Assembly: GCF_030063205.1 (NCBI RefSeq)
Contig: NZ_JASISQ010000001.1
Coordinates: 124,001-188,000 of the forward strand
Source: Arthrobacter antibioticus
GTDB taxonomy: Bacteria; Actinomycetota; Actinomycetes; Actinomycetales; Micrococcaceae
Length of the DNA: 64,000 bases
Direction: 5' to 3'
This document shows, piece after piece, positions 1 through 64,000 of this stretch. Position 1 is the first letter of the stretch, and each line of letters begins with the position of its first letter. Below the pieces are notes generated by a model that was given only the letters and a program-made list of their open reading frames with translations, ran no database searches and was not told the origin of the DNA. The position numbers and the translations under genes were made by a program.

Positions 1-869
1 TCAGGATCAAGTCGGCGCAGTTCTTCAGCCAAACAATCCTGCAGGGAACGTCGTGGCAAAGAAATTTGCTGCTCAGGCTGATCCGGCTGAGTCAGGGTTG
101 CCTCCATGGCGCCGGGGCGAGTCAGCGTAACAGTGCCCTTTTCTCGTTCCATGACGACCGTGCGGATACCCGTACCCCGTGGGCCGTGCACAACCGTAAT
201 GGGCACGTTCAGCGCCCGATGCAGCCATGCTGCCAGCAGCAAAGTACTGGGGGAGTCGCTCGCTCCCTCAACTCTAAGAGCGGTGATGGGGTCATCGCCG
301 TCGTACTCTTCCAAAGCCGCGGCCAGCTGGATACGCCAGTTGGTCAAACGCGTCCATGCCAGATCCGTGTCACCAGCGGCGTAAGTGCTGCCAATGCGGA
401 TAAGTGCTTCCTTGGGATCGTGTGCATTACGCGAGTCGGTGATCCGGCGATGAGCTATCCGGCCAATAGGAGAGGTGCTGGGTGACTCGGGGGCCTCATT
501 GGGCCACCAGGCTACGATCGGGGCATCGGGGAGCAGAAGCGCAGATATGACTGATTCGCTCTCTACAGCCAGCTCTCCGAACCCTCGCAGCACTATCACC
601 TCGGAGGCCCCAGCGTCACCGCCAACACGAATCTCGCCGTCTAAGCGGGTTTCCTCCGTGTCTGAACCTGAAGCCAACACAATAATTCTGCAGGGGTGTT
701 CCCGGCTAGCCAGGTTGGCTGCTGTGATTGCTTCTTCTTCGGAACCATTTCGGGTAATCACCACAAGGGTTAGAACACGTCCCAGCGTGACAACGCCACC
801 CTGCTCGCGCATCTTAACTATCTTTTTGGTGATTTGGGAAGTGGTGGTGTTAGGCAGTTCAACAATCAT
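1..869 (-). CDS. opcA: Glucose-6-phosphate dehydrogenase assembly protein OpcA (partial, C-terminus beyond window)
   Basis: Read on the minus strand, the frame opens with ATG at 869 (MIVELPNTTTSQITKKIV...) and stays open to base 1, so the C-terminal part lies outside the window; about 289 codons are visible. The N-terminus, with its short Thr-rich start and the GGVVTLGRVLTL stretch, is typical of OpcA, a cytoplasmic protein that assembles and allosterically supports actinobacterial and cyanobacterial G6PDH. The start overlaps the zwf stop as ATGA, so the two are translationally coupled, which fits a partner of Zwf. A 6-phosphogluconolactonase gene would be the expected next gene to the left. 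Identification rests on sequence resemblance plus context. Confidence 0.9.
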   Translation of the reverse strand, partial: MIVELPNTTTSQITKKIVKMREQGGVVTLGRVLTLVVITRNGSEEEAITAANLASREHPCRIIVLASGSDTEETRLDGEIRVGGDAGASEVIVLRGFGELAVESESVISALLLPDAPIVAWWPNEAPESPSTSPIGRIAHRRITDSRNAHDPKEALIRIGSTYAAGDTDLAWTRLTNWRIQLAAALEEYDGDDPITALRVEGASDSPSTLLLAAWLHRALNVPITVVHGPRGTGIRTVVMEREKGTVTLTRPGAMEATLTQPDQPEQQISLPRRSLQDCLAEELRRLDP

Positions 870-2410
870 GGTCGTCGCCACGTCCTTCCGTCTTGCTTTA
901 ACAACTCTTCAGCTGAAGAAGGGCCCCAGCTGCCGGGTTCATAACTTTCAGGTTGCATACCTTCGGCTGCCCAATACTCCTCGAACGGGTCAAGGATCTT
1001 CCAGGACAGCTCCACTTCCTGGTGTCGCGGAAACAGTGGGGGTTCACCCAGCAGTACATCCAGAATCAACCGTTCATACGCTTCCGGACTTGACTCGGTA
1101 AATGCGTGTCCATAACCGAAATCCATGGTGACATCACGAACTTCCATTTGAGTCCCAGGAACTTTCGAGCCGAAGCGAATAGTGACACCCTCATCAGGCT
1201 GGACCCGGATAACGACTGCGTTCTGTCCGAAGTCATCCTCTTCGTGATCTGTAAAGAGGAGGTTGGGTGCGCGCTTGAAAACAACCGCAATTTCGGTCAC
1301 ACGCCTACCCAGGCGTTTACCCGTACGCAAGTAGAAAGGCACCCCCGCCCAACGGCGAGTATGAATATCAAGACGAATTGCGGCAAATGTCTCAGTGGTG
1401 GAATCGGCAGGAATTCCTTCCTCATCCAAGTAACCAAGCACTTCCTCCCCGCCCTGCCAACCGCCTGAGAATTGGCCGCGAGCTGAGTGCTTAGATAGAT
1501 CCTGGGGCAACTTCACCGCAGCCAGCACCTTTTCCTTTTCAGCCCGCAAATGCTCGGCGTTGAAGGAAATGGGCTCTTCCATGGCTGTTAGCGCCAAAAG
1601 TTGTAAGAGGTGGTTTTGAATGACGTCGCGTGCCGCGCCAACGCCATCGTAGTAACCTGCTCGTCCACCTGTGCCGATATCCTCGGCCATGGTGATCTGC
1701 ACGTGATCAACGTAGTTGGAATTCCATAGCGGCTCAAAGAACTGGTTGGCAAAGCGCAGCGCCAAAATGTTTTGAACGGTTTCCTTGCCCAGGTAGTGGT
1801 CAATCCTGAATACGGAGTCTGGTGGAAAAACTGACTCCACAATGTCATTCAGAGCCCTGGCTGACTCTAAGTTGTGACCAAAGGGCTTCTCAATAACAAC
1901 CCGGCGCCAGTTTCCCTCCCCTGATTGTGCCAAACCATGCTCTGAGAGCTGACGGCACACAAGTTCAAAGGCCTTGGGAGGAATCGAGAGATAGAATGCG
2001 TGATTGCCGCGCGTCCCTCGCTTTTCGTCAAGTTCAGCCAGGGTGGTCTTCAACCGCTCAAAAGCATCGTCGTCATCAAATTCCCCCTCGACAAAGCGGA
2101 TTCCTTCGCTGAGCTGATTCCAAACCACTTCATCAAAGGGCGTGCGGCAGTTTGCTTGAACCGATTCTTTGACTTCGGCGGCAAAATCCTCTGCACTCCA
2201 TGCTCGTCGGGCGAAGCCAACAAGAGCAAAACTCGGTGGCAGTAACCCGCGGTTTGCGAGGTCATACACTGCGGGCATGAGTTTTTTGCGTGACAAATCT
2301 CCCGTCACGCCGAAGAGAACCAGCGAAGATGGGCCCGCTACCCGGGACAGCCGCCGATCGCGGCTGTCCCGAAGCGGGTTTTCATTTTGTGTTGTGTCAG
2401 AAGTCGGCAT
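866..2410 (-). CDS. zwf: Glucose-6-phosphate 1-dehydrogenase
   Basis: Oxidises glucose 6-phosphate to 6-phosphogluconolactone with NADP, the first step of the oxidative pentose phosphate pathway. With a start at MPTSDTTQ (2410) it has 514 residues, the normal family length. The nucleotide-binding motif GVTGDLS lies at residues 34-40, EKPFG at 174-178 and the active-site signature RIDHYLGKE at 202-210. The frame is open 58 codons further upstream, but that extension lies inside pgi and looks non-native, so 2410 was chosen; it begins 16 bases after the pgi stop. No strong ribosome-binding site is visible. It is the fourth gene of the tkt-tal-pgi-zwf-opcA series. Confidence 0.96.
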   Translation of the reverse strand: MPTSDTTQNENPLRDSRDRRLSRVAGPSSLVLFGVTGDLSRKKLMPAVYDLANRGLLPPSFALVGFARRAWSAEDFAAEVKESVQANCRTPFDEVVWNQLSEGIRFVEGEFDDDDAFERLKTTLAELDEKRGTRGNHAFYLSIPPKAFELVCRQLSEHGLAQSGEGNWRRVVIEKPFGHNLESARALNDIVESVFPPDSVFRIDHYLGKETVQNILALRFANQFFEPLWNSNYVDHVQITMAEDIGTGGRAGYYDGVGAARDVIQNHLLQLLALTAMEEPISFNAEHLRAEKEKVLAAVKLPQDLSKHSARGQFSGGWQGGEEVLGYLDEEGIPADSTTETFAAIRLDIHTRRWAGVPFYLRTGKRLGRRVTEIAVVFKRAPNLLFTDHEEDDFGQNAVVIRVQPDEGVTIRFGSKVPGTQMEVRDVTMDFGYGHAFTESSPEAYERLILDVLLGEPPLFPRHQEVELSWKILDPFEEYWAAEGMQPESYEPGSWGPSSAEELLKQDGRTWRRP

Positions 2411-2426
2411 CTGTTGAGCGGCAGCC

Positions 2427-4064
2427 TTATCCGTTGGAGTGGCGGCCAGCAAGCGTAGCCACCACGGCCTTGAGTTGAGTAACGCCAGCAGCTGTGTCCG
2501 TGAAATGCAGGCGCAGTACGGGGCGTCCTTGATCGGCAAGCACAGCGGCGTCGCCAGCAGCCTGGGCGCTGATGAGCTCCCCAAAGCTGAACGGCCGCTC
2601 CGGGATAGCCAGGTCCGGCTCTGCAGTTCCAGTAACTTGAAGGAACACCCCTATTGCCGGGCCACCCTTGTGGAACTGTCCGGTGGAGTGCAGGAATCTC
2701 GGCCCCCAGCCAAAGGTGACGGGACGGGAGGTAAGCTCTGCCAGCTCGTTACGGACTTGTGCCAACGGTGCATGCGAGAGCCTGTCAAGGTAGACCTGCA
2801 CGCTGAGGTATCCGTCAGTGGACAGTGTGCCTACCAAAGCAGTAAGTGCTTCTGCCAGTGATGTTGCCCCACTAAGCCAGCCGGCGTCGCTGTTAGCCGT
2901 GCGCACCTCAATGGCACCATCGGTGAACAGAGCCGGTGTTGTTTCCGGTGTTGAATCCAGTAGGCCGCGAGCAGCAGTCTTGGCTGCCTCAACATCAGGC
3001 TGATCATAAGGGTTGATATCCAGCAGACGGCCGGCCACTACCGTGGCAAACTCCCACACCATCATCTGTGCACCAAGATCGCCGGCGATGCTCACTTCAT
3101 TCTCGCGAAGCTCTACATCCGCATCTCCGGATACCAGACGCACAACGAGTACATCAGCGGCGCCAGAGGTGACCTCAGGGGAGTTCACCTCTGCTACTAC
3201 CGGCAACACACCGGTGCCGAGCTTACCTGTGGACTCGGCGATGAGCTGCTCAGCCCAGTCGGGGAATCCAACCAGGGCCGAATTTTCATCAACAATGACT
3301 ATTTTGTTACGTAGCGGCGAGGTACCCCCCAGTGCGGCCCCGAGGCGCAGCCCCACGTTGTCAACGTCGTCATCGCGCAGCATTTCGGCTGCTTCCTCCG
3401 CCGAGTCAAGCAGCGCAGCAATATCCACGCCTGCCAGGCCCGAGGGAACCAGTCCGAACGCTGTCAGTGCCGAGTATCGGCCGCCTACATGGGGGTCTGC
3501 GTTGAAGACCTTGCGGTAGCCGGCTTTCCGCGCAGATTCATCGAGGGGTGAGCCGGGGTCTGTCACGATAATGATCCGTGACTTAGCGTCAATGCCTGCC
3601 TCGTTAAACTGCTGCTCAAAGATCCGCCGTTGTGAGTCCGTTTCCAAGGTGGAGCCGGACTTCGAAGACACAACAATAGCTGTGGTTTCCAGACGGTCAC
3701 TAACAGCTGCCCTGACCTGTTCTGGGTTTGTACTGTCGAGGACGCTCAGTTCAACACCAGCTGTCGCTGTGATGACCTCGGGCGCCAAGGACGAGCCTCC
3801 CATGCCGCACAAAACAATGTGGTTGATGCCCTCGGCGTGCAGCTCATCACGTAGGGCAATGATCTCGGTCACTAAGGGTCGAGAAATTTCTGCTGCCTCT
3901 ACCCAACCAAGGCGGATGGCTGATTCGGCTTCAGCCTCGGGCCCCCACAACGTCGCATCCTTTTCGAAAATCCGTGATGCGACCTGATCTGCCACAAGCG
4001 TCATCAGGTGAGCGGCTCCGGCAGCTTGTGCGGCTCCTGTGGCCGCAAATGCCAGTGATGTCAT
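2427..4064 (-). CDS. pgi: Glucose-6-phosphate isomerase
   Basis: Interconverts glucose 6-phosphate and fructose 6-phosphate. The 545-residue product starting MTSLAFAATG carries GMGGSSLAPE at residues 87-96 and the sugar-phosphate-binding SSKSGSTLET at 133-142. This is the actinobacterial SIS-domain form that lies next to tal and zwf, and it is divergent from the E. coli enzyme. The chosen start, 4064, is only 4 bases after the tal stop; the longer open frame to 4139 would run into tal and begins with unlikely sequence. Its position between tal and zwf links the pentose phosphate shunt to glycolysis. Confidence 0.93.
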   Translation of the reverse strand: MTSLAFAATGAAQAAGAAHLMTLVADQVASRIFEKDATLWGPEAEAESAIRLGWVEAAEISRPLVTEIIALRDELHAEGINHIVLCGMGGSSLAPEVITATAGVELSVLDSTNPEQVRAAVSDRLETTAIVVSSKSGSTLETDSQRRIFEQQFNEAGIDAKSRIIIVTDPGSPLDESARKAGYRKVFNADPHVGGRYSALTAFGLVPSGLAGVDIAALLDSAEEAAEMLRDDDVDNVGLRLGAALGGTSPLRNKIVIVDENSALVGFPDWAEQLIAESTGKLGTGVLPVVAEVNSPEVTSGAADVLVVRLVSGDADVELRENEVSIAGDLGAQMMVWEFATVVAGRLLDINPYDQPDVEAAKTAARGLLDSTPETTPALFTDGAIEVRTANSDAGWLSGATSLAEALTALVGTLSTDGYLSVQVYLDRLSHAPLAQVRNELAELTSRPVTFGWGPRFLHSTGQFHKGGPAIGVFLQVTGTAEPDLAIPERPFSFGELISAQAAGDAAVLADQGRPVLRLHFTDTAAGVTQLKAVVATLAGRHSNG

Positions 4065-4068
4065 GGTC

Positions 4069-5190
4069 TCAGCCTTCCGCGCCTGCTGCATCGAGTGCAT
4101 CCTGGACGTGGTGAAGTAGGTCTTTCCAACTTGCAACAAACTTCTCTAGTCCCTCGGTCTCCAGCAGGTTCACAACCTCTGCGTAGGAGATGCCCAACCC
4201 ATCAAGCTTGTTCAGCAGTGCGTTGGCTTCTCCATACGTTCCGGTGATGGTGTCACCGCTGACTACACCGTGGTCGTAGGTAGCATCCAGGGTTTTTTCC
4301 GGCATGGTGTTGACAACGTTCGCAGCAACCAGTTCAGTGACGTACAGCGTGTCCGGGTAGTCGGGGTTTTTTACACCTGTGGAGGCCCACAAGGGACGCT
4401 GGGGGAGCGCTCCGGCATCGGCGAGCAATGCCCAACGCTCCGAGGTGAACACCTCTTCAAAGATTTGGTATGCCAGACGGGCGTTGGCCAAGCCGGCTTT
4501 GCCCTTCAAGGCTGCGGCCTCATCGGTACCGATGGCATCAAGTCTGCTGTCAATTTCTGAGTCCACGCGTGAAACGAAGAAGGACGCAACTGAGTGGATA
4601 TCAGCCAGGTTGTGCCCGTTGGCCTTAGCCTGCTCAAGTCCGCTAATGAAAGCGTTGACTACGGCGCGGTAACGCTCAAGCGAGAAGATCAAGGTGACAT
4701 TGACGCTGATACCCTCGGCCAGGGTAGCCGTGATGGCCTCAAGACCTTCAAGCGTGGCCGGAATCTTGATATAGACGTTCTTCTTGTTCACCTTCGCGTA
4801 CAGGCGCTTAGCTTCAGCGATGGTTCCGTCCGTGTCCCACGCTTTGCGGGGATCAACTTCAATGGAGACACGGCCGTCAACTCCCTTGGTGGCGGCGGCA
4901 ACTGGCGCGAAGAGATCGCAGCCGTCGGCAACATCTGAGGTGGTTATTTCAAAGACAGCGTCTTCGGCAGTAATGCCGGCGGCAGAAAATTTCTTCAGCT
5001 CGGACTTGTAGTCATCGCTCTTGGTGATGGCTGCTTCGAAAATACTGGGGTTGGTGGTGACGCCAACAACGTTTTTTTCTTCGATGAGCTTAGCCAGGCT
5101 GCCACTGTTGAGGCGAAGGCGGGAAAGATCGTCAAGCCAGATGGAGACACCTGCGGCGGAAAGTGCGGCGGTGGGTGTTGTATTAGTCAT
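4069..5190 (-). CDS. tal: Transaldolase
   Basis: Transfers a dihydroxyacetone unit between sedoheptulose 7-phosphate and glyceraldehyde 3-phosphate in the non-oxidative pentose phosphate pathway. The protein has 373 residues from [10 protein letters not shown], the length of the long actinobacterial transaldolases. It shows WLDDLSR at residues 18-24, VTTNPSIF at 44-51, and the Schiff-base lysine in YIKIPAT (Lys142). An AAGGAAG ribosome-binding site lies about 6 bases upstream of the 5190 start, which decides against the 19-codon extension. A 250-base spacer with 15-bp repeats and a terminator separates it from tkt, so tal-pgi-zwf-opcA may have its own promoter. Confidence 0.97.
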
Positions 5191-5244
5191 TTTGCTACTT
5201 CCTTGGGATTGCGGCCCTGCAGCTCTGAACAATGCCTCGATCAG

Positions 5245-5312
5245 CACTGCTTATTCAGATAGTGCTTATTTAGATAGCGCTAATTTAAGTACTGCTTATT
5301 TCAGCACTGCAG
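5245..5312. repeat. 15-bp degenerate tandem repeat upstream of tal
   Basis: Four and a half copies of a 15-base AT-rich unit (consensus near TACTGCTTATTTAGA) start at 5245, 5260, 5275, 5290 and 5305. They differ by a few substitutions. They fill the spacer between the tkt terminator and the tal start, 55 to 122 bases upstream of the tal ATG, where a promoter or operator would lie. The unit is not a multiple of a helical turn. The function is unknown. Confidence 0.8.
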
Positions 5313-5396
5313 GTGAGGTGATCTATTCCCGCTGCTGCCACCACGCCCGGTGTGTTTGGCACGTAGCGAGAGTAGCGGGAGAAAAGTATGAGGATT

Positions 5397-5428
5397 CCCG
5401 GGGCAGCAGCGCAGGGCGCTGCCCCGGG
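5397..5428 (-). terminator. Terminator hairpin after tkt
   Basis: A perfect 11-bp stem (CCCGGGGCAGC with GCTGCCCCGGG) with a 10-base loop lies 11 bases past the tkt stop. On the minus strand it is followed by a modest T-rich stretch, so it fits a rho-independent terminator or attenuator between tkt and tal. Confidence 0.75.
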
Positions 5429-5439
5429 GACTTGGGCTG

Positions 5440-7566
5440 TTATGCCCTGGCTGCAGCCACAGAATCCTTGGCAGCGGCCGTGACAGCCTCGGTGGTAATA
5501 CCAAATTCCTTGAAAAGGACCTTGTAGTCAGCAGATGCGCCAAAGTGTTCCAGCGAGATGGAACGTCCTGCATCGCCAACAAATTCACGCCAGCCCAAAG
5601 CCAAACCGGCTTCAACGGAGACGCGCGCCTTGACACCTGCGGGCAGGACCTCCTCGCGGTATTCAGAGGGCTGGTTGTTGAACCACTCGACACATGGCAT
5701 TGAAACCACGCGTGCAGCAATTCCTTCGGTGGCGAGAGCTTCGCGGGCTTCAACCGCAAGCTGGACTTCGGATCCCGTGGCGATCAAAATCACCGCAGGG
5801 GTGACTATCTCGCCGTCGGCCACTGCCTCCGCCAAAACGTAACCACCACGAGAAACCAGGTCCGCTGAGGCAAACTCAGTAGCCGTGGCTGCTCCGGTCC
5901 CGCGGGCGTAGGTGGGAATGTTCTGGCGCGTCAGGACAATCCCGGCCGGATTGTCCTTTGTTTCCAGAATCTTCTTCCACGCGATCGAGACCTCGTTGGG
6001 ATCCCCGGGGCGGACTACGTCCAGACCGGGTATGGCGCGCAAAGTGGCAAGTTGCTCAACGGGCTGGTGGGTGGGTCCGTCCTCACCCAGTCCGATGGAG
6101 TCGTGCGTCCACACGAAAATAGACGGCACACCCATCAAAGCGGAGAGTCGAATCGCTGGGCGCTGGTAGTCGCTGAAAATCAAGAACGTCCCTGAGTAGG
6201 CGCGCGTGGGGCCCCCCAAATGAATTCCATTGACAATCGCGGCCGCAGCGTGTTCACGGATACCAAAGTGCAGTACACGCCCGTACGGACCGCCGGACCA
6301 GGTGTCTGTCTGCCTTGAGGCGGGAATGAATGAGCCCGAGCCCTCAATCGTGGTGTTATTTGATCCGGCCAGGTCGCAGGAGCCACCCCAGAGCTCTGGC
6401 AGAACCGCTCCAATAGCGTTCAGGACCTTACCGGAGGCTGCCCGGGTTGAAACATCCTTGCCGCTGTCAAAGACCGGCAGGTTCTCCTCCCAACCAGCAG
6501 GCAGTTCTTTCTTTTCAATCCGCTCAAGAAGTGCCGCATTCTCCGGGTTGGCCAACTTCCAAGCCGCAAACCCGGTGTTCCATTCGGCGTGGGCTGCCGC
6601 ACCGCGATCAAGAACTTGGCGAGCATGTTCAAGAACTTCCGGCTCAACTTCAAAGTGCTTTTCCGGATCGAAGCCAAGGACTTCCTTGAGCGCAACAACC
6701 TCGTCGCCACCCAATGCCGAACCGTGGATCGCTCCAGTGTTTTGCTTCTTCGGTGACGGGTAGCCAATGATGGTGCGCAAGGAAATGATGGACGGCTTGC
6801 TTGTCTGGGACTTGGCGGCATCGAGGGCACCGTGCAACTCGGCAACATCTTCTACGTACTTACCGGTTTTGGTCCAGTCAACCCGTTGCACATGCCAGCC
6901 GTATGCTTCATAGCGCTTCAGGACATCCTCGGAGAAGGCAACATTGGTGTCATCTTCAATGGAGATGTGGTTGGAATCATAGATAACCACCAAGTTGCCC
7001 AGCTCCTGATGTCCGGCCAAGCTGGAAGCTTCGCTAGTGACACCTTCCTGGAGGTCCCCGTCGGAGGCGATAACCCAGACAGTGTGGTCGAACGGGCTAG
7101 TACCGGCCTCGGCGTCGGGGTCCATCAGGCCACGCATACGGCGCTGTGAGTATGCGAAACCAACAGCTGAGGCAAGGCCCTGGCCCAAGGGACCAGTGGT
7201 GATTTCAACCCCTGCCGTGTGTTTGTATTCGGGGTGCCCGGGGGTCAGTGAACCCCATGTGCGCAGCGCTTCAAGGTCCTTTAACTCCAAGCCATATCCG
7301 GAAAGGAACAGTTGCACGTACAGTGTTAGCGATGTGTGTCCGGGGGAGAGGATGAAGCGGTCACGGCCCATCCAGTCAGGGTTCTTGGGGTCCAAGCGCA
7401 TGACTTTCTGGAACAACAAGTATGCGGCGGGAGCCAATGACATGGCCGTTCCGGGGTGACCGTTGCCCACCTTTTCAACGGCGTCTGCGGCCAATATACG
7501 GGCGGTATCCACTGCGCGCTGATCGTTGGCGGTCCAGGTGAACGTTGGTAATTCCAGATGTGACAC
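5440..7566 (-). CDS. tkt: Transketolase
   Basis: Thiamine diphosphate enzyme moving two-carbon units in the pentose phosphate pathway. The product has 708 residues from the GTG at 7566, with GNGHPGTAMS at residues 34-43, the ThDP-binding SDGDLQEG at 168-175, and the central pyrimidine domain (GIREHAAAAIVNG, then a YQRPAIRLSALM-type segment). GTG at 7566 was chosen because GAGAGGGA precedes it by about 8 bases; the 16-codon extension starting MPCTC lacks support. It is the first gene of the tkt-tal-pgi-zwf-opcA group and diverges from ctaB, leaving a 413-base shared upstream region. Confidence 0.97.
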   Translation of the reverse strand: MSHLELPTFTWTANDQRAVDTARILAADAVEKVGNGHPGTAMSLAPAAYLLFQKVMRLDPKNPDWMGRDRFILSPGHTSLTLYVQLFLSGYGLELKDLEALRTWGSLTPGHPEYKHTAGVEITTGPLGQGLASAVGFAYSQRRMRGLMDPDAEAGTSPFDHTVWVIASDGDLQEGVTSEASSLAGHQELGNLVVIYDSNHISIEDDTNVAFSEDVLKRYEAYGWHVQRVDWTKTGKYVEDVAELHGALDAAKSQTSKPSIISLRTIIGYPSPKKQNTGAIHGSALGGDEVVALKEVLGFDPEKHFEVEPEVLEHARQVLDRGAAAHAEWNTGFAAWKLANPENAALLERIEKKELPAGWEENLPVFDSGKDVSTRAASGKVLNAIGAVLPELWGGSCDLAGSNNTTIEGSGSFIPASRQTDTWSGGPYGRVLHFGIREHAAAAIVNGIHLGGPTRAYSGTFLIFSDYQRPAIRLSALMGVPSIFVWTHDSIGLGEDGPTHQPVEQLATLRAIPGLDVVRPGDPNEVSIAWKKILETKDNPAGIVLTRQNIPTYARGTGAATATEFASADLVSRGGYVLAEAVADGEIVTPAVILIATGSEVQLAVEAREALATEGIAARVVSMPCVEWFNNQPSEYREEVLPAGVKARVSVEAGLALGWREFVGDAGRSISLEHFGASADYKVLFKEFGITTEAVTAAAKDSVAAARA

Positions 7567-7979
7567 TGACGGGTCCCTCTCGTTATGGGCATATGTTCTG
7601 CAAGTGCAGGGCAATCAAGCGCGACACATAAAAACTAGCGTTAACGGCTCTTCCTCAGGCCCTGCCCCGAGGTGATACTGCAGTAATATTCAGCATGATC
7701 CCACGGGTTAAAGCATCTTCATGCTCCCGCAAGGTCAGGCACTTCTAAAGTTACACGAGTTAGTGCCACAAACGTGATTAGTTTTCATATGTTGAGAACC
7801 CAAACGCCACACCTTGACTTAAAGGTTTTTAGCGCTGCGGCGGCACAAACAGGTATGCTGTTAAGAGCTTTGCCCGGGCCCTGTCAATCCTGTGACAGCC
7901 AACCCACCACGGCATGGCTGGCAGCGCGGAATGAACACCCTGCGCCGAATCAACAACGAAAACATGGTGACTTAAACAA
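7567..7979. other. Divergent intergenic region tkt / ctaB
   Basis: No convincing gene lies in these 413 bases. The region must carry the promoters of tkt (leftward) and ctaB (rightward). A TTGACT hexamer occurs near 7817, but no well-spaced -10 accompanies it, so I do not assign a promoter. I saw no riboswitch or clear operator palindrome. Confidence 0.5.
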
Positions 7980-8939
7980 GTGAGTGCAACTCATACCCCG
8001 GCTGCTGAGACTTCGCCAAAAGTTTCCATCGGCTTTTCGGAAAAAGCAAAGGGCTATTTGGCCCTGACAAAACCGCGGGTTGTGGAGCTCCTTCTCGTCA
8101 CCACATTGCCCACCATGTTTTACGCTCATGGTTTTGCTGGAAAGACCGGGGTACCCAGCCTGTGGCTGATGGTCGCCACAATGGTGGGTGGCGCGCTTGC
8201 CGCCGGCGCCTCGGGTGCGTTCAACTGCTACATTGACCGCGACATCGACAAAGTCATGAATCGCACGTCCAAGCGCCCGTTAGTGACCGGCGTGATCACA
8301 CCGCGTGAAGCACTCATCTTCTCCTGGGTTCTTACTGTTCTAGCCGTGGTTTTGCTGTGGAGCATCAACCCATTGACAGGCATGCTCGGCATTGGTGCGA
8401 TCTTCCTGTACGTAGTGGTTTACTCACTCATACTCAAGCGACGCACGTCACAAAACATTGTGTGGGGCGGCGCTGCTGGCTGCATGCCTGTGCTGATTGC
8501 CTGGGCCGCTGTCACGAACACGGTGCAATGGCCCGCCGTGATTTTATTCATGATCATCTTTTTGTGGACGCCGCCGCACTACTGGCCGCTGTCAATGCGC
8601 TACAGCGATGATTACAACGCCGCCAACGTACCCATGCTCGGCGCAATTGCAGGATCCCGCACCGTATCGGTGCAGGTTGTCCTCTACACCTGGGCCATGG
8701 TGGTTTGCTCTCTACTCATGATTCCGCTTGGCGGCGCCGGTATTGTCTACACCGTAGTAACAGCTGCCGCTGGTGCCTGGTTCCTGTTCGAGGCTCACAA
8801 GCTGTACAACAATGCCAAGAAGGACCTTGTGACCAAGAAGAACGCTATGCAGGTCTTCCACGTTTCCATTACGTATCTGACGCTGGTGTTCCTGTCCCTG
8901 GCAGTTGATCCCTTTGTGGGCACTGCTCTCATGGGCTAA
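7980..8939 (+). CDS. ctaB: Protoheme IX farnesyltransferase (heme O synthase)
   Basis: Membrane prenyltransferase of the UbiA superfamily that adds farnesyl to heme B to give heme O, needed for aa3-type cytochrome oxidase. The product has 319 residues from a GTG start, with about nine hydrophobic segments. The Asp-rich substrate motif NCYIDRDID lies at residues 82-90, and a second polar loop around [12 protein letters not shown] corresponds to the second conserved motif. ctaA, the next enzyme in heme A synthesis, is just downstream on the opposite strand. A weak ribosome-binding site makes the exact start less certain. Confidence 0.95.
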
Positions 8940-9337
8940 AAGGTTCTGCTCCACTATTGTTTCAGCACCCTGATGCCCTAGAGCGCTAACTCTCTAGGGC
9001 GCAACTGTTTAGGCGCAACTGTTCGACGGCGGCCGGCGACTTCTCCTTGGAGCTCACCGGTCGCTTTTCTTTGCTCCCGCGCGGGTTTGAGCAAGCGTGC
9101 ATCCGCTGCGCTGAGCTCTTGCAGTCCACTTTTATACTCCACCGCACTCTTGGCTTGAGATTGGAGATCATGACACCCGAAATGACATGGCCAGACACTC
9201 AACGAATCCTCAACGGGGGTCAAGCTGCAGAAGGCGCGTTATGATCTCCAACTTCAACTTGCGCATTCCATCGGCAGCGGAGGAAGTCCGGCGTAGCGCC
9301 CGCCTCGCCCGGCTGATAACAGGCGGCTGTTGACAGC
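8940..9337. other. Convergent ctaB-ctaA spacer with hairpin and possible tiny ORFs
   Basis: This 398-base gap holds a 9-bp hairpin just after ctaB (listed separately), the short direct repeat GCGCAACTGTTTAGGCGCAACTGTT near 9001 written here as two GCGCAACTGTT copies, and an 11-bp inverted repeat (9161-9171 with 9241-9251). Two tiny frames overlap as ATGA: 9170-9244 (24 codons, GGAG just upstream) and 9241-9333 (30 codons, AGAAGG upstream). They match no family I know and may be chance or gene remains. Confidence 0.35.
8975..9000 (+). terminator. Hairpin after ctaB
   Basis: GCCCTAGAG (8975-8983) pairs perfectly with CTCTAGGGC (8992-9000) around an 8-base loop, 36 bases after the ctaB stop. 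No T-tract follows, so it could be a weak terminator or an mRNA 3'-end stabiliser. Confidence 0.5.
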
Positions 9338-10309
9338 TCAGCGATCCTGGCTGACGGAGACGGAGTCGTGACCGCGTCGCAAGGCAACGTCCATGATGTT
9401 AGTACCCACCGCTAGCATCAGAGAGGCACCCACCATATGCACAATAACCAGCAGGACAGGTATTCCCGTGAAGTACTGCCAGTAGCCGATGGCGCCCTGG
9501 AAAAGCACTGACGCAAAGAGGAGGATCGCTGCGTTGCGCATCATGTCACCTCTGCCATTGCGCCATATCAGAATGAGTAGTACTAGGGCCGCGGCAACCA
9601 AGACATACACAGGAACTACGTGTATCCGAGTCACTACGTAGCCGTTTAGCTCCATACGTGGCGAAGTGGAGTCGCCAGAATGAGGCCCTGAACCAGTAAC
9701 TAGTGTCCCTAGGACTACGGCAAGATAACCTGCTACGCCGGCAACCACGCTGAGATGGCGAACAATCGTGCGTGGTCGCGACACCTCGCGTGGTGAGGTG
9801 GCTCCCGTCCGCCCGTATGTCCTATTCACAAGAAGCATCGAAACTACCACGAGCGCGGCGGAGACAAGGAAGTGCAGGCTCACCACATACGGGTTGAGTC
9901 CCGTCAGGACCGTAACACCTCCAATGACCGCTTGCGCTGGAATGACCGCCAGCAGCCCGAAGGCCAACCAAAACAAGTCCTTGCGCTCCTTGCGCATATT
10001 CCAAAGCATGACCAGCAGGGCCAGCGCCACCGCAGCGAGTGCAAATGTTAATGTGCGGTTGACGAATTCGATGATGCCGTGGATCCCCATTTCAGGGGTA
10101 TTGGTCAGTGATTCAGCCGTGCACTTGGGCCATGTAGGACATCCCAGTCCCGATCCTGTGACACGTACGACACCGCCTGAAACAATCAGGACGCCTTGAC
10201 CGATGAGTGAGCCCACGGATAGCCGCTGGATAGCGGGGGTGATCGTGGTGGGCAACTTGTCGGTAAAATTCCGCAACGTCTTATGCGATGCTGTGCTGCT
10301 CTGAGTCAC
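9338..10309 (-). CDS. ctaA: Heme A synthase (COX15/CtaA family)
   Basis: Oxidises the C8 methyl of heme O to give heme A in the membrane. From the GTG at 10309 the protein has 323 residues and about eight hydrophobic segments. It has the extracytoplasmic Cys pair (GLGCPTWPKC) and His-bearing helices (GIHGIIEFVNRT, SLHFLVSA, RIHVVPVY, VIVHMVGAS) that bind heme in this family. AAAGGGGA about 8 bases upstream supports this GTG over the ATG at 10333. It lies 14 bases after the ABC permease gene and probably shares its transcript. Confidence 0.93.
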   Translation of the reverse strand: MTQSSTASHKTLRNFTDKLPTTITPAIQRLSVGSLIGQGVLIVSGGVVRVTGSGLGCPTWPKCTAESLTNTPEMGIHGIIEFVNRTLTFALAAVALALLVMLWNMRKERKDLFWLAFGLLAVIPAQAVIGGVTVLTGLNPYVVSLHFLVSAALVVVSMLLVNRTYGRTGATSPREVSRPRTIVRHLSVVAGVAGYLAVVLGTLVTGSGPHSGDSTSPRMELNGYVVTRIHVVPVYVLVAAALVLLILIWRNGRGDMMRNAAILLFASVLFQGAIGYWQYFTGIPVLLVIVHMVGASLMLAVGTNIMDVALRRGHDSVSVSQDR

Positions 10310-10323
10310 TTGCGTGTCCCCTT

Positions 10324-11094
10324 TCAATTCCATTTGAACCACTTGACCGCTGCGATGGTTGCAACCACAGCCCATGCCATCAAAACTATGAGCCCCCAGA
10401 TATCCAAGCGGCTCTCAATCAGTGCTGCCCTCATGAGGTTTCCCAGCGCACCAGATGGTAGCCACTGAACAAAGCCGTCAAGGGTATTGGAGAACTTTCC
10501 GGCGGGTAACACTATCCCGCCCACCGCTGCGAACAGTATCCAGCCCAAGTTGGTGATGGCGAGGGTGGCTTCTGGACGTACGGTACCTGCAATGAGCAGA
10601 CCCAGAGCGGTGAAGGCACCCGCTCCCAATATCAACAAGGGGATGCCCAATAGAACTCCGACCAACGGCGGACGCCAGCCAATGAACGCCGCAACAGTTG
10701 AGATCAGCACTATCTGCAGGCCCAAGGCCACCAGCACAGCAATGACCTTGCCCGCGATCAGCCCGCCCTTACCCAACGGTGTAGTTGAGAGGAATCGCAA
10801 TACGCCATATCTACGGTCGAAGCCTGTCGCAATACCCTGGCCGGTGAAGGCTGTTGAAAGCGCACATAGCGCAAGAATTCCTGGCGTCGCAATGGCGACC
10901 CGGGAATGGCCCATACCGTCAAGCAGGGGAGTGACAACCAGTGCAAACAGCCCCAGCAATGGCATAACAACCATGAGCACAAGCTGCTCCCCATTGCGGA
11001 GCATAGTGCCAGCCTCGTACTTTCCCTGGCTGGAAATCCGCTTCGCCAATGAGGCAGGTCGGCCAACAGGCGCATTGTGAAAGAGGGAACTCAT
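10324..11094 (-). CDS. ABC-2 type transporter permease
   Basis: Membrane subunit of an exporter pair with the ATPase just upstream. The 256-residue protein has six hydrophobic segments, beginning after a soluble stretch of about 38 residues (LVLMVVMPLLGLFAL), in the ABC-2 (DrrB-like) pattern. Its start overlaps the ATPase stop as ATGA. Pairs like this lie between ctaA and suf in mycobacteria (Rv1457c-Rv1458c from memory). The substrate is unknown; the location suggests a link to heme or oxidase assembly, but that is inference only. Confidence 0.85.
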   Translation of the reverse strand: MSSLFHNAPVGRPASLAKRISSQGKYEAGTMLRNGEQLVLMVVMPLLGLFALVVTPLLDGMGHSRVAIATPGILALCALSTAFTGQGIATGFDRRYGVLRFLSTTPLGKGGLIAGKVIAVLVALGLQIVLISTVAAFIGWRPPLVGVLLGIPLLILGAGAFTALGLLIAGTVRPEATLAITNLGWILFAAVGGIVLPAGKFSNTLDGFVQWLPSGALGNLMRAALIESRLDIWGLIVLMAWAVVATIAAVKWFKWN

Positions 11095-12266
11095 GAAATC
11101 TCCCTGCTTCCCGTGTTCGTAGCCATGGATCCACCCATATACGTGCCCGAAGTGGTGCCGAGCTTGTGGTTCTCTCTGCTCGGATCCTGCCCTGATCGGC
11201 TCAACGGCTCTGACTGATCTGCGGGTGCTGGAATCTCGCCCAGGCCCTCTGTCTCTCCCCGAGATATGGCCAAGAAAACATCCTCCAGAGATTGGGATGC
11301 CAGATGAATCGAAGTTGGCATTATAGCGTTTTCAGCGCACCAAAGCCCGAATCGTCCTACGTCGGCTGGTTCCAGCTTGCCGGAGAGAGCGTAGCTGCCC
11401 GGACGCGTCTCGGTGCAGGAAAGGCCGACGCGCATCAAGGGGGATAGCTCCAAGTCAGGAGCTGCCTCGAAAGTCATGACCCGGCGCTTCAGCGCGGCAG
11501 TAGATTGCTCCAACAGTTCCGGCACAGTTCCCTGGGCCACCGATGCACCTTTATCCACAATGTAAACGTAATCTGCCAGTCGCTGCGCGTCGTCTAGCAG
11601 ATGTGTGGTCAGGACAATGGCTTTGCCGCCATCTCGCAGTTCCCGAATCAGTTCAAAAACCATGAGCCGTGACTGCGGGTCAAGGCCAGCGCTGGGCTCA
11701 TCCAGAAAGAGAACCTCGGGGTTCCCTAACAGGCTTGCAGCCAAGGCAACACGCTGCTTTTGTCCACCAGAAAGACGCCGAATATTGGTGTCCGAAAACT
11801 CGGCGATACCGAGTCTGTCAACCAAGGCATCAACACTGAGGGGGTTCGCGTAGAGGCTGGCTACATGGCGGAGAAGCGAAATGGGCCGGGCAGAGGGTGG
11901 CAATCCACCATCCTGCAACATCACGCCAACCCGAGCCCGGAGGTGCGCGTCGGCATTTTCCGGATCTTGGCCTAGTAGAGATATGCTGCCGCCAGTGCGG
12001 GACTGCACGCCCTGCGCGCATTCAATAGTTGTAGTTTTACCGGCCCCGTTAGCCCCCAAAAGTGCAGTGACTGAACCGAAGTGGGCTCTGAGGCTAACGT
12101 TGGAAACAATACGTTTCATCCGACCATCCAGCGCCGGTAAGGGTCCCACGTCCTTGATGAGTCCGGATATTTCCAGAGCGGGGGAATCTGTTTTTCTCAC
12201 GCGGCTATTGTACGCGACGGACTTGAGCACTTGCCCGCCACGGGAGCTGCGCGTGGGTAGGCTCAC
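11091..12266 (-). CDS. ABC transporter ATP-binding protein
   Basis: Nucleotide-binding subunit for the ABC-2 permease that follows. It has Walker A GANGAGKTT, signature LSGGQKQRV, Walker B VLFLDEPSAGLD, and the H-loop in LTTHLLDDAQ, then a C-terminal extension of about 130 residues ending in a Pro/Ser-rich tail. The 391-residue form starts at a GTG at 12266 with a weak ribosome-binding site; a GTG at 12200 (VRKTDSPALEISG) would give 369 residues and fits the family N-terminus equally well. It diverges from sufR. Confidence 0.87.
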   Translation of the reverse strand: MSLPTRSSRGGQVLKSVAYNSRVRKTDSPALEISGLIKDVGPLPALDGRMKRIVSNVSLRAHFGSVTALLGANGAGKTTTIECAQGVQSRTGGSISLLGQDPENADAHLRARVGVMLQDGGLPPSARPISLLRHVASLYANPLSVDALVDRLGIAEFSDTNIRRLSGGQKQRVALAASLLGNPEVLFLDEPSAGLDPQSRLMVFELIRELRDGGKAIVLTTHLLDDAQRLADYVYIVDKGASVAQGTVPELLEQSTAALKRRVMTFEAAPDLELSPLMRVGLSCTETRPGSYALSGKLEPADVGRFGLWCAENAIMPTSIHLASQSLEDVFLAISRGETEGLGEIPAPADQSEPLSRSGQDPSRENHKLGTTSGTYMGGSMATNTGSREIS

Positions 12267-12288
12267 CTTAGTGGCGCCACATAGTCAA

Positions 12289-12316
12289 TTACGGCATACT
12301 TGTGTTGTCTAATAAT
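12289..12316 (+). promoter_or_regulatory. Possible sufR/suf promoter
   Basis: TTACGG (12289-12294) and TAATAA (12310-12315) are separated by 15 bases and lie about 30 bases upstream of the sufR start. The spacing is short and the -35 imperfect, so this is tentative. SufR normally represses its own operon and would bind near here; I could not pick out a clear operator. Confidence 0.3.
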
Positions 12317-12346
12317 TTCGGTTAGTGCGAGTGTGTGGAGGTGTTA

Positions 12347-13240
12347 ATGAGTCAGCACGTTGAACCTGGGACTAGTCCCGTCGTTGAACCTGACGAACGT
12401 ACCCGAGACCGCGTCTTAACTGCCGTCCTTGAACAAGGACCTGTGAGCGCCGCGCAACTGGGCGCTTTGCTGGGATTGACCCCGGCTGCGGTCCGCAGAC
12501 ATCTGGACTCCTTGACTCGTGAGGGACTCATCGAAGTAAAACTCATCAGCAATGCCAAGAGTGGCGCTGGCAGGCCCGCTCGACGCTATGTTGTTTCGAG
12601 GCGTGGTCAAACCGAAATTGGTGATGACTACTTGGAAATCGCCAAGCTTGCGCTGCAAGAGATTGCTGGCACACATGGCGAGATAGGCGTTGTTGAGTTC
12701 GCCCGGCGCCGCTTCGCAAAAATGGAAGCAAAATACCAGCCTATCGTTGACGCTGCCGGAACAGATGTAGCCGCCAGGTCCAAGGCGCTCGCTACTGCCT
12801 TGAACAACGACCGGTTTGTAGCCACATCCAATTCACTCAATGCCGGCACTGCCATGGCTGCCGAGCAGCTGTGCCAAGGCCACTGCCCCATTCAAGAACT
12901 TGCTACTTCTTTTCCCGACTTCTGCGATGCTGAGACCGATGTTTTTGCTAGGCTCATCGGCGTAGACGTGCGAAGGCTCTCCACCATGGCTAGTGGAGGA
13001 CACGTCTGCACAACTCACGTTCCCACTGGCAGAGCCGTGGTGCGCAAGTTGGCCACGGCGCCCAGTTACACAGCACCCCAGGGTGCAATGCCCCAGGGCA
13101 CAACCCAAACCACCCCTGCACCACGCCGGATAATGCGTTCAAGCAGTGTCCAATCGAGAAGTGCACCGGCAACTACTGTTACGGCGGGCAAACAACGCCC
13201 GTCGAACCAAATTTCCAACCATCAGCAAGAAAGGCCGTGA
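12347..13240 (+). CDS. sufR: Iron-sulfur cluster biosynthesis transcriptional regulator SufR
   Basis: DNA-binding repressor of the suf operon that senses a [4Fe-4S] cluster. An N-terminal winged helix-turn-helix (about residues 20-85, with [20 protein letters not shown]) is followed by a dimer region and a cysteine set Cys176, Cys180, Cys193 and Cys221. The first three match the cluster ligands expected in SufR. The last 60 residues are Ala/Thr/Ser-rich. The start at 12347 follows GGAGG by 6 bases; the in-frame GTG at 12335 overlaps that site and is rejected. The stop overlaps the sufB start (TGATG), so the operon is tightly coupled. Confidence 0.93.
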
Positions 13241-14715
13241 TGACGGATCAATTAGCGCAGGATGTAGGCGCGAAGACTGCTGTCGAAGACACCACAATTA
13301 CCCACATCCTCGAGGCAAACCCGGAACTGGAAGGCTTGGGAAACTACGCCTTCGGCTGGTCGGATAAAAACGAGTCCAGCGACAATGCCCGCCGTGGCAT
13401 CAGCGAGGAAGTAGTCCGCGACATCTCGGCCAAAAAGGGCGAGCCACAGTGGATGCTGGACATGCGGTTGAAGGGGCTAAAGTACTTCGACCGTAAGCCC
13501 ATGCCGACATGGGGTGCTGACCTCTCCGGCATTGACTTCGATAACATCAAGTACTTCGTGCGCTCCACGGAAAAGCAGGCGACTACGTGGGAGGAGCTGC
13601 CGGAAGATATCCGCAACACCTACGAAAAGTTGGGCATCCCCGAAGCTGAACGCAACCGTCTGATCGGTGGCGTGACGGCCCAATATGAGTCCGAAGTTGT
13701 CTACCACCAGATCCGCGAGGATTTGGAAGAGCAGGGTGTTATCTTCACTGACACCGATACAGGATTGCGTGATTACCCTGAACTCTTCCAGGAGTACTTC
13801 GCCACCATGATTCCGATCGGTGATAACAAGTTTGCTTCGCTGAATACAGCAGTATGGTCTGGCGGTTCATTCGTGTATGTTCCCCCGGGCGTTCAGGTGG
13901 AAATACCTCTTCAGGCCTACTTCCGCATCAATACCGAGAACATGGGCCAGTTTGAGCGCACGCTCATCATCGCTGATGAGGGAAGCTACGTTCACTACAT
14001 TGAGGGTTGCACGGCACCGGTCTACACAACCGACTCACTGCACTCCGCTGTCGTGGAGATCGTGGTTAAGAAGAACGCTCGCGTTCGGTACACCACCATC
14101 CAGAACTGGTCCAACAACGTGTATAACTTGGTGACAAAGCGCGCCATTGCACATGAGGGCGCCACCATGGAGTGGGTTGACGGCAATATCGGCTCGAAGG
14201 TCACCATGAAGTACCCGGCCGTTTATTTGGTCGGCGAGCATGCCAAGGGTGAGACCCTCTCGGTTGCATTTGCGGGCCCGGGCCAGCATCAGGACACCGG
14301 ATCCAAGATGGTCCACATTGCGCCAAACACGCAGTCTTCGATCATCTCCAAATCTGTTGCCCGAGGTGGCGGACGCTCTGCGTACCGTGGTTTGGTGCAA
14401 ATCCGTGAAGGTGCAAACCACTCGGCCAACACTGTTCGTTGCGACGCATTGTTAGTTGACACCATTTCTCGCTCAGATACTTACCCCTACGTTGACGTTC
14501 GTGAAGACGATGTCTCCATGGGGCACGAGGCAACAGTCTCGAAGGTCAGTGAGGAGCAGCTGTTCTACCTGCAGTCCCGCGGTATGCCAGAAGACGAGGC
14601 CATGGCCATGATCGTTCGTGGCTTCATCGAGCCGATTGCCAAGGAACTGCCCATGGAATACGCCCTCGAATTGAACCGCCTGATTGAACTGCAGATGGAA
14701 GGGGCCGTCGGCTAA
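13240..14715 (+). CDS. sufB: Fe-S cluster assembly protein SufB
   Basis: Scaffold subunit of the SufBCD complex that builds Fe-S clusters in the cytoplasm. It has 491 residues from ATG 13240 (AGAAAGG upstream), the usual length, with the beta-helix core (the segment [14 protein letters not shown]) and the C-terminal region [20 protein letters not shown]. The stop abuts sufD without a gap. No intein is present, unlike the SufB of M. tuberculosis. Confidence 0.97.
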
Positions 14716-16032
14716 ATGACCGAGCTCAAGCAAGAACACGAAACAGAGTCAAAAGTATGGTCGCAGGACTTCATTAAGGGCATGACCGAGGAGGGCGAAA
14801 GCCTTTCCGAGATCAATCCCGAGTCCGGTCCCCTTGGTGGCAGTGCTGCCAAAGCACACAGCCACGGCGGCGACAGCCATGGTGGTGGGGTAGGGATTCC
14901 CGACAGCTCACGTGCAGGCCGCAAGACCTCATACAAGCTCGCCGACTTCCCTGCTATCACTGGCCGCGAAGAAGACTGGCGCTTCACACCGCTCAAGCGC
15001 CTGCGTGGCCTTGACCGCGTGGGTATCAAGGGCCAAGAGCTTAGCGGCCCAGGCCCTCTGGTAGTAGTCTCCGGCCCCGACGAAGTCACAGTTGAGACTG
15101 TTGGGCGCGATGATTCACGCATCGGTTGCGCCGGCATTCCCGAGGATCGCGTATCCGCGGCCGCCTGGGAGAACTTCAAGGAAGCCACTGTTGTTACTCT
15201 GCCTGCAGAATTCGCAGGCACCGCAGATAATCTCACCACTTTGACCCTGACGGGTCAGGGAGACTCACCAGCGGCAGCCCACATAGTGGTTGTGGCGAAG
15301 AAATTTGCAACAGGCGTTGTTGTCCTTGACCACCGTGGAACAGCTGTTCTCAGTGAAAACGTCGAGGTCCTTGTTGAAGATGGTGCAAACCTCACGGTTG
15401 TCAGCATCCAGGACTGGAACGACGACGCTGTGCACGCCAGCGCCCAGCACATCAAGGTTGGCCGCGATGCAAAGGTCAAGCACGTAGTCATCAACCTCGG
15501 TGGCGATTTGCTGCGCACCACACCTGCCGCTCGCTTCACAGGTACTGGAGGTGACGTTGAAATGAACGGGCTCTACTTTGCAGATGCTGGTCAGCACCTT
15601 GAGCAGCGCCTCTTTGTGGATCACTCCACGAAGCACTGCAAGTCTCGTGTCACGTACAAGGGTGCCTTGCAGGGCGACGGTGCACATGCTGTCTGGATTG
15701 GCGATGTTCTCATTCGTGCGGAAGCCGAGGGCACTGACACCTACGAGCTGAACCGTAACCTGATTCTTACCCAGGGTGCCCGTGCCGACTCCGTGCCCAA
15801 CTTGGAAATTGAGACTGGTCTGATTGAAGGGGCTGGACACGCAAGTGCAACCGGTCGTTTCGACGACGAACAGTTGTTCTATCTCCAGGCTCGCGGCATT
15901 GAGGAAAGCGTTGCCCGCCGTCTGGTGGTCCGTGGTTTCTTGAACGAGGTCATCCAGAGCATTCGGGTTCCGGCCCTTGAAGAACGTTTGCGCGAGTCCG
16001 TGGAACGCGAATTGGCGGCGACACCACAATGA
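14716..16032 (+). CDS. sufD: Fe-S cluster assembly protein SufD
   Basis: Partner of SufB in the SufBCD scaffold. It has 438 residues, with the conserved core EDWRFTPLKRL near residues 86-96 and the C-terminal SATGRFDDEQLFYLQARGI. An unusual feature is a His/Gly-rich stretch near residues 50-62 (AHSHGGDSHGGG) before the fold begins, which could bind metal. It begins directly after the sufB stop and its own stop overlaps the Rieske gene as ATGA. Confidence 0.96.
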   Translation: MTELKQEHETESKVWSQDFIKGMTEEGESLSEINPESGPLGGSAAKAHSHGGDSHGGGVGIPDSSRAGRKTSYKLADFPAITGREEDWRFTPLKRLRGLDRVGIKGQELSGPGPLVVVSGPDEVTVETVGRDDSRIGCAGIPEDRVSAAAWENFKEATVVTLPAEFAGTADNLTTLTLTGQGDSPAAAHIVVVAKKFATGVVVLDHRGTAVLSENVEVLVEDGANLTVVSIQDWNDDAVHASAQHIKVGRDAKVKHVVINLGGDLLRTTPAARFTGTGGDVEMNGLYFADAGQHLEQRLFVDHSTKHCKSRVTYKGALQGDGAHAVWIGDVLIRAEAEGTDTYELNRNLILTQGARADSVPNLEIETGLIEGAGHASATGRFDDEQLFYLQARGIEESVARRLVVRGFLNEVIQSIRVPALEERLRESVERELAATPQ

Positions 16033-16385
16033 GTGATTCCTCCACGCCCGCCGGAGTCGTTGTCTGCCAAGATGACGAAGTTCAGGTGAAGTCGTCCTTG
16101 CTTGTTGAGATTGACGATTATCCCATCGCCATTGTGAGGGACTCCTACGGGGAGCTGCACGCAATTGGGGATACCTGCTCACACGCAGAGATCTCCTTGA
16201 GCGAAGGCGACGTGGAGGACGGCACAATCGAATGCTGGGCACATGGCAGCTCTTTTGATCTTTCATCAGGTCAGCCGCTGACATTGCCAGCCTTCGAACC
16301 TGTTCCCGTCTTTGCCCTAGCCGTTCACGGCAGCGACGTCTATGTGGACGTCACCAACATTCTTAACGGTGTCAGCACGCAGTAG
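16029..16385 (+). CDS. Rieske-type [2Fe-2S] ferredoxin in suf operon
   Basis: A 118-residue Rieske-fold protein with the ligand pairs Cys50-x-His52 and Cys69-x2-His72 (CSHAEISL, CWAHGSSFDL). Annotated in relatives as a non-heme iron oxygenase ferredoxin subunit, it sits between sufD and sufC in many actinobacteria. That suggests it supplies electrons for cluster assembly or repair rather than for an oxygenase, since none is encoded nearby. This role is inference. It overlaps sufD by 4 bases and is followed by 41 bases before sufC. Confidence 0.9.
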   Translation: MSDSSTPAGVVVCQDDEVQVKSSLLVEIDDYPIAIVRDSYGELHAIGDTCSHAEISLSEGDVEDGTIECWAHGSSFDLSSGQPLTLPAFEPVPVFALAVHGSDVYVDVTNILNGVSTQ

Positions 16386-16426
16386 CGTAGCGACCCGCAA
16401 ACACACTTTTTAGGAGAAAATAGAGT

Positions 16427-17194
16427 ATGTCTACTCTGGAAATCAAGGATCTGCACGTTAGCATCACCACTGAGCAAGGCACCAAGTCGATCCTCAAGGG
16501 TGTCAGCTTAACCATCAACACAGGCGAAACCCACGCCATCATGGGCCCCAACGGTTCCGGTAAGTCAACGCTCGCGGCAACTATTGCAGGTCACCCGCGT
16601 TACACGGTGGACAGTGGATCCATCACTCTCGACGGCGAAGACGTTCTGACAATGACTGTCGATCAGCGTGCCCGCGCCGGCTTGTTCCTGGCCATGCAGT
16701 ACCCGGTAGAAATCCCCGGCGTGACCATGACCAACTTCTTGCGTACCGCAAAGACCGCGATCGACGGCGAAGCCCCCAAGTTGCGTACCTGGACCAAGGA
16801 CGTCAAGGCTGCCATGGCGCAGCTGCGGATCGAGCCGGAGTTCGCCGAGCGCAACGTCAACGAAGGTTTCTCCGGTGGCGAGAAGAAGCGTCATGAGATT
16901 CTCCAGCTTGAACTGCTCCATCCCAAGTTCGCAGTTCTGGATGAGACGGACTCCGGTCTTGACGTTGACGCATTGAAAGTTGTTGCCGAGGGCGTAAACC
17001 GTGCAATCGACGCCGGTGGACTGGGCACTGTGCTCATCACCCACTACACACGCATCCTGCGTTACATCAAGCCGCAGTTTGTCCACGTGTTCGTCGATGG
17101 CACCATCGCAGAACAGGGCGGCCCGGAACTTGCAGACCGCTTGGAAAATGAAGGCTACGACCGTTTCTTGGTTGCCGAGTCAACAACGGCCTAA
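16427..17194 (+). CDS. sufC: Fe-S cluster assembly ATPase SufC
   Basis: ABC-type ATPase of the SufBCD complex. It has 255 residues, Walker A GPNGSGKST, the SufC-specific signature FSGGEKKRHEILQ, and Walker B AVLDETDSGLD followed by ITHYTRIL. A TTTAGGAGAAAA ribosome-binding site precedes ATG 16427. The cysteine desulfurase sufS and scaffold sufU that usually follow in actinobacteria are absent here. Confidence 0.97.
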   Translation: MSTLEIKDLHVSITTEQGTKSILKGVSLTINTGETHAIMGPNGSGKSTLAATIAGHPRYTVDSGSITLDGEDVLTMTVDQRARAGLFLAMQYPVEIPGVTMTNFLRTAKTAIDGEAPKLRTWTKDVKAAMAQLRIEPEFAERNVNEGFSGGEKKRHEILQLELLHPKFAVLDETDSGLDVDALKVVAEGVNRAIDAGGLGTVLITHYTRILRYIKPQFVHVFVDGTIAEQGGPELADRLENEGYDRFLVAESTTA

Positions 17195-17229
17195 ACGCTG
17201 CACAACTCAACCATCGCTAAGAAGGAATC

Positions 17230-17580
17230 ATGACTGACATCAGCGAAACAAGCGCACCCATTGTTGCTGGCCAAACTGACCTCGAAGACGTCGAAGAAGC
17301 ACTCAAGGACGTCATTGACCCCGAGCTTGGGGTTAACATCGTTGACTTGGGACTGCTGTACGGCCTGCGGTATGGAGACGACGGCGCCTTGCTGTTGGAC
17401 ATGACGCTCACCACAGCGGCCTGCCCCTTGCAGGACGTCATCGAAGAACAGGTTGAAAACTCACTGAACCCCATTGTGGATGAATGGCGGATCAACTGGG
17501 TGTGGATGCCGCCGTGGGGTCCGGAGAAAATCACGGACGACGGCCGGGATCAGATGCGGGCCTTGGGCTTCAACATCTAA
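17230..17580 (+). CDS. sufT: SufT / MIP18 (DUF59) family Fe-S assembly factor
   Basis: 116-residue DUF59 (MIP18/PaaD) protein, the last gene of the operon; the family helps Fe-S protein maturation. Motifs include DVIDPELGVNIVDLGLLY (about residues 26-43) and TTAACPLQD with the conserved Cys near residue 62. A GAAGGA ribosome-binding site lies about 5 bases before the ATG. Transcription should end at the long hairpin 11 bases past its stop. Confidence 0.93.
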   Translation: MTDISETSAPIVAGQTDLEDVEEALKDVIDPELGVNIVDLGLLYGLRYGDDGALLLDMTLTTAACPLQDVIEEQVENSLNPIVDEWRINWVWMPPWGPEKITDDGRDQMRALGFNI

Positions 17581-17591
17581 GTAGCAAAACC

Positions 17592-17650
17592 AACTCGCAG
17601 CAACCAATGAATTGCACGTTCTCCATGCAATTCATTGGTTGCTGCGAGTT
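17592..17650. terminator. Bidirectional rho-independent terminator, 25-bp perfect stem
   Basis: Bases 17592-17616 pair perfectly with 17626-17650 around a 9-base loop. A run of T follows on the plus strand and AAAA precedes it at 17586-17589 (GCAAAA/TTTTGC outer pairing), so it can end transcription from sufT and from the convergent metallopeptidase gene. Confidence 0.92.
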
Positions 17651-17672
17651 TTTTTGCTATCCCCGCTCTGGG

Positions 17673-18623
17673 CTATACCTTGGGCACAGAGAAGGTGTCA
17701 CAGGTGGCTAGATCTCCGCTCTGGTAGCCGGCGTGGAGCCATTTTTGACGCTGTTCACTGGAACCGTGGCTCCACGATTCAGGATTCGTGCCACCGGTAG
17801 CGGCCTGCTGGATCCTGTCATCGCCCACTGAAGACGCCGCAGACAAGGCATCGTTAAGATCGTCCTGTAGTAGCGGCTTCATGAACGGCTCACTGGTTCC
17901 CGGCGCTGGTGTTGATGAGGCATGCCGCATCCAAATCCCCGCATAACAATCAGCTTGTAGTTCGGTACGCACGGCGTTGGACTGGGCTCCAGTGCCCCCT
18001 TGCCCGGCACGGTCAAGAGTCCCCATAAGGTTTTGTATGTGGTGGCCGAACTCGTGTGCCACAACATATTCCTGGGCTAGCGGGCCACCAGAGGAACCAA
18101 ACTGATTTTGAAGTTGGACAAAGAAATCTGGATCGAAATAAGCCTTAGTGTCTCCAGGGCAGTAGAACGGACCAACGGCAGTAGTCGCCTGTCCGCACGC
18201 TGTATCAACTCCTCCAGAAAAGATGACTGTTGTGGGCCTGAGATACTTCACCCCGGATTGGTTTGGGCCGGATATATTCTGAGTCTGTTGAGCAAGATAC
18301 CCTGGCCAGAATGCGTTGAGTGAGTTAGCTGTGCCCAGAATGCGGCAGGCGAGGAGGTTGTTGGCGTCCTCTCCGGTTTGACAGTTTTCAAGCGTTTCGC
18401 TGCCGGATTGCTCAATCGCCGGTTGATTCTCCGTTCCCTCAAGCACAGAGGCAAGCAGATCAGGATTAATCCCTAGGAGTGCCCCAATGAGGACCACAAT
18501 GCCGCCCCCTAAACCAATCCCGATTTTTCCGCCACGGCCCATTCCACCACGGCCCATTCCGCCACGGCCACGGCGATCCTCCGCCTGAGTTGGGTCAAGG
18601 CGAGCACCTTCATTAAAAGTCAT
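17673..18623 (-). CDS. Neutral zinc metallopeptidase (YpfJ family), membrane-anchored
   Basis: 316-residue protein of the putative neutral zinc metallopeptidase (YpfJ) family. A cytoplasmic Gly/Arg-rich stretch (repeated GGMGR, residues 21-31) precedes one membrane segment (residues 33-52); the rest should be outside the cell. The zinc-binding HEFGHH lies at residues 190-195, with a downstream TELQADCYAGIW motif typical of the family. Four to six Cys residues may form disulfides. The start MTFNEGARLD (18623) is the usual one; the upstream 9 codons are not family-like. The substrate is unknown. Confidence 0.88.
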   Translation of the reverse strand: MTFNEGARLDPTQAEDRRGRGGMGRGGMGRGGKIGIGLGGGIVVLIGALLGINPDLLASVLEGTENQPAIEQSGSETLENCQTGEDANNLLACRILGTANSLNAFWPGYLAQQTQNISGPNQSGVKYLRPTTVIFSGGVDTACGQATTAVGPFYCPGDTKAYFDPDFFVQLQNQFGSSGGPLAQEYVVAHEFGHHIQNLMGTLDRAGQGGTGAQSNAVRTELQADCYAGIWMRHASSTPAPGTSEPFMKPLLQDDLNDALSAASSVGDDRIQQAATGGTNPESWSHGSSEQRQKWLHAGYQSGDLATCDTFSVPKV

Positions 18624-18726
18624 GAGAATAGAGTAGCGCCTGTGGCACATTTTTGAATTAGCCCGGCACGACTGTCTAGAGGCCAGCCACCGGTATCCAG
18701 GGCCTAGCCACAGCTACTGCATCCAC

Positions 18727-20469
18727 ATGGAAACCCGAATCTCCTCTACGATGAAGAGGATGCCTTTCATCGAGAAACTCAAGGACTGGGCTAGTAGTCG
18801 TGGCGGCGATTGCGCGCTGGTTGCAGGCGAACAACGTTATAGTTTTGCCCAGCTGCTCCAAGCTGCGCAAACTGTTCACAAGGACCCAGCTACTAACCCG
18901 GCAATGAACTTGATCCCGGACACTGTCCACGGACTGGTCCCGGGGATTTCCGTGAGCGCAGATAGTTCAACTGCTGGCCAGCTAGTGGTCATTGACGCTG
19001 CTTCCGGGGCAGACCTGGTGGTCGAATTTTGTGGTGCTGTCTTCCACTCCCTGACGGCAATGGTACTGGAAAACGGCTGGCCGCTTGCCCTGCGCCAAGA
19101 CTTGAAAGGTGCAGCAGAGGCCTGGCTAGAAGAACGGAACAATGACGTATCGCCGCCGTTCTTACTCGGTCTTTCTTCCGGGACCAGCGGTCTGCCCAAA
19201 GCGTTTGTTCGCAACGCCGACTCGTGGGAAACCTCCTTCGCAAATAGCACGGAGTACTTCGGGCTGGGAACTGAGACGGTGACACTAGCACCCGGGCCGC
19301 TGGCTGCCAGCATGAATCTCTATGCTCTGGGCGAGTCCATCTATGCAGGATCCACTTTCGTCATCCTGCCCAGCTTCAATGCCGATGCTGCTTTATTAGC
19401 AATAGCACGCAACAAAGTTAACCGTGTTGTGCTGGTGCCAACTATCCTTGACCTGCTAGCGGCCCGCGGTTTAGCAACAAAACAAAGCGGGGACGGAATT
19501 TCCTCCATTCTTTGCGCAGGTTCTGTGCTGTCTGCATCCACTGTGGCATTGGCTCATCAATGGGCACCCAATGCACAAATACAGCAGTATTATGGTGCCG
19601 CAGAACTGGGTTTCGTTGCCGCTTCCACACTAAAATTTGCGCCCACAAACTCGATCCTGGCACGGCCCCAGGATTTGAACTTGCCGTCCGCACCAGAGCT
19701 CCAAGGTAACTCTTCTCTCGTAGATGTCACTAAAGGTGCGGTGGTTAGGAAAGCAGGAGAGGACACCCCTGCCGGAGTTGGCACAGCATTTCCTAGAGTG
19801 GAGATCAGCATTCGGGATGAAGTTGGCAACCTCCTACCAGCGGGGCAGTCAGGCTATATTTTCGTCAAAAGTCCTTATGTTTGCTGTGGCTACGCATGGG
19901 GTGACGATGGGTTGGCCTTCGGTACTCTCAGAGCTGACAAGCACACAGTTTCCCCTGCTTCATTGTCCCCTGCTCCATTTTCCTCTGCCCCATTGGACAG
20001 TGGTGATGACGGGCAGTGGTGCACTGTCCGTGATCAAGGCCATCTTGATTCCCAAGGTGTCCTGCATGTAGCCGGCCGAGCCAGTGACATGATCATCGTG
20101 GCCGGCACGAATGTTTATCCGCACCATGTTGAGGAAGTCCTGGCGATGGCTGATAACTGTGCCGGTGTGCTCACAATTGTTGTCACAGGTATTGCCGATC
20201 CCGTCAGGGGTCAGCGCGTTGTTGCAGGAATTTACAGCTCTGCAAGCCGCCTGGATGGAGATCACAGCGCCACAGGCAGCACCACGGCAGGTGCGGTTTC
20301 CTTCATGGCGGCACTTCGCCACGTGGCATCAACATTAACAGCGCAGCAACGCCCAACCAGGTACTTTGAAATGTTGGAACTGCCGCTAACTAATAGCGGC
20401 AAAATTAGCAGGGCCATCCTCTCCCAGTGGATCAACGAAGGGGACACCCGTGCCCAGCGAATTACCTAG
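18727..20469 (+). CDS. AMP-forming acyl-CoA synthetase (YhfT-like)
   Basis: Adenylates a carboxylic acid and forms its CoA thioester. The 580-residue protein has the phosphate-binding loop GLSSGTSGLPKAF (residues 148-160), the adenine motif YYGAAELGF, the hinge region ASDMIIVAGTNVYPHHVEEVL and a C-terminal NSGKISR with the catalytic Lys. Starts at residues 9 or 12 (18751, 18760) are possible. It overlaps the thiolase gene by 20 bases and the biotin transporter operon converges from the other side. In Bacillus subtilis the ligase yhfT, thiolase yhfS and bioY-type yhfU form one locus, so a role in making or salvaging a pimelate-type biotin precursor is plausible but unproved. Confidence 0.88.
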   Translation: METRISSTMKRMPFIEKLKDWASSRGGDCALVAGEQRYSFAQLLQAAQTVHKDPATNPAMNLIPDTVHGLVPGISVSADSSTAGQLVVIDAASGADLVVEFCGAVFHSLTAMVLENGWPLALRQDLKGAAEAWLEERNNDVSPPFLLGLSSGTSGLPKAFVRNADSWETSFANSTEYFGLGTETVTLAPGPLAASMNLYALGESIYAGSTFVILPSFNADAALLAIARNKVNRVVLVPTILDLLAARGLATKQSGDGISSILCAGSVLSASTVALAHQWAPNAQIQQYYGAAELGFVAASTLKFAPTNSILARPQDLNLPSAPELQGNSSLVDVTKGAVVRKAGEDTPAGVGTAFPRVEISIRDEVGNLLPAGQSGYIFVKSPYVCCGYAWGDDGLAFGTLRADKHTVSPASLSPAPFSSAPLDSGDDGQWCTVRDQGHLDSQGVLHVAGRASDMIIVAGTNVYPHHVEEVLAMADNCAGVLTIVVTGIADPVRGQRVVAGIYSSASRLDGDHSATGSTTAGAVSFMAALRHVASTLTAQQRPTRYFEMLELPLTNSGKISRAILSQWINEGDTRAQRIT

Positions 20470-21688
20470 CTCCACCTCCGGAACTCCAACCACAACAAGC
20501 GATCCCGACACAACAGCCGTCATCATTGCGGGCAGACGGCTTCCCACAGCGAAAGCAGGGGGTGCCTATAAGAAATACCGGGCCCATGAACTTGCCTCTG
20601 TCGTCATTAGAGACCTGATTGCCCAATCCGGGATTCCAGTGTCGGAAATTAGTGATGTCATCCTGGGTAATGCTGTAGGTGGAGGTGGCAACGTTGCCCG
20701 GCTCGCCGCATTGACGGCTGGACTTCCGCACACTGTCACAGGACTTACTGTAGACAGGCAGTGTGGTTCGGGTTTGGAAGCCGTGGTGCTGGCCGCCAGA
20801 CTAGTTCAGGCCGGTGCGGGGGACCTCTATCTGGCAGGGGGAGTGGAGAGTATCAGCACCGCCCCTGCGCGGGCACACAGGCTGGCTGATGGCGGCCTTG
20901 AGTTTTTTGCGCGGGCACAGTTTGCGCCCGAGGACATTGGTGATCCAGATGCCGGTCAAGCGGCGGAGAATGTAGCCGCGCACTATGGCATTACACGCCA
21001 ACGCCAGGACGCCTACGCCTTAGAGAGCCATGACCGGGCGATCAAGGCGGCGCAGAAAGGGCACTTTGCAGATGAGCTTATCTCCTTCGCCGGACTCCTC
21101 GCCGATCAGGGGCCACGACCGAACCTTACGCCATCCCTGATGGCCCGCTTTCCCGCCGCTTTTGTACCCGGTGGAACCGTTACTGCAGGGAATTCATGCC
21201 CGTACAGTGATGGTGCGGCTTTGCTGCTTGTTACGTCTCTAACGCGAGCACGAGCAATTGCGAGTCAGCAAAGAATCACCGGAGAAAGTGCACGGGGATT
21301 GAAATTTATAGATAGTGCCGTGCTGGGCAATGAGCCTACCTTGCTCGGAGCTGGAGCCGCTTATTCCACCCGCAAGCTCATGTCCCGCACGGGCCTTAGC
21401 CGCAACGGGTTGGCTGCGGCCCTGGTCGAGTTCAATGAAGCTTTTGCCGCGCAAGTTCTGGCCGTTGCAGATCTTCTCGGAGTAGATCCCGGCATCTTTA
21501 ACCACGACGGCGGTGCCTTGGCCTTGGGGCATCCGTACGGGGCATCTGGGGCTGTCCTTGTGACGAGGCTGCTAGCCCGTGCCCGGCGCGGCGCCGATTT
21601 AGGCACAGATGCCCTCGCCATGATCAGCATGGCAGGTGGAATGGGTATTACAGCGCAATTCCAGTGGACTCAGATGCATGACTCGTAG
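20450..21688 (+). CDS. Thiolase-family protein lacking the second catalytic Cys (YhfS-like)
   Basis: 412-residue thiolase fold, starting at GTG 20450 with GAAGGGG upstream and overlapping the ligase gene by 20 bases. The nucleophile Cys105 (DRQCGSGLEA), NEAF at 329-332 and the His361 motif GHPYGASGA are all present. At the usual C-terminal CxGG site the sequence reads ISMAGGMG, with Met394 in place of the base Cys. A degradative or acetoacetyl-CoA thiolase would normally need that Cys, so the enzyme may run only one half reaction or act in decarboxylative or hydrolytic mode. Coupling to the ligase says both act on one substrate. Confidence 0.88.
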   Translation: MPSELPSSTSGTPTTTSDPDTTAVIIAGRRLPTAKAGGAYKKYRAHELASVVIRDLIAQSGIPVSEISDVILGNAVGGGGNVARLAALTAGLPHTVTGLTVDRQCGSGLEAVVLAARLVQAGAGDLYLAGGVESISTAPARAHRLADGGLEFFARAQFAPEDIGDPDAGQAAENVAAHYGITRQRQDAYALESHDRAIKAAQKGHFADELISFAGLLADQGPRPNLTPSLMARFPAAFVPGGTVTAGNSCPYSDGAALLLVTSLTRARAIASQQRITGESARGLKFIDSAVLGNEPTLLGAGAAYSTRKLMSRTGLSRNGLAAALVEFNEAFAAQVLAVADLLGVDPGIFNHDGGALALGHPYGASGAVLVTRLLARARRGADLGTDALAMISMAGGMGITAQFQWTQMHDS

Positions 21689-21842
21689 AACTAATAGAAC
21701 TTATAAGCTCAGTAGCCCCAGATAGACAGCTGCACATCGGTGCCGCCGGGGATCATGTTAGCCTCAGCACTTTTCTACCCACCATCGTCTCTGGAGTCTT
21801 CCAGGGACCTAAACTCTTCAGGGGCTCGGACTCTTGGTTGGG

Positions 21843-22487
21843 TTAGCTACTCTCAGGCTCACCGAGACCACGGGCGGCCAAGGCATCACCCGTGGCGCGG
21901 GCATAGCCCACTGTGGCAATGACCACCGGCAGTGAGCGGGCCAGTAGGTTTCTTTCAAGGCCTCGGGCGCGGGCTGCGTCACGGACATCGGCAAAGGCCC
22001 CTATGACAAAGGGGATGCTACGAAGCATCAGCGCCACTGTGAGAGAGAACCGTTCGGGGTCTGCACCAAACCGCTTTAACGGCATCACAAGCGCAGCCAA
22101 ACCATCCAGGAGCTCGTCAACGGGTGTTGAGGCCGTCAAAATGTTTGAAGCCAGCACTGTAGCGAGGATCGCGGCAATGACGCTCCAGGCGACCCATGGG
22201 CCGTGTTGCCACCACTGGTACCCCATGATCAGCACCAAAAAGATTAGCATCATTCGCACTGCTCGCCACATGCGCTGCCAGCTCAGACCGGCCAAAAAGT
22301 GCCCCACCACAACCACAACCAAGGTCAGGGTGGTTGTGCGAACGCCAACGCGCGTTGAAACTAACGGGGAGGCTAAACACAGAACGGCGATACTAAAAAG
22401 CAGGAGAGCTTTAATGCCCAGCGACAAGCGGTGAATCACCGAGGTTCCCGGGACATATCCGGCTACTAGAAAGGCCTGTCCGCGCAC
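21843..22487 (-). CDS. bioN: Energy-coupling factor transporter T component (BioN)
   Basis: 214-residue membrane protein with about five hydrophobic segments that couples the ATPase to the substrate-binding BioY. The two Ala-Arg-Gly signatures of ECF T proteins are present as DAARARGLE (about residues 172-180) and ALAARGLGE near the C-terminus. It starts with GTG at 22487, overlapping the bioM stop by one base (TAGTG). It is the last gene of bioY-bioM-bioN, on the minus strand, converging with the thiolase gene. Confidence 0.88.
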   Translation of the reverse strand: MRGQAFLVAGYVPGTSVIHRLSLGIKALLLFSIAVLCLASPLVSTRVGVRTTTLTLVVVVVGHFLAGLSWQRMWRAVRMMLIFLVLIMGYQWWQHGPWVAWSVIAAILATVLASNILTASTPVDELLDGLAALVMPLKRFGADPERFSLTVALMLRSIPFVIGAFADVRDAARARGLERNLLARSLPVVIATVGYARATGDALAARGLGEPESS

Positions 22488-23206
22488 TAGAGCGCCAACT
22501 CCCGGTACCGGGCGATCGCCTCTTGCGGATCGCCGTCGAACACTAAATCACCGTGGTCAATCACCAGAACACGGTGGAAGGTTGCGGCCAACGTGAGGTC
22601 GTGAGTAGACATGATCAACTGCTGAGGAAGTGTTTCAAGACGTTGCATGAGCATTCTCGTGTTGCGCAAATCAAGCAGGGTTGATGGCTCATCCAGCACC
22701 AATATCTCGGGAACAACGGCCAACACTGTGGCAAGGGCCGTCAGTTGACGTTCACCACCTGAAAGTTCATAGATGCTGCTTTCCGCCAAATGTTCAAGAC
22801 CGTAGTCCGCAAGGATGGCCAGGGCCTTGTTCTTGCGCTCCCGCTTACCCAGTTTCTGCCGGCGCAAAGACAGCTCTACGTCTTCTTGAGGTGTTGGCAT
22901 GACTAACTGGGACATGGGATCCGTAAAGACAAAGCCCACGCTGCGTCGCACCGCCGATGACTCAGTGATGGTATTGCGGCCATTGACAACGACCGTGCCG
23001 GTCGATGGGCGCACAAGCCCGTTCAGCATCCGCAATAAGGTCGATTTACCGGATCCGTTTGCGCCAATGACAGCAATTCGAGACTCGGTCAGCCGCAAGG
23101 TCAGAGGCGCCAGAATTCTTTTGGCGTCCTGGCGTCGAGGATCAATCGGGGGGATGCTGACACCGGCCTGTGTCAGGACAATGGTGTTTTGAGCAGAAGG
23201 GTTCAC
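22487..23206 (-). CDS. bioM: Energy-coupling factor transporter ATPase (BioM)
   Basis: ATP-binding subunit of the biotin ECF transporter. From GTG 23206 it has 239 residues, with Walker A GANGSGKST, signature LSGGERQL, Walker B ILVLDEPSTLLD and the H-loop STHDLTLA. The start overlaps the bioY stop as GTGA; the track-length open frame to 23443 runs through bioY and starts with unlikely sequence. Together with BioY and BioN it forms a dedicated (group I-like) biotin importer. Confidence 0.9.
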   Translation of the reverse strand: MNPSAQNTIVLTQAGVSIPPIDPRRQDAKRILAPLTLRLTESRIAVIGANGSGKSTLLRMLNGLVRPSTGTVVVNGRNTITESSAVRRSVGFVFTDPMSQLVMPTPQEDVELSLRRQKLGKRERKNKALAILADYGLEHLAESSIYELSGGERQLTALATVLAVVPEILVLDEPSTLLDLRNTRMLMQRLETLPQQLIMSTHDLTLAATFHRVLVIDHGDLVFDGDPQEAIARYRELAL

Positions 23207-23853
23207 TTGCTTCGACGGAGCAAAAGATCCGGGAACGCCCGGTGCAGGCTCAACGCAATGATCACGGCTAGAACATTCTTGAGAATGTCGCCCGGCAAAA
23301 AAACAACATCCGCGAGCATGGCCGTTGGCAGGCTCATGCCTTTGATGACAAATCCCACAATTCCACTGAGGTGAATAACTACTGTACCCGCCATGGCTGC
23401 AGCAAAAAGCGCAGCGGCTCGCCAGCGGCTGCGCACTGCCCACGTGGCCAGAAGGCCCACAGTTGCGGCACCGAAAATGAAGCCAATGATGTAACCAGCC
23501 GATGGGCTCGCCAACACTGCCGGGCCTGCCCGGAAACCGCTAAAAATTGGAAGCCCGATCAGCCCCAACAGCACGTACAGCCCTACGGCTGCAGTCCCTC
23601 GGGCAAAACCAAGAACAAGACCGCACAGCACTACCACCAGCGTCTGCAAGGTGATGGCTACGCCCGCTGGGCCAACATTGATGCCCGGTACTGCAATGGA
23701 CGCTGCCAAGAGAGCGGCAAAAACAGCGATCAGCGAGAGGTCCATAGCGCCCCATCGGACTCTCCGGGAGCGTAGCCCATCCTTATTGTTGGGCGCATCG
23801 GAGAGTGGAGTTGATGTACTCAATGTCTCATCCACAGGTCGTGAAAAACTCAT
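23203..23853 (-). CDS. bioY: Biotin transporter substrate-binding protein BioY
   Basis: 216-residue S component that binds biotin in the membrane. About 36 soluble residues precede six hydrophobic segments, with the BioY-type sequences GLVLGFARGTAAVGLYVLLGLIGLP (around residues 80-104), SPSAGYIIGF and FLPGDILKNVLA. It is the first gene of the biotin uptake operon and diverges from the ABC-F gene. A GAGTT-N5-AACTC palindrome lies 35 bases upstream and may be an operator. Confidence 0.93.
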   Translation of the reverse strand: MSFSRPVDETLSTSTPLSDAPNNKDGLRSRRVRWGAMDLSLIAVFAALLAASIAVPGINVGPAGVAITLQTLVVVLCGLVLGFARGTAAVGLYVLLGLIGLPIFSGFRAGPAVLASPSAGYIIGFIFGAATVGLLATWAVRSRWRAAALFAAAMAGTVVIHLSGIVGFVIKGMSLPTAMLADVVFLPGDILKNVLAVIIALSLHRAFPDLLLRRSK

Positions 23854-23887
23854 TATTGCTGCTTTCGGTAAAGTTTTGCCAAGGTAA

Positions 23888-23902
23888 GAGTTGGACGAAC
23901 TC
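23888..23902. promoter_or_regulatory. Palindrome upstream of bioY (possible operator)
   Basis: GAGTT-GGACG-AACTC is a perfect 5+5 inverted repeat in the 150-base region between the divergent bioY and ABC-F genes, 35 bases from the bioY start. Actinobacterial bioY genes are often controlled by BioQ or BirA-type repressors. This palindrome does not match the BioQ motif I remember closely, so the assignment is tentative. Confidence 0.3.
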
Positions 23903-24003
23903 AGATCCTCGTTAGACTAGGTAGGTTGTTCAACGCTGCTCTCATCCGGAACCGGAGAGATACGTTTCGCGGCACTTACCCACTTACGTGAAAGGTTACT
24001 ACG

Positions 24004-25602
24004 TTGATATCGGTCCAAGACCTTGAGTTACGTGCTGGAGCGCGCCTGCTCATGGACGAAGTATCCTTCCGCATCGACTCCGGTGACAAAATTGGTTTGG
24101 TGGGCCGTAATGGCGCCGGCAAAACCACCCTAACCCGTGTATTGGCCGGGGAAGGACTCCCTGCAGGTGGCAAGGTCACCCGTACCGGCGAGATCGGCTA
24201 CCTACCGCAGGATCCCCGCACCCCTGACATGGAGCAGCTTGCCAAGGACCGTATCCTCTCGGCCCGTGACCTTGATAAGGTCATCACCAAGTTGCGCAAG
24301 GCTGAAAGCGACATGGCCAGTGAGGACAACTCTGTTCGGGACAAGGCAATGCGCCGCTACGACAGGATTGAGGTGGAGTTCCTTGCTAACGGTGGTTACG
24401 CCGCCGAGGCGGAAGCAGCAGCCATCTCCTCCAACTTGGCACTGCCTGACCGCATCCTGAACCAGCCCCTGAAAACCCTTTCAGGTGGTCAGCGACGACG
24501 TGTGGAGTTGGCTCGGATTCTCTTTTCCGGGGCCAAAACAATGCTCTTGGACGAGCCGACAAACCACTTGGACGCCGATTCCATCGCGTGGCTGCGCGAC
24601 TTCCTCAAAAGCCACAATGGCGGTCTGATTGTGATTAGTCACGACACCGAACTCCTTGAAGCCACTGTCAATAAGGTTTACCACCTGGATGCCAACCGGG
24701 CCACGATTGACCAGTACAACTTGGGCTGGAAGAAATACTTGGCTCAGCGCGAAACTGATGAACGGGCACGACGCCGGGAGCGGGCCAACGCTGAGAAGAA
24801 GGCCGGAGTCCTCATGGACCAGGCAAACAAGATGCGTGCCAAGGCCACCAAGGCTGTTGCCGCGCAGAACATGGCCAAGCGCGCCGAAAGGTTGCTGGCC
24901 GGGCTCGAAGAAGTCCGCGCCCAGGACAAGGTTGCAGCGTTGCGCTTCCCCGATCCTGCTCCTTGTGGAAAGACTCCTCTGACCGCTGAGGGCCTCAGCA
25001 AGTCCTACGGCTCGCTGGAAATATTCACCGATGTCAGCCTTGCTATTGACCGCGGCTCCAAAGTCGTTATTCTGGGCCTAAACGGTGCGGGTAAAACAAC
25101 TTTGTTACGCATGCTTGCAGGTGTTTCCAAACCAGACACGGGTGAAGTGATTGCCGGCCACGGACTGAAAGTGGGCTACTACGCCCAGGAGCATGACACT
25201 CTTGATGTAACCCGCACCGTCTTGGAAAACATGCGTTCCTCAGCTGGTGATATGAACGACGCCGAAGTTCGCGGCATCCTCGGGTCCTTCCTTTTCTCCG
25301 GTGATGATGTGAACAAGCCTGCCGGGGTACTCTCCGGCGGTGAAAAAACCCGTTTGGCGTTGGCTACTATCGTTGCCTCAAGCGCCAACGTGTTGCTGCT
25401 TGATGAGCCCACTAACAACCTTGACCCTGCCAGCCGCGCAGAGATCTTGGGTGCACTGAAGAACTACACGGGCGCTGTTGTCCTTGTTAGCCACGATGAA
25501 GGCGCAGTGGCAGCACTGGATCCTGAACGCGTGGTCCTGTTACCTGACGGTGACGAGGACCTCTGGAGCCAGGACTACCTAGACCTGATCACACTGGCTT
25601 AG
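24004..25602 (+). CDS. ABC-F family ATPase (ribosome-associated)
   Basis: 532-residue soluble protein with two ABC domains and no membrane segment. Domain 1 has GRNGAGKTT, LSGGQRRRVE and MLLDEPTNHLD; domain 2 has GLNGAGKTT, LSGGEKTRLA and LLLDEPTNNLD. Between them is a charged, likely helical linker (residues 245-310, many Arg/Lys/Ala) as in translation factors of the EttA/Uup kind. The start is TTG at 24004, supported by GAAAGG 8 bases before it. It is likely to act on the ribosome E site; whether it gives antibiotic resistance cannot be told. Confidence 0.9.
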   Translation: MISVQDLELRAGARLLMDEVSFRIDSGDKIGLVGRNGAGKTTLTRVLAGEGLPAGGKVTRTGEIGYLPQDPRTPDMEQLAKDRILSARDLDKVITKLRKAESDMASEDNSVRDKAMRRYDRIEVEFLANGGYAAEAEAAAISSNLALPDRILNQPLKTLSGGQRRRVELARILFSGAKTMLLDEPTNHLDADSIAWLRDFLKSHNGGLIVISHDTELLEATVNKVYHLDANRATIDQYNLGWKKYLAQRETDERARRRERANAEKKAGVLMDQANKMRAKATKAVAAQNMAKRAERLLAGLEEVRAQDKVAALRFPDPAPCGKTPLTAEGLSKSYGSLEIFTDVSLAIDRGSKVVILGLNGAGKTTLLRMLAGVSKPDTGEVIAGHGLKVGYYAQEHDTLDVTRTVLENMRSSAGDMNDAEVRGILGSFLFSGDDVNKPAGVLSGGEKTRLALATIVASSANVLLLDEPTNNLDPASRAEILGALKNYTGAVVLVSHDEGAVAALDPERVVLLPDGDEDLWSQDYLDLITLA

Positions 25603-25621
25603 CACTAAGAATTTCTGCAAG

Positions 25622-25654
25622 AACTGCCGTTCGCTATCTTTAGCGGACGGCAGT
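25622..25654. terminator. Terminator hairpin shared with the 3' end of ybaK-like gene
   Basis: AACTGCCGT (25622-25630) pairs with ACGGCAGTT (25646-25654), extended inside by CGCTA/TAGCG after a mismatch. TTTCTTTT follows on the plus strand, ending the ABC-F transcript. The right arm also encodes the last residues and stop codon of the convergent minus-strand gene. Confidence 0.85.
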
Positions 25655-26152
25655 TTCTTTTGCACCAGTGGTGGCCAAGAGTTGGCCATAACTCATGGAG
25701 AGCATCGCTTGATGACTGCCAGCGCCCGCCCACAGCACTGGAAACTGGGCCAGATCGCAGTCAAGAAATGTGTAAATGGGGCGGGGGTGCCCCAGTGGAG
25801 CGACACCTCCCACCGGCTGCCCGGCGTGCTGGAGAACAAATTCCGGACTCGCTCGCTTGATTTTTCCTAGGCCGTGTACCCGGGCAACGAGTTTCACGTC
25901 TACTTTTGCCGCCCCGCTGGCAAGGATCAGCAGGGGAGCACCGTCGCATTCGAAAATCAGGCTGTTCGCAATGGCACCAACCGTGCAACCAAGCACAGCA
26001 GCTGCGGTGGCAGCCGTGGCAACCGATTCCGGCACAACTACCACTGTGTCCGCCAGCCCTGCACTAAGCAAAGCTGCCCGTACATTTTCAACAACCGGGT
26101 CTTCACCAGCATCTTCAGAAGGACAGGGCAGTGAAGTGTTCGACTCTTTCAT
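25640..26152 (-). CDS. YbaK/EbsC-family aminoacyl-tRNA deacylase-like protein
   Basis: 170-residue protein of the YbaK/ProX domain family, which hydrolyse mischarged aminoacyl-tRNAs. Family features are the TAAAAAVLGCTVGAIANSLIF stretch (residues about 48-68), the conserved Lys in AAKVDVKLVA, the segment TGQPVGGVAPLGHP-like (AGQPVGGVAPLGHP, about 109-122), and the C-terminal GSHQAMLSMS. Its stop codon lies in the loop of the ABC-F terminator. It stands alone, 63 bases from the SURF1 gene on the same strand. Confidence 0.9.
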   Translation of the reverse strand: MKESNTSLPCPSEDAGEDPVVENVRAALLSAGLADTVVVVPESVATAATAAAVLGCTVGAIANSLIFECDGAPLLILASGAAKVDVKLVARVHGLGKIKRASPEFVLQHAGQPVGGVAPLGHPRPIYTFLDCDLAQFPVLWAGAGSHQAMLSMSYGQLLATTGAKETAVR

Positions 26153-26215
26153 CCCTTTAGATTAGATGAGAAAAAACACAGCGGCCGAGCAAGTTTGCCG
26201 GGCTGGTGAGTCTGA

Positions 26216-27109
26216 CTAAAAACCCTGCGCATCCAAAAGTGCATCCTCTGCTTCCTCGGCGGTGGGTTTGGCTCCCGGACGGCGACGCTTGGGATGCTGG
26301 CGGGGATGGAATGCCGATCCTCTGCCGTAGACCTCTTCCACCGGGACGCCTGACGCCTGTGCCTCTTGTGCGTCAAAGTCATCATTGCGGCGTTGTGTTC
26401 TGGCAGCATAGCCAAATCCGACGAATGCCAGGATCCCAAAAGCGATCCACTGTAGTGCGTAACTGAGATGTGAGCCTTCATCGATAGAAGGGGAGGGGAA
26501 CGCTACGGGGCGGATGGCGGCCGCTGGTGCTTCACTGGCCAATTGTCCGTAAGCACCGTTTTTGATGGGGTAGCTCAGTTCCGCGGCGTAGTCATTGAGC
26601 TCAATGGTGGCCAGCTGACCCGGGGGTGCTCCACGGTCAAGCTTGGGCTCAGGCGGCTTCAGTCTTGCAACGACGCTGACAACACCGGGCTCCGGCTGCG
26701 GGATGGCATCTGGATGCCCTGCTTCCTTGTTGCCAATAGGCAGCCACCCACGGTCGATAATGACCGTGTCACCGTTTTCCAACGTCAACGGGACAAGCAC
26801 TTCATAACCAGCAGCGCCGTTGAGAGGGCGATTACGCACAATGCGTTCATCCGCCACCTGATAGGTGCCTTTCAAACGAACCTGGGTCCATTCTTTTGCA
26901 GGATCAAGAGCGTCAAAATCAGAAGCTACGTCCGCATAGTCATAAATCGTGCCAGCGTAGTTCTCCTGAATTTTACTGATGTTCTCAACCACGGCATTGC
27001 GGCGGTTGATTTGCCAGTTTCCCAAGGCCACGCAGGCGATGGCAAACACAAGTGCCATGGCAAAATAGCCCATCCACCTGCTGGAGAACAGAAATTTATA
27101 AGTCTTCAT
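26216..27109 (-). CDS. SURF1 family cytochrome oxidase biogenesis protein
   Basis: 297-residue SURF1 protein, which helps insert heme A into cytochrome c oxidase subunit I. The N-terminal membrane segment (residues 12-32) is followed by GNWQINRR (30-37), the extracytoplasmic domain with RNRPLNGAAGYEVLVPL and IDRGWLP, a second membrane segment (near 215-235), and a basic C-terminal tail of about 60 residues. It fits with ctaA/ctaB in the same window. It follows the 84-residue gene by 3 bases, so they are cotranscribed. Confidence 0.93.
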   Translation of the reverse strand: MKTYKFLFSSRWMGYFAMALVFAIACVALGNWQINRRNAVVENISKIQENYAGTIYDYADVASDFDALDPAKEWTQVRLKGTYQVADERIVRNRPLNGAAGYEVLVPLTLENGDTVIIDRGWLPIGNKEAGHPDAIPQPEPGVVSVVARLKPPEPKLDRGAPPGQLATIELNDYAAELSYPIKNGAYGQLASEAPAAAIRPVAFPSPSIDEGSHLSYALQWIAFGILAFVGFGYAARTQRRNDDFDAQEAQASGVPVEEVYGRGSAFHPRQHPKRRRPGAKPTAEEAEDALLDAQGF

Positions 27110-27112
27110 GAA

Positions 27113-27367
27113 CTAGACAGAATCCTTAGGGCTCAAGGGCTGAGTTTCCTTCCATAAGGAACGGCTTTGCAGGTAGTCTTCCAACCACGCTGCGTGATCG
27201 GAGCAAGCCAACCAGATCTTGCGCCGCTCAGCTGTGTGAATCTTAGGATTGTTCCAGAGCAGCGCGGTAGTGGCATTCTCACGACAGCCTCTCCGTGAGC
27301 AGATGGGAGTCTGGGGTTGCTCCGTCACCGGCTTTCCATCCTCGGGCAACATATCGAAGATGTTCAT
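27113..27367 (-). CDS. Small conserved actinobacterial protein, putative zinc-binding
   Basis: 84-residue soluble protein with Cys23 and Cys28 (ICSRRGC) and a later LACSDHAAWLEDYL, giving a possible C-x4-C...C-x2-H metal site. I recognise it as a type often found beside DUF3099 and SURF1 genes in actinobacteria, but I know of no function. Its start overlaps the DUF3099 stop as ATGA and it ends 3 bases before the SURF1 start, a tightly packed operon. A role in oxidase assembly would be a guess from position. Confidence 0.8.
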   Translation of the reverse strand: MNIFDMLPEDGKPVTEQPQTPICSRRGCRENATTALLWNNPKIHTAERRKIWLACSDHAAWLEDYLQSRSLWKETQPLSPKDSV

Positions 27368-27840
27368 GATGCTTGCTCTCCTGCTTCTGGGCCATCCATG
27401 TTTGGGTCTTTCATGTTTGGGCTATCCATCTCATCCGGGACAATCTCACCGGCGAGTACATCGGAAACACCACTTACGTCATCCTCAGTACTGTTCTGCC
27501 CACCCTCGATGCCATAGGTTGGGGCATTATCAAGCAGTTCAACTCTCTCTTGGTGAACAATGTCTGCCCCACCATTAGCGATCACCACAGCAACCCACGG
27601 CAGAACCACGGCCCCGATGACGGGTATGAGCTTGAACCATCCGTCGAAAACAAAGATTGCCGCAAGGCAGACCATCCGAATGCCCATCGTGACAGCGTAT
27701 TTCACCATACGGCTGTGCATGTCTTCGCTATGCGCAATGGCCGCATTGGTAATGGCTTGGACGCTAGAAACGGGCGCACCGTGACGGTACTTGCTGCGCC
27801 GTTCCGTACCGGGCTTCGGCATGGCTGATTGGTCTTTCAT
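27364..27840 (-). CDS. DUF3099 family membrane protein
   Basis: 158-residue protein with two close membrane segments (MGIRMVCLAAIFVFDGWF, then LIPVIGAVVLPWVAVVIAN, roughly residues 52-90), typical of DUF3099. The N-terminal 45 residues are soluble and the C-terminal 60 are acidic with an unusual repeat-like PNMKDPNMDGP near the end. ATG at 27840 is preceded by GGGAG; an in-frame GTG sits just before it. First gene of the DUF3099 - small zinc protein - SURF1 operon, divergent from fabG. Function unknown. Confidence 0.82.
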   Translation of the reverse strand: MKDQSAMPKPGTERRSKYRHGAPVSSVQAITNAAIAHSEDMHSRMVKYAVTMGIRMVCLAAIFVFDGWFKLIPVIGAVVLPWVAVVIANGGADIVHQERVELLDNAPTYGIEGGQNSTEDDVSGVSDVLAGEIVPDEMDSPNMKDPNMDGPEAGEQAS

Positions 27841-28036
27841 CACACTCCCAGGGACACCCTTATTCTCTCACCGAGAGGGGGCACAACCAAAAGCCAAGTG
27901 TGTGGGCGCAGCCCTTTCACCGTAGGATTCATTAACTGCAGCTAACTTTCAAGAGTAGTCGTCGGGTACCTTGGGGGATTGTCCAGGAGTCTTCTCGATA
28001 ACCAAAGCAATTTGCTGCTCCAATCCGTCATTTTGA

Positions 28037-28795
<759 letters not shown>

Positions 28796-29005
28796 CACGC
28801 AGATGACTCGGGCAGCCCGACTTGTGCTAGCGATCCCTCATCCAGTGCCTGGTGGGGCTTTCAAGCGCTTCCTAGGCGTTTTGACTAGGCCTGCGGTGGC
28901 AGCTATGACGTGGCGGCTGCTTGAGCACGGATAAGATTCGATATAAAGCCCAAGGCAACCCCAACCGCCCGGCACAGATTGATCAGTTCAAATTAAGGAT
29001 GTTTT
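28796..29005. other. Spacer fabG - SDR
   Basis: 210 bases with no clear gene. A 43-codon frame begins at ATG 28803 (MTRAARLVLAIPHPVPGG...) and ends at 28934, but no ribosome-binding site precedes it and I recognise nothing in it. An AAGGATG-type ribosome-binding site for the next gene is near its ATG at 29006. Confidence 0.3.
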
Positions 29006-29746
29006 ATGGGAAAGCTTGACGGAAAGACCGCTATTGTCACCGGATCCTCACGTGGAGTTGGCGCCGATGTAGCGAAGTACCTCGCCGCTGAGGGTGCCGC
29101 GGTAGTGGTTAACTACCGCCAGAAGGCCCCGCGCGCCAACAAGGTTGTGGCGCAGATCATTGAGGCCGGCGGCCGCGCAGTTGCTGTTGGTGCCGACCTC
29201 ACAACTCAGGAGGGTGTCCAGAGCCTTGTCAGTGCTGCCCTGGAGAACTTCGGTTCACTGGATCTCTTGGTTCTGAACGCCTCTGGCGGCATGGAAAGCG
29301 GCATGGCCGAGAACTACGCGCTGCTGTTGAACCGTGACGCACAGGTCAACCTACTCAATGCGGCCATGCCGCTGCTGCCCGCTGGCTCGCGCGTGGTGTT
29401 TGTCACAAGCCACCAGGCGCACTTTATTGAAACTGTGCCCACCATGCCGGAGTACGAGCCTGTAGCTAAGAGCAAACGTGCCGGTGAGGATGCCTTGCGC
29501 GCCTTGATCCCGAATCTGGAAGCGGAGCACATCTCCTTGGTGGTGGTCTCAGCTGACATGATCGAGGGAACAGTCACCGCAACGCTCCTTGACCGTGCAA
29601 ATCCAGGCGCCATTGAGGCTCGCCGCGCCGAAGCCGGCCGCCTCTACTCCGTATCCGAATTTGCTGCTGAAATTGCCAACATGGCAACCGCAGACGTTCC
29701 CAATGGTCACACCGAATACGTGGGCGGAGCCAGCACCTTCAAATAG
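29006..29746 (+). CDS. SDR family oxidoreductase with atypical active site
   Basis: 246-residue short-chain dehydrogenase fold. The dinucleotide motif TGSSRGVG (12-19) and NASGG (91-95) are clear and the C-terminus EYVGGASTF resembles the family end. The active-site region reads PEYEPVAKSKRAGEDAL: Tyr150 and Lys155 are five apart rather than four, and aligning Lys157 instead puts Val153 at the Tyr site. Ser135 (VTSHQ) may be retained. It may be a variant reductase or a non-catalytic NAD(P) binder. It follows fabG on the same strand by 211 bases. Ends before an 11-bp terminator stem. Confidence 0.85.
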   Translation: MGKLDGKTAIVTGSSRGVGADVAKYLAAEGAAVVVNYRQKAPRANKVVAQIIEAGGRAVAVGADLTTQEGVQSLVSAALENFGSLDLLVLNASGGMESGMAENYALLLNRDAQVNLLNAAMPLLPAGSRVVFVTSHQAHFIETVPTMPEYEPVAKSKRAGEDALRALIPNLEAEHISLVVVSADMIEGTVTATLLDRANPGAIEARRAEAGRLYSVSEFAAEIANMATADVPNGHTEYVGGASTFK

Positions 29747-29801
29747 GCCAGGTAGACCGCTGCTGCACCCTGGCGGCTGCACCTTGGCGTAAACACACAT
29801 T

Positions 29802-29849
29802 GATCGAGCCCGTTCCAATCCGTATGTGCGGACCGGAGCGGGCTCGATC
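29802..29849 (+). terminator. Terminator hairpin after SDR gene
   Basis: GATCGAGCCCG (29802-29812) pairs with CGGGCTCGATC (29839-29849), with further pairing inside the 26-base interior; a weak GTGTTTGT follows. It stands between the SDR (+) and serB (-) and could serve either strand. Confidence 0.75.
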
Positions 29850-29896
29850 GTGTTTGTACCTAGTGCGCATCCTTTTACAATCGGCTTATTCGCCCA

Positions 29897-29931
29897 AGAC
29901 CAGCAGTTCAGCCCGAGACCAGCAGTTCAGC
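29897..29931. repeat. 16-bp direct repeat, period 19
   Basis: AGACCAGCAGTTCAGC occurs exactly at 29897-29912 and 29916-29931, in the spacer 19 bases past the serB stop. It looks like a local duplication; I see no function. Confidence 0.7.
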
Positions 29932-29949
29932 GGGCCTACTGGGCGGCTG

Positions 29950-30924
29950 CTACGGCGTCCAGATGTTAGCTAGGGCCAGGGCAATATCAAGATTTGGCAG
30001 GTTGATCTGAGCGTCGGCGGCTTCGCGAACTGCCGGTTTTGCGTTGAATGCCACTCCCAGTGCGGCAGCAGCCATCATGTCGAGGTCATTGGCACCGTCA
30101 CCAATGGCCATGGTGGCTTCAGCACCGATGCCAACTTCCTGGCTCCAGTTCTGCAACTGCACGGCCTTAGTGGCTCTATCAACTACCGCCCCCACCACTT
30201 TGCCGCTTAGGTGCCCATCAATGATTTCGAGGTCGTTTGCCATCGCGAAATCTAAGCCCAATTTCTCGGCCAGCGGGGTGAGGATCTGTGAAAAGCCCCC
30301 TGAAACAGCGGCAACAACGTGTCCTGCTTCCTTTGCCTGGGATACGAGCCGTTCGGCCCCGGCTGAAAGCTGGATCGCCGCGCCAACCTCCGCCAGTACG
30401 CTCTCCGGAAGTCCCGCTAGGGTGGCCACCCGATGATGCAGACTTTGAGCAAAATCCAACTCTCCGCGCATGGCCGCCTCGGTGACCTTTGTGACCTCGG
30501 CTTCGGCCTCCGATCCAGCATGGGCTGCCAAAAGTTCAATCACTTCCTGCTGGATCAGTGTGGAGTCAACATCCATAATGATGAATTTACGTTTTGCCCA
30601 GCGAAGCGAGTCGGGAACAACGGCAGTGTTTATTTCTCCGGCACCGGCCTCAGTGAGGGCCCGACGCAAGCGAGTCAGTCGTGCAGCAGCTTGGGCGTGA
30701 GTTGTTCCCGAAGGAGTGAGGGATCCCAGTTCCAGCACAATCACTTCAAATTCAGGATGGTTCTCGCGTCGTTCCGAGGCGATGGTGTAACCATGCTCGG
30801 TCAATACTGTCCTGGTTTTCTCCATGGCTGCGGGGGAGAGCGTTTGGCCATAGCTAACTGCTGTGAAAGTGGAGGGCATGCTAAGAATTCTACCCGCACC
30901 CGACTGTGCCTCCACGAATCCCAT
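29950..30924 (-). CDS. serB: Phosphoserine phosphatase SerB
   Basis: Haloacid dehalogenase-type phosphatase giving L-serine from phosphoserine. The 324-residue form from ATG 30924 is favoured because GAGAGGGA precedes it by 8 bases; a second ATG at 30879 (MPSTFTAVS) gives 309 residues and a more family-like N-terminus but lacks a ribosome-binding site. The nucleophile motif DVDSTLI is at 118-124, followed by SGGFSQILTPLAEKLGLD and GDGANDLDMM (Asp motif). The N-terminal ~105 residues correspond to the regulatory (ACT-like) portion. Confidence 0.92.
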   Translation of the reverse strand: MGFVEAQSGAGRILSMPSTFTAVSYGQTLSPAAMEKTRTVLTEHGYTIASERRENHPEFEVIVLELGSLTPSGTTHAQAAARLTRLRRALTEAGAGEINTAVVPDSLRWAKRKFIIMDVDSTLIQQEVIELLAAHAGSEAEAEVTKVTEAAMRGELDFAQSLHHRVATLAGLPESVLAEVGAAIQLSAGAERLVSQAKEAGHVVAAVSGGFSQILTPLAEKLGLDFAMANDLEIIDGHLSGKVVGAVVDRATKAVQLQNWSQEVGIGAEATMAIGDGANDLDMMAAAALGVAFNAKPAVREAADAQINLPNLDIALALANIWTP

Positions 30925-31006
30925 CCAAGGTCCCTCTCCTACTTCTTCTTAGCGAACGGCGTGCTGGTTAGCGCAGTCCACCTCTCGTGTCATAAGCTCA
31001 TTGATT

Positions 31007-31792
31007 ATGAGTGAAGTCTTAGGTTTGGCCGGTGTCAGCGTTGTCCGCGGCACTAAAACATTGTTGGACAACGTCGACTGGCGTGTCATAGAAGGCGAAC
31101 GTTGGGTGGTTCTTGGACCCAACGGTGCTGGCAAGAGCACATTGTTGCAAATTGCTGGTGCCCGCATGCACCCCACGCGTGGGGTTGCCGGGATTCTAGA
31201 TGAGGTTTTGGGGGCCGTTGACGTCTTCGAGTTGCGCCCTCGTATTGGTTTGGCCTCTGCCAGTCTCGCAAACCAGATTCCGGAGCATGAGAAGGTGCTC
31301 AATGTAGTTGTGACGGCTTCTTACGGCGTCACAGGTCGCTGGCGCGAAGCTTACGATCGTAATGATGAACGCCGTGCGTTTGGTCTGCTCGAGGAGTGGG
31401 GTGTTTCAACGTTCTTCAACCGCACCTTTGGTTCATTGAGCGACGGCGAACGCAAGCGGGTGCAGATTGCCCGCGCACTCATGAGTGATCCGGAGCTTCT
31501 TTTGCTCGATGAGCCCGGAGCCGGTCTTGATTTAGCCGGACGTGAAGGCCTGGTCAAGCGCCTCAGCGAACTGGCAGCTGACCCAATGGCCCCCAGCACC
31601 GTCCTTGTCACACACCACCTTGAAGAGATTCCACCAGGTTTCACGCATGCACTGTTGCTGCGCGACGGTGCCGTGGTTGCCCAAGGGCCCATCGCCGATG
31701 TCTTGACGGAAGAGAAACTCAGCGCTACGTTCGGCCTGCCGCTGAATGTCGCAAGTAACGCCGGAAGGTACACGGCGACAGCACGGCACTAA
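31007..31792 (+). CDS. ABC transporter ATP-binding protein (stand-alone)
   Basis: 261-residue ATPase with Walker A GPNGAGKST, signature LSDGERKRVQIARAL, Walker B LLLLDEPGAGLD, and H-loop VTHHLEEI. The LSDGE signature and the HHLEEIPPGFTHALLLRDG stretch resemble the YlmA/ModF-like group of unpaired ATPases. No permease lies next to it. ATG 31007 is taken; an in-frame TTG two codons earlier is possible. No ribosome-binding site is visible, so it may be translated leaderless. The role is unknown. Confidence 0.85.
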   Translation: MSEVLGLAGVSVVRGTKTLLDNVDWRVIEGERWVVLGPNGAGKSTLLQIAGARMHPTRGVAGILDEVLGAVDVFELRPRIGLASASLANQIPEHEKVLNVVVTASYGVTGRWREAYDRNDERRAFGLLEEWGVSTFFNRTFGSLSDGERKRVQIARALMSDPELLLLDEPGAGLDLAGREGLVKRLSELAADPMAPSTVLVTHHLEEIPPGFTHALLLRDGAVVAQGPIADVLTEEKLSATFGLPLNVASNAGRYTATARH

Positions 31793-31905
31793 CCGTCATC
31801 GTTCTACCCGGACACCAGCAAGAACACCAGTAAGAACACCAGACTAGTATTTCGCGATAAGTTTTTTAGTAGGCCACCGAAACCGCATAGGATCCCGCCA
31901 GAGCT

Positions 31906-32685
31906 GTGAACGCGCTTGAGTCATTTTTCATCCTGCTAGGCGGTCTGTGGGCCGGCACCATCAACACAGTGGTTGGCTCGGGGACTCTTGTTACCTTCCC
32001 CATCTTGATCGCCTTGGGGATCGCTCCCGTCATGGCAGTGGTCAGCAATGCAATGGGTTTAATTGCTGGCGGAGTTTCCGGCACGTGGGGCTATCGTCTC
32101 GAGCTGCGAGGGATGGGCCCCAATCTTGTCCGTCTGATGCCTGCGTCGGTACTGGGCGGGATAACAGGGGCGTACCTCCTGCTGCATCTACCTGAAGAAG
32201 TTTTCCACGTTGTTGCCCCCGTGCTGATTGTCTTTGCACTGGCATTGGTAATTTTTCAGCCCCGGCTGCAGGCTGCCGTGAAGGCCCGTCGCGGCAATGC
32301 CACATCCGTCCGCTCTCATGATGCGCTAATGGTGGCCTTGGTGTTTCTGGCGGGAGTCTATGGCGGCTATTTTGTTGCGGCTCAGGGAGTGCTGTTGGTA
32401 GCGATCCTTGGCATCTTTATGAGTGGAACTTTGCAAAACGCCAACGCCGTCAAGAACGTGCTCTCACTGAGCGTGAACGTCATTGCGGCTATTTCCTACT
32501 TGCTGTTCGCCCCCGAGAAGATCATCTGGATCGTGGTTGGTTTGATCGCAGTCAGCTCGCTCATTGGTGGTTTTGTTGGCGCAAAGATTGGTCGCAGATT
32601 GCCGCCCGTGGTGTTGCGCACGGTTATTGTCGTCCTCGGATTGGTTGCTTTGTTCTTCATGATACAAAAATTGGTGATTGCATGA
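31906..32685 (+). CDS. TauE/SafE family membrane transporter
   Basis: 259-residue protein with about eight hydrophobic segments and the TauE/SafE pattern: GGLWAGTINTVVGSGTLVTFP (residues 12-32) and the second-half equivalent GGYFVAAQGVLLVAILG. The family exports or imports sulfur anions such as sulfite or sulfoacetate. It begins with GTG 31906 and overlaps the methyltransferase gene as ATGA. Substrate not predictable here. A 12-bp repeat (ACCAGCAAGAAC/ACCAGTAAGAAC) lies upstream near 31815-31838. Confidence 0.88.
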   Translation: MNALESFFILLGGLWAGTINTVVGSGTLVTFPILIALGIAPVMAVVSNAMGLIAGGVSGTWGYRLELRGMGPNLVRLMPASVLGGITGAYLLLHLPEEVFHVVAPVLIVFALALVIFQPRLQAAVKARRGNATSVRSHDALMVALVFLAGVYGGYFVAAQGVLLVAILGIFMSGTLQNANAVKNVLSLSVNVIAAISYLLFAPEKIIWIVVGLIAVSSLIGGFVGAKIGRRLPPVVLRTVIVVLGLVALFFMIQKLVIA

Positions 32686-33494
32686 TCATCGTCCTGCAGG
32701 ATGCCGGCGATCCTCGCGTCAGTGATTACGTTTCCCTCACCGACGTCCAATTACGCAAGACCAAAGAGCCCGCAGAAGGCCTGTATATCGCCGAAAGCCC
32801 CAAAGTCCTGCGCCGGGCCTTGGAGGCGGGTCACCGGCCCAGATCCTTCTTCCTGGCAGAAAAATGGTTACCGGAGATGGCTGATGTTTTAGAAAAGTAC
32901 CACGACGTTCCCGCCTTCGTAGGGTCCAGCGCAATTCTGACGGAAATTACCGGCTTCAACCTTCACCGCGGCGCTATGGCTGCCATGCACCGTCCAGATG
33001 CGCGCAACGTCCCGGCTCTCTTGGCCGGGTCCCGGCGGATTGCCGTGCTGGAAGACGTTACGGATCACACTAATATTGGTGCGATTTTCCGATCTGCTGC
33101 CGCATTGGGAATAGATGCAGTTCTCATTAGCCCCCGCTGTGGGGATCCTCTTTACCGGCGCAGTATCCGGGTCAGTATGGGTGCAGTATTTCAAGTCCCA
33201 TGGGCACGGCTGCCGGAATGGCCGGCAGGTTTGGCCATGCTCCATGAAGCAGGATTTACCACGGCTGCACTTGCCCTCGTGAAGGACTCGCTCACCATTC
33301 ACGAACTTGCTGCCCGCAATGAGCAAAAGCTGGCATTGGTGGTGGGCACTGAGGGGGACGGGCTCAGTGCCCAGACACTGGCACGAGCCGATCACACCGT
33401 GATGATCCCCATGTGCGCCGGCGTTGATTCGCTCAATGTGGCAGCAGCGTGTGCTGTAGCCTTTTTCGCCACCGCGGGTAGTGTAGAAACATGA
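32682..33494 (+). CDS. TrmH/SpoU family RNA 2'-O-methyltransferase
   Basis: 270-residue SPOUT methyltransferase: an N-terminal substrate-binding domain (residues 1-105), then the knot domain with motif 1 EDVTDHTNIGAIFRSAAALG (near 127-146), motif 2 LVVGTEGDGLS (224-234) and motif 3 MCAGVDSLNVAAACAVAFF (247-265). It should methylate a ribose in rRNA or tRNA using S-adenosylmethionine. Overlaps both neighbours by 4 bases, in an operon with TauE and a peroxiredoxin. The exact RNA target is unclear. Confidence 0.92.
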   Translation: MIIVLQDAGDPRVSDYVSLTDVQLRKTKEPAEGLYIAESPKVLRRALEAGHRPRSFFLAEKWLPEMADVLEKYHDVPAFVGSSAILTEITGFNLHRGAMAAMHRPDARNVPALLAGSRRIAVLEDVTDHTNIGAIFRSAAALGIDAVLISPRCGDPLYRRSIRVSMGAVFQVPWARLPEWPAGLAMLHEAGFTTAALALVKDSLTIHELAARNEQKLALVVGTEGDGLSAQTLARADHTVMIPMCAGVDSLNVAAACAVAFFATAGSVET

Positions 33495-33949
33495 ACTTAG
33501 ATGAGAAATTACCCGATTTTTCTTTGGCGGATCAACATGGAATGGTCAGGACTCTTTCCGAACTAAGCGCCGATGGTCCTTTAGTTATTTTCTTTTACCC
33601 GTTGGCTGGCAGCGGAGGATGCACCAAGGAAGCCTGCCATTTCCGGGATTTGCAGGCCGAGTTCGCGGAGGCGGGCGCCTCCATTGTGGGCATCAGCACG
33701 GACTCTGAAACCAAACAGCTGAACTTTGCCACGAAAAACAACCTCAGCTACCCACTGCTGAGCGACACAAAAGGCGAGGTAGCCGACTTGTTCGGAGTGC
33801 GGCGTCGCCTATTAGCGAAATCCCTACCCACCAAAAGAGCCACCTTCATTGTTGATACAAACAGAATTCTGCGTTTCGCAGTCTCCAGTGAAACAAATAT
33901 GAATTTACATGCCGATCAGGCACTGGCTGCTCTCGCCACAATGGGCTAA
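33491..33949 (+). CDS. Peroxiredoxin, BCP/PrxQ type
   Basis: 152-residue thiol peroxidase. The peroxidatic Cys44 and resolving Cys49 lie in GGCTKEACHF with the five-residue spacing of atypical 2-Cys PrxQ enzymes. The PxxxSxxC version (PLAGSGGC, residues 37-44) has Ser in place of the usual Thr, which the family accepts. Overlaps the methyltransferase gene by 4 bases. Confidence 0.92.
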   Translation: MNLDEKLPDFSLADQHGMVRTLSELSADGPLVIFFYPLAGSGGCTKEACHFRDLQAEFAEAGASIVGISTDSETKQLNFATKNNLSYPLLSDTKGEVADLFGVRRRLLAKSLPTKRATFIVDTNRILRFAVSSETNMNLHADQALAALATMG

Positions 33950-33982
33950 CACAGCAACCCGGATGCTGCTGCAGACTCCAGC

Positions 33983-34011
33983 TTGGTGAATTCGGCTCTA
34001 AGCGGTAAAGT
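33983..34011 (+). promoter_or_regulatory. Putative promoter of rpmE2
   Basis: TTGGTG (33983-33988) and TAAAGT (34006-34011) are 17 bases apart, 74 bases upstream of the rpmE2 GTG. The leader that would result contains a small hairpin, GTCTGG/CCAGAC at 34046-34063. I see no Zur box, although many type B L31 genes are zinc-regulated. Confidence 0.45.
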
Positions 34012-34084
34012 TTCTAGCTGGGCCTAGTGCCCATACCATTCATCAGTCTGGCAAAAACCAGACGATAACACTCTGAGGTTTACA

Positions 34085-34339
34085 GTGAAGCAGAACACCC
34101 ACCCGAAGTATGAAGCCATCGTTTTCAATGACTTGGCTTCAGATACCAAGTTCCTGACGCGCTCCACGGCGACGTCCAAGAAGACCATCGAGTGGGAAGA
34201 TGGCAACACCTACCCCGTTATCGACGTGGAAATCTCTTCAGAGTCACACCCGTTCTACACGGGCAAGCAGCGCATCATGGACAGCGCCGGCCGCGTGGAG
34301 CGCTTCAACGCCCGCTTCGCAGGCTTCGGCAAGAAGTAG
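34085..34339 (+). CDS. rpmE2: 50S ribosomal protein L31 type B
   Basis: 84-residue L31 of the zinc-free (C-) type: no cysteines, with KQNTHPKYE at the start, [17 protein letters not shown] in the middle and [14 protein letters not shown] at the end. It takes the place of zinc-binding L31, typically when zinc is low. Starts with GTG; GAGG lies about 6 bases before it. It has its own promoter and terminator, so it is a single-gene unit. Confidence 0.96.
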
Positions 34340-34367
34340 TACTTCTTTCCAACAGTTTTTGTTTTAG

Positions 34368-34399
34368 ACAGGGTTCGCACTATACGGTGCGGGCCCTGT
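34368..34399 (+). terminator. Terminator after rpmE2
   Basis: ACAGGG-TT-CGCAC (34368-34380) pairs with GTGCG-GG-CCCTGT (34387-34399) around a 6-base loop, followed by TTTT. A good rho-independent terminator 28 bases past the stop. Confidence 0.85.
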
Positions 34400-34526
34400 T
34401 TTCATGTCATCACAGCACCAAGAAGTCATCTCTGGTGCCCTGCCGAAAGACCGAAAGACCTAAAGCGAGTCAATTTTGCACAGAAGAATTTTGCACAGAA
34501 GAGCTGACAGCGGGGAAGATGGAGGC

Positions 34527-35588
34527 ATGGCAACGCAACTTCATGGTGAATATAAGGTGCATGGCGGCAAATTGGTCGTGGTTGACTGCACGGTCAAGCA
34601 TGGTCTCCTTGATGAGGTCCAGGTCAGTGGTGATTTTTTCCTTGAGCCAGATGAGGCGCTGGATGACATCAATGCTGCCCTGAACGGTTTAGCTATTGAA
34701 CTGCCCGCTATTGAATTCGCCAGCGCCATCACGGCTGCCCTCCCTGCGGACGCGGTGCTGTTTGGATTTTCAGCGCAGGCCGTGTCCATAGCAGTGCGCA
34801 GAGCACTGACCAAGGCAACAAGCTGGATTGACCATGAGTGGGACATTATTGCGCCAACTGTCCTGCCAACAGCCATCAATGTCGCCTTGGATGAGATCCT
34901 CACCGAGGAAGTGGGAGCGGGTAGACGAAACCCAACCCTCCGTTTTTGGGACTGGGAAGAACCCTCGGTTGTTATCGGCAGCTTCCAGTCCGTCCGCAAT
35001 GAACTCGACCCCATCGGGGTGGAGAAGCATGGTATTCACGTTGTCCGCAGGATCAGTGGTGGCGGTGCCATGTTCATGGAAGCAGGTAACTGCATCACCT
35101 ATTCGTTGTACCTTCCCCAGACTCTCGTTGATGGACTCACTTTTGAGGACTCCTACAAATTTCTTGATGCCTGGGTATTAGCTGCTCTTGAGTCGATGGG
35201 CATCGAGGCTTTCTATGTGCCGCTGAACGACATTGCCACCAGCGCCGGTAAAATTGGCGGCGCAGCCCAGAAGCGACTCAGCAACGGAGCAATGCTCCAT
35301 CACGTGACAATGAGCTATGACATTGATGCGGAAAAAATGGTTCAGGTCCTGCGCATCGGGAAAGAGAAGCTCTCAGATAAGGGCACCCGATCCGCCAAGA
35401 AGCGTGTAGATCCTTTGCGCCGCCAGAGTGGGCTAAGCCGCCAAGACATTCTTGAGCGCATGTCAGAGACATTCATTGATCGTTATGGTGCCCGTGCAGC
35501 ATTCCTCACTGATACCGAACTTGCCGAGGCGGCACACCGTGTGGAGCGCAAATTTGGCACTACGGAGTGGCTGCACAGAATTCCATGA
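34527..35588 (+). CDS. Lipoate-protein ligase A family protein with N-terminal accessory domain
   Basis: 353-residue protein from ATG 34527 (GGAGG and GGGGAAG just upstream). Residues 1-90 resemble the lipoate ligase accessory (LplA C-terminal/LplB) domain (GGKLVVVDCTVKHGLLDEVQVSGDFFLEPDEAL), placed here before the catalytic part. Residues 105-353 are the BPL/LplA domain with the lipoyl-binding RRISGGGAMFMEAGN (174-188) and Lys242 in GKIGGAAQKR. It should attach lipoate or octanoate, or transfer it between proteins. Overlaps the TDT carrier gene as ATGA. Which substrate it uses is not predictable. Confidence 0.85.
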   Translation: MATQLHGEYKVHGGKLVVVDCTVKHGLLDEVQVSGDFFLEPDEALDDINAALNGLAIELPAIEFASAITAALPADAVLFGFSAQAVSIAVRRALTKATSWIDHEWDIIAPTVLPTAINVALDEILTEEVGAGRRNPTLRFWDWEEPSVVIGSFQSVRNELDPIGVEKHGIHVVRRISGGGAMFMEAGNCITYSLYLPQTLVDGLTFEDSYKFLDAWVLAALESMGIEAFYVPLNDIATSAGKIGGAAQKRLSNGAMLHHVTMSYDIDAEKMVQVLRIGKEKLSDKGTRSAKKRVDPLRRQSGLSRQDILERMSETFIDRYGARAAFLTDTELAEAAHRVERKFGTTEWLHRIP

Positions 35589-36667
35589 GCGCTCCTTCCC
35601 AAGATTCACCACGAGCGCTGTCTTGGTGGCCCAATCAGCCACCTGCTTCCTTTGCCTTCGTCATGGCTACCGGAATTGTTTCTGCCTCACTTCTCGACGC
35701 TGGCTGGAGCGTTGCAGCCACGATCTTGTTATGGATAGCGGCTGTTGCTTTGCTGCTGCTCTTTATTGGACTCATTGGTCGCCTTGTTACCCACAATGCT
35801 GATGCCGCGGCTGACTTTCGCAATCCACACAAAGGCTTCGGTTACCTGACAGTGGTAGCAGCCATTAACGTTGTTGGCATTGGATTTCATCCCGTCGCAC
35901 CACAAGCCACATGGATTCTGGCCGCAATAAGCATTGTGCTCTGGCTGTTCTTGGCGTACGGAGTCCCCCTGTCAATGATGCTGCGAACAGAAATGGGAGA
36001 GAGCTTACGTCCCCGGCTGCTCCCTGTGGACGGCACCTGGTTTCTCTGGGTTGTCTCCACGCAGTCGATCTCCATGGCCGCAGCCTCCCTAGCAACTGGC
36101 GGAAGTACTGTGCGGCTTCTCAGCGATGCTGCTGTAGCATTCTGGGGCGTAGGGATCATGCTGTACCTGACGCTCACCACCATGGTTGTACTCCGACTCC
36201 TTACAGGTGGTGAAAATCTTGGTGGCATAGTGCCCACCAACTGGATCTTTATGGGGGCCACCGCCATCACCGTCCTGGCCGGTTCAATGATCCTGCATCT
36301 GCCGGCGGATATCCCGGTTGTGCATTTGGCCGGTCCAACTGTGGGCGGCCTGAGCTACCTGCTGTGGGCCTTTGGCCTGTGGTGGGTTCCGCTTCTCGTG
36401 GCTTTCGGCTTCTGGCACCATATAGTGCGGCGTCAACCCTTGCGATACAGCACCGCATTGTGGTCAATTGTGTTTCCGTTAGGAATGTTCGCCGTAGCAA
36501 CATTCCGTTTTGGCACTGAAAACCAAATGCAGCTTGTGACCTTCGTAGGCGACGTTGCCACGTGGGTGGCGGTCGCAGCATGGCTAATAGTTGTGGCTGG
36601 CATGCTGCTTGCCTTTGCCCGATGGGTGCTTAAACACGCACCGGACAAAGGCGCACAGATTATCTAG
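35585..36667 (+). CDS. TDT family (TehA/SLAC1-like) transporter
   Basis: 360-residue integral membrane protein with ten hydrophobic segments, of the tellurite-resistance/dicarboxylate transporter (TDT) family. The start of the first helix has PPASFAFVMATGIVSAS, like the conserved GxFxxVMGTG motif of TehA/SLAC1 carriers, and the last half has FWHHIVRR and LGMFAVATFRFG typical of the family. Exported substrate uncertain (C4-dicarboxylates, sulfite or anions are known for relatives). Starts at ATG 35585 overlapping the lipoate-ligase-like gene; its stop overlaps the convergent pepN stop. Confidence 0.88.
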   Translation: MSAPSQDSPRALSWWPNQPPASFAFVMATGIVSASLLDAGWSVAATILLWIAAVALLLLFIGLIGRLVTHNADAAADFRNPHKGFGYLTVVAAINVVGIGFHPVAPQATWILAAISIVLWLFLAYGVPLSMMLRTEMGESLRPRLLPVDGTWFLWVVSTQSISMAAASLATGGSTVRLLSDAAVAFWGVGIMLYLTLTTMVVLRLLTGGENLGGIVPTNWIFMGATAITVLAGSMILHLPADIPVVHLAGPTVGGLSYLLWAFGLWWVPLLVAFGFWHHIVRRQPLRYSTALWSIVFPLGMFAVATFRFGTENQMQLVTFVGDVATWVAVAAWLIVVAGMLLAFARWVLKHAPDKGAQII

Positions 36668-39393
36668 GCGCTAACCGCTTGGGCGTTGAGGGCCCGTAGT
36701 AGCTGGTCACGCTGTTCGCGCACCATGCGTCGCAGCCCGGTGGATGCATGGGGGTGGTCTGCCAACCAGGCATCGGTTCGAACCATCACCGGGTGATCAG
36801 CAGGAGAAGTCCCAGAGACAAGATCTTGCTGCAGCGGGAACAATCCCCGGACTACCCGCCCAGCCATTTCCAGACTGCGCTCAGACCAGATACGTTCAAT
36901 CTGCACAAAATAGGGTTCCACGAACGATTCAATTAACTCTCTCTCACCAGCGATTAGCCCTGCCATCGAGAATCCGGCGATAGTAGCGCTGAGGAGTTCA
37001 TTGCTGAGCGTATTTTCATCGACGGCTTCACTCCAGCGACGTTGTTTCAGGGCCAGCTCAGGCAGTGCGGCTGTAGCGGCACAATGACTCGCCCTGTGTT
37101 CGGCGGTAGTGTTTGCCGCCAGTTCTTCATCCAGTTCGGCTTGGGTGGCTGCTCCCCGGGAAGCCAACTGCTGCCACAACAGCCAACGCAGGCCACCATC
37201 AACAGCCAGTCCGGCCGGCACGTGTGTTCCTGCCAGCAAGTCCCGGCTAATCTGCACCACCGCGTCACTGCAGCGACCCACAATCGCGAGGGTGCGCGCC
37301 CACACCAACTGCTCGTCGCTTGCTGGCTGCGCCTGGTTCAGGTGCCGCCCAATGCCAGCGAGCAGCATGTCCATAGCCAGCGCGCGCTCAGCTGGGGCAC
37401 AGTAATAATGCAGTGCGTAAACAGCGTTGTCCGCCAAGGTTTGCAGCAGGCTAACATCGTTTTCACCCCCGGCGTGATCCACCACTGCGCGAAGGTAAAC
37501 CGACGCAGGAAGAAGCCCGTCCCGTGTCTCATTCCACAGTGCAGACCACACAAGGCTGCGAGCTAGCGGGTCTATCATTTTTCCAACTGAACGAAGCGCG
37601 GTGGCAAGGGATCCGGCGTCGAGCATGACCTTGGCATAGCTATGATCCTCGTCATTGACCAGTAGCAGTGCCGGTGTTGCCACGCCAATAAACTCTGGCA
37701 CCTCCGTCACCTCGCCAACCACATCCAAGGTGACCGAGTGTGTGCGGACAAGAGATCCGCCGTCGTAATCAAAGCAGCCAACCGCCAACCGGTGAGGACG
37801 CAGCGCTTGGGCACCAGTGATCGGATCAATAGCTTCTTGTCGGATCCCAACGGAAGTCACCTTGCCATTGTTTGTGTCAATGACGGGGGTGAGCGTGGAC
37901 ATACCGGAGGTCTGCAGCCACTGGCTGGCCCACGTCCCCAAATCTCTCCCGGAAGCTGTACTCAGCGGATCCAAGAGGTCCGCCAAAGTGGTGTTTGAAT
38001 ACGCGTGGGCAGCGAAATATTCTCTTGAACCGGCGATGAAGGCCTCATGGCCCACGTACGCAACAAGCTGCTTGAGCACTGAGGCGCCCTTGGCGTACGT
38101 GATCCCGTCAAAGTTAGCCTTGGCGGCTTCAAGGTCGGTGATATCAGCAACGATGGGGTGGGTTGTGGGGAGCTGGTCTTGTACATAGGCCCACGCCTTA
38201 CGACGGCTGGCAAACATGGTCCAGGACTTGGCGCCCCACGGTGTCGCCTCGGCAACAGCCAAGTGACCCATGTAATCAGCAAAGGATTCCTTCAACCACA
38301 GGTCAGCCCACCACGTCATCGTGACAAGATCGCCAAACCACATATGCGCCATCTCGTGCATGATCGTGTTGGCACGTTGTTGGTAAGCCGTATCGGTGGC
38401 TCGGGACTCATGCACGTACGCTTCCGTGAACGTCACAAGGCCCGGATTTTCCATGGCGCCCAAGTTGTACTCAGGCACAAACGCCTGATCGTATTTACCG
38501 AACGGGTATGGGTGGTCAAAGAGTTCGTTGAAGTATGACAAGCCAGCTTTAGTGACCTTGAAAATCTCCGCCGCGTCAAAGTGCGGCGCGAGGGATGCCC
38601 TGCAATATGCGGCAAGTGGGATGTCCAGCCGCTGTCCTTGGTGTGCACTTTCTGCACCAAAGACCATCGAAAAGTGCTCCTCCACTTTGAAATACGGCCC
38701 CGCCAACACCGTGGTGATGTACGTGGAGATGGGAAGGGTGGCGGCAAAATCCCAGCGTGCCGTTAGCACTGGCGCATCCTGTCCCTGATTAAGCAAGTTA
38801 CTCTCCGCTACAGGAGCACTCTCACCATCCGGGCCCACATATCGGCTTACCGATTGGTTGGATGCTACCTCCCAACCCGCCGGAGCAGTCACATGGAAAG
38901 TAAACGGGGCCTTCAAATCTGGTTGTTCAAAGTTTGCAAAAACACGCCGCGCATCAGCTGGCTCGTACTGTGTGTACGTGTATGTCCTGCCATCTGCAGG
39001 GTCCACGAACCGGTGCAGGCCTTCGCCACTGCGCGAATACGCGGCAGTAGCACACACAACAACTTCATTCTCAGCCTGGAGCGACGGCAAACGAATGCGT
39101 GAGCCAACAACGATGTCAGCCAGATTCAGGTTCGCACCGTTAAGGACTACCGATTCAACGCTCAAACCGATGAAGTCAAGGAATGTTTCAGCGGTGTTGG
39201 CAGCATCGGCAGAGTCGCCGGCTGATAGATCGGCAGCGAACAGTATTGTGCTGCGGCTTGGGAACCCGGCGACACTCAGGTCACCGGCCAAACCTAAGTC
39301 GAGGTCCACATCATAGGAGTGGACGGTGAGAAGTGATTTGCGGTCTGCAGCTTCATTGCGCAGAAGATTATGATTGGACACTATTTCATTCAA
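36664..39393 (-). CDS. pepN: Aminopeptidase N (M1 family)
   Basis: 909-residue cytoplasmic zinc aminopeptidase with the complete M1 signature: exopeptidase motif GAMENPG (312-318), zinc site HEMAH with downstream Glu369 (LKESFADY), and the C-terminal ERAP1-like helical domain. The start is TTG 39393 in this frame (GTG at 39381 is an alternative); no strong ribosome-binding site is visible. Its stop codon overlaps that of the convergent TDT carrier by three bases. A general role in peptide turnover. Confidence 0.95.
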   Translation of the reverse strand: MNEIVSNHNLLRNEAADRKSLLTVHSYDVDLDLGLAGDLSVAGFPSRSTILFAADLSAGDSADAANTAETFLDFIGLSVESVVLNGANLNLADIVVGSRIRLPSLQAENEVVVCATAAYSRSGEGLHRFVDPADGRTYTYTQYEPADARRVFANFEQPDLKAPFTFHVTAPAGWEVASNQSVSRYVGPDGESAPVAESNLLNQGQDAPVLTARWDFAATLPISTYITTVLAGPYFKVEEHFSMVFGAESAHQGQRLDIPLAAYCRASLAPHFDAAEIFKVTKAGLSYFNELFDHPYPFGKYDQAFVPEYNLGAMENPGLVTFTEAYVHESRATDTAYQQRANTIMHEMAHMWFGDLVTMTWWADLWLKESFADYMGHLAVAEATPWGAKSWTMFASRRKAWAYVQDQLPTTHPIVADITDLEAAKANFDGITYAKGASVLKQLVAYVGHEAFIAGSREYFAAHAYSNTTLADLLDPLSTASGRDLGTWASQWLQTSGMSTLTPVIDTNNGKVTSVGIRQEAIDPITGAQALRPHRLAVGCFDYDGGSLVRTHSVTLDVVGEVTEVPEFIGVATPALLLVNDEDHSYAKVMLDAGSLATALRSVGKMIDPLARSLVWSALWNETRDGLLPASVYLRAVVDHAGGENDVSLLQTLADNAVYALHYYCAPAERALAMDMLLAGIGRHLNQAQPASDEQLVWARTLAIVGRCSDAVVQISRDLLAGTHVPAGLAVDGGLRWLLWQQLASRGAATQAELDEELAANTTAEHRASHCAATAALPELALKQRRWSEAVDENTLSNELLSATIAGFSMAGLIAGERELIESFVEPYFVQIERIWSERSLEMAGRVVRGLFPLQQDLVSGTSPADHPVMVRTDAWLADHPHASTGLRRMVREQRDQLLRALNAQAVSA

Positions 39394-39407
39394 TCACGGA
39401 CTCTAAG

Positions 39408-40475
39408 TCAGATGTTCATCAGGTGCACAGCCCCAAACGCCAGGGTGCCAATCAGCAGCCAGGAACACAAGGCCATGACGGTTGCACGGGCTCCTGTATT
39501 CAGCAGATCACGTACCCGTACGCTGGAGCCAAGGCCAAAGAGAGCAGCCCCCAAGGCGATGTCCTGGGCAAGGGCACCGGCTTCAATACCCGATTCAGGT
39601 AGCCACCCGGTGGTGCGCAGAGCTGCCATCACTAGAAAGCCAACCACGAACATTGGAATGACCGGAGGAAAACGGGTGCTCGTGACAGTCTCCATGTTTC
39701 CAGCGCGTTGGAGTTCAAGAGCACGTGCTTGGCGTTTGCGCTCGATCGCCCCGGCCACACCCACGATGGGTGCCAACAGCACAACGCGAGTCAGCTTCAC
39801 CACCACCGCCGCGCTCAGCGCAACAGCTCCAGCCGTTTGGGCGGTGGCCACTACCTGACCCACATCGTGAACTCCGGCACCAACCCACTGACCAAATTCC
39901 AGTGGTGAAAGTCCTAGCGGATTCATCAGAAGTGGCAAAATACCTATCGCCAGGGTGCCGCATAGGGTCACTAATGCCACTGGCAGCACAGTATCTTCAT
40001 GTTTTGTTCCCTTGACGGCGGCCATGGCTCCGATGGCCGAAGCCCCGCAAATGGAGAACCCAGTTGCAATTAGAAGGGGAGTGTCGCCTTCTAGCTTGAA
40101 CAGCTTCCCCAGGACCAATGTGCCGGCAAAGCTGAGCAACACAACTGCTACGACCAGGCCCACACTCAGCCAGCCTAGGTCCATGATGTCTCCGAGACTG
40201 AGCTTGAGGCCTAGGAAGACAATGCCAGCGCGCATGAAATGCTTGCCCGCGAAGTTTAATCCGGCACGCCACGGTCCTTGGCACAGCGTCGAGGTCCCGG
40301 GCAGGTTCACGGCGGCAATCCCAAGCACGACGGCGATGGTCATGGCAGGGAGCATCGGCACCAGGCTGTGCAGCAGCAGAGATACGGCAACCGCTGCCAG
40401 TGCCACAGCCAGCCCTGGTGCAATAACAAGGATCTGCTCTCTTGAACCGCTCCTTTTACCTTCCGGATTTACCAT
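39408..40475 (-). CDS. YeiH/UPF0324 family putative sulfate exporter
   Basis: 355-residue membrane protein with about ten hydrophobic segments of the YeiH (conserved hypothetical protein 698) family, called putative sulfate exporter by analogy. Conserved stretches include AGIVFLGLKLSLGDI, GFSICGASAIGAMAAV and VGAGVHDVGQVVATA. Overlaps the preceding SDR gene by 7 bases, so cotranscribed with glgC and the SDR. Function in actinobacteria untested. Confidence 0.9.
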   Translation of the reverse strand: MVNPEGKRSGSREQILVIAPGLAVALAAVAVSLLLHSLVPMLPAMTIAVVLGIAAVNLPGTSTLCQGPWRAGLNFAGKHFMRAGIVFLGLKLSLGDIMDLGWLSVGLVVAVVLLSFAGTLVLGKLFKLEGDTPLLIATGFSICGASAIGAMAAVKGTKHEDTVLPVALVTLCGTLAIGILPLLMNPLGLSPLEFGQWVGAGVHDVGQVVATAQTAGAVALSAAVVVKLTRVVLLAPIVGVAGAIERKRQARALELQRAGNMETVTSTRFPPVIPMFVVGFLVMAALRTTGWLPESGIEAGALAQDIALGAALFGLGSSVRVRDLLNTGARATVMALCSWLLIGTLAFGAVHLMNI

Positions 40476-41908
40476 GGGCTGACCTTGTAATCCTTGAGGA
40501 AGACACCATATTGGTCTTCACCAGACTCGCCCATCACAATGGGGTCGTAAACACGAGCAGCCCCGTCAACCAAGTCCAAAGGAGCGTGGAAGCCTTCCTC
40601 AGCCAGGCGCACCTTTGTGTAGTGGGGCCTCTCGTCGGTGATCCAGCCTGTATCAACAGCTGTCATGAGGATTCCGTCGGCTTCTAGCATCTCCTTGGAA
40701 CTAGTCCGGGTGAGCATGTTCAATGCAGCCTTTGCCATGTTTGTGTGGGGGTGACCAGGTCCTTTGTAGGCGCGGGAGAATTGTCCCTCCATCGCCGAAA
40801 CATTCACAATATATTTTCGGTGGGCGGTGGAGGCTTTCATGGCCGGACGCAGCCTGGAAACCAGAAGAAACGGCGCTGTGACATTACAGAGTTGAACTTC
40901 TAGCATTTCCAGCGGGTCAACTTGGTCAATCACTTGAGTCCAGCTGTTGATCTCAGCCTTATCCGGTACCAGTCCGCCAGCATCAATAGCTGTGCCTGCC
41001 TCAATACGTTCCAAGGACGCCGCCCCCATCGAGAGTGCTAGTGCCGCAATTTCATCGCCACCAAGTTTAGGTTGTTCCATCATCTGGGTGGCCAGTGCCA
41101 AGGGGTGTTTGTCGTGTGCGTGACCGAACGTGACCAGTTCTGGCATGGGCGCGTCCGTCGGGAGGTCTTCAAGTTCGGCATCGACTAGGGGAGCGTAGGC
41201 GTTTCCTGAACGGCGTACTGTCTGAGCAGCATTGTTGATGATGATTTCTAGGGGGCCTGCCTCGTTCAGTGAGTCCGCCAAAGCCACCACCTGAGTGGGG
41301 TCCCGCAGGTCAATTCCTACGATCCGAAGCCGGTGGAGCCATTCGCCACTGTCTTCCATGGCCGCAAAACGACGTGCTGCATCCTTGGGGAAGCGTGTGG
41401 TGATCGTGGTGTGGGCGCCATCGCGTAGAAGCCGCAGGGCAATGTACATGCCAATTTTGGCACGGCCGCCTGTCAAAAGAGCCCTCTTGCCGCGAAGGTC
41501 CGTACGTGCGTCACGTTTGGAATGATTGAATGCAGCACAATCGGGGCACAGCTGATGGTAGAACGCGTCCACCTGTGTGTAGTGCTGCTTACAGATGTAG
41601 CACGGGCGGGGACGTTTTAGTGTCCCCGCCGTATCTCCTGTAGTGGAGGGCCTGAGCTTATTGCCCCGAGTTTCATCGTCTATGCGGTCAGGTGCTGCCG
41701 TGGCAGTTTTAGCAATAACTGCCTTGTCTGCATCATTGACAGCATCACGTTTCACGGTGCGGCGGTATCGTTTGACTGCCTTGAACATCTTTCCTGTGGC
41801 CCGGCGAACCAGTACATAGTCCGGATGTTCTTCGTCATAGACATGGATATTCTCCAAAACTTTCAAACAATTTTGGATCTCTTCGGGGCTCAAGTCAGGT
41901 GCAGTCAC
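40469..41908 (-). CDS. SDR-fold protein with N-terminal zinc ribbon, atypical active site
   Basis: 479 residues. An N-terminal helical part (1-100) is followed by a zinc ribbon, Cys103-x2-Cys106...Cys121-x2-Cys124 ([22 protein letters not shown] split across residues 103-124), then an SDR domain from about residue 137 with TGGRAKIG (146-153) and NNAAQ. The catalytic Ser is present (NVSAMEGQF), but at the YxxxK site the sequence is [10 protein letters not shown], with Thr in the Tyr position and Lys retained. Function is unknown; a similar protein type occurs in actinobacteria and also in some eukaryotes. It overlaps glgC as ATGA and YeiH by 7 bases, so it is in one operon with them. Confidence 0.85.
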
Positions 41909-43335
41909 CCAATGATTTTAGCCTCTTCACCGGATGTCGCAGACCCAATTGCGGATATCTGGTTCTCCACCACCAGATCCATGGTCTCCTGTGCCACCTG
42001 ATCAAGCCCTACGGCCAAGACCAGAGCTTCGGGTAGTTCCGCAGCCGCAGTCCGTGATAACGCGAGCTCCGTCGCATCGGGATTCGGGACAAGTTGGCCT
42101 TTACTCAGAACTGTGATCCCCGATTCAGTGACCGCGAATCCGCGGGATCTATCAAGGTCATGGTCCAGACCAATAGCCGCTCCAGCAGGAATCTTGACGT
42201 TTTTGTCAATGATCGCACGGCGCACTACGGCACCAGCCCCAATAGAGACTTTGTCCATGAGGACTGAATCTTGGACACGGGCGCCCGTGGCAACGTAAAC
42301 GTCGTTGGAGAGTACCGAATTCTCAACCACTCCGCCGGATACTACAACGCCAGGAGCCACGATGGAATCTAATGCAGTGCCCACAGAATTATGAGCGCCC
42401 CGAACGAACTTGGCTGGCGGCGATGTCGTGTTGCGCGTGAAGATGGGCCAGGCCCTGTTGTACAAGTTGAAGATTGGCAACGGGGAGATCAGGTCCATAT
42501 GTGCGTCATAGTAGGAGTCAATGGTGCCGACGTCCCGCCAGTAGTTGCGGTCTCTGTCCGTGGCATCAGGGATGTCGTTAGTGGAGAAGTCATAAACGAA
42601 GGCTTCGCCACGTTCTACGAAGTACGGAATAATGTCCCCGCCCATGTCGTTCTTCGTATTTTCTTTGACGGCGTCGTGCTCCAATGCTTCGACAAGCGCG
42701 TCCGTGTCAAAAACGTAGTTTCCCATGGAAGCCAGGAACTGATCGGGTGCGTCCTCAAGTCCGGGAGTTGACTCCGGTTTCTCCACAAACGCCGAAATCT
42801 TATGCGCACCAATGGCGCCAGGAACTTCACCGCCATCAACCTCGATGACACCAAATTGATCGGCCATATCCAGGGGTTGACGTACGGCAGCAACAGTGGC
42901 CCGGGCACCTGAATTGATGTGGCTTTCAACCATTTGTTCAAAGTCCATGCGGTACACATGATCGGCGCCCACCACAACAACGATGTCGGGTTCAGCGTCG
43001 CCAATGAGGTTCATTGACTGGTAAATGGCGTTGGCGCTGCCTAGAAACCAGCTCTTGCCACGCCTTTGTTGCGCCGGTACTGAGGCAACATAGTTGCCCA
43101 ACTGCGTAGACATACGCCACGTTTCAGAGACGTGTCGATCCAAACTGTGTGACTTATATTGCGTCAACACCACTATCTTGAAATAACCTGAATTCGCAAG
43201 ATTTGATAAAGCAAAATCAACCAATCGAAAACCCGCAAAGGGTACGGCTGGTTTAGCACGGTCTGCTGTCAAGGGCATCAGACGTTTACCCTCACCGCCT
43301 GCTAGTACGATCGCCAGAACTTTCTTGACTGACAT
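41905..43335 (-). CDS. glgC: Glucose-1-phosphate adenylyltransferase (ADP-glucose pyrophosphorylase)
   Basis: Makes ADP-glucose for glycogen and maltose-1-phosphate synthesis. The 476-residue protein has the nucleotidyltransferase motif [13 protein letters not shown] (11-23), DHVYRMD (near 125), and a C-terminal left-handed beta helix. The length is greater than a typical GlgC (about 400-430), with an acidic tail of about 65 residues. ATG 43335 has GGAGG 7 bases upstream. Divergent from glgM/glgA with 105 bases between them; the same divergent arrangement is found in mycobacteria. Confidence 0.95.
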
Positions 43336-43440
43336 GATCCAACCTCCGAGAGCTCGATATTGTGCACTCCGCTGTGCCAGTTAAGGGTCACAACAACTTC
43401 ACACTAGAACAAAAGTGTCCCGACAGACTACCTTGAGAGT

Positions 43441-44643
43441 GTGCGTATAGACATTGTGACAAAGGAATTTCCGCCGGAGATCTATGGAGGTGCCGGTGTA
43501 CATGTTGCTGAGCTCAGCCGGGTCCTCGCTGCAAAAGTTGATTTGCATATTCATGCTTTTGGTCATCTGCGAGAGCCGGACTTCCATGGGGCAGTAGTTG
43601 CATCCTATGGCAACCTCCCTGAACTCGCCGATGCGAACCCAGCCGTCCAAACACTTGGTGTGGACTTGCAAATCGTTGGCGCGATTGACGGGTCCGATCT
43701 TGTGCACTCTCACACTTGGTATGCCAATATGGCTGGTCATATTTCTGCCTTGATGCACGGGATTCCGCACGTACTCAGCGCCCATAGCTTGGAACCCCTG
43801 CGGCCATGGAAAGCTGAGCAGCTTGGTGGCGGCTATGCCATTTCGTCGTGGGTTGAGAAGACGGCGTACGAGGGTGCTGCAGCGATTATTGCCGTATCCG
43901 ATGGCATGCGCCAAGACATCTTGCGCAGTTATCCCGATGTGGATCCTGCAAAAGTAAGGGTCATTCACAATGGCATCGACGTTGCAGCGTGGCAGCGTGA
44001 TGAGAAGGATGACCTTGTTCGTGGCCTTGGAATTGATCCCGAACGTCCCAGCGTTGTTTGGGTAGGTAGAGTTACGCGCCAAAAGGGATTGCCGTACTTA
44101 CTAAAGGCCGCTGCTGCACTGCCGCCAGAAGTTCAGCTGGTGCTCTGTGCAGGGGCTGCAGACACTCCGGCACTAGGCGCTGAGGTGAATGAGCTCATTG
44201 CAGGTTTGAGGGCACAGCGCGATGGCGTGATTGTCATTGAACGCATGCTGCCTCGCGCTGAACTAATCCAGGTCTTAAGTCATGCAACCGTATTTGCCTG
44301 CCCTTCAATTTATGAGCCACTTGGCATTGTTAATCTGGAGGCCATGGCTTGCGGCGCCGCAGTTGTTGCTAGCGCAACCGGGGGCATCCCTGAGGTTGTA
44401 GCCCATGGTGAGAGCGGGCTGCTTGTTCCGTTGGCGCAGGTAGGGGATGGGACGGGGACACCGCTGGATCCGGATAAGTTTGTCGCCGACTTTGCCGCAG
44501 CCATGATTGAAGTGGTGAATGACCCCAACCGTGCACGAGAAATGGGTCAAAGAGGTCGCCAGCGCGCAACGGAACATTTCTCGTGGGAATCGATCGTGGA
44601 GCAAACATTGGAAGTTTATAAGAGCGTGCTTCCGCAAGACTGA
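43441..44643 (+). CDS. glgM: GT4 glycosyltransferase, GlgA/GlgM type (ADP-glucose utilising)
   Basis: 400-residue GT-B retaining glycosyltransferase with KEFPPEIYGGAGVHVAELSR near the N-terminus, the nucleotide-sugar region VWVGRVTRQKGLPYLL and the EX7E-like PSIYEPLGIVNLEAMA. Divergent from glgC as in M. tuberculosis, where Rv1212c (GlgM) makes maltose 1-phosphate from ADP-glucose and glucose 1-phosphate. The actinobacterial length and context point to GlgM rather than a true glycogen synthase, but they cannot be told apart for sure here. GTG start; no ribosome-binding site, possibly leaderless. Confidence 0.88.
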   Translation: MRIDIVTKEFPPEIYGGAGVHVAELSRVLAAKVDLHIHAFGHLREPDFHGAVVASYGNLPELADANPAVQTLGVDLQIVGAIDGSDLVHSHTWYANMAGHISALMHGIPHVLSAHSLEPLRPWKAEQLGGGYAISSWVEKTAYEGAAAIIAVSDGMRQDILRSYPDVDPAKVRVIHNGIDVAAWQRDEKDDLVRGLGIDPERPSVVWVGRVTRQKGLPYLLKAAAALPPEVQLVLCAGAADTPALGAEVNELIAGLRAQRDGVIVIERMLPRAELIQVLSHATVFACPSIYEPLGIVNLEAMACGAAVVASATGGIPEVVAHGESGLLVPLAQVGDGTGTPLDPDKFVADFAAAMIEVVNDPNRAREMGQRGRQRATEHFSWESIVEQTLEVYKSVLPQD

Positions 44644-44699
44644 TCATCGCACCGGCAGGGATTTACCTACAGGTTCCTATTCTTGTTCCTGTGGTGTTC

Positions 44700-46784
44700 T
44701 TATCTACTTTCAATGCCGTGGTGATAGCGGTTGCGGCGCTGCGTTCCCATGGGGTCGAGCAGGTAAGGGGCTGTGAAGAGCGGGATGCCGTTAAGCAGTT
44801 TCATAGTCCAGTCACTTTGGTGGACAAGGGTATGGTGATAACCGCAAAGGAGCGCCGCATTGTCAATGTTGGTTTCGCCTCCATCGTGCCAAGGAATGAT
44901 GTGGTGCGCTTCCGCCCAAGGTGCCGGGATGGTGCAATCGGGGAAGCAACACCCGAGATCACGCGCAAACAGGATTTTGCGCTGTGCGGCTGTAAATAGG
45001 CGCTGATTCCGTCCGACATTGAGAACCTCTTGACCCTCTCCCCGGCCCAAACGGATTATTTCTGGGTCACATAACGACTGGTCGAATAACGCCAGTGGCA
45101 CAGGACCGCTGTACTGCGTGAATGCCGTCCCGGTTCCGTCATGTCGGTCAAGGTCTTCCTGCCGGGTGGAAATAATCAACTGTGCCTTCAGCCCACCGTT
45201 CAGAGGCAGTTTGTCCGTGCGGGCGGCTAGTTTCAAACAATCCAGTAGTCCGTCAAGAAGTTTCTGTGCTCGAGTTCTATCGTCCTTGACGGCAGGGTCA
45301 GTACTCTCTGGATCGATTGGGTCGCCTCCCTCCAGCTCTTCACCTGAATCTGGGAAGGGTATTCGAACCCCATTAACCACCCAATGGTTTTGGACAGAGT
45401 CCTCTGTATGGTTTTGGACAAAGTTCTCTGCTGCCGAACCCAACCGACCACTATCATCGGCATCCATGCGCCACTGTGATGCATCAGGGGATTCCGAATA
45501 AGCATCTTGGCAGGGTGGGTCGCCACAGCCAGTCTCGTGTCTGTCAGCTTCCGCGTCACCACCGCCAGCTTCCGCGTCATCTCCGCCAGCGTGAGCGTCA
45601 AAGTCAGTACCCACAGGAGCGCCAGTATTTTTGCCGACCTGACACGCTAACTTGAGACGAGTGAAATTCGCGGCCTCTTGGCTTGTTGGGGTCGCCGACT
45701 CAGGAATAAAGGGTTTATGGCAGGCGCCCCTGACGTGATCAGAGCCTAAGGTGTCACTTTCGAAACTTCCCGGCTCTGCATCATGAGAAGTTTGGGATCG
45801 AGACGGACTAGGTGGAACAGATTGCCGTAGTTGCTCCAGCGGCCCTGGGTTCAACTGCACTGGGTCCAACTGCACTGGGTTCAGCGGCCCTACTGGAACG
45901 GTGGCGTTGATATCAGAGTGCTTATTCGGGTTGGCAAAGCGATCCAAAATCACCATGATCTGTTCATACTGCGCGATTGTCAGGTGACCACCAATCGCTA
46001 TAAGTCCACGCCGAGGCTTACGGAAGTAGATACCTTGTTTAGCCACTAAATCCGCGTGGCTGGGTTTCTGGCCGTCCGGATCCAACAGGCTCATCATGTG
46101 GTTGCCTACCTGTCGTAGGAAGTCCGGGCCCTCATTCTTAGCTGTTTGAACCAAGTCCTCCTGAACGTTGTCGCACTTTTCTTGACTGATACGTCCATTC
46201 TCTGCGAGTCGGCTGGCTTCTTCGACATACTTTGAGATCAATAGCGCCTGTTCTTGAGAGACATCTCCTCTGAAAAACGCTTCGCCAAGCTTTGGTTGTT
46301 CAGTCGGTGCGATCTTAGCGGTCACAGTATCCATAACTGGTAGGAGGACCTCAGCCAATCGGATTCGACGGCGGGCTTCAAACGCACTGATCGTCAAAGT
46401 TTGCATCAACATGTCCACAGCTCCCCGAACGCCTGTGGTGGCGTATCTGCCGGCGTCAACTCGCTGGGAGAGTTCGGCCGTGGTCTGGACGACTAGTGCC
46501 TGCCCAAAATGAAGTAGCTTTTCCAAGTCTTGCGCCCACTTAACACACTCCTTATCAGTGAGTTGACTGAGTTCCAGACCGAACGGTTCTGCGGCAGCTG
46601 GCTCCGTAGACCCTGGAGAAGACAGGTCTGAAGTTGAAGCGCTCTCAGGCTCGCTAGTAGTGGCATTAGTGGTGGCACGTACCAACGCTCCGGCAAGTGC
46701 GAGGAGTTGGTGCACATGCTCGCCAACCTGCTTCAGACCCGAATTGGACAACGAATCGATCGTAGTCCTTGCTGTTGTTCCCAT
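44700..46784 (-). CDS. DUF222 / HNH endonuclease domain protein (13E12-repeat type)
   Basis: 694-residue protein with an N-terminal DUF222 (13E12) domain (residues about 60-340) and a C-terminal HNH nuclease domain near 600-660: Cys612/613 and Cys617, HH 627-628, Cys647 and HH 650-651, with the HHIIPWHDGG core. The middle (about 345-520) is low-complexity and full of small tandem repeats at DNA level (NPVQLDPVQ, VQNHTEDSVQNHW, Asp/Gly/Ala-rich). DUF222-HNH genes are abundant and variable in actinobacteria and often thought mobile or phage-linked. Biochemical role unknown. Confidence 0.88.
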   Translation of the reverse strand: MGTTARTTIDSLSNSGLKQVGEHVHQLLALAGALVRATTNATTSEPESASTSDLSSPGSTEPAAAEPFGLELSQLTDKECVKWAQDLEKLLHFGQALVVQTTAELSQRVDAGRYATTGVRGAVDMLMQTLTISAFEARRRIRLAEVLLPVMDTVTAKIAPTEQPKLGEAFFRGDVSQEQALLISKYVEEASRLAENGRISQEKCDNVQEDLVQTAKNEGPDFLRQVGNHMMSLLDPDGQKPSHADLVAKQGIYFRKPRRGLIAIGGHLTIAQYEQIMVILDRFANPNKHSDINATVPVGPLNPVQLDPVQLNPGPLEQLRQSVPPSPSRSQTSHDAEPGSFESDTLGSDHVRGACHKPFIPESATPTSQEAANFTRLKLACQVGKNTGAPVGTDFDAHAGGDDAEAGGGDAEADRHETGCGDPPCQDAYSESPDASQWRMDADDSGRLGSAAENFVQNHTEDSVQNHWVVNGVRIPFPDSGEELEGGDPIDPESTDPAVKDDRTRAQKLLDGLLDCLKLAARTDKLPLNGGLKAQLIISTRQEDLDRHDGTGTAFTQYSGPVPLALFDQSLCDPEIIRLGRGEGQEVLNVGRNQRLFTAAQRKILFARDLGCCFPDCTIPAPWAEAHHIIPWHDGGETNIDNAALLCGYHHTLVHQSDWTMKLLNGIPLFTAPYLLDPMGTQRRNRYHHGIESR

Positions 46785-47082
46785 ATCTATATTCTAGAGG
46801 AAAGCACGGTCACTGTGAGGGGGAATCCGCGATGTGTGGACAAGCACGTGCCTGGTAGCCCTGTGGAGGAAAGGATGAATCTCGCACTTCGAACTTCGGA
46901 AAAGAAAAGTTAGAAAATGGGGAAGCTGAAGTATTGCCAACACTTCAAAGCTGACATTCGCGCAGACTGTGGATAAGTTCTGGCACGTCTGCCGCATCGA
47001 GTGTACTTTGGTAGCAAGCCAAGAGCAGGAAGTCCCGACGTTGAGACATACTGCCCACTCAGCACCACCAGTAGGGGCAACG
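46785..47082. other. Spacer between DUF222/HNH and lipoprotein genes, with DnaA-box-like sites
   Basis: 298 bases with no supported gene. Two perfect DnaA-box-type nonamers in the same orientation are seen: TGTGGACAA at 46835-46843 and TGTGGATAA at 46968-46976; a weaker TGTGGAGGA lies near 46860. Such sites recur by chance, so a regulatory role is tentative. AGGGG lies 5 bases before the lipoprotein ATG. Confidence 0.4.
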
Positions 47083-47802
47083 ATGAGTGCGCGCCACAGT
47101 GAAACGACAAACAATAAGAATGGTAATCCGGCATTTTGGTGTATCCATCGACGACTAACGACTCGTGCCGTGGCCATCATCTTTTCTACGCTGCTAGCTC
47201 TTAGTGGGTGCTCATCTACACCCAACATCCCTGCACCAACGGAGACAGAAAATTCGGGGAAAGCCAGCGCTGGAGTTACGACCAGTAAGGCTGCCCCGCC
47301 GCCGACCGTCGAAGCTGCCTATATGCCAGCAACTGCTGACGGGCCAGCCCAAAACGTTCCAATCCCCGTCCTACCTGATAAGGCCAAAGAATTCAGCAAA
47401 GACGGGCTCATCGCATTCGCTGAATACTGGTACAGCACGCTAGGTTACGCTTTTGAAACGGGAGATCCGGACCCCATGATGGCCGTGAGCGGACCGGACT
47501 GTAAGACCTGCGCGGCAATGAGCCAGACTGTTGTGGCTGGTCATGCAGGGGGTAAATGGATTGTAGGTGGAAAGATAATTATCGATCCGCCGCACACTTC
47601 CTTTGTGCTGACACCTAAGGACAATTACCAGGCGACGACTCTGGCGCGTCAAGAGCGTGTGCAATACTTCAACGCGGACAAATCGCTGTCAATCGATCGC
47701 GGCGTAACAAGGGCCCAAGGAGATATTCTTGTTGGGCTTTATCAAGAGGGACAGTGGATAGCGCTAACTGTGGAACACCTTGGTGGGAGCAAGGGCTCAT
47801 GA
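47083..47802 (+). CDS. Secreted lipoprotein, DUF6318-like
   Basis: 239-residue lipoprotein from ATG 47083. The N-terminus has Arg residues, a hydrophobic segment (VAIIFSTLLALSGC) and the lipobox LSGC with Cys43. A Thr/Pro-rich linker (44-90) follows, then a compact domain (about 100-239) with two close Cys in GPDCKTCAAM. The domain resembles DUF6318 proteins of Arthrobacter-type bacteria. Its stop overlaps the next gene as ATGA, so the two work together. Function is unknown. Confidence 0.82.
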   Translation: MSARHSETTNNKNGNPAFWCIHRRLTTRAVAIIFSTLLALSGCSSTPNIPAPTETENSGKASAGVTTSKAAPPPTVEAAYMPATADGPAQNVPIPVLPDKAKEFSKDGLIAFAEYWYSTLGYAFETGDPDPMMAVSGPDCKTCAAMSQTVVAGHAGGKWIVGGKIIIDPPHTSFVLTPKDNYQATTLARQERVQYFNADKSLSIDRGVTRAQGDILVGLYQEGQWIALTVEHLGGSKGS

Positions 47803-48719
47803 GCATGTCGATGCGACGCTCGTGGCAGACCCTTTTGATCCTGACCGTCGGTTTACTCGGCACGCCTTCTTACGCATTTGCGTCTGATTCTCACGACTCT
47901 GAACTAAGTTGGGATGACACCGGTGTGGACACAGACGTTTGGAATTCAATCCCAGGAACTGACAATCTTTTCGGCGAATCTCCTGGAGTCGGATCCCAGG
48001 ACCCGTATACATATGAAGCCAGGCTTGCTTGCGCAGACGGCGACAGTAGTATCTTTCCTGCATGCGCCACAGTCATGTCCTCGTGTTCTACAGGAAGTGG
48101 CAATCCTGAGGGAAAACCGGGTACAGCGATCTACTGGTACTTCGCCGAAAAGAATATGAGTCCAGCTATATGGCACTACTACTCAGGGCCAGAGTGTGTG
48201 TACGGTGAAAAGCCCCGGGATATCCTCGCGGAAATCGCTGCCCAAATCGCGCATGAGTTTCAGCGCACTCCTGTGGCCGGGGCAACTATTGGCAGTCAGC
48301 CAGGGCCCCACACGCTCCGAGGCAAGGAGACCAACGTGTATGCCGAAGCGTCAACGCAGACCTTTGCCATCACACTTCTCGGCCAGCAGGTCACCATCAC
48401 AGCCACGCCCGTTGCCTACACATGGGACTACGGCGACGGCGAAGTTTGGGGTCCTACACCTGTGCATGGTGCGCCGCTGCACGTCGATCGGATCGGTGAA
48501 CAGACCCAGACCAGTCATGTCTACACTGAGTCGGGGAAAATTAGCATAGGTCTCACGACGCATTTCGATGGCAGTTACACAGTTAACGATGGCCCCGTCT
48601 TACCCATCCCGGGTCAAGGCAACATTCTTTCGTCTCCGTTAGGCCTAATAGTCTGGCGTGCTGAGACCAACCTTTATGCTGACAATTGCTTCCAAAATCC
48701 ACAAGGGATCGGCTGCTAG
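47799..48719 (+). CDS. Secreted protein with PKD-like domain
   Basis: 306-residue protein from ATG 47799, which overlaps the lipoprotein stop; ATG 47805 also fits. A signal peptide (about 28 residues, ending SYAFA before SDSHD) is followed by a Cys-bearing middle part and a PKD-type segment with YTWDYGDGEVWG, then HVYTESGKISIGL, and a C-terminal Cys pair. PKD domains in secreted bacterial proteins often mediate protein or sugar contacts. With the lipoprotein it forms a two-gene surface module. Function unknown. Confidence 0.82.
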   Translation: MSMSMRRSWQTLLILTVGLLGTPSYAFASDSHDSELSWDDTGVDTDVWNSIPGTDNLFGESPGVGSQDPYTYEARLACADGDSSIFPACATVMSSCSTGSGNPEGKPGTAIYWYFAEKNMSPAIWHYYSGPECVYGEKPRDILAEIAAQIAHEFQRTPVAGATIGSQPGPHTLRGKETNVYAEASTQTFAITLLGQQVTITATPVAYTWDYGDGEVWGPTPVHGAPLHVDRIGEQTQTSHVYTESGKISIGLTTHFDGSYTVNDGPVLPIPGQGNILSSPLGLIVWRAETNLYADNCFQNPQGIGC

Positions 48720-48744
48720 TAAAGCAGTAAGCCGGCGAATGACT

Positions 48745-48784
48745 GACGGCGGCTCCCAAAACAGCTTGTTTGGGAACCGCCGTC
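48745..48784. terminator. Terminator hairpin between PKD gene and acyl-CoA oxidase
   Basis: GACGGCGG (48745-48752) pairs with CCGCCGTC (48777-48784), continued inside by TCCCAAA/TTTGGGA. It stands between convergent genes and may serve both. Confidence 0.8.
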
Positions 48785-48827
48785 GTATTTCCCGCAGTCG
48801 GGTAAATAGCAGTACTGCCGTCAAAAA

Positions 48828-50903
48828 CTACTTCTTGGCAGAAGCTTTAGCCCTCTGTATGAGCACCTTCTCATCCATGGGTGCATCAGAGCTGGCACGT
48901 AGCGTGCGGAAGTAGTCATGTGCCTCATCTTGGCGCTCACGCTCAATGCCCGTGGCAATCGTTGCTCTCAGATGCTCGGGGCCGTAACCAAAGGCATCTA
49001 CCAGATCCAATGCGTGAGGTCGGAGCTTGGCCAAAATACGGTTGATGTATGGTGCCAAAGTGCGTGCACGTTGCATGGAAATACGCCCGTTCATCAGGTA
49101 CCAGTCGAGATGTTTCTCGATCAGACCCAATCCGAATAGATCACGCAGACGTGTCAGGACCCGCTTGGTTCCGGCGTCGTCAACACGGCCCAGTGCAGTA
49201 GTGAACGCCTCCCACTGCAGAAGCTCGGCATGGGCACGTGCTGCCTCGATCAGGGCATTCTGATTCTCGTTGAATACCGCTGCACCCTTCGCCTTAGGAA
49301 GCTTCGCGGCCTCTTTTAAAGCCCCAGCAATATCGGCAACCATGCTCTGGACGCGATCCGCAAGCAACTGCCGTTGAGTGTCTTCATCCTTCAGAGCTCT
49401 TGCAGACTTCTGCGCTGAGCCACTGTCAGCAACGAACTGGCCTACCTGCCGCAGCCCCGTCTTGTTCAGTGTGAGGTCGGCGGCATGTCCTGCCACGAAC
49501 CGTGCCAAGACACCAAAATCAAGGTTGCGGAAATCCTTGGAATAGTCGGCAAGTAGACGCTTGGCTACTAGCTGGAGCAGGACAGTATTGTCACCTTCGA
49601 AAGTTGCGTACACATCAAGGTCGGCACGCAGCGAAGTGAAACGGTTCTCCACCATGAAGCCAGCACCACCACAAGCCTCCCGGCATTCCTGCAACGTATC
49701 CAGTGCATGCCAAGTAGTGAGGGACTTGAACGCTGCTGCGAGCGTTTCCAGATCCTGACGATCGTCGTCGGTGTCGTGGGCGCCGGAGAACACGTCGTCG
49801 AACTTCACCAGTAGTTCTTCGTGGGCGAAGGCGGCTGCATAAGTGGTAGCCAACAACGGAAGCAACCTGCGCTGGTGACGTTGGTAGTCCAGCAAAACGA
49901 CTTCCTCGGTATCTGAGGCGGCGTTGAATTGGCGGCGCTCAGTGGCGTATTGGATAGCAATCTTCAAGGCCACCTTCGACGCCGCAACTGCGGCCCCGTT
50001 CAAGGAGACGCGCCCCTGCACGAGGGTGCCAAGCATAGTGAAGAATCGACGTCCGGGGCTGGAGATCGGTGAACTGTACGTTCCATCGACAGCTACATCA
50101 CCGTATCGGTTCAGCAGATTTGTGCGGGGGACCCGAACGTGATTAAACGCCAGCTGCCCGTTATCAATGCCGTTGAGTCCACCCTTGATGTTGTCATCAC
50201 GGCCCTGTACCCCGGGGAGGAATTCTTTGGATGCAGGATCTCGCAATTCAACATAGAGTGCATGCACTCCATGGTTCACGCCCTTGGTGATGAGTTGAGC
50301 GAATACCACGGCTGCCAGCCCATCCACGGCTGCGTTGCCAATGTACTCTTTCCAGGCGGCTCGGAACGGGGTGTTGATGACGAACTCTTCGGAGGCCTCA
50401 TCGTAGGTAGCGGTGGTGGCAATTGACGCCACATCGGAGCCGTGGCCAATCTCTGTCATTGCAAAACACCCGGGGATTTGAAGATTCATAATCCCGGGGA
50501 GCCATTTATTTTGGTGCTCTTCGTTCCCCAAGTGCAACACGGCCGAGCCGAACAGTCCCCACTGCACACCGCCTTTGATCTGAAGGGATGGATCTGCAAT
50601 GACGAGTTCTTCAAAGCCGGCTACGTTGCCGCCGTGGTCGTCACTGCCGCCCAAACGAGTGGGAAATGCACGGTGCACCCCGTTCTGCTGCACCAGAATG
50701 CCCATCTGCTCAAACACCAGTTTCCGGTGTTCGGTGTGGGTCATTCCTTCAACTTTATGCAGTTCCGGCTTTCCGGCCAGCTCGCGGGCAGCCAACCTGA
50801 CCTCTGCCCATCGGCCAAGGAGGACTTCGCCAAGCGCGGCAACGTCAACACTCGCATCTAGGTTGCTGGCGGCGGGAGAAAGTGGTGTCACTATATTGCT
50901 CAT
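48828..50903 (-). CDS. Acyl-CoA dehydrogenase / acyl-CoA oxidase
   Basis: 691-residue flavoprotein from ATG 50903 (GAAGGAAA upstream). The domains are an N-terminal helical part, the beta domain with CFAMTEIGHGSDVASIATTATYD split around residues 150-170, and the acyl-CoA dehydrogenase C-terminal part with CREACGGAGFM and the FEGDNTVLLQL motif, followed by an extra acyl-CoA-oxidase-like C-terminal domain. Length and sequence fit the acyl-CoA oxidase family better than ordinary FadE. The longer frame to 51050 overlaps tetR. It starts inside the tetR stop (ATGA) and follows it in an operon. Likely the first step of beta-oxidation for this locus. Confidence 0.9.
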   Translation of the reverse strand: MSNIVTPLSPAASNLDASVDVAALGEVLLGRWAEVRLAARELAGKPELHKVEGMTHTEHRKLVFEQMGILVQQNGVHRAFPTRLGGSDDHGGNVAGFEELVIADPSLQIKGGVQWGLFGSAVLHLGNEEHQNKWLPGIMNLQIPGCFAMTEIGHGSDVASIATTATYDEASEEFVINTPFRAAWKEYIGNAAVDGLAAVVFAQLITKGVNHGVHALYVELRDPASKEFLPGVQGRDDNIKGGLNGIDNGQLAFNHVRVPRTNLLNRYGDVAVDGTYSSPISSPGRRFFTMLGTLVQGRVSLNGAAVAASKVALKIAIQYATERRQFNAASDTEEVVLLDYQRHQRRLLPLLATTYAAAFAHEELLVKFDDVFSGAHDTDDDRQDLETLAAAFKSLTTWHALDTLQECREACGGAGFMVENRFTSLRADLDVYATFEGDNTVLLQLVAKRLLADYSKDFRNLDFGVLARFVAGHAADLTLNKTGLRQVGQFVADSGSAQKSARALKDEDTQRQLLADRVQSMVADIAGALKEAAKLPKAKGAAVFNENQNALIEAARAHAELLQWEAFTTALGRVDDAGTKRVLTRLRDLFGLGLIEKHLDWYLMNGRISMQRARTLAPYINRILAKLRPHALDLVDAFGYGPEHLRATIATGIERERQDEAHDYFRTLRASSDAPMDEKVLIQRAKASAKK

Positions 50904-51751
50904 GATTTTCCTTCTGCTGTTGTTACTGACGCTGTTGTTACTGACGCTGCTGTTACTGACGCTGCTGATTCTGGTTCGGACTCTGAAGCTGCTTCTATTG
51001 CAGGAGCTGACGTGGGGGAGACCAACTGCCCCACGCCGTCGAAAAGCCACGTTGATATCTGCTCAGCCATGGCGTGTGAATCTGGTTTACTCGGGTCAAC
51101 TGCAGTTTGAAGCCACAATTCACCAGTAGTGCGGATTAGACCGATAGCGGCTGTGGGCCAATAACCCAGCAATGGCGAGTCGGGGTCATCCATGAGGTGA
51201 CGCAGCGGCTCCGTGATCATTGCTGTTACGGAGTCGAAAAATCCGCTCAATTCACCCGACTGGTTGGGATCACCATCGGCTTGGATTGTGGCGAAAAAAT
51301 AAACGTTCGGTGAGGTTGCCGCCATATTCAAGTAGGCGGCGATCATGGCTGTCACGCCTTCCCTTGGCGCAGTTGCCCCCTGCCGTGCTGCAGAGATGGT
51401 GTCCTGCATTTGCCTAATAACCACAGTTCCGACAGCTCTTCTAAGTCTGGACTTGTCACCAAAATAGCGATAAAAAACCGATTTTGACGTTCCTGCGTTA
51501 GTGGCAATGTCTTCCATGGAGGCGTCCGGTCCCAAACGGTGAATAGCCCGCCGGGTCGCTTTGATCAAGTCACGACGGCGTTCCTCACGGTGCGATTCCC
51601 ATCTCGCCGAGCGTCCATCAATAGCCGTGGCGGTGTCTGCTTGCCCCTCACGTCGTTTATTTCCAGTTTCACTTGAGGCAGATACAGGTGCGGAGCTGCT
51701 CCGCTCGGGCCCTCGGGAAGATGACGGCGTAGCCGGATCTTGCTGCAACAT
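50900..51751 (-). CDS. TetR family transcriptional regulator
   Basis: 283-residue regulator with a helix-turn-helix (SMEDIATNAGTSKSVFYRYFGDKS, two pieces around residues 78-100) preceded by a Ser/Ala-rich 50-residue tail and followed by a ligand-binding domain. The C-terminus is a repetitive Ala-Ser-Val-Thr stretch encoded by 15-bp tandem repeats. A perfect 13-bp inverted repeat lies 6-36 bases upstream of the start, between this gene and the divergent thiolase gene; it is probably the operator and gives self-control and control of the beta-oxidation genes by an acyl-CoA-type ligand. ATG 51751 was chosen over 51796 because the longer form would run through the palindrome. Confidence 0.9.
   Translation of the reverse strand: MLQQDPATPSSSRGPERSSSAPVSASSETGNKRREGQADTATAIDGRSARWESHREERRRDLIKATRRAIHRLGPDASMEDIATNAGTSKSVFYRYFGDKSRLRRAVGTVVIRQMQDTISAARQGATAPREGVTAMIAAYLNMAATSPNVYFFATIQADGDPNQSGELSGFFDSVTAMITEPLRHLMDDPDSPLLGYWPTAAIGLIRTTGELWLQTAVDPSKPDSHAMAEQISTWLFDGVGQLVSPTSAPAIEAASESEPESAASVTAASVTTASVTTAEGKS
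50916..50960. repeat. 15-bp tandem repeat in the 3' end of tetR
   Basis: Three copies of GCTGTTGTTACTGAC (50916, 50931; third copy at 50946 with one change) plus a degenerate fourth up to 50975. On the minus strand they encode repeats of ASVTT/SVTAA at the C-terminus of the regulator; the acyl-CoA oxidase ATG lies 13 bases past the repeat. Confidence 0.85.
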
Positions 51752-51757
51752 GTTCAC

Positions 51758-51788
51758 GATACCCAGCGTATCAGGTACGCTGGGTATC
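51758..51788. promoter_or_regulatory. Perfect 13-bp inverted repeat, likely TetR operator
   Basis: GATACCCAGCGTA (51758-51770) and TACGCTGGGTATC (51776-51788) are exact reverse complements with a 5-base centre (TCAGG). It lies between the divergent tetR and fadA-type thiolase starts, where a TetR repressor would act. It lacks a T-tract and lies upstream of both genes, so a terminator is unlikely. Confidence 0.85.
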
Positions 51789-51822
51789 AGTAACAAACGG
51801 CGTTCCCGAAGGAGAGATCTTC

Positions 51823-53205
51823 ATGACTACACCAACTACACCAGGCAACGAATCCAAGACGATAGATTCTAGCCAGCCAGCCACCACGAGGAAGACTGCA
51901 TCAGTCCCTGTGACACGCAAGGCTGTCATTGTCGGAGGCAACCGCATCCCCTTCGCACGGTCAGGCGGTGCCTACGCGCATTCGTCCAACCAGGACATGT
52001 TGACGGCCGCGCTCGATGGCCTCATTGCCCGTTTCGGTTTGGCAGATGAAGAAATCGGAGAAGTTGCCGCAGGAGCGGTGCTGAAACACTCCAGGGACTT
52101 CAATCTCACTCGCGAAGCAGTTCTTGGCTCCGCATTGGCAGCCACAACTCCCGCATACGACCTGCAGCAGGCGTGCGCCACGGGTATGGAAGCAGTCATT
52201 GGCCTGTCCAATAAGATCAAATTGGGCCAGATCGACTCCGCTATTGCAGGCGGCGTGGACTCTGCATCCGATGCACCCATTGCTGTCAGCGAGGGCCTGC
52301 GAGGAATTCTGCTTGATCTCAACCGAGCCAAAACAACGGGCCAGAAGCTGAAGATCCTCAGCCGAATCCGGCCCAAGGACCTTTCTCCCGACGCTCCCTC
52401 CACGGGTGAGCCACGCACTGGACTGTCAATGGGGGACCACCAAGCGCTCACCACGGCCCAATGGAAAATCAGCCGTGAAGCTCAGGACGAACTTGCCCTT
52501 GCCAGTCACAAGAATCTTGCGGCAGCATACGAGAACCACTTCTTCGATGACCTAATCACACCCTTCCGTGGACTCACACGCGATTCGAACCTCCGCGCCG
52601 ACTCCACCTTGGAGAAGTTGGCCAAACTCAAGCCAGCGTTCGGTAAATCACTCGGTGACGCGGCAACCATGACAGCAGGCAACTCCACCCCCCTGACCGA
52701 CGGCGCCTCCACAGTTCTACTGGCCTCCGAAGAGTGGGCAACGGCACGAGACCTGCCTATTTTGGCCGACGTCGTTGACGGGGAAGCGGCAGCAGTTGAC
52801 TTTGTTCATGGCAAGGATGGACTTCTTATGGCCCCGGCCTTCGCCGTACCCCGACTACTGGCACGCAACGGGCTGACACTTGATGACATCGATTACTTTG
52901 AAATTCATGAAGCCTTTGCCGGAACTGTTCTGAGCACCCTCGCAGCCTGGGCTGATGAAGACTTCGGTATCCAGCGACTGGGCCTCACCGGCGCCTTTGG
53001 CACCGTGGACCGGGCCAAACTCAATGTCAATGGATCCTCGCTCGCCGCCGGACACCCTTTTGCAGCAACAGGTGGGCGCCTCGTAGCAAGTTTGGCTAAA
53101 ATGCTCCACGAACGGGGTCAAGTCAATGGACGCCCGGCACGTGGGCTGATCTCGGTGTGCGCTGCAGGCGGTCAAGGCGTCGTGGCTATTTTGGAAGCAC
53201 GGTAG
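51823..53205 (+). CDS. Acetyl-CoA acyltransferase (FadA2/FadI-type thiolase)
   Basis: 460-residue thiolase cleaving 3-oxoacyl-CoA. The nucleophile Cys118 (QQACATGMEA), HEAF (in place of NEAF) typical of the FadI/SCP2-like branch, AAGHPFAATGG and the second Cys in SVCAAGGQG are all present. AAGGAGAG lies 8 bases before ATG 51823. The next two genes encode a FabG4-type reductase and a MaoC hydratase, so together with the acyl-CoA oxidase this locus covers all beta-oxidation steps. This gene order resembles Rv0241c-Rv0244c of M. tuberculosis as I recall it. Confidence 0.92.
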   Translation: MTTPTTPGNESKTIDSSQPATTRKTASVPVTRKAVIVGGNRIPFARSGGAYAHSSNQDMLTAALDGLIARFGLADEEIGEVAAGAVLKHSRDFNLTREAVLGSALAATTPAYDLQQACATGMEAVIGLSNKIKLGQIDSAIAGGVDSASDAPIAVSEGLRGILLDLNRAKTTGQKLKILSRIRPKDLSPDAPSTGEPRTGLSMGDHQALTTAQWKISREAQDELALASHKNLAAAYENHFFDDLITPFRGLTRDSNLRADSTLEKLAKLKPAFGKSLGDAATMTAGNSTPLTDGASTVLLASEEWATARDLPILADVVDGEAAAVDFVHGKDGLLMAPAFAVPRLLARNGLTLDDIDYFEIHEAFAGTVLSTLAAWADEDFGIQRLGLTGAFGTVDRAKLNVNGSSLAAGHPFAATGGRLVASLAKMLHERGQVNGRPARGLISVCAAGGQGVVAILEAR

Positions 53206-53209
53206 GAAC

Positions 53210-54586
53210 ATGAGTGCAGAGAAGAACACAGCCGGTCTGCGGGACAAGGCTGATAAGTATACAGAATTCGTCAGCCGCGGATTGGGCAAGGACCTGGCCA
53301 AGCGCTTGGGTCTACCCCAGCCGGCCATCCTCCGCCGGTATCATCCAGGTGCACCTCTTGTTGAGGGCCCAATCTTGGTTATAGGCGAGGGAGCAGGGCC
53401 CGACGCCGTTGCCAAGGTGCTGCTGAAATGGCAGCAGGATGTGCGCAGGCATGCGACACCAAAACAAAAACTTGGTGCCATCGTTGTTGTCTTGGATGAG
53501 TTAGAGCACCCAGACCAGCTCTCGGATGCCATGCTCACCCTGGGCTCGGCTCTGCGGGATTTGAACAAGAACGCTCGCGTGGTCAGCATCTCACGAACTG
53601 CTACTGCTAGAGACACTCCTGCTGTAGCCGCTGCCCGTAACGGTATTGACGGCATCATTCGTTCACTTGCCAAAGAACTCCGTGCCGGAGCTAGCGCCAA
53701 TGGGATTTTGCTGGCCAATGACATCTCGGCAGATTCACCCAGCGCAATGTCAGCCCTGCGCTTCTTCCTCTCCGGACGTTCAGCCTTCGTTGACGGTCAG
53801 TTCCTGACCGCATCTACGCGGGGTGAGAACGCCGAGACTGACTGGGAAAAGCCATTAAACGGAAACGTTGCAGTGGTGACCGGAGCAGCCCGGGGGATAG
53901 GTGCCGCAATTGCCCGCACGCTCGCACGTGACGGAGCAAGAGTAATCGTGGTGGATGTTCCTGGCGCCGGAGATCATTTGGCCGCCGTCGCCAATGAAAT
54001 TCACGGCACAGCACTCCAGCTGGACGTCACCACGCACGATGCTGGAGAACGCATCTTAGAACATGCCATCGCTCGCTATGGCAGGCTCGACGTTGTTGTG
54101 CACAATGCTGGTATTACGCGAGATAAATTGCTGGCGAATATGGATGCTGCCCGCTGGGACTCGGTGATAGCTGTGAACATCGCCTCTCAGCTGCGTATGA
54201 ATGAAGTATTTTTGGGCAGCAGTGACTTTGCGCAAAACTCACGCATTATCTCTGTATCTTCCACTAGCGGTATTGCCGGCAACCGTGGGCAAACCAACTA
54301 TGCTGCCTCGAAAGCAGGAGTCATAGGTATGGTCCGGGCCACCGCTCCTTTGCTTGCGCAGGGCGGCGGCACAGTAAACGCTGTTGCACCAGGTTTCATT
54401 GAAACCGAAATGACGGCCAAGATTCCTTTTGCTACTCGGGAAGTTGCGCGTCGTTTGAATAGCCTTCAGCAAGGTGGCAAGCCTAGCGACGTCGCAGAGG
54501 CGATCGCCTTCTTTGCCCAACCCGGTGCGGCGGGTATTACGGCCAATATCCTCCGTGTTTGTGGACAAAATCTGGTGGGACAATGA
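53210..54586 (+). CDS. 3-oxoacyl-CoA/ACP reductase, two-domain (FabG4-type)
   Basis: 458-residue high-molecular-weight FabG. Residues 1-215 form a flavodoxin-like, non-catalytic N-terminal domain typical of FabG4; residues 218-458 are the SDR with TGAARGIG (224-231), NAG (299-301), Ser351, Tyr364 and Lys368 (YAASK). It is an NAD(P)-linked interconverter of 3-oxoacyl- and 3-hydroxyacyl-CoA. It begins 5 bases after the thiolase stop and overlaps the MaoC gene as ATGA. Confidence 0.93.
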   Translation: MSAEKNTAGLRDKADKYTEFVSRGLGKDLAKRLGLPQPAILRRYHPGAPLVEGPILVIGEGAGPDAVAKVLLKWQQDVRRHATPKQKLGAIVVVLDELEHPDQLSDAMLTLGSALRDLNKNARVVSISRTATARDTPAVAAARNGIDGIIRSLAKELRAGASANGILLANDISADSPSAMSALRFFLSGRSAFVDGQFLTASTRGENAETDWEKPLNGNVAVVTGAARGIGAAIARTLARDGARVIVVDVPGAGDHLAAVANEIHGTALQLDVTTHDAGERILEHAIARYGRLDVVVHNAGITRDKLLANMDAARWDSVIAVNIASQLRMNEVFLGSSDFAQNSRIISVSSTSGIAGNRGQTNYAASKAGVIGMVRATAPLLAQGGGTVNAVAPGFIETEMTAKIPFATREVARRLNSLQQGGKPSDVAEAIAFFAQPGAAGITANILRVCGQNLVGQ

Positions 54587-55494
54587 CATCCGAGACCATG
54601 CTGACGCACATGCCCTCACTTTCCAAGCTCTACGTCAACGCCGCAGCCATGTCAGCTAAAAGCCGGCTCATCCGCTCCGCACCCGTGGTTGCACTGCCAG
54701 CCAGAGCAGTTGAGGTGCGTGGGGTGCAGGCAGATCTGGCGAAAGTGACTGAATTCGCTCACTTGATGGGGGAGCCCGCTAGGGATGTGCTACCATCCGG
54801 CTACCTGCATGCTCTCGTTTTTCCCGTTGCCATGAGCGTCATGGTCCAGGAAGATTTTCCACTTCCACTGTTGGGCATGATTCATTTGCGCAATGAAGTG
54901 GAGCATTTTGCGCCTGTTCTGTTCACCGACGAACTCTCTGTTCGGGCATGGGCACGGGAGCTGGCCGGGCATAGAAGCGGCACAAGTGTCCAGATCGTGG
55001 CCGAACTTCACAACGCTGACGGCACGGTGCTGCTGTGGCGTGGAGTCTCAACTTATTTGGCCAAGGGCGTGTTCCTGCCTGGGCTGGATAAACCAAGCGC
55101 AGCCCCAGCCCGCATTGAATTCAATCCGCCGGTACCTACTGCGCAGTGGAAACTTGGGGTGGATACTGGCCGGGCCTATGCGGCTGTCTCGGGGGACTTC
55201 AACCCGATCCATTTGAGCGTACTTAGCGCTAAGGCTCTGGGTTTGCATCGCTCAATTGCCCACGGCATGTACGCGGCTGCCCGCGTTTTGGCCACTGTTC
55301 CACAGGCCAAACCGGATGCTTTCAGCTGGAGTATCTCCTTTGATTCGCCCGTATTCCTGCCTGCAACAGTGTCACTGGAAGTTCTTGACCACAGAACTGA
55401 GGACGGAGTGTGGCTGAACTCCGAGTTCACGGCATGGAACGGGCACACCGCCCGGAAGTACTTCAGTGGCACAGTGACTGCCGGTTGCCCCTGA
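54583..55494 (+). CDS. MaoC-domain (R)-specific enoyl-CoA hydratase, HtdX-like
   Basis: 303-residue protein with two hot-dog halves. The C-terminal half has the hydratase-2 motif AAVSGDFNPIHLSVLSAKAL (catalytic Asp/His about residue 205-210) and AHGMYAA. The length matches double hot-dog hydratases such as HtdX. It hydrates trans-2-enoyl-CoA to the (R)-3-hydroxy form, feeding or taking from the FabG4-type reductase. Start ATG 54583 overlaps the reductase stop; 24 bases of the longer frame upstream are unlikely. Confidence 0.92.
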   Translation: MTSETMLTHMPSLSKLYVNAAAMSAKSRLIRSAPVVALPARAVEVRGVQADLAKVTEFAHLMGEPARDVLPSGYLHALVFPVAMSVMVQEDFPLPLLGMIHLRNEVEHFAPVLFTDELSVRAWARELAGHRSGTSVQIVAELHNADGTVLLWRGVSTYLAKGVFLPGLDKPSAAPARIEFNPPVPTAQWKLGVDTGRAYAAVSGDFNPIHLSVLSAKALGLHRSIAHGMYAAARVLATVPQAKPDAFSWSISFDSPVFLPATVSLEVLDHRTEDGVWLNSEFTAWNGHTARKYFSGTVTAGCP

Positions 55495-55605
55495 AGCAAA
55501 AGAATAAGAAGAAAGAAGATCCTACGAGCGAAAACCGGAGCTATGCTTGTGCATCCCCGGGATCACCCACTGCGCCGTAACAGCACGCGGGTGGCACTCA
55601 ACGTC

Positions 55606-56382
55606 CTAGCTGGTTCCGGCAGCAAGAACATGAGGATTTGATGCGTTGACCTCATCATTGACCATGGCCATAGTGCCGGCAAAGCTACCGGCCGCATGGG
55701 CGCCGGGCGATCCCACGGAGATCGCTTGGCGTCGTGCTGTTCGCAGTTCTGGGTGAAGTAACTGGACATGGTCATCTGCCCGGTCTAATCGGCTGGCCAA
55801 AACTAGCTCGTTACCCGGTTCACCACCTGCAACCTCTTCGCTATAGATGGCTGCAATTCGGTGTGCCACTGTACCGAGGAAACCCAACTGAAACTGCCGC
55901 CGCTCGAGGGTCTTCTCATGGGCAGACAAGTATGGCTTGTAGGGGTAGTCAAGCCACCAAGACTGCATGGCACTTTCTAGCTGCTGTTGCAGAGAGGCAA
56001 AAAGGCGCAGGATTTGTCCAACATCAGATTCAGCCCCAATGAGGTACACAATCTTCTTGCTCCTGGTGGTTGCTTGCAACACCCGGACTGTATTGAACGC
56101 CAGTGCCACTGCCGTCAAACCCCTGGCCTGGCCAAGCCGGTAATGGCCGCGAAACTCATAGCGTTCCTCGACCATGGGCTCTAGTGGCTTGCCTGACTTA
56201 CCCGCTTCTGCATCGATGGTGGCCTGTTCAATCCCATAGCGAACCATGAGCCGTTCAGCGTGCTCTTGGAAGGTCTGGGCTTCGGCTGGAAACGGCGTAC
56301 TCTCCGCCTTGGCCAACAGTTTGGAGATCAGCGTGAGGGTCTTTTTTGACTTTCCGCTGGCTTCGCTGTGGGACTCCATCAT
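55606..56382 (-). CDS. DUF2786 domain protein
   Basis: 258-residue soluble protein. ATG 56382 (MMESHSEASG) is chosen because GAGGAG lies 8 bases upstream; the frame is open back to 56490 but enters the tRNA terminator. DUF2786 covers about residues 12-50 (LISKLLAKAESTPFPAEAQTFQEHA), with a following conserved segment (EERYEFRGHYRLGQARGLTAVALA). Some family members are annotated as DNA-binding or phage-related, but function is not established. No close partner gene. Confidence 0.82.
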   Translation of the reverse strand: MMESHSEASGKSKKTLTLISKLLAKAESTPFPAEAQTFQEHAERLMVRYGIEQATIDAEAGKSGKPLEPMVEERYEFRGHYRLGQARGLTAVALAFNTVRVLQATTRSKKIVYLIGAESDVGQILRLFASLQQQLESAMQSWWLDYPYKPYLSAHEKTLERRQFQLGFLGTVAHRIAAIYSEEVAGGEPGNELVLASRLDRADDHVQLLHPELRTARRQAISVGSPGAHAAGSFAGTMAMVNDEVNASNPHVLAAGTS

Positions 56383-56493
56383 CTTCTGACTCCTCAACAC
56401 TGGCAACCCGGGCTTAGGCGAGGATTCGGGCCCGCCATTGTGGGACATTGATACTGCTGCGAGACACTCATACGCCAGGTATAGAAACAAAAA

Positions 56494-56527
56494 AGACTCC
56501 TTGGGAACCTAAGTTCCCAAGGAGTCT
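56494..56527 (-). terminator. Terminator after tRNA-Leu
   Basis: AGACTCCTTGGGAAC (56494-56508) pairs perfectly with GTTCCCAAGGAGTCT (56513-56527), loop CTAA. On the minus strand TTTTTTGTTTCT follows, ideal for ending the tRNA transcript 6 bases past its 3' end. Confidence 0.95.
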
Positions 56528-56532
56528 GTCAG

Positions 56533-56615
56533 TGCGCGGAAAGGGACTTGAACCCTCACCCCGTTTCCAGGACTAGCACCTCAAGCTAGCGCGTCTGCCA
56601 TTCCGCCACCCGCGC
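56533..56615 (-). tRNA. tRNA-Leu (anticodon GAG)
   Basis: On the minus strand an 83-base class II tRNA folds with acceptor stem GCGCGGG/TCCGCGC (one G-U pair), D-arm GGCGGAATGGCAGACGC, anticodon stem CTAGC/GCTAG around TTGAGGT (anticodon GAG, reading CUC and CUU), a variable arm about CCTGGAAACGG, T-arm GAGGGTTCAAGTCCCTT and discriminator A. The CCA end is not encoded. Confidence 0.96.
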
Positions 56616-56817
56616 AGGTGATTGCCGGAGATCGATTCTTCTCTTCAGATGAATCGTTGTCTCCCGCAGCAGCGATGAAAACAATAGCACAGCTTTTAGG
56701 GGAAAGAAAAATCGTTGACTGGTACCGGTTTTTGGTCCTTGAAACACTATTAAATTCTCCGCCAAATTCGGCCGAAGGTAGGCTGGACACGACATCACCA
56801 CACAAAGGAGTCTTCTC

Positions 56818-58122
56818 GTGAACACTGTCAGGGCCGAGGACGAAGTAGCAGGTATCTGCGCCGATCTTATTCGATTCGACACAAGCAACTTTGCCGACAA
56901 TGAAGGTCCTGGTGAGCGGGCCATTGCGGAGCACACGGCGGCCCTCATCTCAGAGGTGGGACTGTCCGCGGAACTGTTCGAGTCATCCCCGGGACGCGCG
57001 AATGTCATCACTCGGATGGAAGGCACTGACCCCTCACTTCCTGCGTTAGTGGTGCACGGCCACCTTGACGTTGTTCCCGCCCAAGCTCACGACTGGAGCG
57101 TGGATCCATTCTCCGGAGAAGAACGCGACGGTTTGATTTGGGGTCGAGGCGCGGTGGACATGAAGGATATGGACGCCATGATCCTCTCCGTCATGCGCTC
57201 CATGAGCAGGGAGGGCCGGAAACCTAAGCGTGACATTGTTTTTGCATTCTTCGCGGATGAAGAAGCCGGGGGAACTTATGGGGCGCGTTGGGCGGTGGAC
57301 AACCGTCCCGAGCTCTTTGAAGGGGCAACCGAGGCAATCTCTGAAGTAGGTGGATTCTCCACAGACATCAATGGAAAACGCGCCTACCTTTTGCAGACGG
57401 CGGAGAAAGGGCTTGCTTGGCTGCGTCTGACTGCCCATGGCCGGGCCGGCCACGGTTCCCATATCAATACAGACAACGCCGTGACCCGGCTCGCCCGGGC
57501 GGTTACCCGCATCGGCGATTACCAGTGGCCCATTGAGTACACGGATACTACACGCGCATTTTTGGAAGGTGTTTCAGAACTCACGGGTATTGAATTCGAT
57601 GAGTCTAACCCGGAAACACTCCTGAGCCAGCTGGGCACGGTCTCCCGTTTTGTTGGTGCAACGCTGCAAAACACATCCAACCCGAGTTTTCTCAGCGGCG
57701 GCTACAAGGCCAACGTGATCCCAGGCACCGCTGAAGCCATGATCGACGTCCGGACACTGCCCGGCCAGCACGAACAGGTGCTAGAACTCATCCGTGAACT
57801 GGCGGGTGAGGGGGTTGAAATCTCAACCATCCACAACGATGTGTCCTTGGAGACGCCGTTTGCCGGAAACCTCGTTGACGCCATGATTGACTCCTTGCAT
57901 GCCGAGGACCTCGGCTCCACGGTGCTTCCCTACACACTCTCAGGCGGCACAGACAACAAGTCACTGAGCCGTCTGGGCATCACAGGTTACGGTTTCGCGC
58001 CGCTTCAGCTACCTCCTGAACTGGATTTCACCGGCATGTTCCACGGCGTGGATGAGCGAGTCCCGGTTGATTCGCTCAAATTCGGTGTCCGTGTCCTTGA
58101 CCGCCTGCTGAGCAACTACTAA
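56818..58122 (+). CDS. M20/M25/M40 family dipeptidase-like metallopeptidase
   Basis: 434-residue cytoplasmic peptidase with the M20 metal ligands: HGHLDVVPA (His82), GRGAVDMKDM (Asp114), and FADEEAGG (Glu148/Glu149). A dimerisation lid domain follows (about 195-310). GTG 56818 is the start. It is close to succinyl-diaminopimelate desuccinylase/ArgE/dipeptidases, so the exact substrate is unclear. The gene stands alone, divergent from tRNA-Leu. Confidence 0.92.
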   Translation: MNTVRAEDEVAGICADLIRFDTSNFADNEGPGERAIAEHTAALISEVGLSAELFESSPGRANVITRMEGTDPSLPALVVHGHLDVVPAQAHDWSVDPFSGEERDGLIWGRGAVDMKDMDAMILSVMRSMSREGRKPKRDIVFAFFADEEAGGTYGARWAVDNRPELFEGATEAISEVGGFSTDINGKRAYLLQTAEKGLAWLRLTAHGRAGHGSHINTDNAVTRLARAVTRIGDYQWPIEYTDTTRAFLEGVSELTGIEFDESNPETLLSQLGTVSRFVGATLQNTSNPSFLSGGYKANVIPGTAEAMIDVRTLPGQHEQVLELIRELAGEGVEISTIHNDVSLETPFAGNLVDAMIDSLHAEDLGSTVLPYTLSGGTDNKSLSRLGITGYGFAPLQLPPELDFTGMFHGVDERVPVDSLKFGVRVLDRLLSNY

Positions 58123-58146
58123 CCAACTACTAGGAAACGACGCCCT

Positions 58147-59333
58147 ATGAGCATTCCACTGAAAGAATTACTACCTGATGAGCTGTTGGAGCGGTTTCGG
58201 GACCTGATGAGCTGTTGGAGCGGTTTCGGGACCGGGCTAAAGGCTATGACGAGCGCAATGAGTTCTTTCATGAAGACTTAGCCGAGCTGAAGGCGCAAGG
58301 ATACTTGGGCATGTTTGCCTCAATGGACGACGGCGGACTTGGCTTTGGTCTGGAACAGGTCGCCGCCGCGCAACGCAGGTTAGCAACAGCGGCACCAGCC
58401 ACAGCATTGGCGATCAATATGCATCTGGTGTGGACCGGCGTCGCACATTTGCTCGCATGCCGCGGGGATGACTCCCTGCACTATGTGCTCAAGGAAGCTG
58501 TAGCCGGGGAAGTATTTGCTTTTGGGAACTCGGAGGCTGGTAATGACTCAGTGCTTTTCGACTCCAACACAGTGGCCACTGCATTGGAGGACGGCAGCTA
58601 TTCATTTACCGGCACCAAGATTTTTACATCCTTATCCCCAGCGTGGACACGACTGGGTATTTTCGGCAAGGATGAATCGGGAGACGAACCCTGCCTTGTG
58701 CACGCATTCATCACTCGGGAAACACCTGGGTACACCATCAAGGACGACTGGAACACGCTGGGTATGCGTGCCAGCCAATCTAATACAACCGTGCTCAACG
58801 GTGCAGTTGCACCGGCGGATCGCGTTTTTCGAAAACTTCCCGTGGGCCCCACAGCGGATCCGCTCATTTTCTCCATTTTTGCGTGCTTTGAGACGCTACT
58901 TGCCGCTGTCTATACGGGTTTGGGGGAGCGGGCGCTGGAACTCGGAGTAGCCACTGTTCACCGACGCAAATCCAAGAAAACAGGGAAGAGTTACGCCCAA
59001 GATCCGGATATCCGGTGGCGCATAGCGGATGCCGCTTTAGCCATGGATGGGCTGTACCCACAGGTGGAGTCGCTAGCCAGGGATGTGGATAATCTTGTGA
59101 ACCATGGCAGCCAATGGTTCCCAAGAATGGTAGGGCTAAAAGTGCGGGCAACCGAGACGGCCAGAACCGTTGTTGATCTCATCATTCGAGTCAGTGGTGG
59201 TGGGACCTATTTCACCGGGAACGAGCTTGGCCGACTCTACCGAGACGTGTTGGCGGGCATGTTTCACCCCTCAGATGACGAGTCGGCTCATTCAACCATT
59301 GCCAACGCGTGGTTGGGGCCAATTGAGCCCTAA
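58147..59333 (+). pseudogene. Acyl-CoA dehydrogenase gene with 29-bp duplication frameshift near 5' end
   Basis: The ATG at 58147 begins MSIPLKELLPDELLERFRD, but a 29-base tandem duplication (58174-58202 and 58203-58231) shifts the frame, so this reading ends at a TAG a short way downstream. Removing one copy restores a continuous acyl-CoA dehydrogenase. The main body is open from a TTG at 58215 to 59333 (372 residues) and still has the family regions (FGNSEAGND, GTKIFTSLSPAWTRLG, NTLGMRASQSNTTVLNGAVAPADRVF). It may be translated without its first 13 residues, be phase-variable, or be inactive. It follows the M20 gene by 24 bases. Confidence 0.85.
58174..58231. repeat. 29-bp exact tandem duplication
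   Basis: Two exact copies of a 29-base unit (starting CCTGATGAGC, ending TTTCGGGA) sit side by side. As 29 is not a multiple of 3 it breaks the frame of the acyl-CoA dehydrogenase gene. The CC after the second copy also matches. Confidence 0.97.
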
Positions 59334-59427
59334 CCTGCACGTTCGGTGGCGGGCGCAGTGAACAGTTCATCTCGTTAGAAGTCGCGTTAGAAATCGGGTG
59401 AAAAGAAGTGGGCTAGCAAAGAGTTCG

Positions 59428-59667
59428 CTAGTAGATGGTTAGTGTCCGCTCGACTCGGAGTACTTTTCTGCGCATGAGATATTTCCGTTCTCCACCCAAG
59501 TACAGGGTGCTGCGCTCGAGCTCCCACTTGCCATATTCGGCATGCTCGCGCAACCGCTGGTACGCACCCGGAACGGACTCCCTTGACCCCACAGTAATGA
59601 CGAGATACTCGAATTGACGCACTGGCGCACCTTGGCCTGTGCGTACCGGTTTCAGCGATTCCCTCAT
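59428..59667 (-). CDS. DUF5703 family small protein
   Basis: 79 residues from ATG 59667, which is preceded by GGAAGG 7 bases upstream; a longer frame to 59709 exists. The sequence QFEYLVITVGSRESVPGAYQRLREHAEYGKWELE... matches DUF5703, a small actinobacterial family with a conserved HAEYGxWEL core (residues 43-51 here) and a basic C-terminus (KYLMRRKVLRVERT). Often in synteny with the akr-uppP-mshC region. Function unknown. Confidence 0.85.
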   Translation of the reverse strand: MRESLKPVRTGQGAPVRQFEYLVITVGSRESVPGAYQRLREHAEYGKWELERSTLYLGGERKYLMRRKVLRVERTLTIY

Positions 59668-59797
59668 GGACTGTCCTTCCCGCCCCCTGTGGATTTTCTT
59701 TGCGTTCAATACTAAAGCTACCTGTTGCGGTCCATGCTAGATGCCTCATAGGCAAAAGGACTTTCAAGTTTGTTAGCACACTGGTACCGTCAATCGC

Positions 59798-60097
59798 ATG
59801 AGCATCGAACCCCGCGCAGCACTGAGCGCCTTGACCACAGCATTAGAAGAACACTTGGTGGCCGCATCAGCGCGCCGAGGGGAAGAAGATCCGATTGTCG
59901 AGGCAACTTTCCTGGGTATCATCGACGCCTTTGAAGCCTACGAAGAAGCCCTCTTTGATGCCTTTGACGAAGTGACGCCACTTGTCATTTACGGTGAGAA
60001 CGACGATGACGATATTGACTTCGAGGACGATGATGAAGATGACGATGATGATGACCAAGACGATGCGGATTCAGACGGCGGGGATGCACACGGCTAA
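59798..60097 (+). CDS. Small conserved actinobacterial protein with Asp-rich tail
   Basis: 99 residues. The first 65 resemble a small helical protein (ALTTALEEHLVAASARRGEEDPIVEATF) known in several actinobacteria near DUF5703 genes; the tail from about residue 70 is nearly all Asp/Glu (DDDDIDFEDDDEDDDDDD). The start ATG 59798 has no strong ribosome-binding site. The acidic tail could bind divalent cations or basic partners. No function assigned. Confidence 0.82.
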   Translation: MSIEPRAALSALTTALEEHLVAASARRGEEDPIVEATFLGIIDAFEAYEEALFDAFDEVTPLVIYGENDDDDIDFEDDDEDDDDDDQDDADSDGGDAHG

Positions 60098-60180
60098 GAA
60101 TCAGCCGGGGTGATCCAACAGCTCCGTGGGTGATACCTGGTGAGCTGTGAGAACTGAACTGCCAGAATATGAACTATAAA

Positions 60181-60218
60181 AAATACGGCGGGCTCTCCAA
60201 GGAGGGCCCGCCGTATTT
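60181..60218. terminator. Bidirectional terminator between small acidic gene and aldo/keto reductase
   Basis: AAATACGGCGGGC (60181-60193) pairs perfectly with GCCCGCCGTATTT (60206-60218); A-rich bases precede and TTTCTTC follows, so it can end both convergent transcripts. Confidence 0.92.
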
Positions 60219-60248
60219 CTTCACAAGTGAGTACTTTCTTACAAAGAA

Positions 60249-61187
60249 CTACCGCTGGGGACGTGAAACCTCGCTGAGTACTTTGACAATCTGGTCCGGC
60301 AACGGAGCCAGCGACGACTTCATAATTTCCTTTAATTGTTCTCCAGTGCGAGGGCCAACAATCGCAGCAGACACACCGTGATTCTCTAGGAGCCAGCTCA
60401 GAGCTACATCCAACGGTTTGCGTCCCAGCCCGTCTGCGGCGGTAATGAGAGCCTCGGTAATCCGGCTGGGGCGACCTTCCAAGTATTTCTCCACGTAGCT
60501 TCCCATGGTGGCGCTGGCAGCCCTTGAATCGGCAGGGATCTGACCACGGTACTTGCCTGTCAGCACACCCCGACCCAGCGGTGCCCAGCACAACAGTCCG
60601 GCACCTACGTGCTCGGCGGCAGGAATCACTTCTTGCTCAGCGGCTCGTGCCAACAGTGAGTACTCAACCTGGTTGGCCACAATGGGTGTATCTGACAAAG
60701 TAGCGGCACGCGCCAGCTGCCAGCCGTTGTAGTTGGACACGCCGGTGTAGCGGACACGTCCGCTACTGACAGCATATTCAAGGGCCCCAAGGGTTTCTTC
60801 CAAGGGCACGTTTTCATCCCAAATATTTGCCAGCCACAGGTCTAGATGATCGGTGCCGAGCCGGGCAAGAGAGGCATCGAGACCGGCCAACATGGCCCGT
60901 TTGGAAGTATCAACCATTCGTTTTCCATTGCGATGACTGATTCCCGCTTTGGAAATCAAAACAACATCGCTGCGTGGGACCACATCCCCCAGTAGCTCGC
61001 CAAGGATTGCCTCGCTACGGCCCTCAACGTGGCTCACCGCGGTGTCCAAAGTTGTTCCGCCGCCATCCACAAAGTCACGTAGCTGCGTGCGGGCAGTCTC
61101 TGCGTCGGTTTCATTGCCCCAGGTCATTGTGCCCAAGGTCAGCGCGGAGACGCGCAACCCACTGGTGCCCATGAATCGTTGTTCCAT
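60249..61187 (-). CDS. Aldo/keto reductase family protein with altered catalytic tetrad
   Basis: 312-residue (beta/alpha)8 protein from ATG 61187 (MEQRFMGTSG), no clear ribosome-binding site. The fold is typical (GTMTWG, then the NADP-binding end with SWLLENHGVSAAIVGPRTGEQL). The catalytic tetrad Asp-Tyr-Lys-His is not intact: the motif LDTAVSHVEGRSE keeps Asp48 but has His53 at the Tyr site, Lys80 is kept (VLISKAG), and LWLANIWDE has Asn121 where His is usual. It may have no reductase activity or another role. Nothing nearby suggests the substrate. Confidence 0.87.
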   Translation of the reverse strand: MEQRFMGTSGLRVSALTLGTMTWGNETDAETARTQLRDFVDGGGTTLDTAVSHVEGRSEAILGELLGDVVPRSDVVLISKAGISHRNGKRMVDTSKRAMLAGLDASLARLGTDHLDLWLANIWDENVPLEETLGALEYAVSSGRVRYTGVSNYNGWQLARAATLSDTPIVANQVEYSLLARAAEQEVIPAAEHVGAGLLCWAPLGRGVLTGKYRGQIPADSRAASATMGSYVEKYLEGRPSRITEALITAADGLGRKPLDVALSWLLENHGVSAAIVGPRTGEQLKEIMKSSLAPLPDQIVKVLSEVSRPQR

Positions 61188-61279
61188 ACGTGCTAGCTTA
61201 CGGTGAACTTTGAGCGCACAACGCGCGTCGATACCCCGGTTGGACACTACATGTCCGCACATGCTTTAGGCTGAAACCC

Positions 61280-62116
61280 GTGAACTGGTTTGAAGCAGCC
61301 TTCTTAGGCCTAATCCAGGGCCTGACAGAATTCCTCCCGATTTCCTCAAGCGCCCATCTTTTTGTTGTCGGCAAATTCCTGCCATCGGGCGCTGACCCCG
61401 GTGCCGCCTTTACTGCCGTCAGCCAACTTGGCACCGAGACAGCAGTGCTGGTTTATTTTTGGCGCGACATTGTTCGCATCATCAAAGCCTGGTGGGGATC
61501 TTTGCGCGGCAGGGTCCCTGGAACTGACCCGGATGTGCGCATGGGCTGGTTGGTCATCTTGGGTAGTCTGCCGATCGTGATCCTCGGTGTGCTGTTTCAA
61601 AGTCATATCGAATCAACTCTGCGTAACCTGTGGCTCGTTGCCACGACACTAATTGTCTTTGGGTTGATTCTGGCGGTTGCGGACACCGTGGCCCGCCAAA
61701 ACAGGGAACTCAAAGACCTCAGCTACAAGCACGGCATCATTTACGGCTTCGCCCAAGCCCTAGCTCTAATACCGGGTGTTTCACGTTCAGGAGGCACCAT
61801 TACAGCTGGTCTCTTGATGGGCTATACCCGCGAATCCGCCGCCCGGTACTCGTTCCTGCTGGCTATTCCGGCAGTTTTTGGCAGCGGTTTTTACGAGCTC
61901 TATAAAATCATGTCAGGACACCAAAGCGCTGACGGGCCCTTCGGAATTGGCGAAACAGCACTAGCCACTGTTATTGCTTTTGTCGTGGGCTACTTCATCA
62001 TTGGCTGGTTCCTCAAGTTCATCTCCACCAAGAGCTTCCGGCCTTTCGTCTGGTACAGGATCGGGTTGGGCTTGCTGCTTTATGTCTTGCTCGGCACTGG
62101 CGTCATCACGCCTTAG
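61280..62116 (+). CDS. uppP: Undecaprenyl-diphosphatase
   Basis: 278-residue membrane enzyme of the BacA/UppP family that recycles undecaprenyl pyrophosphate for cell-wall synthesis; it also gives bacitracin tolerance. Conserved motifs are [17 protein letters not shown] (residues 11-27) and [17 protein letters not shown] (near 163-179). The frame starts at GTG 61280, divergent from the aldo/keto reductase with 92 bases between them. The last codon is followed at once by a tandem repeat. Confidence 0.95.
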
Positions 62117-62281
62117 TAGCGACTTCCACCCTCCCCAGACCCGCTTCGCGCGCCCCGGGCCCCTCGGCCGGTAGCGCCTTCCACCCTCCCCAGACCCGCT
62201 TCGCGCGCCCCGGGCCCCTCGGCCGGTAGCGCCTTCCACCCTCCCCAGACCCGCTTCGCGCGCCCCGGGCCCCTCGGCCGG
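62117..62281. repeat. Minisatellite: three 55-bp tandem repeats
   Basis: Three side-by-side 55-base copies begin at 62117, 62172 and 62227; copies 2 and 3 look identical and copy 1 has one change (A for C at its sixth base). The unit is very GC-rich, with CGCGCGCCCCGGGCCCC and short palindromes (CCCGGG, CCGGCCGAGG). The array starts right after the uppP stop and ends 12 bases before the mshC start. Confidence 0.95.
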
Positions 62282-62293
62282 TAGGCTTAGGCT

Positions 62294-63586
62294 GTGAAAA
62301 CTTGGAAGTCTCTTGCCCTCCCTCAGCTGCCTGGCCTCATGCCCGGCATCCATCTGCATGAAACCACCACTCAGCGGGTGGTTCCCTTACCGGACACAGA
62401 ACCCGCCAGTATGTACGTCTGCGGCATCACCCCCTATGACGCCACGCATATTGGCCACGCAGCAACCTACGTAGCTTTTGATCTGCTCAACCGCGCATGG
62501 CGTGACCAGGACCGCACAGTGAATTATGTGCAGAATGTCACAGACATTGACGACCCTCTGCTTGAACGGGCCACCCGTGACGGCCAAGACTGGCGCGAAC
62601 TGGCTCTCTCCCAAACAGAACTCTTCCAAGCAGATATGGAAGCGTTAAACGTATTGGCCCCTGATCATTACATCGGCGCAGTCGAAGCAATCAGCTGGAT
62701 TGTCCCGGAAGTAGAAAAGCTCATCGCTGCTGGAATCGCCTATTCAGTACCGGGAAGTAATGGGGAGCCGGACGGAGATATTTACTTCTCTGTTGAGGCC
62801 GCCTCGGCATCGGAACAAACTGGTGGACTAGATTCCCCTTGGTGGCTGGGACAGATCTCCGGGCTCAGTCCAGATGAGATGCTTACCTTCTTTGCCGAAC
62901 GGGGCGGCGATCCGGAACGTGCAGGTAAACGCCATGCACTTGACCCTCTGCTCTGGCGCATAGCCCGTGAAGGCGAGCCGTTATGGGATGGCGCATCGCT
63001 GGGGGAGGGGCGCCCAGGCTGGCATATTGAATGCACCATTATTGCTCAGCGCTTCCTGCCCAAACCATTCATTGTCCAAGGTGGCGGCAGCGACCTGATC
63101 TTCCCCCATCACGAGATGGGAGCAGGACACGCCTACGCGCTGGAAAGCACTCCCATGGCGCTGCACTACAGCCACACAGGCATGGTAGGACTTGATGGCG
63201 AAAAAATGAGCAAGTCCTTGGGAAACTTGGTTCTTGTCTCTGTTTTGCGTCGGGAAGGCGTTGAACCTGCCGCCATTCGCCTGGCCATCCTTGCCCACCA
63301 CTACCGCGTCGACTGGTTCTGGACACAGGAGTTGCTGGAAAATGCGCAATACCGTCTAGAGCGTTGGCGCAAAGCGGTCCAGCTGGCTCCTGAAGGATCC
63401 GCCAAGCCTCTACTGGCAGAGCTGCGTGCGGCACTTTCTCAAGACCTGGATGCACCACGTGCACTGGCAGCCGTTGACGCTTGGGCGGCAACAGCTGGCG
63501 CAGCAGGAGCAAACCCAGTGGTTTCCGAACGGGACGCCGACCTGGTTTCTGACACACTCGAGGCACTTCTGGGAATTCAGCTCTAG
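62294..63586 (+). CDS. mshC: L-cysteine:1-D-myo-inosityl 2-amino-2-deoxy-alpha-D-glucopyranoside ligase
   Basis: Joins cysteine to GlcN-Ins, the third step of mycothiol synthesis, using ATP. It is a cysteinyl-tRNA synthetase paralogue of 430 residues with the zinc-ligand Cys43 ([14 protein letters not shown], 43-56), the HIGH motif (52-55), the zinc-site region HIECTIIAQ and PHHEMGAGH, and KMSKSLGN (about 305-312). The tRNA-binding C-terminal domain of CysS is missing, as in MshC. It starts at GTG 62294, 12 bases after the 55-bp repeats. Confidence 0.96.
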
Positions 63587-63608
63587 CAATTTCGCAGACA
63601 GATTTCGC

Positions 63609-63682
63609 AGACAGATACAAACAGACACAGAGGCAGCAGAATCAAACGGTGCTGTCTCTGTGTCTGTCTTTTGTATCTGTCT
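63609..63682 (+). terminator. Long imperfect hairpin after mshC
   Basis: Bases 63609-63638 (AGACAGATACAAAC and onward) pair almost fully with 63650-63682 (ending TTTTGTATCTGTCT), giving arms of about 30 bases; CTTTATAG follows. It stands between mshC and the convergent PAC2 gene, so it probably ends both transcripts. Part of the left arm is a small repeat (CGCAGACAGAT occurs twice). Confidence 0.8.
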
Positions 63683-63716
63683 CTTTATAGGTATCTGAGT
63701 CTCGAGCCCTGTGCCT

Positions 63717-64000
63717 CTAGGGCTGGTCTGTACCGCGGCGACGAAGGTAGCGTTCAAACTCTTTGGCGATCGATTCACCCGTAGCCTCGGGTAGCTCTGC
63801 GGTGTCCTTGGCCTCTTCCAACTGCTTAACGTAGGCGGCTATTTCAACGTCGTCGGCGGCAAGGTCGTTCACACCTCGTTCCCAAGCCTGAGCATCGTCG
63901 GCCAGTTCATCGGTGGAAAGCGGAACGTGCAAGAAATCCTCAATGCGGTTCAGCAGTGCCAACTCAGCTTTGGGGGAGGGTGCTTGGGCAACATAATGCG
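63717..64000 (-). CDS. PAC2 family protein (partial, N-terminus beyond window)
   Basis: The minus-strand frame is open across the right edge; about 93 codons are visible, ending at 63717. The C-terminal part HYVAQAPSPKAELALLNRIEDFL and the following Asp/Glu-rich stretch match the C-terminus of actinobacterial PAC2 (proteasome assembly chaperone-like) proteins, which lie close to mshC in mycobacteria too. The inner TTG at 63962 is not taken as a start because the frame continues. Confidence 0.85.
   Translation of the reverse strand, partial: HYVAQAPSPKAELALLNRIEDFLHVPLSTDELADDAQAWERGVNDLAADDVEIAAYVKQLEEAKDTAELPEATGESIAKEFERYLRRRGTDQP

Follow-up and report, generated by a model that had tools for sequence, protein, structure and literature searches.

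A YhfT/YhfS-like ligase and variant thiolase beside a BioY-BioM-BioN importer in Arthrobacter antibioticus: adjacency across three phyla and a tentative role in acyl transfer

The locus studied here raises the question why an AMP-forming acyl ligase and a thiolase-fold protein should be encoded face to face with a vitamin importer. In the window, by which we mean the whole 64-kb stretch of DNA that was analysed, the open reading frames and their Pfam matches give the following arrangement:

18727..20469, + strand: AMP-forming acyl ligase, YhfT-like, 580 aa (PF00501, E 4.9e-26)
20450..21688, + strand: thiolase-fold protein, YhfS-like, 412 aa (PF00108, PF02803)
21843..22487, - strand: BioN-type T component (EcfT/CbiQ; PF02361)
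22487..23200, start uncertain, - strand: BioM-type ATPase (PF00005; ECF_ATPase_1 154.2 bits, below the cut-off of 315)
23203..23853, - strand: BioY-type S component (PF02632, 121.4 bits, cut-off 25)

The reading frames of the ligase and the thiolase share 20 bases, and the two genes converge with bioN-bioM-bioY across a gap of 154 bases. The longest open reading frame for bioM (22487-23443) runs into bioY, and because of this overlap the true start probably lies near 23200. The BioY domain protein has adjoining A and T components and aligns to BioY of L. lactis (4dve_A, E 4.4e-16). The original prediction of an overlapping ligase and thiolase facing a complete biotin-type ECF importer is thus borne out, as is its statement that bioA, bioB, bioD and bioF are absent from the window, where the genome's own bio proteins give no match at E 1e-3.

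Both enzymes fall nearest to a pair known from Firmicutes. For the ligase, the best of 90 NCBIfam models is YhfT (PRK07638/NF005797), though its 184.7 bits fall below the equivalog cut-off of 518; for the thiolase, the best of 35 models is YhfS (PRK06690/NF005212), with 328.9 bits against a cut-off of 498 that none of 396 genomes of the phylum passed. As expected of a YhfT-like ligase, the alignment shows that the motifs SGT..PK, YGA.E, GR and the GK lysine, which we take to serve adenylation, are kept. Lys559, presumably the counterpart of the catalytic lysine in adenylating enzymes, is invariant (9/9 rows) and was read on the DNA:

20401..20403, + strand: Lys559 codon of the ligase

The ligase shares about 42-58% identity with its genus relatives, and its gene is broken or split in two loci (L063 and L188). 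In four pairs of genus relatives Ka/Ks is about 0.16-0.37 for the ligase and about 0.13-0.22 for the thiolase, and both are under purifying selection among these relatives. The two proteins belong to the same model families as those of B. subtilis yhfU-yhfT-yhfS and S. aureus yhfS-yhfT. In Fictibacillus (Bacillota, L072), where a BioY-type S component lies beside the pair, both proteins pass the cut-offs (ligase 537.6 vs 518, thiolase 509.2 vs 498). Unlike the Firmicutes pairs, the window has bioM and bioN next to bioY, converging operons, and two proteins that lie below the curated cut-offs.

If the association with bioY were meaningful, it should recur elsewhere, and the original prediction had proposed to compare actinobacteria with Firmicutes. 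Sixteen actinobacterial loci have the order bioY-ligase-thiolase-bioM-bioN; seven loci, of which five are alphaproteobacterial, have bioM-bioN-bioY-ligase-thiolase, and two Bacillota have bioY-ligase-thiolase. A scan of genome contigs covered the best 80 of at least 593 confirmed stretches, and eight of 118 matching plasmid records were examined. Outside the genus, 15 of 19 loci carry bioY and two more carry bioM and bioN before the contig ends; these 19 were hand-picked by score and identity among the better thiolase matches, leaving out three of similar score (G043, G051, G029) that on later inspection were ordinary thiolases. Within the genus, bioYMN accompanies the pair in 17 of 20 stretches, a count that covers 20 of 21 genomes (G010 left out). 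The pair therefore adjoins bioY in three phyla, Alphaproteobacteria included. Its adjacency to the importer exceeds chance, and the biotin link survives the linkage test because the pair belongs with bioY across phyla. The mere presence of bioY in a genome does not discriminate (33/33 pair-bearing vs 7/8 pair-less genomes). Three Rhizobium records (L062, L066, L069) have a thioesterase-family gene next to the pair, and their stretches contain no bioM, bioN or bioY. In the four Rhizobiaceae loci with annotation that were examined, two of them checked by Pfam, the neighbours of the pair are a thioesterase of the 4HBT type and a zinc-binding dehydrogenase. A recurrent third partner was also sought by clustering the open reading frames of 35 loci, and among the 30 clusters of greatest size no labelled family other than the ligase, the thiolase, BioY, BioM and BioN was common to all groups.

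The thiolase departs from ordinary thiolases in one catalytic residue, as its codons, read on the DNA and placed by alignment, indicate:

20762..20764, + strand: Cys105, corresponding to the thiolase nucleophile Cys89, present
21434..21436, + strand: Asn329, corresponding to Asn316, present
21530..21532, + strand: His361, corresponding to His348, present
21626..21628, + strand: Ser393, where thiolases carry Cys378, their second catalytic cysteine

By sequence search the protein belongs with the biosynthetic and degradative thiolases (PDB 1ulq, E 3e-61; 4e1l, E 2.3e-59), and like these it keeps Cys89 and His348; it differs from them in having serine instead of Cys378, such that the description "variant thiolase" in the original prediction was apt and a complete set of thiolase residues is not present. 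The same change runs through the family: Cys89 and His348 are found in 64/64 aligned members each and Cys378 in 1/64, whereas all three are present in 69/69 comparison thiolases. Serine, alanine or glycine replaces Cys378 in 63 of the 64, the sole exception being an Enterococcus protein (L110). Asn316 is kept in 44 of the 64 and is T, V or Q in the other 20. The Fisher value for the residue comparison ignores the shared descent of the rows. Thirteen more ordinary thiolases from the order, class or phylum, none of them near bioY, all retain Cys378; they were left out of the family set, which was assembled from thiolase matches and gene context. One gene appears twice among the 64 rows (L061 = L075), which leaves 63 distinct, and one fragment (L060), but no other row, was dropped from the residue counts. 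The set includes five members without bioY nearby (L045, L048, L062, L066, L069) and three in which bioY lies at a distance of about 7, 10 and 21 kb (L189, L194 and L181, respectively); in three more, each at the end of a contig, bioM/bioN alone are seen (L053, L059, L161). In a quick tree with a weak root and long branches for L110, L161, L050 and L049, a single branch (SH-aLRT 99) sets the 64 rows apart from the rest, as befits a YhfS clade.

The original prediction suggested that the two enzymes handle pimelate, a biotin precursor or a breakdown product. The ligase might make pimeloyl-CoA, or activate a dicarboxylate longer or shorter than pimelate, from which the thiolase would then produce the pimeloyl group, in either case for BioF. 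The genome itself would give occasion for this: on the same contig, at a distance of about 450 kb, it carries bioB-bioA-bioF-P450-bioD with a divergent TetR-family gene, hence it needs a source of pimeloyl, and its bioB is preceded by a BioQ-type site, the same type of site that precedes the clusters of relatives. Furthermore, bioB is present in 21 of 36 pair-bearing genomes (and in 2/8 pair-less ones). However, it is missing in the other 15, such that the pair is not confined to genomes with ring-assembly genes, and 4/34 pair-bearing genomes (G063, G074, G081 and the Enterococcus genome) have no BioF-like protein at all. Only such complete absence was used because the bioF model does not tell BioF from Kbl-type relatives; a duplicate genome (G491 = G048) was left out of both counts. 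R. etli CFN42 carries the pair and is reported to be a biotin auxotroph (PMC8914248). The thiolase lacks Cys378, and the P450 of the genome's own bio operon could itself supply pimelate in the manner of BioI. This route is thus quite unlikely, and pimelate or another precursor is not supported as a general substrate by genomes that have the pair and no bioB or BioF-like protein. A role of the pair in replacing biotin protein ligase was considered and rejected, as matches to that enzyme occur in 37/37 genomes, above the cut-off in 35/37, including all 30 pair-bearing ones. Another enzyme of the wider thiolase superfamily with a place in biotin metabolism is the condensing enzyme BioZ. It is described as KAS III-like and as standing at the start of biotin synthesis in Rhizobiales (PMC8024396). 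BioZ feeds biotin synthesis, whereas the window-type pair also occurs in genomes without bioB; the two are set apart here by description.

Regulation offers a further line of evidence. An operator of the type bound by the biotin repressor BioQ, TTGAAC-N3-GTTCAA, heads the cluster in nine actinobacterial loci, with a match of 12/12 in six (L076, L077, L082, L123, L157, L158) and of 11/12 in three (L050, L056, L057); these are nine of the 45 window/cluster loci scanned, with L061 and L075 counting as one place, and the other 36 carry no BioQ-type site. The window belongs to the latter: it lacks the operator (TGAAC-N3-GTTCA) that marks a BioQ-regulon operon, with no site of at least 11/12 across its 64 kb. 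In the same genus the site was found in only two of 20 stretches (L191 and L192), there 5′ of bioY; 5′ of the ligase none was found in these 20, in which the 5′ end of the ligase is out of reach in L183 and its gene is split in L188. A palindrome, GAGTT-N5-AACTC, lies 5′ of the window's bioY and is not visible in the relatives compared. In S. aureus the yhfS-yhfT promoter is reported to be repressed by biotin via BirA (PMC6391492), and in C. glutamicum bioYMN and bioAB go up under biotin limitation (PMC3398298). The C. glutamicum importer resembles that of the window as an actinobacterial BioY-BioM-BioN system, and is itself induced by biotin limitation and shown to import biotin; it differs in being a three-gene operon, and the word "thiolase" is absent from the main text of that report (PMC3398298). 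Because of the BirA repression, the nine operators and the induction in C. glutamicum, expression of the pair is expected in biotin shortage, which speaks against the suggested role in biotin breakdown. The proposal that uptake and use are coordinated fits relatives with a single operon and less so the window, where the operons run towards each other and a BioQ-type site is lacking from both.

The same observations bear on two other explanations. In B. subtilis, YhfU is reported to be required for high-affinity pantothenate uptake and was renamed PanU, and a panC yhfU double mutant was the sole S-component double mutant unable to live on pantothenate-containing medium (PMC11487621); the B. subtilis precedent invoked by the original prediction is weakened by this result. 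The S component beside the pair might accordingly carry pantothenate, with the pair acting on a CoA-related acyl group. This is improbable in view of the BioQ-type sites at nine actinobacterial clusters, the repression of yhfU itself by BirA (PMC11487621) and the uptake of labelled biotin by C. glutamicum BioYMN (PMC3398298). Alternatively, the two might be ordinary enzymes of beta-oxidation whose place next to bioY is accidental: the families of both are very large, and both proteins match general models such as those for acyl-CoA synthetase and acetyl-CoA C-acyltransferase. Adjacency in three phyla, a single clade, a common loss of Cys378 and operators in relatives already contradict this, and we give it hardly any credence.

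A different use of acyl activation in biotin shortage deserves more weight. Some bacteria can meet a share of their biotin requirement with fatty acids. When a lack of biotin stalls acetyl-CoA carboxylase, the pair might activate fatty acids, whether scavenged or recycled, to give acyl-ACP or acyl-CoA and so skip malonyl-CoA. This would be compatible with genomes both with and without bioB and with biotin regulation (BirA, BioQ-type sites), and a review reports that YhfT takes part in activating 3-hydroxy fatty acids and loads ACP (PMC10988940). It accounts neither for the place of the genes within the operon of the importer in 16 actinobacterial loci nor for the rapid divergence of the ligase among genus relatives. 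We regard it as an unlikely but serious alternative.

Our own reading, put forward tentatively and at somewhat less than even confidence, is that the pair forms the YhfT/YhfS part of a regulon for biotin acquisition, in which the ligase adenylates an acid and the thiolase is its acyl-transfer partner. The ligase would turn a carboxylic acid into an acyl-AMP. The thiolase, without the Cys378 base, would no longer make or break carbon-carbon bonds; its Cys89 would accept the acyl group and may hand it to a thiol, for instance that of CoA or ACP, to water or to a different acceptor. Ligase and thiolase would thereby form a two-protein acyl-thioester maker or acyl transferase, in use when biotin is short. 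We infer the acyl transfer by the thiolase, the hand-over between the two proteins and the nature of the acid. Our tentative choice of acid is biotin or a ring-complete vitamer; a fatty acid that spares the biotin-dependent acetyl-CoA carboxylase is possible though doubtful, some other acid is unlikely, and pimelate or another dicarboxylate is very unlikely. The most specific version is a split acyl-thioester synthetase whose thioester-forming half is a former thiolase: BioY would import biotin or a ring-complete vitamer, the ligase would adenylate it, and Cys89 of the thiolase without Cys378 would relay it to CoA, ACP or another acceptor for biotin salvage or retention. On present evidence this version is rather unlikely, and we know of no described pathway with such a step. 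According to a review, YhfT stops at acyl adenylates, makes no CoA thioester and loads ACP (PMC10988940), as might be expected if a partner were missing; the statement concerns surfactin and 3-hydroxy fatty acids, not biotin. The published results on YhfU and pantothenate and on acyl-AMP formation by YhfT thus complicate the acyl-transfer proposal.

In Firmicutes, yhfT-yhfS has already been published as two genes for putative enzymes under biotin control (PMC6391492); a biotin-related activity of the pair was not found in the papers examined, nor was a treatment of the five-gene operon or of the Cys378 loss in YhfS found in searches of the open-licence PMC literature. The present results supply a definition of yhfT-yhfS that crosses phyla, namely a pair that occurs with BioY and whose thiolase lacks Cys378. 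Database names such as acetyl-CoA C-acyltransferase are probably misleading for the YhfS-like clade. Pimelate supply, the most natural guess, is removed as a general answer, and the question narrows to a few biochemical assays. Since one of the two enzymes has lost a residue needed for its textbook reaction, the pair probably does something that has not been described.

The open reading frames and Pfam matches bear out the original prediction of a ligase and a thiolase gene that overlap and converge with a biotin ECF importer, and its reading of the locus is partly supported. The genome (3.79 Mb, with the window inside contig C11) belongs to a family that takes in Arthrobacter and Paenarthrobacter relatives. 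The two enzyme genes, which overlap by 20 bases and both converge with bioN, bioM and bioY (T component, ATPase and S component), are:

18727-20469, + strand, AMP-forming ligase (YhfT-like)
20450-21688, + strand, thiolase-fold protein (YhfS-like)

Pfam calls the five proteins AMP-binding enzyme, thiolase, CbiQ, ABC transporter and BioY. The top NCBIfam models for the enzymes, PRK07638 and PRK06690, each scored under their cut-offs, which the bioY-linked Fictibacillus ligase and thiolase both exceed; the PRK06690 cut-off was passed by one of 14 control genomes, which is not named, B. subtilis being among eight that rang. The cluster is adjoined by suf-type iron-sulphur genes (13237-17580) with SufB-, SufD-, SufC- and DUF59-like sequences; L052, L054/L055 and L058, from three other families of the order, likewise have SufC and DUF59 homologues close to the cluster. 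A second, ordinary-looking thiolase in the 51823-55494 region (PRK09268, 740.4 bits versus a cut-off of 539) is followed by a FabG-type reductase (PRK08261, 629.6 versus 410) and an ORF (54559-55494) with no NCBIfam match at 1e-40, a gene order that resembles mycobacterial fadA2-fabG4-htdX.

Linkage to bioY extends well beyond this genome. Thiolases 65-78% identical to that of the window were found in all 21 same-genus genomes searched, with bioYMN within the fetched stretch in 17 of the 20 looked at. Outside the genus, we picked 19 loci from the better thiolase matches, and 15 of these have bioY; L053 and L059 show bioM and bioN and then a contig end, and L045 and L048 have no bioY, bioM or bioN in the stretch, bioY in these genomes lying about 34 kb off or on a different contig. 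Twenty further stretches comprised one neighbouring stretch of genome G057 and 19 around weaker thiolase matches, six of which have bioM-bioN, with bioY too except at one contig end; in the other 13 the thiolase keeps Cys378 and there is no bioY. The complete order bioY-ligase-thiolase-bioM-bioN occurs at 16 loci (L051, L052, L054-L058, L076-L078, L082, L123, L150, L151, L157, L159), and bioM-bioN-bioY-ligase-thiolase at seven (L050, L063, L064, L065, L067, L068, L070), hosted by five Alphaproteobacteria (S. meliloti, two Azospirillum, Shinella, Shimia), one Streptantibioticus and one organism from the window's own family. The order is bioY-ligase-thiolase in Fictibacillus and Enterococcus; three Rhizobium plasmids carry thioesterase-ligase-thiolase, bioMNY being absent from the stretch. 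Thioesterase-family and zinc-dependent alcohol dehydrogenase-family genes adjoin the pair in four Rhizobiaceae records (L062, L063, L066, L069).

A perfect palindrome, TTGAACACCGTTCAA, lies upstream of bioB in the A. antibioticus genome, and an excerpt of PMC3398298 describes a predicted actinobacterial BioQ site, TGAAC-N3-GTTCA. Across 46 loci (808 kb), TTGAAC-N3-GTTCAA, matched at 11 or all 12 of its fixed positions, heads nine pair-bearing clusters besides the genome's own bio operon. Five of these nine sites sit within the longest bioY ORF, the start of which is uncertain; going by L123, whose ORF opens right after its site, they precede the true start. The same scan found no BioQ-type site in the window's two operons, and one is present in just two of 20 same-genus stretches, L191 and L192, each time upstream of bioY. 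Biotin limitation raises C. glutamicum bioYMN, bioA and bioB (PMC3398298, in part). Firmicutes control is by BirA: in an E. coli reporter strain, SaBirA mediates repression of the S. aureus yhfS-yhfT promoter by biotin, and it binds this promoter in vitro (both from a portion of PMC6391492). Pantothenate uptake in B. subtilis, according to a section of PMC11487621, required YhfU, the S component whose gene adjoins yhfT-yhfS; BioY likeness alone is therefore no proof of biotin transport, and the window's BioY is a putative biotin transporter. In actinobacteria the link to biotin survives this precedent, because the operators occur there.

The proposed action of the pair on pimelate or a biotin precursor is not supported as its general role. 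About 450 kb from the pair, the genome itself has bioB-bioA-bioF-P450-bioD together with a divergent TetR-family gene. Among 44 distinct genomes, bioB is present in 21 of the 36 with the pair and two of the eight without it, and 15 pair-bearing genomes lack it:

G039, G047, G048, G049, G057, G059, G063, G073, G074, G079, G081, G090, G097, Shimia, Enterococcus

G049 and G097 are less than 90% complete, and Shimia and Enterococcus have no completeness figure. No BioF-like match above 50 bits was found in four of 34 pair-bearing genomes (G063, G074, G081, Enterococcus). R. etli CFN42 carries the pair, and its biotin auxotrophy is in print (PMC8914248, in part). Since the known route cannot turn a sulphur-free precursor into biotin without bioB, pimelate cannot be the general substrate. 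The pair is possibly a remnant in some recent auxotrophs, the selection figures covering the genus only. Within the genus both genes are kept, given Ka/Ks of 0.13-0.22 for the thiolase and 0.16-0.37 for the ligase (four pairs of relatives, the window not among them). The P450-like gene between bioF and bioD (L042 5831-6898; weak PF00067, 33.6 bits) is a candidate actinobacterial source of pimelate of the BioI type.

Cys378 is the base of carbon-carbon chemistry in thiolases. An alignment of 14 diverse members shows Cys89 and His348 in every sequence and Cys378 in none. We counted residues in 64 members (one gene twice) and 69 comparison thiolases from the best 80 of 593 stretches: Cys89 and His348 are universal in both sets (64/64 and 69/69 each), Asn316 is found in 44/64 versus 69/69, and Cys378 in 1/64 versus 69/69. 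These residues suggest that the thiolase retains the acyl-enzyme half of its chemistry. The sole Cys378-bearing member, Enterococcus L110, branches beside ordinary thiolases, so the bioY association may be older than the loss of Cys378, though the L110 branch is long and its position unsure.

The ligase diverges fast: that of the window shares 42-58% identity with genus relatives and contains four stretches that over 80% of those relatives lack. Three Nocardia, one Rhodococcus and genome G146 have a second YhfT-like ligase 3' of bioN; one closes the operon in L076, L077, L082, L123 and L157, where the first ligase is short (368-379 aa), and is the only ligase found in L158. In genome G369 the bioY-thiolase interval has no detectable ligase, and the sole one left follows bioN. 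The ligase frame is broken in S. meliloti Ak57 (L063 6496-7993) and split likewise in genome G011 (L188 3605-5055), giving two ORFs that overlap or adjoin.

B. subtilis YhfT, in the part of a review consulted (PMC10988940), yields acyl adenylates, no CoA thioesters, and loads ACP. On the simplest joint reading, the ligase would adenylate a carboxylic acid and the thiolase would then form a thioester or transfer the acyl group. Biotin or a ring-complete vitamer as the acid fits the importer linkage and the bioB-less genomes; fatty acids agree with the YhfT report and with a role in sparing biotin. The pair is a module that is widespread and biotin-regulated, arranged here as two converging operons.
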